30,334 nt of DNA from a virus. Where the stretch lies: positions 1 through 30,334 of the IMG/VR virus record IMGVR_UViG_3300042519_000223. The stretch is one strand, 5' to 3'. Position 1 is the stretch's first letter. The number at the start of each line of letters is the position of its first letter. Below the pieces are notes generated by a model that was not told the origin of the DNA, did not search any database, and saw only the letters and a list, made by a program, of their open reading frames with translations. Positions 1-30,334 of the stretch are shown here, piece after piece. Position numbers and translations under genes: made by a program.

Positions 1-596
1 ATAGTAAGAGCTTCTTTCTTTTCTTTCTGTGCTTGATCTATCAAAGCAGTTTGACCTGCGTTTGATAACTGCATGATCTTTTTGTACTCAGAAGTCTTCT
101 CTAGCTTAGCTTGAATATCCGCAGGTACTTCACCTTCTCCTGTCCATCCGGCTAATTTAGCTTTGTTCTCTAAACGAGTTGTAAGTGTTGATAACTCAGT
201 AGCTAACTGCTCTGGACGTTTAGATACAAACTCCACGTCTTCACGTGTCTGTTTAGTAGCAGCTGTCTCTAGCTTCTGTGCTTCTTGTAAAGCATAAGCT
301 TTAGCATTAGTCATGTCAGCAGGAAGTGCATCAGCAATAGCTTTAAAGTACTCAGGAGTATTAGGACTATACTGAGAACCTACCTCTTGAAGAACTTTGT
401 TTAGAACACCAGCACGTCCTTGCTCAGTAGTCTCACCGCCAAACAAAGAACCACCTAGTTGACCTAAAGCAATACCCATTCTTTCATAAGGAGAAGCAGC
501 TTGACCGTACAAACCAGCCCATAGTTTCTGCTGTTGTAGTTGTTGCTCACGAGGATCATATCCTAGTAAGTTTTTATATAAATCTACTGTAGCCAT
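1..596 (-). CDS. putative internal virion protein, C-terminus cut by window edge
   Basis: An open frame of 198 codons starts with ATG at 596 and runs off the left edge, so the C-terminus is missing. An AAGGAA ribosome site lies just upstream of the ATG. The visible part begins MATVDLYKNLLGYDPREQQ, is rich in Gln, Ala, Lys and Glu, and has a Gly-rich patch (around residues 40-55) followed by long charged stretches likely to be helical. It follows the gp13-like and 316-aa genes at the far end of the late operon, where T7-like phages encode internal core/ejection proteins, so I infer a virion protein of that type. No catalytic motif is visible. The family is not recognised with certainty. Confidence 0.6.
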   Translation of the reverse strand, partial: MATVDLYKNLLGYDPREQQLQQQKLWAGLYGQAASPYERMGIALGQLGGSLFGGETTEQGRAGVLNKVLQEVGSQYSPNTPEYFKAIADALPADMTNAKAYALQEAQKLETAATKQTREDVEFVSKRPEQLATELSTLTTRLENKAKLAGWTGEGEVPADIQAKLEKTSEYKKIMQLSNAGQTALIDQAQKEKKEALT

Positions 597-606
597 TATG
601 TATTCC

Positions 607-1557
607 TTATCTCTTATATGCAGCGTAAGCGTTTGCACCGCCAGTCATCAAGCCACTCCAGAATCCAGCGTTAGCAGCATTGGCAGCTTGAGCACCTTGG
701 AAGGCTGTATTAGCAGCTTGTGATAGACCTTGTTGATACATTTGTGAACCAGCAGTCTGACCCGGTTGTTGAGCTTGACCAAGTTGAATACCCATTTGAT
801 AAGGCATCTGTGATAAGTTTTCAACGTTACCTGACAAACCTAACAATGTTTGTAACGGTGAGTATGCACCAGCCAACGTAGCTTGTTGTGCTTGTTGTAG
901 TTGTGTACCAGTACCTAACAAACCTGCACCGAATGTTTGTTGTTGCTGTGCAGCTTGATCAGCACCTGCAGCAATCTGTGCATTCTGCTGAGCTAATGCG
1001 TTGTAGTACGCAGCCATCTCAGGGTTAGTAGCTTGCATGCCTGTAGTAGTACCACCTGTAGCTAAACCTTGACGACCTGTTTGGAATAGACGGTTACGAA
1101 TACCTGACAAAGCTTGTTCATTTTGTCCGCCAACTAAACCTTGCTGCTGCGTAATGTAACGTTGTCTGGCTGCTTCCGGTGATTCAGATAAGTAACCAGC
1201 ACCTAAGTTATACAACTGAGTTGCTTGATCGCCTAAAGCACCAGCTTGTTGTTGCATTGTTTCAGCAGCAGTTAAGCCTTGTCCAAATGTATTAAACAAT
1301 CTATTTTGTAGATTAGCTAACTCTGGAGCAGCTGTATAACTAGCACCAGATATATACGGCATACCTGTTTTAGGATCGAGTTCTCGTGTAAACTGAGACG
1401 AACCAAACCTACTAGTCATTCCTACAGGTCTGAACGCAGCAGAGTAAGCCGCATCTTTTGCAGCTTGAGACTGTTGAGCAGCTGCAGCATTAGCAGCGTC
1501 TCTTGTGTCATCAGCTCCAGTAAATATATTTGCTACTGAACTAATTAACTTACCCAT
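607..1557 (-). CDS. Ala/Gln-rich putative internal virion (gp14-like) protein
   Basis: A 316-aa protein with an ATG at 1557 that shares one base with the TAA of the gene before it; AGGAG lies about 8 bases upstream. The composition is extreme: Ala, Gln and Gly dominate, with runs such as AQQNAQIAAGADQAAQQQQ (about residues 189-207), and no membrane segment or enzyme motif is obvious. The N-terminus MGKLISSVANIFTG could form a short amphipathic helix. The place after gp12- and gp13-like genes, together with the Ala/Gln-rich helical character, matches T7 gp14-type internal virion proteins that enter the cell envelope during DNA ejection. That role is inferred from position and composition, not from a motif. 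Confidence 0.6.
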   Translation of the reverse strand: MGKLISSVANIFTGADDTRDAANAAAAQQSQAAKDAAYSAAFRPVGMTSRFGSSQFTRELDPKTGMPYISGASYTAAPELANLQNRLFNTFGQGLTAAETMQQQAGALGDQATQLYNLGAGYLSESPEAARQRYITQQQGLVGGQNEQALSGIRNRLFQTGRQGLATGGTTTGMQATNPEMAAYYNALAQQNAQIAAGADQAAQQQQTFGAGLLGTGTQLQQAQQATLAGAYSPLQTLLGLSGNVENLSQMPYQMGIQLGQAQQPGQTAGSQMYQQGLSQAANTAFQGAQAANAANAGFWSGLMTGGANAYAAYKR

Positions 1558-1853
1558 TATAAACTCCTACTATAAATTTCATATGTTTCATTATTAGTAC
1601 CTGTTAAAGGTTGTTCGTATTTAAATCCTATTGATCTTGCAAACTTAGCTAGTTTAGTATTGTCTATCATTGCAACTAAAGGAATACTAACAAGGGTTTG
1701 TAATGTATTTAAATCTTTTATAAACTGTTTCTTTACTTCACTAGACCACTTACGTACATCTGTATGAAACCACAACATACCTGCAAAGTGTTCTAAGTAC
1801 ATTGTGTAGTCTTGTTTATTGACTACTGGTATTTTACCAAGAGAATGAGACAT
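1557..1853 (-). CDS. gp13-like internal protein with GNAT-type C-terminal half
   Basis: About 98 aa from ATG at 1853; a GTG four codons upstream (1865) is possible but has a weaker ribosome site. The C-terminal half (NTKLAKFARSIGFKYEQP and on to the end) lines up by eye with the end of T7 gp13, where NTSHIRFLKTIGAVFHEE occupies the same place. That pattern is the A/B motif and final strands of GNAT acetyltransferase folds. T7 gp13 (internal virion protein A) is needed for virion assembly, and these phage relatives are usually considered catalytically dead. The gene overlaps the end of the Gly-rich adhesin gene and touches the start of the Ala/Gln-rich gene. At 98 aa it is shorter than T7 gp13 (138 aa), mainly at the N-terminus. 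Confidence 0.62.
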   Translation of the reverse strand: MSHSLGKIPVVNKQDYTMYLEHFAGMLWFHTDVRKWSSEVKKQFIKDLNTLQTLVSIPLVAMIDNTKLAKFARSIGFKYEQPLTGTNNETYEIYSRSL

Positions 1854-2547
1854 AGCCTGTACCACCTACTAAACCTGTACCGCCCTGTGCAGCTCCTCCA
1901 AGACTGTTACCGCCTAGACCACCAGCACCATATCCAGTACCGTTCTGTCCTTTACCGTCATATCCTTGACCGGCTGTGTTACGATTAACCATCCAAGAAG
2001 CAGTGTTAGAACCAGCGACACCCCCGGGAGAACCAGCAGCACCTCCAAAAGCAGGATTGTTATCACCTACAACACCTGCTCCACCGCCGCCACCAGTAGC
2101 TGAGAAAAGAGTTGTAGCTCCTCTCTTAAGTGTAGTAGTACCGCCTGTAGCTCCTGTACTACCGCTACCGTTACCAGCACCTCCAGCACCCACAGTAACT
2201 GTTAATGTTTCACCCGGTGTTACAGCAATAGTTTGATTAGAGTAATAACCACCTGAACCACCGTTAGCAGCTCCGTGTCCGTCACCAGAAAATATAGATC
2301 CACCACCGCCACCACCTGCTCCAACTAACAAAGGCATTGATAAACTATAAATACCATTAGGTACTACAAAAGAATAAGTACCTGCAGTTGCGTAAGCTTG
2401 AGTGCCTGATTCAGGAAAAGCTTTCTTCCAAACACCAGCGTCCTTCACATAAATCTCTTTAGAAGCTTTCCAAACACCAGCATCATTAACATAAATCTCT
2501 TTAGGTTCTTTAAAGACACCGGCATCTTTAACAGATATAGTAGGCAT
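1834..2547 (-). CDS. glycine-rich tail adhesin with N-terminal AGVWK repeats
   Basis: A 237-aa protein in two parts. Residues 4-45 are three tandem 14-residue units of the form IYVKDAGVWKxxKE, a motif often found at the N-terminus of phage tail-tip and receptor-binding proteins. After a beta-type linker (about 50-75) the rest is Gly-rich (poly-Gly loops around 77-90, GSGGYYSNQTIAV, GGGGGAGVVGD), resembling the polyglycine sandwich of small phage adhesins. It probably sits at the fibre or tail tip and contacts the host surface. It directly follows the short fibre-like gene (2550-2993) with a 2-base gap and overlaps the gp13-like gene. This is one of two Gly-rich adhesins in the window. Confidence 0.72.
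   Translation of the reverse strand: MPTISVKDAGVFKEPKEIYVNDAGVWKASKEIYVKDAGVWKKAFPESGTQAYATAGTYSFVVPNGIYSLSMPLLVGAGGGGGGSIFSGDGHGAANGGSGGYYSNQTIAVTPGETLTVTVGAGGAGNGSGSTGATGGTTTLKRGATTLFSATGGGGGAGVVGDNNPAFGGAAGSPGGVAGSNTASWMVNRNTAGQGYDGKGQNGTGYGAGGLGGNSLGGAAQGGTGLVGGTGYVSFSW
2413..2538 (-). repeat. three 42-bp coding repeats (IYVKDAGVWK units)
   Basis: Three in-frame units of 14 codons encode ISVKDAGVFKEPKE, IYVNDAGVWKASKE and IYVKDAGVWKKAFP. The second and third are closest to each other, which suggests a more recent duplication. Confidence 0.8.
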
Positions 2548-2549
2548 TA

Positions 2550-2993
2550 TTAAACCTTATACCAAACATCACCGTTAGAACCACCTGTAGGAGAACTTGT
2601 TGATACTGTTCTAGCACCTACAGAGTTAGATCCAACAGAGTTTCCGTTAACAGTAGCACTTGTAATAGTTACACTTGCTAAAGTACCACCAGTAATTGCT
2701 ACAGCATTTGCATTCTGAGAAGACAAAGTTCCTAAAGAACCTGTAGCTGTAGTAACTGCAGTGTTTACAAAAGCTGTGGTGGCTAACTGGGTTGTGTTAG
2801 CACCTGCTGTTGCTGTAGGAGCTGAAGGAGTTCCTGTAAATGTAGGAGATGCTAAGTCAGCTTTAGAACTAACAGCTCCTGAAATAGAATTAAACTCATT
2901 ATCTAACTCTGTGCCTTTAACAATCTTGTTAGAGTCACCGGTAGGTAGTGTGTCTTTAGTTGTAAAGTTGGTTGCTTTTACATAATTACTCAT
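2550..2993 (-). CDS. short tail fibre / fibre-tip protein
   Basis: A 147-aa protein whose N-terminus (NFTTKDTLPTGDSNKIVKG, followed by TELDNEFNSI) is a recurrent opening of phage tail-fibre and collar proteins. It continues with the fibre repeat motif PTFTGTPSAPTATAGANTTQ and LATTAFVNTAV. The C-terminal third is Ser/Thr/Val/Gly-rich beta repeat ending in GDVWYKV. No chaperone domain is present. The start ATG overlaps the end of the tail tubular B gene by 4 bases, so it is translationally coupled to it. It probably joins the tail tube to the adhesin encoded next. The family link is by motif; the exact position in the virion is inferred. Confidence 0.7.
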   Translation of the reverse strand: MSNYVKATNFTTKDTLPTGDSNKIVKGTELDNEFNSISGAVSSKADLASPTFTGTPSAPTATAGANTTQLATTAFVNTAVTTATGSLGTLSSQNANAVAITGGTLASVTITSATVNGNSVGSNSVGARTVSTSSPTGGSNGDVWYKV

Positions 2994-4591
2994 AGTAGTG
3001 TCTTTCCTGTCTTAATAGCAAAGTCAATCTTTTGGATTGATAAAGGTGTTCCGTCAATGTCTGATTCAAATCCTAGTTGTAATACGTTACCTGAACCAGA
3101 AGCTGAGATGTTTGCAGAGTCTAAAGCAATACCGTTATTATAAGTAGCTAGTCCATACTCAGCAATACCGTATTCAAATACAAGTACTTGTGCTAAAGTA
3201 ATACCACGAGAGAAGTAGTTACGTGTATAGTCATAACCCCACTTCATAACAATAGGTTGACCAGAACCACCAATAGCAACTACGTTGATCTTCTTTAGGA
3301 TCTTAATGATAGTAGCTTGATCAAAGTCAAAGTAGTTAGTGAAGTAAGACATACGATACTTCTGTCCGTTATCTTCATACAAGTCATACTTACCGATGTA
3401 TCCCGGCTTACCAATATATAACTGTCTATCTTGTGTTACGCAGAATGCAGTAGGTTCAATCTGTTTCCAGATAGTTGTTCTTGCTGCACCGTTCTCTAAC
3501 GTACCTCTAGTATCAAAGCAATAAGTAAATCCTGAACTAGGTAATGACAATAGATACATAGCATCTGTAGGATAGTACACAGCTTTAATATCTCTCAACT
3601 GTTCAGAAGCTACGAGTGCTAGTAACTCATCACGTACGTTCTTTGATACATCTCTGAACGGTAATGACTTCTCTTGAATAACACGTTGTAAAGACTGAAC
3701 ACCAGTACTAGATAAGAACAACAAGTCAGTACCAATAGATTGAACTGAATCTCTAGAAATACACCCAACACCTTCAATAGTATCTGATAATGTTAACTGT
3801 GATGGGTCAACTGGATTAGCATATATGACAATATGTTTAGTACAGAATATAATTAAGAATCCATTGTGAGCAGCCAATGCTACAATAGGATCGTTATTAG
3901 GAACAACTTCACTGATGTTTAAGTACCCTGAAGTACCTGTTTTCCATTCAGCTGGGTTAAGTAAATCACTAAAGTAAACTGTTTGTCTATCACCTGAGAT
4001 ATCAGCAACCCAGACTCTACCGTAAGATGTCATAACACAGTTAGGAGTAAAGCTAGTTACAGTATGTCCGACAGGTAAATTAGTAGCAATATCTCCAAGT
4101 CTTTGTAATCCATAAGCACCTGTATGAGCATGTGCTGTAGCACCTAACTTGTGATATAGTAAAGCAGGATGACCTTCTTGTACTAAAATAGCATGACCTG
4201 ATGGAGTAGCTCCTGTATCATAAGGCATACCACTAATCTGCCAGTTATCATTACTTATAGTGTATGATAAATTACCAGTGTCTGTACCGTTACGGATAAC
4301 TCTTTCAGTTAAAGTTGTAGTACCTGTGTATAACTTATTGTTAGCTGCTGAAATAACTTCAATACCGTCATCTTTAACTAGCTCATAGATAGCTTTAAAG
4401 TCACCTGTAGACGCTGCAGTGGTATTCACTGGAGTCCACCCTTTACGTGCACCGATACGACCGTAGCGATCGATTACGCAGTTATTAGCCTCTAGTGCAA
4501 AACCAGACGACAACTGAACTGACGAGTCTTGGGTATTTAAACCGAAGAAACCCGGAGCAGCGATTGATCCTGTTAGTAGTTGTTCAGCCAT
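2990..4591 (-). CDS. tail tubular protein B (T7 gp12-like)
   Basis: The protein starts at ATG 4591 (MAEQLLTGSIAAPGFFGLNT), sharing one base with the TAA of the preceding gene. An upstream in-frame GTG at 4606 would add five residues but is not needed. It is about 533 aa. The N-terminal sequence with AAPGFFGLNTQDSSVQL and the NNCVIDRYGRIGARKGW segment is characteristic of the tubular-tail-B/stopper family in T7-like phages. The middle is beta-rich with propeller-like repeats (YGRVWVADISGDRQTVYFSD, ALAAHNGFLIIFCTKHIVIY), as expected for the nozzle. It forms the hexameric end of the short tail below gp11. It lies in the tail module after the promoter at 5262-5290. Confidence 0.87.
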   Translation of the reverse strand: MAEQLLTGSIAAPGFFGLNTQDSSVQLSSGFALEANNCVIDRYGRIGARKGWTPVNTTAASTGDFKAIYELVKDDGIEVISAANNKLYTGTTTLTERVIRNGTDTGNLSYTISNDNWQISGMPYDTGATPSGHAILVQEGHPALLYHKLGATAHAHTGAYGLQRLGDIATNLPVGHTVTSFTPNCVMTSYGRVWVADISGDRQTVYFSDLLNPAEWKTGTSGYLNISEVVPNNDPIVALAAHNGFLIIFCTKHIVIYANPVDPSQLTLSDTIEGVGCISRDSVQSIGTDLLFLSSTGVQSLQRVIQEKSLPFRDVSKNVRDELLALVASEQLRDIKAVYYPTDAMYLLSLPSSGFTYCFDTRGTLENGAARTTIWKQIEPTAFCVTQDRQLYIGKPGYIGKYDLYEDNGQKYRMSYFTNYFDFDQATIIKILKKINVVAIGGSGQPIVMKWGYDYTRNYFSRGITLAQVLVFEYGIAEYGLATYNNGIALDSANISASGSGNVLQLGFESDIDGTPLSIQKIDFAIKTGKTLL

Positions 4592-5238
4592 TAGCTTGCG
4601 AACCACTGACCTTCTTCTTCGTATCTGCTGCTTTCAATTGCAATAGCATCAGCCAAAGATTGATTATAGATTGCATACATTTCGTTAGACTGAATACCAC
4701 CATCTTCACCACGTTCTGCAATAGCTCTTGCTGTAGCATTAAAGATAATAGGTTCTTCAGGTACTAATAGAATATCAGCGTCAGCTACTAGCTTAGGCTG
4801 TGGTTTAATTACGTTGAATCGTACGTTATAAACCTTATCAGGGATAGGGTAAATATCTACCTGAGTATCTCCGTTAACGTTTGTACCGTTAAAGTTATAG
4901 TATCTTGGTGATCCTGACTCGCTTGAACTCATCAAGAATAAACGGTTCATCTCCTGTACTGTTTGATATTTGAGATTAAAATCATCAGTATCGTTAATAA
5001 CATCTACGATGCGGAAGCGTTGACCTGAGCCTACTAATACATAGTTAAAGATACCGTTAGATGTTACAGCTGTTAGAGTATCTGATAATGCATTCCAAGC
5101 ATAAGCGTCTTCTACTTGTCTCTTAGCATCATTAACAAACTCACCAATAAGCTTTGAATAAGCGTTATCTGCTACGGATGAAACCTCAGTTTCACGTAGT
5201 CTTCTTAGTACGTTGTTAACTAAACCGATATAATTCAT
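4591..5238 (-). CDS. tail tubular protein A (T7 gp11-like)
   Basis: A 215-aa protein, close in length to T7 gp11 (196 aa). Family features include the N-terminal helix MNYIGLVNNVLRRLRETEVS, the segment FVNDAKRQVEDAYAWNAL, and a C-terminal EEPIIFNATARAIAERGEDGG helix. This gatekeeper ring joins the portal to the nozzle (gp12). The ATG has AGGAA upstream and is the first gene after a near-consensus promoter, so it heads the tail transcription unit. The next gene (tail tubular B) starts inside its stop codon. Confidence 0.87.
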   Translation of the reverse strand: MNYIGLVNNVLRRLRETEVSSVADNAYSKLIGEFVNDAKRQVEDAYAWNALSDTLTAVTSNGIFNYVLVGSGQRFRIVDVINDTDDFNLKYQTVQEMNRLFLMSSSESGSPRYYNFNGTNVNGDTQVDIYPIPDKVYNVRFNVIKPQPKLVADADILLVPEEPIIFNATARAIAERGEDGGIQSNEMYAIYNQSLADAIAIESSRYEEEGQWFAS

Positions 5239-5261
5239 AGTGTTCCTGTTTTTCTGTGTAT

Positions 5262-5290
5262 ATTATAACATACTTTATTTAAAAAGTCAA
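5262..5290 (-). promoter_or_regulatory. late promoter, sigma70-type with extended -10 (tail module)
   Basis: On the minus strand the -35 box is TTGACT (5285-5290), followed by a 17-bp spacer ending AAAGTATGT and the -10 box TATAAT (5262-5267), preceded by TG with one base between. The gap between the 86-aa gene and tail tubular A is 60 bp and is almost entirely promoter plus leader. It is nearly identical in core to those at 14037-14065 and 17879-17907. Confidence 0.85.
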
Positions 5291-5298
5291 GCTTTATT

Positions 5299-5559
5299 TT
5301 ACCATTTTACTTTATCAGCCCAGTACGCAGCACTCATTTTACCCTTAGCTATGTTCTTAGCATGTCTATCTTTGAATGCTTTATTTCTAGCTGATCCGTC
5401 AGGACTACCTTTAACACCTTGCTGACCGAATCTAATTGTCTTAACTTCATCACCGTCTTTAGCCACAACTACGTGTGACTTAGTGGGGTGGCTTGGTGTT
5501 TTCTTAGGTTTATTATACCCAGCTACACCGGCACGTTCTAGTCTAGAGTCTTTTTTCAT
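5299..5559 (-). CDS. small basic conserved phage protein
   Basis: 86 aa, strongly basic, beginning [20 protein letters not shown] and ending RHAKNIAKGKMSAAYWADKV. I recognise the pattern as a recurring conserved protein of environmental podoviruses and cyanophages, usually found with two other small basic proteins as here. Its function is unknown; the charge suggests nucleic-acid contact or a minor virion component. Its ATG overlaps the TGA of the 49-aa gene (ATGA). It is the last gene before the tail-module promoter. Confidence 0.72.
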   Translation of the reverse strand: MKKDSRLERAGVAGYNKPKKTPSHPTKSHVVVAKDGDEVKTIRFGQQGVKGSPDGSARNKAFKDRHAKNIAKGKMSAAYWADKVKW

Positions 5560-5705
5560 TTCTTTTTCTTAGCTGTCTTAGCAGCATCCTTAAAATCCTT
5601 AGCTGAAGGAGCACCTTTAGAGCCTACCTTACGCATCTTCTCATTTGAGCCAGCCTTGATACGAGCTTTCTTGGCTGCGATGTTGGCATATAAACCTTGT
5701 TTCAT
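5556..5705 (-). CDS. small Lys/Ala-rich conserved phage protein (49 aa)
   Basis: 49 aa from ATG 5705, beginning [20 protein letters not shown] and ending [10 protein letters not shown]. Very basic, with a [20 protein letters not shown] core seen repeatedly in small phage proteins encoded next to tail genes. No known activity. The start lies in an ATGA overlap with the preceding 55-aa gene, and the stop is in an ATGA overlap with the next gene, so all three are probably made from one mRNA by coupled translation. Confidence 0.72.
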
Positions 5706-5869
5706 TTCTTAGCCTTATTCTTGGCAGTACGTCCGCCACGTTGAGGAAGTGATTTACCAGCTTTTTGCAGTGCAATAGCTACTGCTTGCTTCTGAGGACG
5801 ACCTTCTTTAACTATCATTCTAATGTTTTTACTAACTGTCTTGTCTGACTTACCTTTAGCTAGTGGCAT
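5702..5869 (-). CDS. small basic protein, DUF6496-like (55 aa)
   Basis: 55 aa from ATG 5869, [20 protein letters not shown] and then [20 protein letters not shown]. The motif [28 protein letters not shown] is typical of a widespread small phage family (I believe DUF6496). The C-terminal tail [12 protein letters not shown] is basic. Function is unknown; a virion-associated DNA-binding role is only a guess. The family name comes from memory and needs a profile search. Confidence 0.72.
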
Positions 5870-5871
5870 AA

Positions 5872-6216
5872 TTATGATCCATTCTGATAAGATGTGTTTT
5901 GATGAATTTCCATAGTCAGTATAACTGAGAATGTTGAACCTGCTGCTGGAGTAACTGTTACGTAATCATACTCATCCATTACCATGCGTCCTTGATTGAA
6001 CTGTAATACTTCACCGCCTCCAACTGACTTAGCTCCAGAGATAACAATAGTAGCTGGTTGACTAACATCATGCCATCCTGATGATACCGATGCTGTAGAA
6101 CCACCACCGTTAGCAATGAACAATAATGTAGCGATAGCTTTACAGCCTTTAGGTACTGTATACACAGTGTTACTTACACCTGCTGTTAAGTTCTTACCAA
6201 CTGTTAGTTCTCTCAT
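5872..6216 (-). CDS. putative virion protein, beta-sandwich type (114 aa)
   Basis: 114 aa, starting [20 protein letters not shown] with alternating hydrophobic strands throughout ([29 protein letters not shown]). The N-terminal [20 protein letters not shown] pattern recurs in small structural proteins of marine and freshwater phages. There is no signal peptide or catalytic motif. The ATG overlaps the TGA of the holin-like gene. A decoration or tail-accessory role is plausible but not shown. Confidence 0.6.
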
Positions 6217-6428
6217 TTAACTGTCCAATGACTTGTTATGTAAGTGATAATACCACCAACTCCAGAAGCAATGACCATACCCATCCAGAATCCGCCTTTA
6301 GACTTATTAGCTAACTCTAGCAGTTCTTCCATCCCAGACTCTAGCTTGTCTATTTTCTTTTCCATAGCTTCTACCTGAGCAGTAAGCTTACCGTATTTGT
6401 AGAGGTCTACACCGTTTTCTGTTGTCAT
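6213..6428 (-). CDS. holin-like membrane protein
   Basis: The best start is ATG 6428, in an ATGA overlap with the methyltransferase stop; this gives 71 aa. Upstream in-frame codons to 6458 lie inside the methyltransferase and have no separate ribosome site. Residues about 10-42 form a heptad-like coiled coil (KLTAQVEAMEKKIDKLESGM), then a basic KSKGG, then one membrane segment, FWMGMVIASGVGGIITYIT, and a short basic tail. One coiled coil plus one transmembrane segment fits small phage holins and spanin-adjacent membrane proteins, and T7 also places its holin after the tail fibre. No endolysin is visible in the window, so the lysis role is inferred from topology and position. Confidence 0.58.
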   Translation of the reverse strand: MTTENGVDLYKYGKLTAQVEAMEKKIDKLESGMEELLELANKSKGGFWMGMVIASGVGGIITYITSHWTVK

Positions 6429-7069
6429 AATGTGCCTGTAATAAATAATAATTGCCATGAAGCAGGTAAATCTAAAGTAGATACTTCTAAGCTGTTCAAA
6501 TTAGCTTCTTGTAGTTGTTGTTCTACTTCTGAAACAGTAAAAGCAGCTTTCATAGAGTTATCAAAATCTATTCTAAACTGTTTAAACTTATCTGATGGAG
6601 CGTATTCATTCAGAATAGCTGTTCTAGTTTCTAGATCTTCTACTCTGACCATATCCATTATTAATACTTTAGTACCTTCTTTGCCTACTTGTTTTACAGT
6701 ATCCCAAAGAACACTAGGGTTAGCTAATTGGTGCAGTAACATACTACTAATAATGCCATCATACTTCTGAGTAATAGTTAAGTCAGGTATGTTTCTATTT
6801 TCTAAAGTTACATTAGCTGTAATCTTGCTTTTAGCTTTTTCAAGCATGTTAATAGAAGCATCAATACCTGTAAACAATACGTTAGGATATGCAGTAGTTA
6901 GACTAGGGAAGTAGTCACCTGAGCCACATCCAATATCTAAAACAGAACCTTCTGAGTTAAGATTTAATTTTGATAAATAAATATTTATAATAGGAGTCTT
7001 ATCAAACTCAGAGTAAGCATCTACTTGTAGAGGCTCATTCATTACCTCTGTTTCAAGCACTCTTGGCAT
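6425..7069 (-). CDS. class I SAM-dependent methyltransferase
   Basis: 214 aa. Motif I is VLDIGCGSGDY (43-53), followed by the acidic residue ending strand beta2 (TGIDAS, D70) and a motif-IV-like segment YDGIISSMLLHQL (103-115); this is the methyltransferase-11/25 type of Rossmann fold. It lacks the catalytic DPPY or PC motifs of DNA methylases, so a small molecule, protein or glycan substrate is more likely. The start ATG has GAGGAA upstream and overlaps the cupin gene by 17 bases; the end overlaps the holin-like gene. It therefore lies in the tail-fibre/lysis block and is expressed late. The substrate is unknown; modification of adhesins or cell-surface material is a hypothesis only. Confidence 0.83.
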   Translation of the reverse strand: MPRVLETEVMNEPLQVDAYSEFDKTPIINIYLSKLNLNSEGSVLDIGCGSGDYFPSLTTAYPNVLFTGIDASINMLEKAKSKITANVTLENRNIPDLTITQKYDGIISSMLLHQLANPSVLWDTVKQVGKEGTKVLIMDMVRVEDLETRTAILNEYAPSDKFKQFRIDFDNSMKAAFTVSEVEQQLQEANLNSLEVSTLDLPASWQLLFITGTL

Positions 7070-7610
7070 TTTTAAGTTCCTCTAAATAGTCCATTGTTTT
7101 TGTTACGTCAGCATATCCATCAAGTACTAAAGCATTAGGGTAAAATCTTCGTATTAAGTTTTCTTGCAAATGACCAACAGTTTTGCCCTTCCATTGAGCA
7201 GCCACTGTTGTTGGTATTAAATTCTTTTTCCAATGTTGTACAGCAAATAATGGAAATCCTACAGCAGCTCCTTCAAGACGCATACCAGCTCCGTGAGATT
7301 GTCCATTATGGAGAACTGGACTAGGCTCTAATAAATCTTCAGACGCTCTTACTTTAATTACTTCCACATTAGGATGCTCATGAATAGGTACTTTTGGTTG
7401 TGCATGAATTAAATACAATTCAATTTGAAACTGTCCTTTTCTAAAAACACAAACAGCTGTTGCATCATCTGACTTAAATACTTCAACATTCTTTGGAAAT
7501 AAAAAAGGACAACCAGCTTGTACCCACCAATCATAAAAATCTTCTACGTTATTCCAAGATTCTGGTATTGAGGCAATGTCAAATTGTGTTTTAGTTAATA
7601 GATTTCGCAT
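7053..7610 (-). CDS. cupin-fold protein, probable metal binder
   Basis: 185 aa, recognisable as cupin-like from two motif remnants: H77-x-H79-xxx-E83 in VPIHEHPNVEVIKV (motif 1) and H126-xxx-N130 in FAVQHWKKN (motif 2). Two further histidines (H101, H106) lie between. These residues would bind one divalent metal at the centre of a beta-barrel. The N-terminal third (SWNNVEDFYDWWVQAGCPF) is Trp/aromatic-rich and unassigned. Cupins include isomerases, dioxygenases and pure binding proteins, so no reaction is claimed. The start ATG overlaps the 83-aa gene by 20 bases and the end overlaps the methyltransferase, so the three genes form one coupled cassette. Confidence 0.68.
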   Translation of the reverse strand: MRNLLTKTQFDIASIPESWNNVEDFYDWWVQAGCPFLFPKNVEVFKSDDATAVCVFRKGQFQIELYLIHAQPKVPIHEHPNVEVIKVRASEDLLEPSPVLHNGQSHGAGMRLEGAAVGFPLFAVQHWKKNLIPTTVAAQWKGKTVGHLQENLIRRFYPNALVLDGYADVTKTMDYLEELKNAKSA

Positions 7611-7842
7611 CCTTAACTCCCTCTAATAAATATTCTACAGGTAACTCAGTACCGTTATCTATCCCTGACCAATGCTCAAATCCGTTTTCATCTATTAAAA
7701 CTTTTATTAATGGTGTGTTGTGTGAATATTGTAAATAAATACTGGTAGCTAATTTACACATCTCAATTTTAGCTTCTTCTATATTTGCACAATCTGTATA
7801 TTCGCCTGTTACAGGGTTTAATACTTTTATGATTTCTATCAC
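7591..7842 (-). CDS. small hypothetical protein in tail-fibre cassette (83 aa)
   Basis: 83 aa starting with GTG at 7842, in a GTGA overlap with the stop of the Gly-rich adhesin gene. It begins MIEIIKVLNPVTGEYTDCAN and contains DENGFEHWSGIDNGTELPVE. It is acidic and not membrane-bound, with a likely alpha/beta fold. I do not recognise the family. The tight coupling with the adhesin upstream and the cupin downstream suggests a role linked to them, such as a fibre assembly or modification partner. Confidence 0.62.
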   Translation of the reverse strand: MIEIIKVLNPVTGEYTDCANIEEAKIEMCKLATSIYLQYSHNTPLIKVLIDENGFEHWSGIDNGTELPVEYLLEGVKDAKSIN

Positions 7843-8921
7843 GATATAGCTCCATATCTATTTCCAGTAGCTCCCCACGAAACACTATTTCCATTAAGAG
7901 CTACGGCTTTTCCACCTGCTCCAAAAGGTGCAATATAAACAGCAGTTACATAAAGACCTACTGCATTATATCCTGAACCACCTGAAGCACCCCAACCACC
8001 TCCACCGCCACCAGTAACTCCTGCACTTGCACTTGCTGAAGAGCCAGCTTCTTGAGGTGCACCGCCATAAGTATCTGCTACTGCTTTTATTGTTGTACCA
8101 CCACCAGAACCACCTAAACCCGGGTTAGCTCCAGTTGCTCTGGCATTGACTTGTGTTGTTCTAGAAGAAGGGAAAATCCTACCACCTCCTCCAGACCCGT
8201 GGTCAGTATAAGATCCAACAGCAAAACTTCCATTAGCACCAGAAGCTCCTAAACCACCACCAGCACCGCCAGCTGTATATGGAGCACCAGTATTCAACGA
8301 ATTGTAATTCGTACCACCTGTACCACCACCAGCACCACCTGCTCCTCCTAGCGAATTAGATCCGTATTGACCAGTTTGACCTTCGCCTCCGCCGCCACCA
8401 CCGCCTCCAGCAATATAACTATTGTTAAAAATGGTACAAGAAACACCAAGAGAAATACCAGCTCCTCCATTTTGTCCGCTAGATATGCTGTTATAAGCTG
8501 ACCCAGTAGCAGAAGCACCATTTCCACCTTGACCCATAATATAACCATTATTGACTAAGGTTACACCATTAGGAAATGATCCATTAATAGTTAAAGCAGC
8601 TACGTTAATATCGGTAGAATAAATATAAATACCACTAGCAATAGTTGCAGTAACAGGTGACGATTGATTCCACCCAGCATTTACTGCAAGAGTTCTTAGG
8701 TTAGCTTGATTTTGATGAGCTGAAATAGTAAAGTTAAAAGCAGGACTTGCTAATTGTTTACCATAGAAATCACTGAAGCTAATAGCTCCAGTAGGAAATG
8801 TACCTGAACCACCAGCAGCTGTGTACCAAGTAGTTCCACGATAAGAATTTAAGTCGTTTCCTCTACCGAACTCAGCATTAATCTGAGCCATTGTTAGAGA
8901 ACCTGATGATGGTAATGGCAT
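7839..8921 (-). CDS. glycine-rich tail adhesin / receptor-binding protein
   Basis: 360 aa. The N-terminal 55 residues (MPLPSSGSLTMAQINAEFGR, ending SFSDFYGK) are a domain often seen at the start of phage tail-tip proteins. Residues about 60-130 look like beta strands (NVAALTINGSFPNGVTLVNN). The remainder is dominated by Gly with blocks such as GGGGGGGGEGQTG, GGAGGAGGGTGG and GGGGGWGASGG, the pattern of polyglycine-sandwich adhesins that vary at loop tips to set host range. The ATG shares one base with the TAA of the 849-aa fibre, so the fibre and adhesin are made together. Confidence 0.76.
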   Translation of the reverse strand: MPLPSSGSLTMAQINAEFGRGNDLNSYRGTTWYTAAGGSGTFPTGAISFSDFYGKQLASPAFNFTISAHQNQANLRTLAVNAGWNQSSPVTATIASGIYIYSTDINVAALTINGSFPNGVTLVNNGYIMGQGGNGASATGSAYNSISSGQNGGAGISLGVSCTIFNNSYIAGGGGGGGGEGQTGQYGSNSLGGAGGAGGGTGGTNYNSLNTGAPYTAGGAGGGLGASGANGSFAVGSYTDHGSGGGGRIFPSSRTTQVNARATGANPGLGGSGGGTTIKAVADTYGGAPQEAGSSASASAGVTGGGGGGWGASGGSGYNAVGLYVTAVYIAPFGAGGKAVALNGNSVSWGATGNRYGAIS

Positions 8922-11470
8922 TACTTAGCCTTTAACAGTTCGATTTCTTTTCTCAATTCTACTACTTGCTTTGCTAATTCAATAGCAGCTACAAGAGCAG
9001 CGTTACCGTATGCTAATGATAAGTGTTCACCATCTAATACAGACTCAGGAAGAATCTTTTGCATATCCTGAGCAGAAGCACCTACCTGTCTTTCACCTAA
9101 ATCAATACGAGTATATGTACCGTATTTAACTTTAGCTAAGTCTTCTAAGAATGTAGGAGATAAATCAGCCCAGTCTTTCTTTAAGCGTTCATCAGAGTAA
9201 GCTGTTATGTTGCCAGAAGCTGTTATACTTCCAGAGCATTTGATATTACCGCTTCCGTGATTTGTTCCACCAGCAGCAATACCAACAAGTAAAGAACCAT
9301 TCATAATTTGGTAATGCCAAGTAGCACTATCACCTAAATTCCAATATGGTCCATAACTTTCACTAAGTCTTGCACCTATTGAATTTGCTGTAGTTGCTCC
9401 GCTGCCTGCAAGTGCTAAAACACCAGTAAAGTTTAAACCTGTTTGATAAGCATTTGTTATTAATGTTGTAGCTGTTGTTGCAGTCGTAGCAGTAGCAGCA
9501 TTACCAGTAGTATTCTGATTCCATGTAGGAACAGTACCCGATAAGTTAGCGTATGTGTAGCCTGTACAGTTAGTTAACGTACCGCTAGAAGGAGTACCTA
9601 AAGCACCGCCAGTAGAATACTTACCGTTAAATGTATTCCAGTCAGTAGAAGTTAAATAGCCATTAACTGATGTAGATGCAGCAGCCATGCTAATAACACC
9701 AGTAGATGATGAGTATGAGACTGGAGCAGTAGCTGAGATAGCAGCTCTTGCGTTTGTATCAGTATACCCTGCTGGTACGTTCTGCCAAGAAGTTGAAGTA
9801 CCGTTTGTTGATAAGTATTTACCTGAGTTACTTGTTTGAACAGGAAGTACTTTAGTCTCAGCAAGACTTGTTATCCAAGCTGGATCTGCATAAGAACCAC
9901 TAGAGTAAACACCGTTAGTAACTGTACCTGCATTGCCTGATACGTTACCTGTTACGTTTCCTGTCACATTACCTACTAAAGCACCTCTAAAGTTTTCTGC
10001 TTGTATATCAGCTAAAGCAAAAGAAGCATGACTTGTATCGATAAACGCTGAAGCATCTGGCTCTAATGTATAGTTCTTATAAACTTTCCAATATCCATCA
10101 GTAGCATCTCTAAAGATACCTGCATGACGATATGTACCATCGTTATAGTTACCAGCAATACCTAAGTCTGGGTTTGATACAGCAGATCCATTGTTAAGAT
10201 AAATCATATTATCTTCAATAGCTAAGTCTGTAGTATTAAGAGTTACAGTTGTGCCTGAAACAGTTAAGTTTCCATCAATCTGTACACCGTTATTGAATGT
10301 AGATAACCCAGTGAATGTTGGTGTTGTAAACATTGTTGCTTTAGATTCATTTGTGACGTTACCTAAACCAATGTTTGTTCTTGCTGCTGCTGTATCCGAT
10401 AAATCTGATAAGTTATTAGAAGCAATTAACGCACCAGACAAGGATGCAAAAGCTGCTAACCAAGTTGATCCGTTATAAACTTTCATTAAACCAATACCTG
10501 TATTAAAATACAAAGCACCAGTAACTAAAGTATTCCCGTCATTATCTACTGTAGGATCTGATGTCTTTGCACCTAAGTAACGGTCATCAAAAGAATCATA
10601 AAGAGAAGCTGCACTAGCTGCTGAAGAAGCAGCGTTAGTTTCTGATGTAGCAGCATTGCTTGCACTTGTTGAAGAATTAGATGCTGCAGTAGAAGCATTA
10701 GATGCTGATGTAGCAGCTAATTGAGCATTGTATTTAGCAGAGTATTCACCACCTGCTACAGTACCTGAAGTTTTAGTAGCCCAGTCTTGAGCTAATTCAG
10801 CAGAAACAATAGAGTTAGTCTCTGCTGTCTGTGCATCAGTAGCACTAGACGCTGCATTAGTAGCTTGAGTAGTAGCTATACCTGCTTGTGTTGTAGCAGT
10901 TGAGGCACTGTTACTTGCATTTGTTGCACTTGTAGCAGCATTAGATGCGGAAGTGGCAGCTGCTGAAGCAGAAGATGATGCGTTGCTTGCTTGTGTACTC
11001 GCTGTTGAAGCTGAAGAAGCGGAAGCAGTAGCAGAATTACTTGCGTTAGTAGCTGATGTAGCAGCAGCAGAGGCAGAACTAGAAGCGTTGGTCTCACTAG
11101 TTGCAGCATTAGTAGCTGATGTATTAGCAGCACTAGCAGAGCTAGAGGCATTAGAAGCAGAAGTACTAGCAGCTGAAGCTGAACTAGCAGCGTTGAAAGC
11201 TTGAGTAATAGCAACATCTTTAGATGCAATTGCAATAGCGGATGCCGCTTCTGCATTAGTCTCAGCAGTCTCAGCGTTAGTCTCTGCTGTTTCTGCATTA
11301 GTCTCTGCAAGTTCAGCATTGGTTTCAGCTAACTCTGCAGCAGCTTGAGCAGCAAGAGCAGCGTTTTTAGCAGCAATTGCCTCATCTCTAGCTGTGACTG
11401 TTATAACTGCTTCTGAAGAAGAATCATTAACAGCATCACCAGCACCACCTGCTCCACGATATATAGCCAT
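8921..11470 (-). CDS. tail fibre with Ala/Ser/Asn repeats and C-terminal S74 chaperone
   Basis: 849 aa. The N-terminus MAIYRGAGGAGDAVNDSSSE probably attaches to the tail. Residues about 28-300 are low-complexity Ala/Ser/Thr/Asn repeats (TNAETAETNAETAETNAE; SASAAATSATNASNSA), expected to form a trimeric coiled shaft. A segment near 300 (YLGAKTSDPTVDNDGNTLVT) and later beta repeats (GNVTGNVTGNVSGNAGTV) lead to the receptor part. The last about 90 residues from S759 (SDERLKKDW) are a peptidase S74 intramolecular chaperone that folds the trimer and cuts itself off before that Ser; it ends in a coiled coil (VELRKEIELLKAK). Long fibres in this location set host recognition. Confidence 0.85.
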   Translation of the reverse strand: MAIYRGAGGAGDAVNDSSSEAVITVTARDEAIAAKNAALAAQAAAELAETNAELAETNAETAETNAETAETNAEAASAIAIASKDVAITQAFNAASSASAASTSASNASSSASAANTSATNAATSETNASSSASAAATSATNASNSATASASSASTASTQASNASSSASAAATSASNAATSATNASNSASTATTQAGIATTQATNAASSATDAQTAETNSIVSAELAQDWATKTSGTVAGGEYSAKYNAQLAATSASNASTAASNSSTSASNAATSETNAASSAASAASLYDSFDDRYLGAKTSDPTVDNDGNTLVTGALYFNTGIGLMKVYNGSTWLAAFASLSGALIASNNLSDLSDTAAARTNIGLGNVTNESKATMFTTPTFTGLSTFNNGVQIDGNLTVSGTTVTLNTTDLAIEDNMIYLNNGSAVSNPDLGIAGNYNDGTYRHAGIFRDATDGYWKVYKNYTLEPDASAFIDTSHASFALADIQAENFRGALVGNVTGNVTGNVSGNAGTVTNGVYSSGSYADPAWITSLAETKVLPVQTSNSGKYLSTNGTSTSWQNVPAGYTDTNARAAISATAPVSYSSSTGVISMAAASTSVNGYLTSTDWNTFNGKYSTGGALGTPSSGTLTNCTGYTYANLSGTVPTWNQNTTGNAATATTATTATTLITNAYQTGLNFTGVLALAGSGATTANSIGARLSESYGPYWNLGDSATWHYQIMNGSLLVGIAAGGTNHGSGNIKCSGSITASGNITAYSDERLKKDWADLSPTFLEDLAKVKYGTYTRIDLGERQVGASAQDMQKILPESVLDGEHLSLAYGNAALVAAIELAKQVVELRKEIELLKAK
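10600..11400 (-). repeat. degenerate coding repeats of the tail-fibre shaft
   Basis: Many short, imperfect in-frame repeats rich in GCA/GCT, TCA/TCT and AAT codons encode SAS, ATS and TNA units, plus a run of ETNAE units at the start. They form part of the 849-aa fibre and explain the apparent open frames on the opposite strand here. Confidence 0.8.
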
Positions 11471-11623
11471 TTAAACTTCCTCTGGTTGCTTTGTTTTCTT
11501 AGATGTTTTTACTTCTTGTTCTTTAACTTCTGTATATTCAGGATGCTTACGCATTGTGTCGATGTCATGTTGGGATACAAACTCAAATACATTCCCAGTA
11601 GCATTATCTTTGAACTTCGCCAT
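11471..11623 (-). CDS. small conserved protein between capsid and tail fibre (50 aa)
   Basis: 50 aa from ATG 11623 with a strong AAGGAG site; the stop is directly next to the tail-fibre ATG. It begins MAKFKDNATGNVFEFVSQHD, then IDTMRKHPEYTEV, and ends in a Lys/Glu-rich tail. The first 33 residues look like a small folded unit. The pattern is one I associate with small proteins near the capsid gene in T7-like environmental phages, but function is unknown. It is the first gene after the terminator hairpin at 11665-11690. Confidence 0.7.
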   Translation of the reverse strand: MAKFKDNATGNVFEFVSQHDIDTMRKHPEYTEVKEQEVKTSKKTKQPEEV

Positions 11624-11647
11624 TTGAAACTCCTTGTCTTTGTTAAA

Positions 11648-11661
11648 GACTCCGCAGAGCC
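11648..11661 (-). terminator. weak second hairpin after the capsid gene
   Basis: On the minus strand GGCTC TGCG GAGTC can form a 5-bp stem (one G-T pair) with a 4-base loop, followed by TTTAAC. The U-run is short, so it is at most an accessory to the stronger hairpin 10 bases before it. Confidence 0.35.
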
Positions 11662-11664
11662 CTT

Positions 11665-11690
11665 AAGAAAGACCCCTCCGAAGAGGGATC
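11665..11690 (-). terminator. intrinsic terminator with UUCG tetraloop after capsid gene
   Basis: On the minus strand, 17 bases after the capsid stop, GATCCCTC TTCG GAGGGGTC forms an 8-bp stem (one G-T pair) closed by a UUCG loop and followed by TTTCTT. UUCG loops make very stable hairpins. The interrupted U-run suggests partial read-through, which would lower transcription of the fibre block relative to capsid. T7 has its main terminator in the same place, after gene 10. Confidence 0.8.
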
Positions 11691-11707
11691 AATCAGACTA
11701 CAACAAC

Positions 11708-12613
11708 TTAAGCTGGAACAGCCAAAGCTACTGCAGAACCGTCACGCAACTCTTTAACACCGAACAATGTATCGGCAGTGAACAAATCACCAAGATATTC
11801 TTGTTTGTATTGAGTTTGAGTACGTACGCCCATTTGCTCAACTAGAACTGCGAAGTCCTTGTGACCTAACAAGCAGATACGATCACCGTCAGTTGCAGCG
11901 TCAGCGTTGCTAGAAACGAATACTGGTACACCGTAAACGTTACCAACTTCACCTGAACGAATTGTGTTGCTTGAACCGGCTTCACCTACAAAAGCTTGCT
12001 CAGTGAAACGCTGAATACCCATCAATGTGTTACGTGTTGATGGAGGAACGATCAAGAAACGACCGTCCATTGGTACATCGCTGTCATCCAAACGCTGAAT
12101 AGAGCGACGGATAGCTGCGTCAGTCAATGCACCAGCAGTACCTGTGTAAGCAGTTGTACCGTCAGCACCTGAGTAAGCACCAGTGTAAGCAGCTGTACCG
12201 TCACCGCCGTTAACACCACGACCCAATTCAAGGATCAATGAGTCAACTTTACGAGCCAAAGCGTAACCAGCGTCGTCTGTGTAGAACTGACGCATAGAAG
12301 CCAAAGCTTGAGCAGCTACGATATCTTCGATCATGATTGAGAATTCCCAATGTTGATCGATGTTAACGATAACTTCAGTTGCTGTGTCTGTGTTTAATAC
12401 AACTTGTGTGTTAGCTGCCTTAGCGTTAGCTGAGCCACGACCCGGTTTAGGAATGTGAACTGCGTCACCTTTCTTACCCTTGAAGCTCATCTTTTTGATA
12501 AGGTTTGCTGCTACTAGTTGTTTCTTGTATGTTGCTACAACTTCGTCGCTCCAGACTTCTGGTACGAACTTAGCTGCAGTTGTTACTGTTTGATGTCCTG
12601 ATCCTAATGCCAT
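11708..12613 (-). CDS. major capsid protein
   Basis: 301 aa, starting MALGSGHQTVTTAAKFVPEV with a strong AGGAG site. Family signs are FVPEVWSDEVVATYKKQLVA at the N-terminus, GKKGDAVHIPKPGRG, then IDQHWEFSIMIEDIVAAQAL and RRSIQRLDDSDVPMDGRFLI followed by VPPSTRNTLMG, as in HK97-fold capsid proteins of T7-like phages. A small tandem-like segment AYTGAYSGADGTTAYTGTAG near the middle is probably a surface loop. The codon choice is visibly cleaner (fewer rare codons) than neighbours, as expected for the most abundant protein. Position directly after scaffold and before a terminator supports the call. Confidence 0.9.
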   Translation of the reverse strand: MALGSGHQTVTTAAKFVPEVWSDEVVATYKKQLVAANLIKKMSFKGKKGDAVHIPKPGRGSANAKAANTQVVLNTDTATEVIVNIDQHWEFSIMIEDIVAAQALASMRQFYTDDAGYALARKVDSLILELGRGVNGGDGTAAYTGAYSGADGTTAYTGTAGALTDAAIRRSIQRLDDSDVPMDGRFLIVPPSTRNTLMGIQRFTEQAFVGEAGSSNTIRSGEVGNVYGVPVFVSSNADAATDGDRICLLGHKDFAVLVEQMGVRTQTQYKQEYLGDLFTADTLFGVKELRDGSAVALAVPA

Positions 12614-12632
12614 TTTTAAATCTCCTAGTTAA

Positions 12633-13454
12633 TTAATTTGGTCTACCTTTGATGCGACCTTCTTGGTACGCTTGTAAGAACTCATCGGCTCTTGCATTGT
12701 ACTGTTCACGGTCATACATCATTAGCTTCATAATATCTGCATATCTGTAAGTTGGCTTTGATGATTCTCCAGTACCGCCAGTTTGTACACCAGCTGCTTT
12801 AATAGCTTGTTTGCGTTGCTGCTCTCCAACTTGTTTAACACCTTCATCAGCTGACTGGATAGTCTGCTCTTTAATTCCTCGTAAGGATTTATAAGTGTCT
12901 AACAATTCTAAAGCTGCGTCAGCATCATAGTTATTAGCTGCATCATACAATTGCTTACGTACCTTTGAACCTTGAATCCATTCATTGAACTCATTGCTCT
13001 TTGCTACGTCAACAAAATCAGGGTGTTTCTTCTCAATCACTGCTAGTGCTTCTAGTTGCTTTTGGCGAGCTAGTTGCTCTTGCATCTGTTTGAGAACTGG
13101 GTTGTTCTCCACTGCCTGATTCACTGCTTGTTTTGGATCGTCAAAAAAATCAATCTCTTGAGCCACAGGCTGTTCTGTATCTTTAGGTTTTACCCTTGCT
13201 TCGAGTTGTTGCTTAATCAATTCATCAGCTAACTTCCTAACTTCACCAACTTCTTGGGCTTGTCTACCAATGAGCTTTTCAGCTTCTTGATGCATCTTAA
13301 CAATTTCCTCTAGGGATTTGCCTTGATACTTACTTGGTATTACAACCTCTTCTTGTAGGTCTTGAGAGTTATCCTCTTGAGGAGTCTCATTGACACTAGT
13401 TGTGTCGTCTTGGTTAAATGATTCTTCGTCTTGCAGTTCGATTAGTTCAGCCAT
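12633..13454 (-). CDS. capsid assembly scaffolding protein
   Basis: 273 aa, highly charged. The N-terminus is acidic (MAELIELQDEESFNQDDTTS) and the middle is helical and rich in Glu, Gln and Lys (QAQEVGEVRKLADELIKQQL). The C-terminus, YRYADIMKLMMYDREQYNAR and ADEFLQAYQEGRIKGRP, is basic and typical for the capsid-binding end of T7 gp9-like scaffolds. It drives procapsid assembly and leaves before DNA packaging. It lies directly upstream of the capsid gene with a clean AGGAG site. Confidence 0.83.
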   Translation of the reverse strand: MAELIELQDEESFNQDDTTSVNETPQEDNSQDLQEEVVIPSKYQGKSLEEIVKMHQEAEKLIGRQAQEVGEVRKLADELIKQQLEARVKPKDTEQPVAQEIDFFDDPKQAVNQAVENNPVLKQMQEQLARQKQLEALAVIEKKHPDFVDVAKSNEFNEWIQGSKVRKQLYDAANNYDADAALELLDTYKSLRGIKEQTIQSADEGVKQVGEQQRKQAIKAAGVQTGGTGESSKPTYRYADIMKLMMYDREQYNARADEFLQAYQEGRIKGRPN

Positions 13455-13517
13455 TTGTATCTCCTGTCGCTATGCGATTCTAGGATTCTTAAAAATAACT
13501 CGGTGTCAAGAGCACAC

Positions 13518-13751
13518 TTATGAGTTACGCTTCTTCTCTTGAGCCAGCTTCTCAGCACGAACACGATTCCACCGGTCATAACTCGATGGGTGATCCCCTG
13601 AAAAGGGTTCAAGATAAATGCCACAACCTGTAATTACCTTACTAGCTGTGTCACCACATTCACTACACTCAACAACGGTTACCGTTTCATCCACGAATCG
13701 TTCAGTGTTGTGCTTGTCCTTGCATTGAAAGTCAAACAATCGTCTAGCCAT
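13518..13751 (-). CDS. small zinc-ribbon protein, FmdB-like
   Basis: The preferred start is ATG 13751 (AAGGAG-type site, MARRLFDFQCKDKHNTERFV), giving 77 aa. C10 in DFQCKDKH and the pair ECSECGD (CxxC) match the start of FmdB-type zinc ribbons. The C-terminus (YDRWNRVRAEKLAQEKKRNS) is basic. Such small proteins are common between portal and scaffold genes in this phage group; their function is unknown and could be regulatory. It overlaps the 81-aa gene by 8 bases. Confidence 0.7.
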   Translation of the reverse strand: MARRLFDFQCKDKHNTERFVDETVTVVECSECGDTASKVITGCGIYLEPFSGDHPSSYDRWNRVRAEKLAQEKKRNS

Positions 13752-13989
13752 TATCAGCCTCTCCTTGAAGCTGGTCGTAGACTTCTCTGCTTGCACTTTC
13801 TAGGTTAAGTAACCAATTAATAATTGATAACTCACCCTTCTTAAAATGTAACTGCTCTAAAGTATTAGCACCTTTGATGCTTTCTACTTCAGGCTTCATT
13901 AGCTGAACATCTTCTATGAGTTGTTTCCAGCCTTGTGAAGAACACATTGAAAATCGTTCTTCGTAGTAATCTTGTAGTTCTCTATTCAT
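13744..13989 (-). CDS. conserved head-module protein of unknown function (81 aa)
   Basis: 81 aa, beginning MNRELQDYYEERFSMCSSQG and containing GWKQLIEDVQLM and TLEQLHFKKGELSIINWLLN. It appears fully helical. The pattern RELQDYYxERFxMxxxxGWxxLIED is one I recall from proteins next to portal/scaffold genes in T7-like environmental phages. It is the first gene after the promoter at 14037-14065, with an AAGGAA site. A head-assembly role is inferred from place only. Confidence 0.68.
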   Translation of the reverse strand: MNRELQDYYEERFSMCSSQGWKQLIEDVQLMKPEVESIKGANTLEQLHFKKGELSIINWLLNLESASREVYDQLQGEADNG

Positions 13990-14036
13990 TAACTTTTTCC
14001 TTGACTTTGGAGTTAATATGTGTTATACGTGTAACT

Positions 14037-14065
14037 ATTATAACATACTTTTCCCCAAAAGTCAA
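14037..14065 (-). promoter_or_regulatory. late promoter, sigma70-type with extended -10 (head module)
   Basis: Minus-strand -35 TTGACT (14060-14065), 17-bp spacer ending AAAGTATGT, -10 TATAAT (14037-14042) with TG one base upstream. It lies in the 84-bp gap after portal and drives the small genes, scaffold and capsid. The 14 bases ACAAAGTACTTGAC at its -35 end are identical to those at the 17879-17907 promoter. Confidence 0.85.
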
Positions 14066-14073
14066 GTACTTTG

Positions 14074-16047
14074 TTACATATTTACAACTTTATTTTTATT
14101 TTGTAACTCTGCGATTCTTTCATTAGAAGCAATATCTTCTACCTTAATCACACGATCCATTAGCTTCATACGCTTCTCAAACTCATCAGCCATTGGATCA
14201 GAAGTATTCTTAGAAGCTGCAGCTAGTAACTTAGCTTGGGCTTCAGCAGGGATGTACTGAGTTTGTACACCAATCTTCTGAGTTTCAGCCATAGCTTTAG
14301 CAGCTTCTGCCTGAGCTTTCTGAACCATTGCTTCCTTAGCTGCCATATCAAGCATCTGAGATTGTTGAGCTTGTGGATCTGGCTGAGACATTGCTTGAAG
14401 TTGAGCAATAATCTCTTCACGATTTGATAAGCTTGAAGACTTGATGATACCTTGCAACAATACTGGAGTAATTGGGCTGTTGCCTAGAGTCTGCATCAAG
14501 CCAACCATCTGTTGTTGTTCGTATTCACGTGCGACCATACCCATAGAAGACACAGGTAAGAAGATAAAGTCTTGAACTGGGTATCTCTCAGGATCAAATT
14601 GCATGAATCTCCAAGCAGCTTTCTGAATAAATGGAATCAAGAAGTCTTCTTGGAAGTTAATCAAGGTACGCTTGTTTTTCTTCATCAATCCAGACAAAGC
14701 CATAGACAAACCTGCACCAGAAGCTTCACCACCAGCTACCTGTGAAGGCATAGATGCTGAGTCCATAGTACCTGTAGCTTGTAAAAGCATAGACTGGAAT
14801 GTTTGAGCTGTCTGCATGTTAGCAGGATCAGTGTTACCAAACTTAAACGGCATCATAATCTCGTTAGGATTACCGTTAACTAGTAGGTTCTTACCTGCTT
14901 TAACTTCGTACTTCGCACCACGTGGTAGGCGAGTAGCGTCCATAGCCATCATTGGTGCAGTAGTTAGGGCTAAGCTGTCTAAGTGAGCACGAATCTGTGC
15001 GTCAACAGCCTTCTGCATGTTGTAGCCCTTCTCAGCTGTACCACGTCCCCAGAAACGACCGGGCATAGAGTCAGCTTGGTAGGCTACAATAGGACGATCT
15101 TTCATCATGTAAGGGTTAGCTTCAGCTTTAAGTAGGTGTGCATCGTCTGCAATCACTACAATAGCTTCAACTAAGTCAGCATAGTCATCCATTGCTGAGT
15201 CTTCAGGGAATAAATCTACTACTTCACCTTCTTCATTCTCTAATTGCTCTAGGTATTCACGTGGAACTAGACCGTAGTAGCGAATAACACGTAGCTTACC
15301 GTCTTGATAGTTTACATCTTCTTGTGTTCTTTCAAGATCTGTGGTAGAATAGCTAGGTTGTATGTCACATTTACGGTAGATTCCGTCTTCCATGCCCTTA
15401 ACAATCGTATGGAACGACATATATTCTTCTACTGCAACACCTAAAGCGTCGTCAACTGTACGTGCGTTAGGCTCAATAAGGAAGTTACGTGGGTGAATAG
15501 GGTTTAGTTCAACTAAGAACTGCTGCTTTTCTGTAACTCCGATAGCTGCTACGTTAGCACCGGGGATTGGTTGTGTAGCTGGAGCTAATACAGTCGTATC
15601 TTTGATAGTGATTTCACCAATACCTGTACCGAATAACTCACCAAGTAGGATGATATTATCTAATGATTTCTTAATCTTGCTACGCTTGAAGTCTTCGTGC
15701 ATTTGTTGCTTGGTTAGTTCTACATCTGCTGGGTTGATATCTTGTTTGTCGTCAACAATATCAAAAAACTCACCACGTCCGAACACTGCTTCACTGATCT
15801 CAGCTTGTTTAGCTTCAATAGCTTGTTGCAATGCAGGAGTAACAATACGTGATCTTTCTGATTCACGCATCTTATCTTCAGCAGCCCAGATACCACGGAA
15901 CAATCTTTCGTATTCGTCCCAATCGTCTAGGTAGTTTACATCACGATGATCTCGCCACTTATCACAGTGACCAACAACAAAGCTAACAATCTCTTTATCA
16001 GATTCTGTAACTTCGTATTCTTTATTATCTTCGTAGTTTTCTGCCAT
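14074..16047 (-). CDS. portal protein (head-tail connector)
   Basis: 657 aa, longer than T7 gp8 (536 aa), within the range of podovirus portals. The N-terminus is acidic. The body contains SRIVTPALQQAIEAKQAEIS and AVFGRGEFFDIVDD, typical of this portal family, then PYMMKDRPIVAYQADSMPGR with FWGRGTAEKGYNMQKAVDAQ, the conserved wing/stem segment. The C-terminal about 130 residues are Gln/Ala/Met-rich helix (QAQQSQMLDMAAKEAMVQKA), like portal barrel regions. The dodecameric ring is the DNA gateway at the capsid vertex and the docking site for terminase and gp11. It follows large terminase by 11 bases with a GAGGAAG site. Confidence 0.88.
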   Translation of the reverse strand: MAENYEDNKEYEVTESDKEIVSFVVGHCDKWRDHRDVNYLDDWDEYERLFRGIWAAEDKMRESERSRIVTPALQQAIEAKQAEISEAVFGRGEFFDIVDDKQDINPADVELTKQQMHEDFKRSKIKKSLDNIILLGELFGTGIGEITIKDTTVLAPATQPIPGANVAAIGVTEKQQFLVELNPIHPRNFLIEPNARTVDDALGVAVEEYMSFHTIVKGMEDGIYRKCDIQPSYSTTDLERTQEDVNYQDGKLRVIRYYGLVPREYLEQLENEEGEVVDLFPEDSAMDDYADLVEAIVVIADDAHLLKAEANPYMMKDRPIVAYQADSMPGRFWGRGTAEKGYNMQKAVDAQIRAHLDSLALTTAPMMAMDATRLPRGAKYEVKAGKNLLVNGNPNEIMMPFKFGNTDPANMQTAQTFQSMLLQATGTMDSASMPSQVAGGEASGAGLSMALSGLMKKNKRTLINFQEDFLIPFIQKAAWRFMQFDPERYPVQDFIFLPVSSMGMVAREYEQQQMVGLMQTLGNSPITPVLLQGIIKSSSLSNREEIIAQLQAMSQPDPQAQQSQMLDMAAKEAMVQKAQAEAAKAMAETQKIGVQTQYIPAEAQAKLLAAASKNTSDPMADEFEKRMKLMDRVIKVEDIASNERIAELQNKNKVVNM

Positions 16048-16058
16048 GTCTTCCTCGT

Positions 16059-17312
16059 TTAATAACCGGATATCCAGTCGAGTGGTTCTAAATCTTCTTG
16101 ATCATCATCAGCAAAGTAACTTGTTACAGCCAACTGATCAATATAACTTAAAGCATCTAGTAAGTCGTCATGAACACCAGTAGTAGGGAACATAACAAAC
16201 TCGTCCCTAAAATGATCCCAGTCTTCTTCTTCGTTTAGAATAACTTTACCGTGTTCAAAGCGTCCTTGCAAAGCCCAGATAACACGTTCAGTTTTCTTCT
16301 TGTTTCCGTGCGTCAAGTCTTCAATATGAGCATACACATTGTTAGACCTCATCAGATCGCTTAAATAGGGCAACACTGCGTTTTTAAGTGATCCTCGTTC
16401 TATACCTACACCAGCAGGTTGAAACGCTTTAATGTTCTTTATAATGCGTTGGCAAGTCTCTTTGATATCCCAACGTCCATGTTCGATTTTCCGAACAAAC
16501 CATTTACCATCTTCTGTGGCTTTAACAACTGCAATAGCTGTCTGGTCAAGTCTTTTCTTAGCCTGAGCATTCATCGATAAGTTCTCGAATCCTGCTAAGT
16601 CGATAGCGATGTAGTAGTTACCATCGTTAGGTTCTTCACCGAACTTCAACCATTCTTCTTTGAAGGTGTCAGTACCAGCATTATCAAAGCTTGCTTCGTA
16701 TTCTTGTTTAAATGCAAATGAACTTAGAGTCTTCTTTGCATTGTCAATCTCTTTTGGATCGATGAGTGGATTGTCTTTGGTAGTAAAGTGCCAAGACTTC
16801 CATTCTTCATCGTCACCTGATTCACCTAGGTTATACATATCGTAGAACCAGTTACGTCCTTTAGGTGTACCAATAAATAAAGCTTTACCCTTCTTGTCCG
16901 ACAGAGCAGCTCTTAGAACCTTTTCCCAAGTATCTGCTTTAATGTCAGCTACTTCGTCCAATACTAGATACGTTAAAGAAACACCACGTAGCGTATCCGG
17001 ACGGTCAGAACCACGAACATAGATCTTAGCTCCATTGATCAGAGTAATATCCATATTGTTAACGTGGCTAGATGAGATCACCTCTCTTCCGAGTTCCATC
17101 AAGAGATCCCAAATAATCTGTCGGGCTTGCCCTTGAGTGGGTGCTACGTACATTACTGCACTACCTTGTGGACAGCGTAGACCTTCTACGAGTAGAGATA
17201 CTGCAGAGAGTCTTGACTTTCCACAACGTCGTCCAGCTACAATTACTTTGAAGCGAGTGTCGTCACCGTACACCTGCTTCTGCCAAGGGAGTAGTTCAAA
17301 GTTAAGATTCAT
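16059..17312 (-). CDS. terminase large subunit (packaging ATPase-nuclease)
   Basis: 417 aa. ATPase: Walker A AGRRCGKSR (26-34), Walker B YLVLDE (115-120), coupling segment FIGTPKGRNWFY (146-157). Nuclease: RNase H-like acidic residues at D238 (YYIAIDLAGFEN), E305 (GVGIERGS) and D382/D383 (HDDLLDALSYI). The large terminase pumps DNA into the head and cuts the concatemer. It is shorter than T7 gp19 (586 aa) but has both complete domains. The ATG (GAGGAC upstream) overlaps the small-terminase gene by 11 bases. Placing terminase at the front of the late operon differs from T7, where it is last. Confidence 0.93.
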   Translation of the reverse strand: MNLNFELLPWQKQVYGDDTRFKVIVAGRRCGKSRLSAVSLLVEGLRCPQGSAVMYVAPTQGQARQIIWDLLMELGREVISSSHVNNMDITLINGAKIYVRGSDRPDTLRGVSLTYLVLDEVADIKADTWEKVLRAALSDKKGKALFIGTPKGRNWFYDMYNLGESGDDEEWKSWHFTTKDNPLIDPKEIDNAKKTLSSFAFKQEYEASFDNAGTDTFKEEWLKFGEEPNDGNYYIAIDLAGFENLSMNAQAKKRLDQTAIAVVKATEDGKWFVRKIEHGRWDIKETCQRIIKNIKAFQPAGVGIERGSLKNAVLPYLSDLMRSNNVYAHIEDLTHGNKKKTERVIWALQGRFEHGKVILNEEEDWDHFRDEFVMFPTTGVHDDLLDALSYIDQLAVTSYFADDDQEDLEPLDWISGY

Positions 17313-17733
17313 TATAGTCTACGTCCTCGTAGTCATTATCTATAACTTCTGCTGCTTCTACCTTAGCTTCACCAATACCTGTGATGTTAATCGTGACTGC
17401 ATTCCTTTGACCTTTAGCATCCTTCTCAAACAGGGATGTAGGTAAGACACGATCCATACACATCTTCAATGCTGCCATCTGTCCTGCATGATTGTCGTCC
17501 ATAGCAATAGACACAATCTTATTAATAACCTTGTTACCTGTAGTACTCAAGAGTCTAGCTTTCATCTCTTGAATTCTAGCAGCGTCTCCTGCTGGTCTAC
17601 CAACTTTACCTCTATTGCCCATCTTCTTAGATTCGACAAGTGCCTTCGGTGGTCTTCCTCTCCGAGGCTTTGTTGGTTCTAAGACAGGATCTTTGATGTT
17701 GATAGACACTGTATTGTTATTGTCTTCTTTCAA
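17302..17733 (-). CDS. putative terminase small subunit with AT-hook-like motifs
   Basis: 143 aa, starting at a TTG (17733) with AAAGGA six bases upstream; there is no in-frame ATG near. Two basic motifs, RRGRPPK (24-30) and KVGRPAG (43-49), resemble AT-hooks that bind the minor groove of AT-rich DNA. The middle, TTGNKVINKIVSIAMDDNHA and GQMAALKMCMDRVLPTSLF, is helical; the end is acidic. This architecture and the position before large terminase fit a small terminase that recognises packaging DNA. The AT-rich repeats in its own leader are possible targets. The assignment rests on context and motifs. Confidence 0.72.
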   Translation of the reverse strand: MKEDNNNTVSINIKDPVLEPTKPRRGRPPKALVESKKMGNRGKVGRPAGDAARIQEMKARLLSTTGNKVINKIVSIAMDDNHAGQMAALKMCMDRVLPTSLFEKDAKGQRNAVTINITGIGEAKVEAAEVIDNDYEDVDYNES

Positions 17734-17775
17734 TCTTTTTCCTTTAAGGAGATCTACTTTAATGTTACTACTAAA

Positions 17776-17817
17776 GTTACTTTAAAGTTTACTTTGATGT
17801 TGCTTTAAAGTTAACTT
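17776..17817. repeat. two 19-bp near-repeats in the terminase leader
   Basis: GTTACTTTAAAGTTTACTT (17776-17794) and GTTGCTTTAAAGTTAACTT (17799-17817) match at 17 of 19 bases with a 23-bp period. Each centres on a palindromic CTTTAAAG. A third partial copy (GTTACTACTAAAGTTAC) precedes them. They lie between the late promoter and the small-terminase start, so they are transcribed leader DNA. Confidence 0.8.
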
Positions 17818-17878
17818 ATATAGTTATATTATTAATATAGTTATTACTTACTAAGTTACTTCTATGCTCTATAGTAGT

Positions 17879-17907
17879 ATTATATCATACTTTTATTGAT
17901 TTGTCAA
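17879..17907 (-). promoter_or_regulatory. late promoter, full-consensus sigma70 (terminase/portal)
   Basis: Minus-strand TTGACA (17902-17907), 17-bp spacer ending AAAAGTATGA, TATAAT (17879-17884), with TG one base before the -10. Both hexamers are perfect consensus. The predicted leader to the TTG start of small terminase is about 140 bases and holds the CTTTAAAG repeats. Confidence 0.88.
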
Positions 17908-17995
17908 GTACTTTGTGAACTTTATTTTCATAGTGTTTCTTAAAGTATACACTTAGTAAGAATTGTATAGTATACGATACATAGATAGGTACATT

Positions 17996-18023
17996 ATGTG
18001 TACACGTTCATAGTGATGTGTAC
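17996..18023. repeat. paired ATGTGTAC boxes, 20-bp spacing
   Basis: ATGTGTAC occurs at 17996-18003 and 18016-18023. The first is part of the palindrome GTGTACAC (17998-18005). The surrounding 100 bases are rich in GTAC and GTATAC, suggesting protein-binding sites rather than code. Confidence 0.5.
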
Positions 18024-18099
18024 GAAATGTTCGAATAAACGTACATATGTCCTTACTATGCGGAGGAGTTCTTGGGTATAGGGAAGCTGAGTTAGAGAC

Positions 18100-18115
18100 G
18101 TTAGTGACTACTAAC
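18100..18115. repeat. short perfect inverted repeat
   Basis: GTTAGT GACT ACTAAC: a 6-bp stem with 4-base loop. No T-run follows on either side, so it is not an intrinsic terminator. Confidence 0.5.
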
Positions 18116-18135
18116 ATAGTAGATGTACTCTAATG

Positions 18136-18173
18136 TAGCCTACGGTGCACATCTTAGCCTCTGGTGAACATAG
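18136..18173. repeat. two 19-bp tandem near-repeats
   Basis: TAGCCTACGGTGCACATCT (18136-18154) and TAGCCTCTGGTGAACATAG (18155-18173) are directly adjacent and match at 14 of 19 bases. Confidence 0.6.
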
Positions 18174-18177
18174 TCCT

Positions 18178-18203
18178 TTAGAGGTCATTAGAGCCTCTTA
18201 GAG
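18178..18203. repeat. three TTAGAG boxes at exact 10-bp spacing
   Basis: TTAGAG starts at 18178, 18188 and 18198, one helical turn apart, so the boxes face the same side of the DNA. A fourth TTAGAG occurs at 18092. The pattern fits a binding array for an oligomeric protein. Confidence 0.65.
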
Positions 18204-18345
18204 CAATTATCAATATAAAGTAATACCTAGGATAGGGTGGACTCATAAAACTCAATAGAGAGCGTTTAAAGAGGTTTCCTTGGTTTTCCTTTTTGGGTGC
18301 TTATGAGGGATCATTAATATATACTACCACGTGCACCCCCTCCCC

Positions 18346-18382
18346 CGATAACTTTATAGTCATTGTCGATAACTTTATAGTC
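18346..18382. repeat. 16-bp perfect direct repeat, 21-bp period
   Basis: CGATAACTTTATAGTC occurs at 18346-18361 and again at 18367-18382 with no mismatch; the 21-bp period is two helical turns. Confidence 0.88.
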
Positions 18383-18390
18383 TTATATAA

Positions 18391-18446
18391 GACATAAGAT
18401 ATAACACATAAGACATATGACATAAGATGTAAGACATGAGAGTCTA
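18391..18446. repeat. four 14-bp tandem units (ACATAAGA iterons)
   Basis: Units are GACATAAGATATAA, CACATAAGACATAT, GACATAAGATGTAA and a decayed GACATGAGAGTCTA. The spacing is exactly 14 bp, with ACATAAGA constant in the first three. The array begins 8 bases after the 16-bp direct repeats and is followed by an AT-rich stretch. Confidence 0.8.
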
Positions 18447-18518
18447 TGATGCACCCTATAACGTATCCTATCGAGTAACCTGCAACACTTAAAGTCTTAA
18501 TAGTTTATCTAATAACAT

Positions 18519-18532
18519 TATATAATTATATA
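18519..18532. repeat. AT-only 14-bp palindrome in an AT-rich segment
   Basis: TATATAATTATATA is a perfect palindrome. The surrounding 18485-18560 is almost entirely A and T and could melt easily, as at replication origins. Confidence 0.55.
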
Positions 18533-18650
18533 TACTATAACGTATTGATATCATTGTATAAATAACCCTACACTGTACTCAAGTATTCATGCCATTAATC
18601 AACGATAGAATTAAACTATCAAGCTCATGAGTATCATTAATAAATACAAT

Positions 18651-18678
18651 TAGACTTATTTAAAAACATGCCTATAAT
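18651..18678 (+). promoter_or_regulatory. probable rightward early promoter
   Basis: TAGACT (18651-18656), 16-bp spacer, perfect -10 TATAAT (18673-18678). The expected leader of about 25 bases contains the AAAGGG ribosome site of the first rightward gene. The -35 matches consensus at 4 of 6. Confidence 0.55.
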
Positions 18679-18710
18679 TCATTACATCAACAACAAGAAA
18701 GGGTTACAAA

Positions 18711-18902
18711 ATGAATACAGTTAAGACGCTACTAAAGGATATCAAAAAAGCGAAGGCGGTTTATGGCTATGTTGCATATAACAAGCATGATGGTGAATAC
18801 TTGCAATTGGTTAAGAAGGACGCTCTTGCAATTTTTATTAGAATGTCTGAAAATGAGCCAGTGCACTATAAATTTGACAATGAATTTTTATATATCAACT
18901 AA
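18711..18902 (+). CDS. small hypothetical early protein (63 aa)
   Basis: First gene of the rightward operon. It begins MNTVKTLLKDIKKAKAVYGY, is Lys-rich at the N-terminus and has alternating strands later (VHYKFDNEFLYIN). AAAGGG lies 8 bases before the ATG. The family is not recognised. First-position small proteins in such operons often interfere with host functions, but nothing here shows that. Confidence 0.62.
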   Translation: MNTVKTLLKDIKKAKAVYGYVAYNKHDGEYLQLVKKDALAIFIRMSENEPVHYKFDNEFLYIN

Positions 18903-18913
18903 TCGGGGGTTTT

Positions 18914-19033
18914 ATGACTAAGCAACAACTAAAGCAATACCAAAACGTTTCAATTTATGATATCCTAGGTTCGTCTATTCTAGGTGCTACAATTGGAGGC
19001 ATTCTCGCATTCGTATACATTGGAGGGTTTTAA
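18914..19033 (+). CDS. tiny membrane protein (39 aa)
   Basis: 39 aa with a GGGGG run before the ATG. After a polar N-terminus (MTKQQLKQYQNVSIYD) comes one membrane segment, ILGSSILGATIGGILAFVYI, ending GGF. The GxxxG-like spacing could allow helix packing. Function unknown. Confidence 0.6.
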   Translation: MTKQQLKQYQNVSIYDILGSSILGATIGGILAFVYIGGF

Positions 19034-19034
19034 T

Positions 19035-19172
19035 ATGTACGTTATATATTACAAAATCGATGAGTTATCACCTTGGAGAGAAGCGGATAGTTTTGACTCG
19101 CAAGATGATGCTATTGAGTCTTGCGGAGAATACTTGTATGATGGATACATTGTAAGAATTGAGGAGGAATAA
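19035..19172 (+). CDS. small acidic hypothetical protein (45 aa)
   Basis: 45 aa from ATG 19035, with GGAGG upstream; it begins MYVIYYKIDELSPWREADSF and ends YIVRIEEE. The same frame continues upstream, but the good ribosome site picks this start. Sequence looks like a beta-alpha-beta miniature fold. Not recognised. Confidence 0.6.
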   Translation: MYVIYYKIDELSPWREADSFDSQDDAIESCGEYLYDGYIVRIEEE

Positions 19173-19173
19173 A

Positions 19174-19827
19174 ATGACTGTAAAACTAAGTAAGACTAGT
19201 AAACTCGACGGGATAATGTCTTGGTCACTTAACGCCTTGGATACCTGCCAAGGTTCAATTGGTAAGGACGGCAATCTAGTACCTGCTTGCCAAGGGTGCT
19301 ACGCAACAACGGGTAATTATCGTTTTCCCAATGTGAAAGCTCCAAGAGAATTTAATAAGCAAGACTGGAAACGTGATACATGGGTGAGTGACATGGTAAC
19401 GGCTTTAGACTCATCAAGATACTTTAGATTCTTCGATAGCGGTGACATGTACTCTATCGATTTAGCGGAAAAGATTCTAGAATTATGCTCACGTGCTACT
19501 TGGTGCAAGTTTTGGATACCTACTCGCATGCATAAATTTGATAAGTTTAAGCAAGTTTTGTCTAAGCTAGAGCAATTGCCTAATGTTGTTATAAGATATT
19601 CTAGTGATGAGGTAGACGGCTCAAGAGTAGCAGGGAATACAACAAGCGTTATTTTTTCGGATGAGTTACAATTGCAAGGTGATGAGTTTATTTGTAGGGC
19701 TTATGAGCATGAAGGAAAATGCAACGGGTGCAGAGCATGTTATAGTAAGGACGTTTCAGTCATTGCCTATAAAGCTCACGGCGTTAAAATGGCTAAAGTA
19801 ATTAAAATTTTATCAGTAAAGGGGTAA
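19174..19827 (+). CDS. Gp88-like cysteine-rich protein
   Basis: 217 aa from ATG 19174 (GAGGAGG upstream; a TTG at 19159 is less likely). The features match the phage 'gene product 88' family as I recall it: LSKTSKLDGIMSWSLNALDT with C25, C39-x2-C42 (CQGCYA), then NYRFPNVKAPREFNKQDWKR, then YFRFFDSGDMYS, then WCKFWIPTRMHK, and a C-terminal cluster C174, C183, C186, C189 (KCNGCRACYSKDV). The seven or more cysteines suggest zinc or an iron-sulphur cluster. The family has no proven activity. Conservation of FDSGDMYS and WIPTR suggests an enzyme active site. It is the largest protein of the small-gene cluster. Confidence 0.8.
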   Translation: MTVKLSKTSKLDGIMSWSLNALDTCQGSIGKDGNLVPACQGCYATTGNYRFPNVKAPREFNKQDWKRDTWVSDMVTALDSSRYFRFFDSGDMYSIDLAEKILELCSRATWCKFWIPTRMHKFDKFKQVLSKLEQLPNVVIRYSSDEVDGSRVAGNTTSVIFSDELQLQGDEFICRAYEHEGKCNGCRACYSKDVSVIAYKAHGVKMAKVIKILSVKG

Positions 19828-19828
19828 T

Positions 19829-19996
19829 ATGAAAATCACAGTATATTTTGAGTACAAAAGCATTTATGCTGAAAAGGTAGCGACATTCTCAAGCGAAGAG
19901 CTTTACCATGCTTGCTTACCTGCACTAGAAAAGATAGCTAAGAAAAACAATTTTACTTATGTGAGTGAAGATTATGAAGAGGAGGAAAAAGTATAA
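19829..19996 (+). CDS. small hypothetical protein (55 aa)
   Basis: 55 aa, ATG 19829 with GGGG upstream. It starts MKITVYFEYKSIYAEKVATF and ends in an acidic run (EDYEEEEKV). Its stop shares a base with the next ATG (TAATG). Not recognised. Confidence 0.58.
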   Translation: MKITVYFEYKSIYAEKVATFSSEELYHACLPALEKIAKKNNFTYVSEDYEEEEKV

Positions 19997-20166
19997 TGAA
20001 AAAATATAAAGTTATAGTAGCGTCCACAATCTACTATCAAGCTGAAATCGAAGCGGAATCAGTAGAGGATATTCAAGCTCAATTTAACAACGGTGATTTA
20101 GATTTTACATGTTGGAGAGAAGAGGATTTAGATTCTAATATTTACGATATCATTGAGGTGAAATAA
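19996..20166 (+). CDS. small acidic hypothetical protein (56 aa)
   Basis: 56 aa from ATG 19996, with GGAGG 10 bases upstream in the previous gene. MKKYKVIVASTIYYQAEIEA followed by ESVEDIQAQFNNGDLDF has the look of small beta-strand plus helix domains that recur in phages. Coupled to both neighbours by TAATG overlaps. Function unknown. Confidence 0.6.
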   Translation: MKKYKVIVASTIYYQAEIEAESVEDIQAQFNNGDLDFTCWREEDLDSNIYDIIEVK

Positions 20167-20429
20167 TGAACCATATTGCACAAGAGATAGTTTTTCAAGG
20201 TAAAAAGCCTAGTCAAAAGCAAGTATTTACTAGAGCATTGGAGCGAGTGAATAAAGGGGATACGTTGATCGAAATCTATTGGGGTGAAAATGGTATTACT
20301 TTAGATCAACAAAGGATAAATGGCATATGGTGTGGTTTTGGATGGATAAAAGATATTGAAGGGGATGCAATAGCAAAACAAATTAATGCTACAATGCAAC
20401 GTAATACATTAAATTTATGGAATACTTGA
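20166..20429 (+). CDS. hypothetical early protein (87 aa)
   Basis: 87 aa; the ATG is in a TAATG overlap. It begins MNHIAQEIVFQGKKPSQKQV and contains DTLIEIYWGENGITLDQQRI and NGIWCGFGWI. No motif, no membrane segment. Not recognised. Confidence 0.6.
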   Translation: MNHIAQEIVFQGKKPSQKQVFTRALERVNKGDTLIEIYWGENGITLDQQRINGIWCGFGWIKDIEGDAIAKQINATMQRNTLNLWNT

Positions 20430-20430
20430 A

Positions 20431-20610
20431 ATGATTAAAGCAATTGAATTGACTGCACGTGAACGAGTAGTACTCTTATTGGGCTTGTTCGCACGTGAAC
20501 GTGAGATTAAACAGAGCATTGTCGATGCTAGAAAATATGGGCTTGCTCACTTAGATAAACTTGAGGTAGAATTACAGGAATGTCTTAAATTACAGGAAAG
20601 GATTGGATAA
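20431..20610 (+). CDS. small helical hypothetical protein (59 aa)
   Basis: 59 aa, ATG one base after the previous stop. It starts MIKAIELTARERVVLLLGLF and continues as amphipathic helix (KLEVELQECLKLQERIG). Possibly a coiled-coil dimer. Not recognised. Confidence 0.58.
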   Translation: MIKAIELTARERVVLLLGLFAREREIKQSIVDARKYGLAHLDKLEVELQECLKLQERIG

Positions 20611-20611
20611 C

Positions 20612-20821
20612 ATGCGAACATTATTTGAATACAATGACTTGCCAAAGCTAGACGATGCTATACGTGCTAAGCATCACGATAGAATTGTCGAAATGATTCT
20701 CGACGATAAGGATAAGTATCACGCTGATATCGCTGAAATGATTGATTATTTTATAACTGAAATGGGCAATGCTGATTTTATCCGCATGGTTGAAAAACTA
20801 ACAAATAGGAAAATTATATAA
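20612..20821 (+). CDS. small hypothetical protein (69 aa)
   Basis: 69 aa from ATG 20612; a TTG three codons upstream (20603) is an alternative. It begins MRTLFEYNDLPKLDDAIRAK and contains HHDRIVEMILDDKDKYH, then EMIDYFITEMGNADF. Helical and acidic. Not recognised. Confidence 0.58.
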   Translation: MRTLFEYNDLPKLDDAIRAKHHDRIVEMILDDKDKYHADIAEMIDYFITEMGNADFIRMVEKLTNRKII

Positions 20822-20822
20822 T

Positions 20823-21236
20823 ATGAAATTCATAATGGAAGACCCACGTTCTAAGAATGCTGAAACTGATTGGGAATATGCAAGCGAATCCAATGATTGT
20901 TCAGTACGTGCAACAAGTATCGCATTGTCTAAACCATATAAAACGGTGCATAAGACGTTTTTAAAGCATGGACGTAGATGGGGTAAGGGTGTTACGATTA
21001 TCACGCTCTTGGCAGTGTTAAAGGATATTACAAAGGATAAATATAAGACAGTAGCGAGTGACGTGATACGTAAGCAAACACTATCCACGTTTATAAAAGA
21101 GAATCCTAAAGGCAGATACGTTATCGTTAAATCTCGACATGCCTTCGCTGTTATCGACGGTGTTGCGTATGATGCTCACCCTAGTTGTTGCACGTCACGT
21201 TCGATTGTGAAATTTGCGTTTAAACTAGGAGAATAA
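20823..21236 (+). CDS. cysteine-peptidase-like (papain/C39-fold) phage protein
   Basis: 137 aa. SNDCSVRATSIALSKPYKTV places a Cys (C26) at the head of a helix; later GRYVIVKSRHAFAVIDGVAY supplies H106 and D112. This Cys...His-Asp order and the NDCxVRA / HAFAVxDG motifs are those of small papain-like or C39-type folds encoded by many phages. Whether it cleaves a protein, or is an amidase or deubiquitylase-like enzyme, is unknown. It sits in the early operon, so a host target is plausible. Only one base separates it from the preceding stop. Confidence 0.68.
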   Translation: MKFIMEDPRSKNAETDWEYASESNDCSVRATSIALSKPYKTVHKTFLKHGRRWGKGVTIITLLAVLKDITKDKYKTVASDVIRKQTLSTFIKENPKGRYVIVKSRHAFAVIDGVAYDAHPSCCTSRSIVKFAFKLGE

Positions 21237-21237
21237 C

Positions 21238-21393
21238 ATGTATGATTTTGGAGAGCAACATCGTAAGCAATTCTTAGAAGAGGAAAAGGTGAACCGTAAG
21301 CATGAACGTCAAGCATATTGGCTATTGCTTTTGACCTCAACGTATGTTATTATTCACATGAGCATTTATATTTGGAGGAATTATGTCGTATAA
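21238..21393 (+). CDS. tiny membrane protein (51 aa)
   Basis: 51 aa with AGGAG before the ATG. A charged N-terminus (MYDFGEQHRKQFLEEEKVNR) is followed by a membrane segment WLLLLTSTYVIIHMSIYIW and RNYVV. Topology suggests a cytoplasmic N-terminus. Function unknown. Confidence 0.6.
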   Translation: MYDFGEQHRKQFLEEEKVNRKHERQAYWLLLLTSTYVIIHMSIYIWRNYVV

Positions 21394-21517
21394 ATCTGTT
21401 GAGCTTGAACAATCGTATGATAAACTTGAAGAGCAGTACTGGGAATTGATCGAATGGTTAAAGATTCATGCACCATTAACTCTTGAATCATTTAAGCGGA
21501 GGACTGAAAAGTTATGA
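21383..21517 (+). CDS. tiny hypothetical protein (44 aa)
   Basis: 44 aa; the ATG overlaps the previous gene by 11 bases and is preceded by a strong GGAGG. MSYKSVELEQSYDKLEEQYW and what follows is one acidic helix. Its stop overlaps the next ATG (ATGA). Confidence 0.56.
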   Translation: MSYKSVELEQSYDKLEEQYWELIEWLKIHAPLTLESFKRRTEKL

Positions 21518-21705
21518 AGATTTACCGTATATTAGACGAAGATAACAACTTATTTCGTATCGTGAAATGTGAATGGGAACGTGATAAGTTACTAGCACTT
21601 GACTCTCGCTTCAGATGTGATACAATAGTAATGAAGAAAGTTTTTAACAAGCGAGATGATGCCTATACATGGGCTTACAATAAGGTAGGAGAATGTTTAA
21701 TATGA
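21514..21705 (+). CDS. small hypothetical protein (63 aa)
   Basis: 63 aa with GGAGG upstream. MKIYRILDEDNNLFRIVKCE followed by WERDKLLALDSRF, alternating strands and helix. Flanked by ATGA overlaps on both sides. Not recognised. Confidence 0.6.
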   Translation: MKIYRILDEDNNLFRIVKCEWERDKLLALDSRFRCDTIVMKKVFNKRDDAYTWAYNKVGECLI

Positions 21706-21863
21706 ACAGAAAAGAAATCATGGAAAAGCTTTTATCAGACATGGAATCAACAATCTATTTAATGAAACAACAATACGCTAGTGATGGTAAAGTAGCACTG
21801 CAAGGTAAGCTTGATTACATTGAATCAATTCTAGAATGGATTACTCAAGGGGGTAAAGTATGA
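21702..21863 (+). CDS. small hypothetical protein (53 aa)
   Basis: 53 aa, MNRKEIMEKLLSDMESTIYL, then KLDYIESILEWITQGGKV. Two amphipathic helices. AGGAG upstream and ATGA overlaps at both ends. Not recognised. Confidence 0.58.
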   Translation: MNRKEIMEKLLSDMESTIYLMKQQYASDGKVALQGKLDYIESILEWITQGGKV

Positions 21864-22051
21864 GATGCATTTGCTGTGATAAAAACCTAAGTGACTTTGA
21901 ATCCACACGAAAGTCAATACATACTAACGAGTACATTGACATGTGCCAAAAATGTTACAGCACAATCGTTAGAGATGTACCAACACTTGAACGTGAGGAC
22001 TTACTAACTAATGATGAGAAAGAAGATACAGAAGAGTACAAAGAACTCTAG
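21860..22051 (+). CDS. small two-CxxC zinc-finger protein (63 aa)
   Basis: 63 aa. C3-x-C5-C6 in MRCICCDKNLSDFESTRKS and CQKC (about 29-32) form a probable zinc knuckle; the C-terminus is acidic (DEKEDTEEYKEL). The pattern MRCICCDKxLSDFE recurs in small phage proteins near replication genes. Possible protein-protein or nucleic-acid adaptor; no activity known. Last gene before a 95-bp gap with a promoter candidate. Confidence 0.68.
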   Translation: MRCICCDKNLSDFESTRKSIHTNEYIDMCQKCYSTIVRDVPTLEREDLLTNDEKEDTEEYKEL

Positions 22052-22077
22052 ACAACACTGTAATTTTATGATACACT
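22049..22077 (+). promoter_or_regulatory. candidate rightward promoter before replication genes
   Basis: TAGACA (22049-22054; 5 of 6), 17-bp spacer, TACACT (22072-22077; 4 of 6) with TG one base upstream. It starts inside the stop codon of the zinc-knuckle gene and lies in the only sizeable gap of this region, so a new transcript from here into the primase operon is plausible. Confidence 0.45.
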
Positions 22078-22105
22078 ATTACTATATAGTACTATGTAAG
22101 TTAAA

Positions 22106-22139
22106 AACATACTATATAAGTAAGAACATACTATATAAG
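22106..22139. repeat. two 15-bp direct repeats (AACATACTATATAAG)
   Basis: Perfect copies at 22106-22120 and 22125-22139, 19-bp period, ending 7 bases before the next ATG. The palindrome ACTATATAGT lies at 22081-22090. The inner 10-mer ACTATATAAG also occurs on the minus strand at 17815-17824 in the small-terminase leader. Confidence 0.75.
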
Positions 22140-22146
22140 GACTTAT

Positions 22147-22314
22147 ATGTTACACTTTGATGATACTTTAGAAGCTGAACAATACGAATATCATTTTGCT
22201 ATCAGTGATATTGTCGATAAGATTGATCTCTATGGCTATGATGCTGTGATGGAAGACATTAAAGACTACTATCACAAAAGACAATTCGATAGAATGTATG
22301 AATCAGAATTTTAA
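22147..22314 (+). CDS. small acidic hypothetical protein (55 aa)
   Basis: 55 aa, MLHFDDTLEAEQYEYHFAIS, then DIVDKIDLYGYDAVMEDIKD. Rich in Asp and Tyr. It follows the repeated ACTATATAAG elements, and AAGGA lies before the ATG. Not recognised. Confidence 0.58.
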   Translation: MLHFDDTLEAEQYEYHFAISDIVDKIDLYGYDAVMEDIKDYYHKRQFDRMYESEF

Positions 22315-22474
22315 TAACGAGATTGTTGTCGATATTGATAACTGGTTAAACTTTTTAGATACTTTACACGATAGCTTTCCTGAAATCTATAACGATCCTG
22401 ATAGTGCAATGATAGGATTCGAATCAGACTGGGAAGAATACAAAAGAATCTTGTCTAACATTAAGGAAAGATAA
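22298..22474 (+). CDS. small acidic hypothetical protein (58 aa)
   Basis: 58 aa, overlapping the previous gene by 17 bases and sharing a base with the primase ATG (TAATG). MNQNFNNEIVVDIDNWLNFL is followed by a helical acidic segment. Coupling to primase-helicase suggests co-expression. Not recognised. Confidence 0.55.
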   Translation: MNQNFNNEIVVDIDNWLNFLDTLHDSFPEIYNDPDSAMIGFESDWEEYKRILSNIKER

Positions 22475-24114
22475 TGTACGAAGTTAAGCAGTCCTCCACT
22501 GTCGTTAAAGCACACAGACCATGTAAAGATTGTGGTTCAAGTGATGCGTTAAGTATATACAGTGATGGACATACGTATTGTTTTAGCTGTCAGACCAACA
22601 CAAAGGCTGTCAGAGAGGCGATCGATGATACAGTAATACCTACCTATAGGGATAAATTTAAATTGAATACAGAGCGTTTTAAGGGCATTCCTGACGATGC
22701 TGAAGTAATACCGTTCACTAAACGTGGCATTGTGCAGAAGACTTCAGAAGTATTCGGGGTCAGAGTGGATGATAACAAGATCTACTTTCCGTACTATGAC
22801 ATCAACGGTACTCTTGTAGCTACCAAGATGCGAGGAAAGAAAGAGAAGACATTCAGCAGTGACGGTGCATGGGCAGAAGCTACGTTGTTTGGACAGAACC
22901 TGTTCACCAAGGGTGGCAAAGCTATCACGATTACTGAGGGTGAGTTCGATGCAATGGCTTGCTATCAGATGACCGGCTCACGTTACCCTGTTGTGTCTAT
23001 TCGTAACGGTGCAGGGAATGCGTTGAAGGATTGTCGTGCCCAGTATGAGTACCTAGATTCATTCGAGAAGATTGTTATCTGCTTCGATGCTGATGAGCAG
23101 GGTGTTAAAGCAAGTAAAGAAGTAGCAGAATTGTTCGGCAGTAAAGCACACGTGTTCATGCACACAGGTACTACGCATAAGGATGCATGTGATTACTCAT
23201 TTAACAACGATACTAAGTTGTTCATTGAGAAGTGGTGGAACGCTGACAAGTACGTACCTGATGGGATCGTAGCAGGTTCAACACTATGGGATATCGTATC
23301 AGCACCTGTAGAGAAAGCTGATGTGTTGTATCCATACAACGGTCTTAATGATTTAACATACGGAATCCGTAAGGGTGAGCTAGTTACTGTGACAGCAGGT
23401 TCAGGACTAGGTAAGTCACAATTCTTACGTGAGATTGTATGGCACATCTTGAATAACTCAGAAGATAACATCGGCTTGATGTTCTTGGAAGAGTCAGTTA
23501 AGAAGACAGCACAATCATTGATGAGCTTGGCAGTTAATAAACCTTTACATTTACCGGACAATAATGCGACAGACGATGAACGAAGATACGCTTTTGATAA
23601 GACTCTTGGCACTGATAGGCTATTCCTGTTTGATCATTTTGGGAGCACTTCTATCGATAACATTCTTAATCGGGTACGGTTTATGGCTCGTGGGTTGGAT
23701 TGTCAGTATGTTTTCGTAGATCACGTGAGTATCATTGTATCTGCACAAGAGTCCGGTGATGAACGTAAAGCAATTGACGAGATTATGACCAAGCTTCGCA
23801 TGCTAGTACAGGAAACAGGTATCAGTTTGTTTGTTGTATCACACTTGAAACGCCCTAATGATAAGGGTCACGAAGAAGGAGCAGCCACGACACTGGCACA
23901 GCTACGTGGTTCAGGTTCAATTGCACAGCTAAGTGACGTAGTTATTGGATTGGAACGTAACGGACAGCACCCTGAGATCATCGAGAGAAACACCACTCAC
24001 GTTAGGGTTTTAAAGAATCGTTTCAGTGGACTGACTGGTAAAGCTTGTCGATTGTTCTACAGTAGGATGACTGGTCGCATGGATGAGATGCCACCGGAGG
24101 AGCAAACACTGTGA
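22474..24114 (+). CDS. DNA primase-helicase (T7 gp4-like)
   Basis: 546 aa, close to T7 gp4A (566). It has a full zinc-binding domain (C17-x2-C20 and C36-x2-C39), a TOPRIM primase core (TEGEFDA about 154-160; CFDADEQG about 203-210), and a RecA-type hexameric helicase: Walker A AGSGLGKS (about 308-315), Walker B YVFVDH (about 411-416), SHLKRP and the arginine-finger segment HVRVLKNRFSG. It makes RNA primers and unwinds DNA at the fork with gp5-like polymerase. The end PPEEQTL is only mildly acidic, unlike T7's strongly acidic tail that contacts polymerase. The ATG is coupled to the 58-aa gene; the following membrane-protein gene starts inside its stop codon. Confidence 0.93.
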   Translation: MYEVKQSSTVVKAHRPCKDCGSSDALSIYSDGHTYCFSCQTNTKAVREAIDDTVIPTYRDKFKLNTERFKGIPDDAEVIPFTKRGIVQKTSEVFGVRVDDNKIYFPYYDINGTLVATKMRGKKEKTFSSDGAWAEATLFGQNLFTKGGKAITITEGEFDAMACYQMTGSRYPVVSIRNGAGNALKDCRAQYEYLDSFEKIVICFDADEQGVKASKEVAELFGSKAHVFMHTGTTHKDACDYSFNNDTKLFIEKWWNADKYVPDGIVAGSTLWDIVSAPVEKADVLYPYNGLNDLTYGIRKGELVTVTAGSGLGKSQFLREIVWHILNNSEDNIGLMFLEESVKKTAQSLMSLAVNKPLHLPDNNATDDERRYAFDKTLGTDRLFLFDHFGSTSIDNILNRVRFMARGLDCQYVFVDHVSIIVSAQESGDERKAIDEIMTKLRMLVQETGISLFVVSHLKRPNDKGHEEGAATTLAQLRGSGSIAQLSDVVIGLERNGQHPEIIERNTTHVRVLKNRFSGLTGKACRLFYSRMTGRMDEMPPEEQTL

Positions 24115-24341
24115 GAGATTTCCTTTTAACACTGCTCTTTGTATTTGTATTCATGGGTGGGTTTGCTTATGGTTCACTGAACCACTATGTAGATAACATG
24201 ACTCACTGTACTAGCTATACTAAAAGTGGTGTTAAATGGATAGGTTACAGAGCAATCAGTGATGACTATGATCGCAGATGTTTTTGGTTAGAAGAAAGAT
24301 TCCCTTACAGGGTTCAACAAGGGGTGGAGGTAAAGAGATGA
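24111..24341 (+). CDS. small membrane/exported protein (76 aa)
   Basis: 76 aa from GTG 24111 in a GTGA overlap with primase; GGAGG precedes it. The N-terminus MRDFLLTLLFVFVFMGGFAY is a signal anchor or signal peptide, followed by a soluble part with two cysteines (HCTSYTK, RRCFWLEER). It could be a periplasmic, disulphide-bonded protein. Not recognised. Confidence 0.62.
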   Translation: MRDFLLTLLFVFVFMGGFAYGSLNHYVDNMTHCTSYTKSGVKWIGYRAISDDYDRRCFWLEERFPYRVQQGVEVKR

Positions 24342-24469
24342 TTAAGTTTGTTAAGTTACCTTGGTTCAAAGGCACACCGGTGTATTGGAATCAGTATTAC
24401 TTTAACAGTGGTCAACCGTACAGAGCATACCGATTGTTCTGTCTATCGATAAGGGTTTATGATGAGTGA
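24338..24469 (+). CDS. tiny basic hypothetical protein (43 aa)
   Basis: 43 aa from ATG 24338 (GGAGG upstream, ATGA overlap). MIKFVKLPWFKGTPVYWNQY, then YFNSGQPYRAYRLF; aromatic-rich. The frame is open further upstream but only with a poor TTG. Not recognised. Confidence 0.55.
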   Translation: MIKFVKLPWFKGTPVYWNQYYFNSGQPYRAYRLFCLSIRVYDE

Positions 24470-24812
24470 TTTAGTTTATCGTTTGAGAAAGAGAGCAGAG
24501 ATACGTAGGCAGATTGATACTCGTAAGTCAGTACAGAATAATGAACCTGATCGTATCGCAGACTTGTTAGAAGAAGCATCAGAAGAGATAGAACATCTTG
24601 AGAAAGTAAAAGATTTACACAGAGATGCACATCATAAGTGTGTAGAATTATCAAGAGATGAGTATAAAAAAGTTTTAGAAACAATGGAAAAGTATAAAAA
24701 AGTGTTGGAAGAAATAGCTAATGATTATCCTGAGCTGAGTTACGACAAGGCTCGTATGCAAAATCTAGACCACATTAAGTGGGCAAAGGAGGTACTAAAT
24801 GAAACTGTATGA
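24459..24812 (+). CDS. coiled-coil protein with internal duplication (117 aa)
   Basis: 117 aa starting MMSDLVYRLRKRAEIRRQID; the second Met is equally possible. DRIADLLEEASEEIEHLEKV is a clear heptad coiled coil, a pattern I know from many small phage proteins. YKKVLETMEKYKKVLEEI shows a 10-residue internal duplication. Function unknown; likely oligomeric. Confidence 0.65.
   Translation: MMSDLVYRLRKRAEIRRQIDTRKSVQNNEPDRIADLLEEASEEIEHLEKVKDLHRDAHHKCVELSRDEYKKVLETMEKYKKVLEEIANDYPELSYDKARMQNLDHIKWAKEVLNETV
24661..24710 (+). repeat. 30-bp-period in-gene duplication
   Basis: AGTATAAAAAAGTTTTAGAA (24661-24680) and AGTATAAAAAAGTGTTGGAA (24691-24710) match at 18 of 20 bases and encode the repeated YKKVLE helix unit. 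Confidence 0.75.
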
Positions 24813-25008
24813 TTTAAAACGAGGTGATAAGTTTATTATTACTGATGATGATGCTAGAGTGCCAGTGGCTTCACCTAAAGCTGAGGCAGGTAAGGTATAT
24901 TGGTTTGGTCATATTGATGGTATGTATTCATACTCTAAAGATGGTGATGATGTGGTTCACTTCGCAGCTTGGACTGAAGTAGAACGTGTCGATGAAACGG
25001 AGAAATGA
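24799..25008 (+). CDS. small conserved beta-rich phage protein (69 aa)
   Basis: 69 aa, MKLYDLKRGDKFIITDDDAR, then VYWFGHIDGMYSYSKDGDDV and VHFAAWTEVERV. The LYDLKRGDKF...GMYSY...AAWTEVE pattern recurs in small phage proteins and looks like an SH3-type barrel. AAGGAGG lies upstream; it overlaps the coiled-coil gene by 14 bases. Function unknown. Confidence 0.65.
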   Translation: MKLYDLKRGDKFIITDDDARVPVASPKAEAGKVYWFGHIDGMYSYSKDGDDVVHFAAWTEVERVDETEK

Positions 25009-25012
25009 GAAC

Positions 25013-25237
25013 ATGAAAACTAAAGAACAAGCAGAGCAGTACTTAGATAACTTAGAATTAAAGTGCAGAGATATGTATCAAGATGAGTGTGGTGCTGATG
25101 GTATTTATTTATCAGACGGTGTTTATGTAGATGCCTTGGACTATGCAATAATGCAAGGCGACTTAACCTCTAAAGAAGAGAAGATGTTTGAACAAGCTAT
25201 GAATATTTTATATCCTGAAGAAGAATATGAAGCATAG
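25013..25237 (+). CDS. small acidic hypothetical protein (74 aa)
   Basis: 74 aa from ATG 25013; upstream in-frame ATG 24992 and GTG 24986 lie inside the previous gene. MKTKEQAEQYLDNLELKCRD, then DGIYLSDGVYVDALDYAIMQ. Acidic. Not recognised. Confidence 0.58.
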   Translation: MKTKEQAEQYLDNLELKCRDMYQDECGADGIYLSDGVYVDALDYAIMQGDLTSKEEKMFEQAMNILYPEEEYEA

Positions 25238-25394
25238 ACCATGCGGTAACGGTAAGGGTGACACACCTAGACCAATACAAGACAGAGAGAAGTTTGATAA
25301 TAACTGGGATTCAATCTTTGGAAAGAAGAAGAAACATGATGAAGTGGACAGGAACAATACTATGCCTGATCGGGATAGCACTGACAAGTCTTAA
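25227..25394 (+). CDS. small conserved KGD protein (55 aa)
   Basis: 55 aa from ATG 25227. MKHRPCGNGKGDTPRPIQDR followed by EKFDNNWDSIFGKKKK matches a very common small phage protein (KGDxPRPxxxxxxFxxNWDxIFGKK). Function unknown. The C-terminal 20 residues are encoded in a different frame from, and over, the start of the next gene, which may explain their lack of pattern. Confidence 0.72.
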   Translation: MKHRPCGNGKGDTPRPIQDREKFDNNWDSIFGKKKKHDEVDRNNTMPDRDSTDKS

Positions 25395-25545
25395 TATCTT
25401 TCCATTGAATCTGTGGTTCGGGTTCATTGGTTCAGGATTGTGGGCATACGCAGGACTACGTGAGAAAGACTTTGCATTATTTGTAGTAGAAATAGTTGCA
25501 GTTTTTATGTACGTAGGTGGACTAATTAAATTATTCGTGGTATAA
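25336..25545 (+). CDS. small two-helix membrane protein (69 aa)
   Basis: 69 aa from ATG 25336 (a second ATG follows immediately). WTGTILCLIGIALTSLNIFP and LNLWFGFIGSGLWAYAGL form membrane segments, and ALFVVEIVAVFMYVGGLIKL a further one, so two or three transmembrane helices. It overlaps the KGD gene by 59 bases in another frame. The GTG at 25258 would give a longer form but lies within the KGD gene with no good ribosome site. Function unknown. Confidence 0.6.
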   Translation: MMKWTGTILCLIGIALTSLNIFPLNLWFGFIGSGLWAYAGLREKDFALFVVEIVAVFMYVGGLIKLFVV

Positions 25546-25546
25546 T
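25518..25546 (+). promoter_or_regulatory. candidate promoter overlapping DNA polymerase start
   Basis: TGGACT (25518-25523; 4 of 6), 17-bp spacer, extended -10 TGGTATAAT with TATAAT at 25541-25546. The expected first base (about 25552-25553) falls at the polymerase ATG. The decamer GTGGTATAAT is identical to that at the promoter before the SSB gene. Confidence 0.55.
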
Positions 25547-25552
25547 AATAGC

Positions 25553-27202
25553 ATGAAGATTATACTTGATATTGAAACCAATAGCACACACGATATTATA
25601 TGGTGTGTAGTTACTAGAGATATAGAAACTAACGAGGTTAAGGTATGGAAGGAAGCAAGTGGGTTACAAAAGTATTTGGATCAATGCGATTTGATTATAA
25701 TGCACAACGGCATAAGCTTCGATGCACCAGTACTCCGGAAGAACTGGAAAGTTTCGATGAAGCTGAGCCAAGTGTACGATACGCTCGTAGCAAGTCGCCT
25801 CCTAAGTCCAAGCCTAGAGGGCGGTCATAGTCTAGATGCATGGGGTCAACGCCTTGGTTACGCTAAGTTTGAGTTCAGTGACTGGGATGGTGGGTGTACA
25901 GCACAGATGGTAACGTACTGTATCCAAGATACATTAGTAACACAAAAGCTGTATGAATATTTAGTAACAGAATTTAACAACCAAGGATTTGACAAAAGGA
26001 GTATTGATCTTGAACACAAAGTACAAGCAATCATCTGCAAGCAAGAACAAAACGGATTCAAGTTGGATCAGCAAGGTGCTATCATACTTATCTCAGAGCT
26101 TAAGAGTAAGCTTAGCAATATTGAAGATGAATTACAGAGTGTATTTCCAACGAAAACAACTGAAAGATATTCAGAGAAAACAGGAAAGAAACTCAAAGAT
26201 GATGTCGAAGTATTCAACCCCGGAAGCAGACAGCAAATCGCCAGTCGCCTCCAAGAAAAAGGTTGGAAGCCAAAAAGATTTACCGACAAAGGACAAGCAA
26301 TCGTCGACGAAACAACGCTCAACGAAAGCACGATCCCCGAAGCAAAGTTAATCGGTGAATACTTGTTGTTACAAAAGAGAATCAGTCAGATAGATTCTTG
26401 GTTAAAGGTAGTAAGTAGTGACGGTAGAGTACATGGTCGTATCATTACCAACGGTGCAGTGACAGGTCGTATGACTCACATGAGTCCGAACATGGCACAA
26501 GTACCTAACTCAGGTAGTGAATACGGTGAAGAGTGCAGGGCTTTATGGACAGTAGAGAAAGGATATAAGTTAGTAGGTATCGATGCTTCAGGACTGGAGT
26601 TAAGAATGCTTGCTCACTATATGAAAGACGATGCGTATACAAATGAAGTCGTATCAGGCGACATCCACACAGCTAACCAAAAAGCAGCGGGGTTGGAAAC
26701 GAGGAATCAGGCTAAGACGTTTATATATGCATTCCTCTATGGTGCAGGAAGTGCCAAGATCGGGACGATTGTTGGTGGTAACTCGCAGACAGGACAGCGA
26801 CTCATCAATAATTTTCTTAAGAACACGCCTAAGCTACGAGAGCTTCGTGAAAAAGTGGTTCGGTTATTTTCTGAGAAAGGAACGCTACCGAGTCTTGATG
26901 GACGTAGGTTACAAGTTAGGTCGGAACATTCCGCACTCAACACACTCCTTCAAGGTGCAGGTGCAGTTGTCATGAAGCAAGCGTTAGTGTTGTTAGATAA
27001 GAAACTTAAGTCAGCAAAGATTGATTACAAGTTCGTAGCTAACGTGCATGATGAATGGCAGATAGAAGTAGAAGAAAGCAGGGCAGAAGAAGCAGGTAAG
27101 ATGGGTGTTCAAGCAATAGCTGAGGCAGGATTAGTTCTCAACATGCGATGCCCTCTTACCGGTGAGTACAACGTAGGTAATAACTGGAAGGAAACACATT
27201 GA
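25553..27202 (+). CDS. DNA polymerase, family A (T7 gp5-like) with 3'-5' exonuclease
   Basis: 549 aa. Exonuclease: D6/E8 in ILDIET, D57 in HNGISFD, Y122/D126 in YCIQD. Polymerase: motif A VGIDASGLELR (D344), motif B RNQAKTFIYAFLYG (R384-G397), motif C NVHDEWQ (H499, D500). All catalytic residues are present, so the enzyme should replicate and proofread. It is 155 aa shorter than T7 gp5; the gap between exonuclease motif III and motif A is about 218 residues, against about 301 in T7, leaving no room for the thioredoxin-binding loop. No ribosome site precedes the only possible ATG, and a promoter-like element sits right before it. Confidence 0.94.
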   Translation: MKIILDIETNSTHDIIWCVVTRDIETNEVKVWKEASGLQKYLDQCDLIIMHNGISFDAPVLRKNWKVSMKLSQVYDTLVASRLLSPSLEGGHSLDAWGQRLGYAKFEFSDWDGGCTAQMVTYCIQDTLVTQKLYEYLVTEFNNQGFDKRSIDLEHKVQAIICKQEQNGFKLDQQGAIILISELKSKLSNIEDELQSVFPTKTTERYSEKTGKKLKDDVEVFNPGSRQQIASRLQEKGWKPKRFTDKGQAIVDETTLNESTIPEAKLIGEYLLLQKRISQIDSWLKVVSSDGRVHGRIITNGAVTGRMTHMSPNMAQVPNSGSEYGEECRALWTVEKGYKLVGIDASGLELRMLAHYMKDDAYTNEVVSGDIHTANQKAAGLETRNQAKTFIYAFLYGAGSAKIGTIVGGNSQTGQRLINNFLKNTPKLRELREKVVRLFSEKGTLPSLDGRRLQVRSEHSALNTLLQGAGAVVMKQALVLLDKKLKSAKIDYKFVANVHDEWQIEVEESRAEEAGKMGVQAIAEAGLVLNMRCPLTGEYNVGNNWKETH

Positions 27203-27381
27203 TGAATGGGAAACTTAAGCAGTGCATCATGGAGATGCTTCGTATGGGAGAAAATCCTGAAGAGATTGCTGAGTCGTGTAGAGAGTCGTTGAATTATCTT
27301 CATAGTCTTAGGACATACGAACCTAATCATGATTTAGCAGACTTCTATCGTGCTTATAAAGATGCGGATCATAGACCATGA
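27202..27381 (+). CDS. small hypothetical protein (59 aa)
   Basis: 59 aa from ATG 27202, which shares one base with the polymerase TGA; GGAAGGAAA lies upstream. MNGKLKQCIMEMLRMGENPE, then EIAESCRESLNYLHSL. Helical. Its stop overlaps the next ATG (ATGA). Not recognised. Confidence 0.58.
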   Translation: MNGKLKQCIMEMLRMGENPEEIAESCRESLNYLHSLRTYEPNHDLADFYRAYKDADHRP

Positions 27382-27545
27382 ACATACCTGATGACGTAGA
27401 GTTAGTAGTAGGATTAGGTATTGACAAAGATGACAAGTTAGTACTTGCTACTTATCTAAACATGGAAGAACTTGAAGAGTTTCTTGAAGACTGTCTAGAT
27501 ATAGTAAGAGAAAAACAATTGTCAGAAAGCTTTACATTGCAGTAA
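27378..27545 (+). CDS. small acidic hypothetical protein (55 aa)
   Basis: 55 aa, MNIPDDVELVVGLGIDKDDK, then LVLATYLNMEELEEFLEDCL. Acidic, one strand pair and a helix. Ends immediately before the promoter at 27531-27558. Not recognised. Confidence 0.57.
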   Translation: MNIPDDVELVVGLGIDKDDKLVLATYLNMEELEEFLEDCLDIVREKQLSESFTLQ

Positions 27546-27558
27546 AATGTGGTATAAT
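27531..27558 (+). promoter_or_regulatory. promoter before SSB and exonuclease genes
   Basis: TTTACA (27531-27536; 5 of 6), 16-bp spacer, perfect TATAAT (27553-27558) with an extended TGG. The 49-bp gap after the preceding stop gives a leader of about 30 bases containing AAAGGAAA before the SSB ATG. Confidence 0.7.
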
Positions 27559-27594
27559 ATATGTGTAGTATCAATTACTTGAAAGGAAATTCAA

Positions 27595-28014
27595 ATGAGC
27601 GTAGTTAAAATTAAAGGTGAATTGTTTTGGTCTAAGTGGATGAAAGAGTTGAACACTAAGTTTAACCCTGACAATGACCGTTACGAAGCTGTAGTAGGTA
27701 ACATCTCTGATGCCGACTGTGAGAAGTTAAAGTCTTTAGGTATCAAGATTAAGAACAAAGAAGGTCAAGGTAACTTCATCATGGCTAAGAGTAAGTATGA
27801 GTTTACTCCTGCTACACCATCAGGTGACAAGGTGGAGATTGACGACATCGGTAACGGTACTAAGGTAGAAGTTGAAGTGTCTTCATATACACACCGTATG
27901 AGTGCTATGCACGGTAACGCACCTTCGATCAAGAAGATTACAGTTACTCAGCTAGAGAAGTACGAACCTGAAGCAGTGGCTGTCACAGACATTGACGATG
28001 ACGACATCCTCTAA
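27595..28014 (+). CDS. single-stranded DNA-binding protein (T7 gp2.5-like)
   Basis: 139 aa. An N-terminal OB-fold-like stretch (VVKIKGELFWSKWMKELNTK, then NDRYEAVVGNISDADCEKLK) is followed by a strand-rich part and a very acidic tail ending DIDDDDIL. An acidic tail closed by hydrophobic residues is the hallmark of phage and bacterial SSBs, where it contacts polymerase and primase. It is shorter than T7 gp2.5 (232 aa). Position between polymerase and gp6-like exonuclease, with its own promoter, suits a protein needed in quantity. The call rests on the tail and context; the fold itself needs a profile check. Confidence 0.72.
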   Translation: MSVVKIKGELFWSKWMKELNTKFNPDNDRYEAVVGNISDADCEKLKSLGIKIKNKEGQGNFIMAKSKYEFTPATPSGDKVEIDDIGNGTKVEVEVSSYTHRMSAMHGNAPSIKKITVTQLEKYEPEAVAVTDIDDDDIL

Positions 28015-28741
28015 GAAAGCCTTGATCGATGCTGATTCTCTAGTTTATGCTATCGGTTTTTCAAGTCAAGACATTGAAGAACCTTTAGCTAAATGGAGAC
28101 TCGATGAAGCGATCAATAATATTCTTACCGATATAGGTGCTACTGATTACGAAGGTTGGATTACTGGGAAAGGAAACTACCGTAACGACATCGCAGTCAC
28201 AGCACCTTATAAAGGTCAGCGTAAAGCAGAGAAGCCTGAACACTATGATGCCTTAAGAGAACACATGCTAAAGAAATGGAAGTTCCACAAGACAGAAGGT
28301 ATTGAGGCTGACGATGCAGTAGGCATAGCTGCTTATGCTGTATCTGAAGATGAAGTTATTATGGTTCATATTGATAAAGACTTGAATCAATTCAGAGGAT
28401 GGCACTATAACTATAGGAACAAAGAAACCTATCATGTTACAGAGTTCGAAGGATTGAAGAGTTTTTATACTCAGATACTAACAGGAGATCGAATTGACAA
28501 TATCATCGGTATCAAGGGAATTGGTGCAGTTAAAGCGGAAAGGATTCTTAAAGAATGCAAAGACGAAAACGAAATGTATCTTGCTGTACTCGAAGCGTAC
28601 AAAGGAGACTCGGAGCGAGTACTGGAAAACGGACAACTCCTGTGGCTACAAAGGGAAGTAAACCAAGTTTGGCAACCGCCTCCATTGTCTACATCGAGTG
28701 GGTCGATGCAGTCTCAGACGGAGGATGGGAAGACGAAGTAA
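27998..28741 (+). CDS. 5'-3' exonuclease, FEN/PIN family (T7 gp6-like)
   Basis: 247 aa from ATG 27998 (overlapping SSB by 17 bases). Metal ligands: D11/D13 (ALIDADSL), E103/D105/D106 (IEADDAV), D126/D128 (HIDKDLNQ), and D164/D167 in the helix-three-turn-helix GDRIDNIIGIKGIGAVKAER (163-182). It removes RNA primers and degrades host DNA in T7. The conserved domain ends at about residue 226 (LLWLQREVNQVWQPP); the last 20 residues are a Ser/Thr/Gln-rich tail encoded over the start of the next gene in another frame. Confidence 0.88.
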   Translation: MTTSSKKALIDADSLVYAIGFSSQDIEEPLAKWRLDEAINNILTDIGATDYEGWITGKGNYRNDIAVTAPYKGQRKAEKPEHYDALREHMLKKWKFHKTEGIEADDAVGIAAYAVSEDEVIMVHIDKDLNQFRGWHYNYRNKETYHVTEFEGLKSFYTQILTGDRIDNIIGIKGIGAVKAERILKECKDENEMYLAVLEAYKGDSERVLENGQLLWLQREVNQVWQPPPLSTSSGSMQSQTEDGKTK

Positions 28742-28950
28742 AGGTAGATATACATCCGGTTAGAACTATAGGCTACTTAGTATCAGAGACTAACGATGGC
28801 ATCTGCCTAGCTTCTACTGTGTCCGGTGAGATGAGTAACGCAAGGATGCATATACCAAAGTCATGGATTGTGAAACGAAAGGAAGTTAAACTTGAAACCC
28901 CAGTCAGCAAAAGCAAAAGGAAGAAACCTACAAAAGTGGGTCAGGGATAA
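28642..28950 (+). CDS. conserved phage protein of unknown function (about 100 aa)
   Basis: Start uncertain: GTG 28642 (VATKGSKPSLATASIVYIEW) or TTG 28669; the conserved part begins at ATASIVYIEWVDAV. It continues DGGWEDEVKVDIHPVRTIGY, LVSETNDGICLASTVSGEMS and NARMHIPKSWIVKRK. The pattern is one I recall from many phage proteins encoded between exonuclease and endonuclease genes. Likely a small beta-rich fold; no activity known. It overlaps the exonuclease gene by up to 100 bases and the nuclease gene by 59. Confidence 0.68.
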   Translation: MATKGSKPSLATASIVYIEWVDAVSDGGWEDEVKVDIHPVRTIGYLVSETNDGICLASTVSGEMSNARMHIPKSWIVKRKEVKLETPVSKSKRKKPTKVGQG

Positions 28951-29224
28951 GATACTAAGTACCTTCCCTAGTCTACAGCAAGACGACGTACGCAGTACTA
29001 GTATGGGTGCAGGTGGTGAAGATGTACAGTTAAGTCCGGCAGCTAGAGAGTTCTTTCCTTACCAAGTGGAGTGTAAGAACCTAGCAAAGATTGCTGTATA
29101 TAACTACTACGAACAAGCTAAGGAACATGGGTATCATCAACCAGTAGTGTTCATTAAGCAGAATCAAAGTAAACCACTAGCGATTATAGATGCAGAATAT
29201 TTTTTTAAGATGGTGAGCAAATGA
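28892..29224 (+). CDS. PD-(D/E)XK nuclease, Holliday-resolvase-like
   Basis: 110 aa from TTG 28892 with AAAGGAAG upstream. MKPQSAKAKGRNLQKWVRDK (helix with a possible catalytic acid) is followed by SMGAGGEDVQLSPAAREFFP and YQVECKN: D44, then E60-x-K62, the PD-(D/E)XK core. T7 endonuclease I (gp3) has the same D...ExK arrangement and resolves branched DNA; this protein is smaller (110 versus 149 aa). It probably resolves replication branches before packaging, but host DNA degradation is also possible. Confidence 0.75.
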   Translation: MKPQSAKAKGRNLQKWVRDKILSTFPSLQQDDVRSTSMGAGGEDVQLSPAAREFFPYQVECKNLAKIAVYNYYEQAKEHGYHQPVVFIKQNQSKPLAIIDAEYFFKMVSK

Positions 29225-29475
29225 GTTGTAACAATCATAGCTATGAGTCTCAACTTTCTGAACTTGCCGATGAGTTATATGATCGTGAGTGTGAGATTGA
29301 AACTCTAGAGGTTGAGACAAGGATGATGAGAGCAAGGATGGATCGCCTACAAGAAGAGAACACATTGCTTATCAAACAAGTTGATGCTCTCTTATTGATG
29401 GTTAAGAGTAACGATGCTGAACGACTTAAAGTAATTCAAGAAGTTTGGCAGAACACTATGGAGAAACGTGGATGA
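29221..29475 (+). CDS. coiled-coil hypothetical protein (84 aa)
   Basis: 84 aa, ATGA overlap with the nuclease gene. From about residue 20 it is one long heptad coiled coil (CEIETLEVETRMMRARMDRL, QEENTLLIKQVDALLLM). Probably a dimer or trimer. Not recognised. Confidence 0.65.
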   Translation: MSCNNHSYESQLSELADELYDRECEIETLEVETRMMRARMDRLQEENTLLIKQVDALLLMVKSNDAERLKVIQEVWQNTMEKRG

Positions 29476-29636
29476 AAGATGAATATGAATTAAACTTCAG
29501 AGACAGTGAACGTACAGTTCGACATACATTTACTGTCAATGATTCAGATCCGCACTGGGAAGTACATCGACAGTTTATTACTTTCTTAAGTGCAGTATAC
29601 GGTTATGACTTACATGGAGAATACTCACAAGAATGA
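29472..29636 (+). CDS. small hypothetical protein (54 aa)
   Basis: 54 aa from ATG 29472 (ATGA overlap). MKDEYELNFRDSERTVRHTF and TVNDSDPHWEVHRQFITFLS. Not recognised. Confidence 0.6.
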   Translation: MKDEYELNFRDSERTVRHTFTVNDSDPHWEVHRQFITFLSAVYGYDLHGEYSQE

Positions 29637-30334
29637 AGATACTTTTACTTGACATTGAATCCAGTCCAAACGTAGCACACGTGTGGGGAATCTGGCAGCA
29701 GAACGTAGGTATCAATCAGCTGATGGAGTCTTCTTATGTATTATGTTGGGCAGCAAAGTGGCTAGGCGACGACGAGGTTATGTTTGATTCTGTTCACATC
29801 TCTAAACCAAAGAAGATGTTGAAACGAATTCATGACTTGATCTCTGAAGCTGATGCAGTAGTTCATTATAACGGTACTAAGTTTGATATGCCTACGTTAA
29901 ACAAGGAGTTCTTATTGCAAGACATGAATCCTCCCGCTCCTTACAAGCAGATTGATTTGTTAAGGCAAGTACGTAGTCAGTTCAGATTCCCTAGTAACAA
30001 GCTAGATTATGTAGCACAACGACTAGGTTTAGGTAGCAAGACTGCTCACGAAGGGCATGAGCTATGGGTTAAATGTATGAATAAGGATAAAGATGCTTGG
30101 TTTAGAATGGAAGAATACAATAAGCAAGACGTTATCTTGCTTGAGAAGTTATATGTTAGGTTGTTACCTTGGATTAAAAACCACCCTAATCATAATCATC
30201 AAGCAGATGGTGCTGTGTGTCCGAGCTGTGGTGGTACTCACTTACAGAAGCGTGGTATTTCTGTTACAACTACCTCTACTTATCAGAGATATCAATGCAG
30301 AACGTGTGGCTCATGGAGTCAGGGAACGAAGCAA
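29633..30334 (+). CDS. DnaQ/RNase H-like 3'-5' exonuclease with zinc ribbon, cut by right edge
   Basis: 234 codons visible, the frame is open at the right edge. Exonuclease residues: D7/E9 in LLLDIESSP, a second acid in VVHYNGTKFDMPTL (about residue 86), and YNKQDVILLEKLY (third motif). Near residues 195-225 a zinc ribbon, CPSCGG and CRTCGSW. This architecture is frequent in phages next to replication genes, usually annotated as an exonuclease of unclear role. It is separate from the proofreading domain of the polymerase, so the phage carries two such domains. The C-terminus is outside the window. Confidence 0.84.
   Translation, partial: MKILLLDIESSPNVAHVWGIWQQNVGINQLMESSYVLCWAAKWLGDDEVMFDSVHISKPKKMLKRIHDLISEADAVVHYNGTKFDMPTLNKEFLLQDMNPPAPYKQIDLLRQVRSQFRFPSNKLDYVAQRLGLGSKTAHEGHELWVKCMNKDKDAWFRMEEYNKQDVILLEKLYVRLLPWIKNHPNHNHQADGAVCPSCGGTHLQKRGISVTTTSTYQRYQCRTCGSWSQGTKQ

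Follow-up and report, generated by a model that had tools for sequence, protein, structure and literature searches.

An uncultured, podovirus-like phage has a single large non-coding control region, between its late and early genes, that appears to combine an array of host-regulator sites with an invariant phage element beside it, an arrangement that would tune early expression or replication (we put the probability of this reading at about 0.5). The window analysed is the whole IMG/VR record IMGVR_UViG_3300042519_000223 (30,334 nt), which is taken as a fragment of the phage genome because near-complete relatives measure 35-40 kb. Late genes run leftward and comprise a putative small terminase, the terminase large subunit (TerL; 16059..17312, minus strand; PHROG terminase large subunit, E 4e-49), followed by portal, major head, and tail genes. 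From 18711 onward, the early genes point rightward and encode a primase-helicase, a DNA polymerase in pieces, an exonuclease, and a RusA-like resolvase; the DNA polymerase and its exonuclease part are separate genes (25553-27202 and 29633-30334). The ORF just upstream of TerL (17302..17733, minus strand; 143 aa) had no PHROG or Pfam match above the cut-off, and we infer that it is the small terminase gene from its position and its conservation in relatives. The two gene sets are separated by ~1 kb in which no gene is likely (17734-18710), and this is where the repeats lie. A perfect sigma-70 promoter (TTGACA-17-TATAAT, 17879..17907, minus strand; 12/12 match) leads into the late operon and lies in a block that the alignment finds retained in relatives, and a weak promoter-like site, a 10/12 match that is near chance taken alone, points rightward toward the early genes (18497..18526, plus strand). 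An Rfam search found no family and a tRNA gene search found none, while a search with PF00940 (phage RNA polymerase) had no match and its positive control likewise matched nowhere.

A sequence-only reading had inventoried the repeats of this region, all of which are present, but it passed over the most conserved feature, the C-tract CCCCCTCCCCC (GGGGGAGGGGG on the TerL strand), which occurs once in the window (18336..18346). A TerL protein search yielded 80 loci, the closest of which were aligned to the window; enrichment was counted in 68 clusters chosen by TerL similarity alone, as counts from motif-chosen loci would be circular. The C-tract is found in 66/68 of these clusters, compared with 0.65 in shuffles, and almost all set A relatives have it approximately 800-1000 bp upstream of TerL. 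The left half of the core, CTTTTTGGGTGCTTATGAGGG (18289..18309), stands ~46 bp before the C-tract and is visible as T columns in the alignment: when 40 clusters are aligned without gaps on the tract, the T-run at -47 to -44 reaches 1.05-1.45 bits per column. The C-tract, with its T-run, is the constant landmark of this phage family and would point to a nearly universal element of a large uncultured phage clade. A hairpin adjoining the C-tract was rejected, its stems being no longer than in shuffles.

To the right of the C-tract, the 16-bp perfect repeat CGATAACTTTATAGTC starts at 18346 and 18367 (18346..18382; 21-bp period), a repetition matched in 0/1000 shuffles and only partly kept in relatives. 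It runs into the SdhR-type operator GTCTTATATAAGACATAAGA (18380..18399), an exact 20-bp match to a published site. That site, bound by the GntR/HutC-type regulator SdhR, is TCTTATGTCTTATATAAGACATAAGA (PMC4494728), and GTCTTATATAAGACATAAGA corresponds exactly to positions 7-26 of this 26-mer. The whole 26-mer fits the window with four mismatches, all in the left outer half, the next best place having seven, and GTCTTATATAAGACATAAGA is the sole window match at up to three mismatches (chance 0.01). This one match lies in the control region and none elsewhere in the window, and in a related contig (G002) the only SdhR core lies 58 bp from the C-tract. The palindrome GTCTTATATAAGAC (18380-18393) adjoins a run of 7-bp half-sites, ATAAGAC/T (18387..18441; TRF period 7, 7.9 copies). 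The four 14-bp units described earlier do form a repeat array at 18385-18441 (TRF period 14 x 4.1 or period 7 x 7.9; 0/1000 shuffles), but they are better read as this repeated half-site. The idea of arrays bound by proteins gains from the match of the right-hand part to an SdhR operator, but binding by phage proteins is unsupported there, no phage GntR having been found. A BLAST search of the array against named phages gave no match, perhaps through low-complexity masking, and in the literature searched the half-site and palindrome strings occurred only in one paper, on bacterial regulators.

Among the matches listed, 79 of the 80 bacterial genomes carrying the 19-mer are Betaproteobacteria, and the bacterial sites inspected adjoin mdh or aceA. 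In one of them (L213), the 19-mer has a GntR+UTRA regulator on one side and malate dehydrogenase on the other; in four others (L220, L245, L264, and L276), it stands beside isocitrate-lyase-like (aceA-like) genes, named by eye from the sequence. A PF00392 (GntR) search had no match in 18 phage records, including this 30.3-kb fragment, and its positive control matched in 12/14 genomes. Since no GntR gene was detected in these 18 records, a host protein is the likely reader of the SdhR-type sites. The phage probably infects Betaproteobacteria. The site would offer a sequence handle for host prediction, since it is almost confined to this class. The phage arrays hold a mean of 1.77 SdhR cores (up to 5) versus 1.07 at host sites, and their position also differs: host sites lie close upstream of a -35 box, whereas the array in the window has only the weak promoter, 56 bp beyond it.

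The slot right of the C-tract differs among relatives, which have either SdhR sites or Fur boxes in it, the latter often with DnaA boxes. The array core occurs in 108 stretches of viral contigs, most of them in the divergent region and from the same extended clade (TerL 53-100% identical) as the window. Among the 68 TerL-selected clusters, the SdhR core was found in 13 (0.10 in shuffles), and Fur boxes in 12 (0.25 in shuffles); 9 clusters had DnaA boxes, 32 sites altogether (1.3 clusters in shuffles). Only 2/24 clusters of set A have the SdhR core; SdhR-positive phages served as seeds for sets B and C, which biases the SdhR rates of these sets upward and leaves their Fur and DnaA rates free of this bias. 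SdhR (7 clusters) and Fur (10 clusters) never occur together in set B (hypergeometric 0.0099), a p of ~0.01 that comes from a single set with shared ancestry, in which clusters are not independent. SdhR or DnaA sites mostly begin 14-22 bp right of the C-tract, and early-direction promoters are enriched on this side (13/33 vs 5 in shuffles). The slot contents thus seem exchangeable among relatives. L004 keeps the right-hand AT-rich repeats and L009 part of them; L007, L008, and L010 lack them, and these last three close relatives have no SdhR site at the syntenic place. Comparison with related phages, which had been proposed as a check on the repeats, has a divided outcome: the C-tract is retained, but the TTAGAG triple (described below) and the SdhR array are lacking at the syntenic place in close relatives, an outcome named beforehand as counting against the repeats.

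Several relatives carry further combinations of regulator sites. In set B, L359, L366, L348, L340, and L372 have dense arrays of DnaA and Fur boxes right of the C-tract, and in several of these set B arrays pairs of boxes are 29 bp apart. LexA-type sites (CTGTN8ACAG) were seen near the control region of L166, L104, L109, and L201. SdhR-type sites adjoin DnaA boxes in L106, L117, L125, and L128, viral contigs without a similar TerL that fall outside the clade, and in the divergent region of a distant complete phage genome (L083, MW202796; 18270-18370), SdhR-like arrays stand next to GGGGGTGGGGAGGGG.

On the reading that we favour, the invariant core (T-run, ~46 bp, C-tract) would mark a site needed by nearly all relatives, most likely for DNA packaging, and an exchangeable slot for host-regulator sites would adjoin it on the early-gene side, filled in the present phage by the SdhR operator and its additional half-sites. 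On binding there, host SdhR, which regulates central-metabolism genes, would turn early transcription or replication up or down according to the cell's metabolic state. The sequences show the operator match, no GntR protein detected in the phages, a tract that stays constant, and regulator sites that differ between relatives within the slot; we infer who the host is, that SdhR binds, in which sense it would regulate, and that the core serves packaging. SdhR activating, repressing, or merely being titrated would each fit the sequence, and the phage may be either sensing or sequestering regulators that belong to its host. More tentatively, a widespread clade might keep, next to an invariant element for packaging or origin function, a plug-in slot into which arrays for SdhR (central metabolism), Fur (iron), and DnaA (replication) are swapped, with each lineage coupling its early programme to a different aspect of host physiology. 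If true, host-regulator control of phage genes would extend from CtrA to regulators of metabolism and iron.

The closest precedent is provided by the alphaproteobacterial phages whose intergenic regions are rich in CtrA sites, linked to 'lytic deferment' (PMC9437464). Like the present phage, they have a large intergenic region with focused sites for a host master regulator; the present phage differs in host class, in the proposed regulator (SdhR, with Fur or DnaA in relatives), and in the placement of the sites beside an invariant C-tract. The betaproteobacterial SdhR operators (PMC4494728) share with the phage a palindrome with outer half-sites. In the phage, however, the 26-bp site is degenerate on one flank and continues on the other as the half-site run, and the array is not close to a strong -35 box.

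The location of the C-tract before the terminase genes leads to the inference of a packaging role and suggests the tract as a candidate cos or pac site. It is quite possible, if somewhat less probable than our preferred reading, that the terminase cuts in or near CCCCCTCCCCC and binds elements between CCCCCTCCCCC and the small terminase gene, and both this and the operator reading could hold together. The tract precedes TerS/TerL at an almost constant distance from the T-run, as one copy per genome and in 66/68 clusters, and two contigs (L013 and L401) end inside it. The region resembles a lambda-type cos region in its non-coding location ahead of terS/terL and in a GC-rich segment that would be the putative cut site. 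In many set A clusters an IHF-type site also stands ~138 bp from the C-tract, a layout that recalls lambda cosB, but the window and its closest relatives are without an IHF site at -138. Furthermore, overlaps of 123-127 bp circularise several contigs at other places, and contig ends bunch 110-139 bp beyond the tract, where an assembly branch fits as well as a real end. For a direct terminal repeat, another role suggested earlier, the signs are equally ambiguous, since these end overlaps of relatives have lengths that assembly word sizes would give and the window record is a fragment. One contig (G028) that looked cut at the C-tract was rejected as a case of a terminus, its two ends differing in the array, which points to strain variation. 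A very different role for the same tract, that it gives a G-rich transcript which stalls and primes replication, is highly improbable. Conserved sequence block II of human mitochondrial DNA acts in this way and has the G-A-G tract pattern also seen in the C-tract, whose G-rich strand would correspond to a leftward transcript. Right of the tract, however, leftward promoters are not enriched (3 clusters vs 4.1 in shuffles), and on this ground such mitochondria-like priming was rejected.

For the slot, the main competitor is a replication origin in which the repeats would serve as iterons or for unwinding and the relatives' DnaA boxes as initiator sites, a reading that we regard as possible but doubtful. 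Three to five DnaA boxes cluster beside the C-tract in several set B and C relatives, and an AT-rich stretch follows the array in the window. Most clusters lack DnaA boxes, however, the DnaA-like matches of the window are at chance level and form no DnaA box cluster, and the repeats match a transcription-factor site exactly. The GC-skew switch sought as a further sign of an origin does lie inside the window, but it coincides with the switch in gene direction and is confounded with it, and is therefore no evidence for an origin. A packaging core and an origin in the slot may coexist, so the confidences attached to these readings do not sum to one. It is unlikely, although less so than primer formation, that the sites act as a sponge: replicating phage DNA would titrate SdhR, or in relatives Fur or DnaA, with no phage promoter under control, so that host metabolism or iron uptake is derepressed or host replication is stopped. 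Consistent with this are the higher copy number per phage array than at host sites and the dense mixed arrays of several relatives, which no clear promoter overlaps, and decoy sites function in engineered E. coli (PMC7826281). On the other hand, just one core is present in half of the phage arrays, and one site per genome would be a weak sponge unless copy number is high.

The four repeat families claimed at 18136-18446 are all in place and exceed dinucleotide shuffles (n = 1000), and they are not one single array. Left of the C-tract, two copies of a 19-bp tandem repeat (18137-18155 and 18156-18174; 14/19 identical) are equalled in ~1/1000 shuffles of 18136-18300. Three TTAGAG boxes follow at exact 10-bp steps (18178, 18188, and 18198; 18178..18203), and 0/1000 shuffles gave any 6-mer three times with equal spacing. 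The helical phasing of these boxes had been taken as a sign of a protein-bound array, but the close relatives L004, L007, L008, and L010 do not keep the exact triple, which leaves a function of the phasing unsupported. Both repeats are part of conserved non-coding sequence (18094-18275 in the alignment) that is shared among close relatives only.

The distribution of the neighbouring elements is patchier. The 22-bp block GGGTATAGGGAAGCTGAGTTAG (18072..18093) has 0-2 mismatches in L003, L004, L025, L034, L065, and L075 and four in L009, and is absent from the close relatives L007, L008, and L010; being common to distant relatives and missing in close ones, it suggests mosaic exchange. The inverted repeat GTTAGTGACTACTAAC (18104..18119) is of the type GTTAGTN4ACTAAC, which, with one mismatch allowed, occurs in 24/68 TerL-selected clusters vs 0.4 in shuffles. 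As a host operator it was rejected, with 0 exact matches in 12 betaproteobacterial genomes, and it is perhaps a phage-specific site. Repeats of this type are common in the control region of relatives (e.g. L442, L446, L483, and L494). Finally, the conserved 20-mer CTCAATAGAGAGCGTTTAAA (18251..18270) is identical in L008, L009, and L010, and recurs in the distant L483 with one mismatch, inverted, at +345 from the C-tract.
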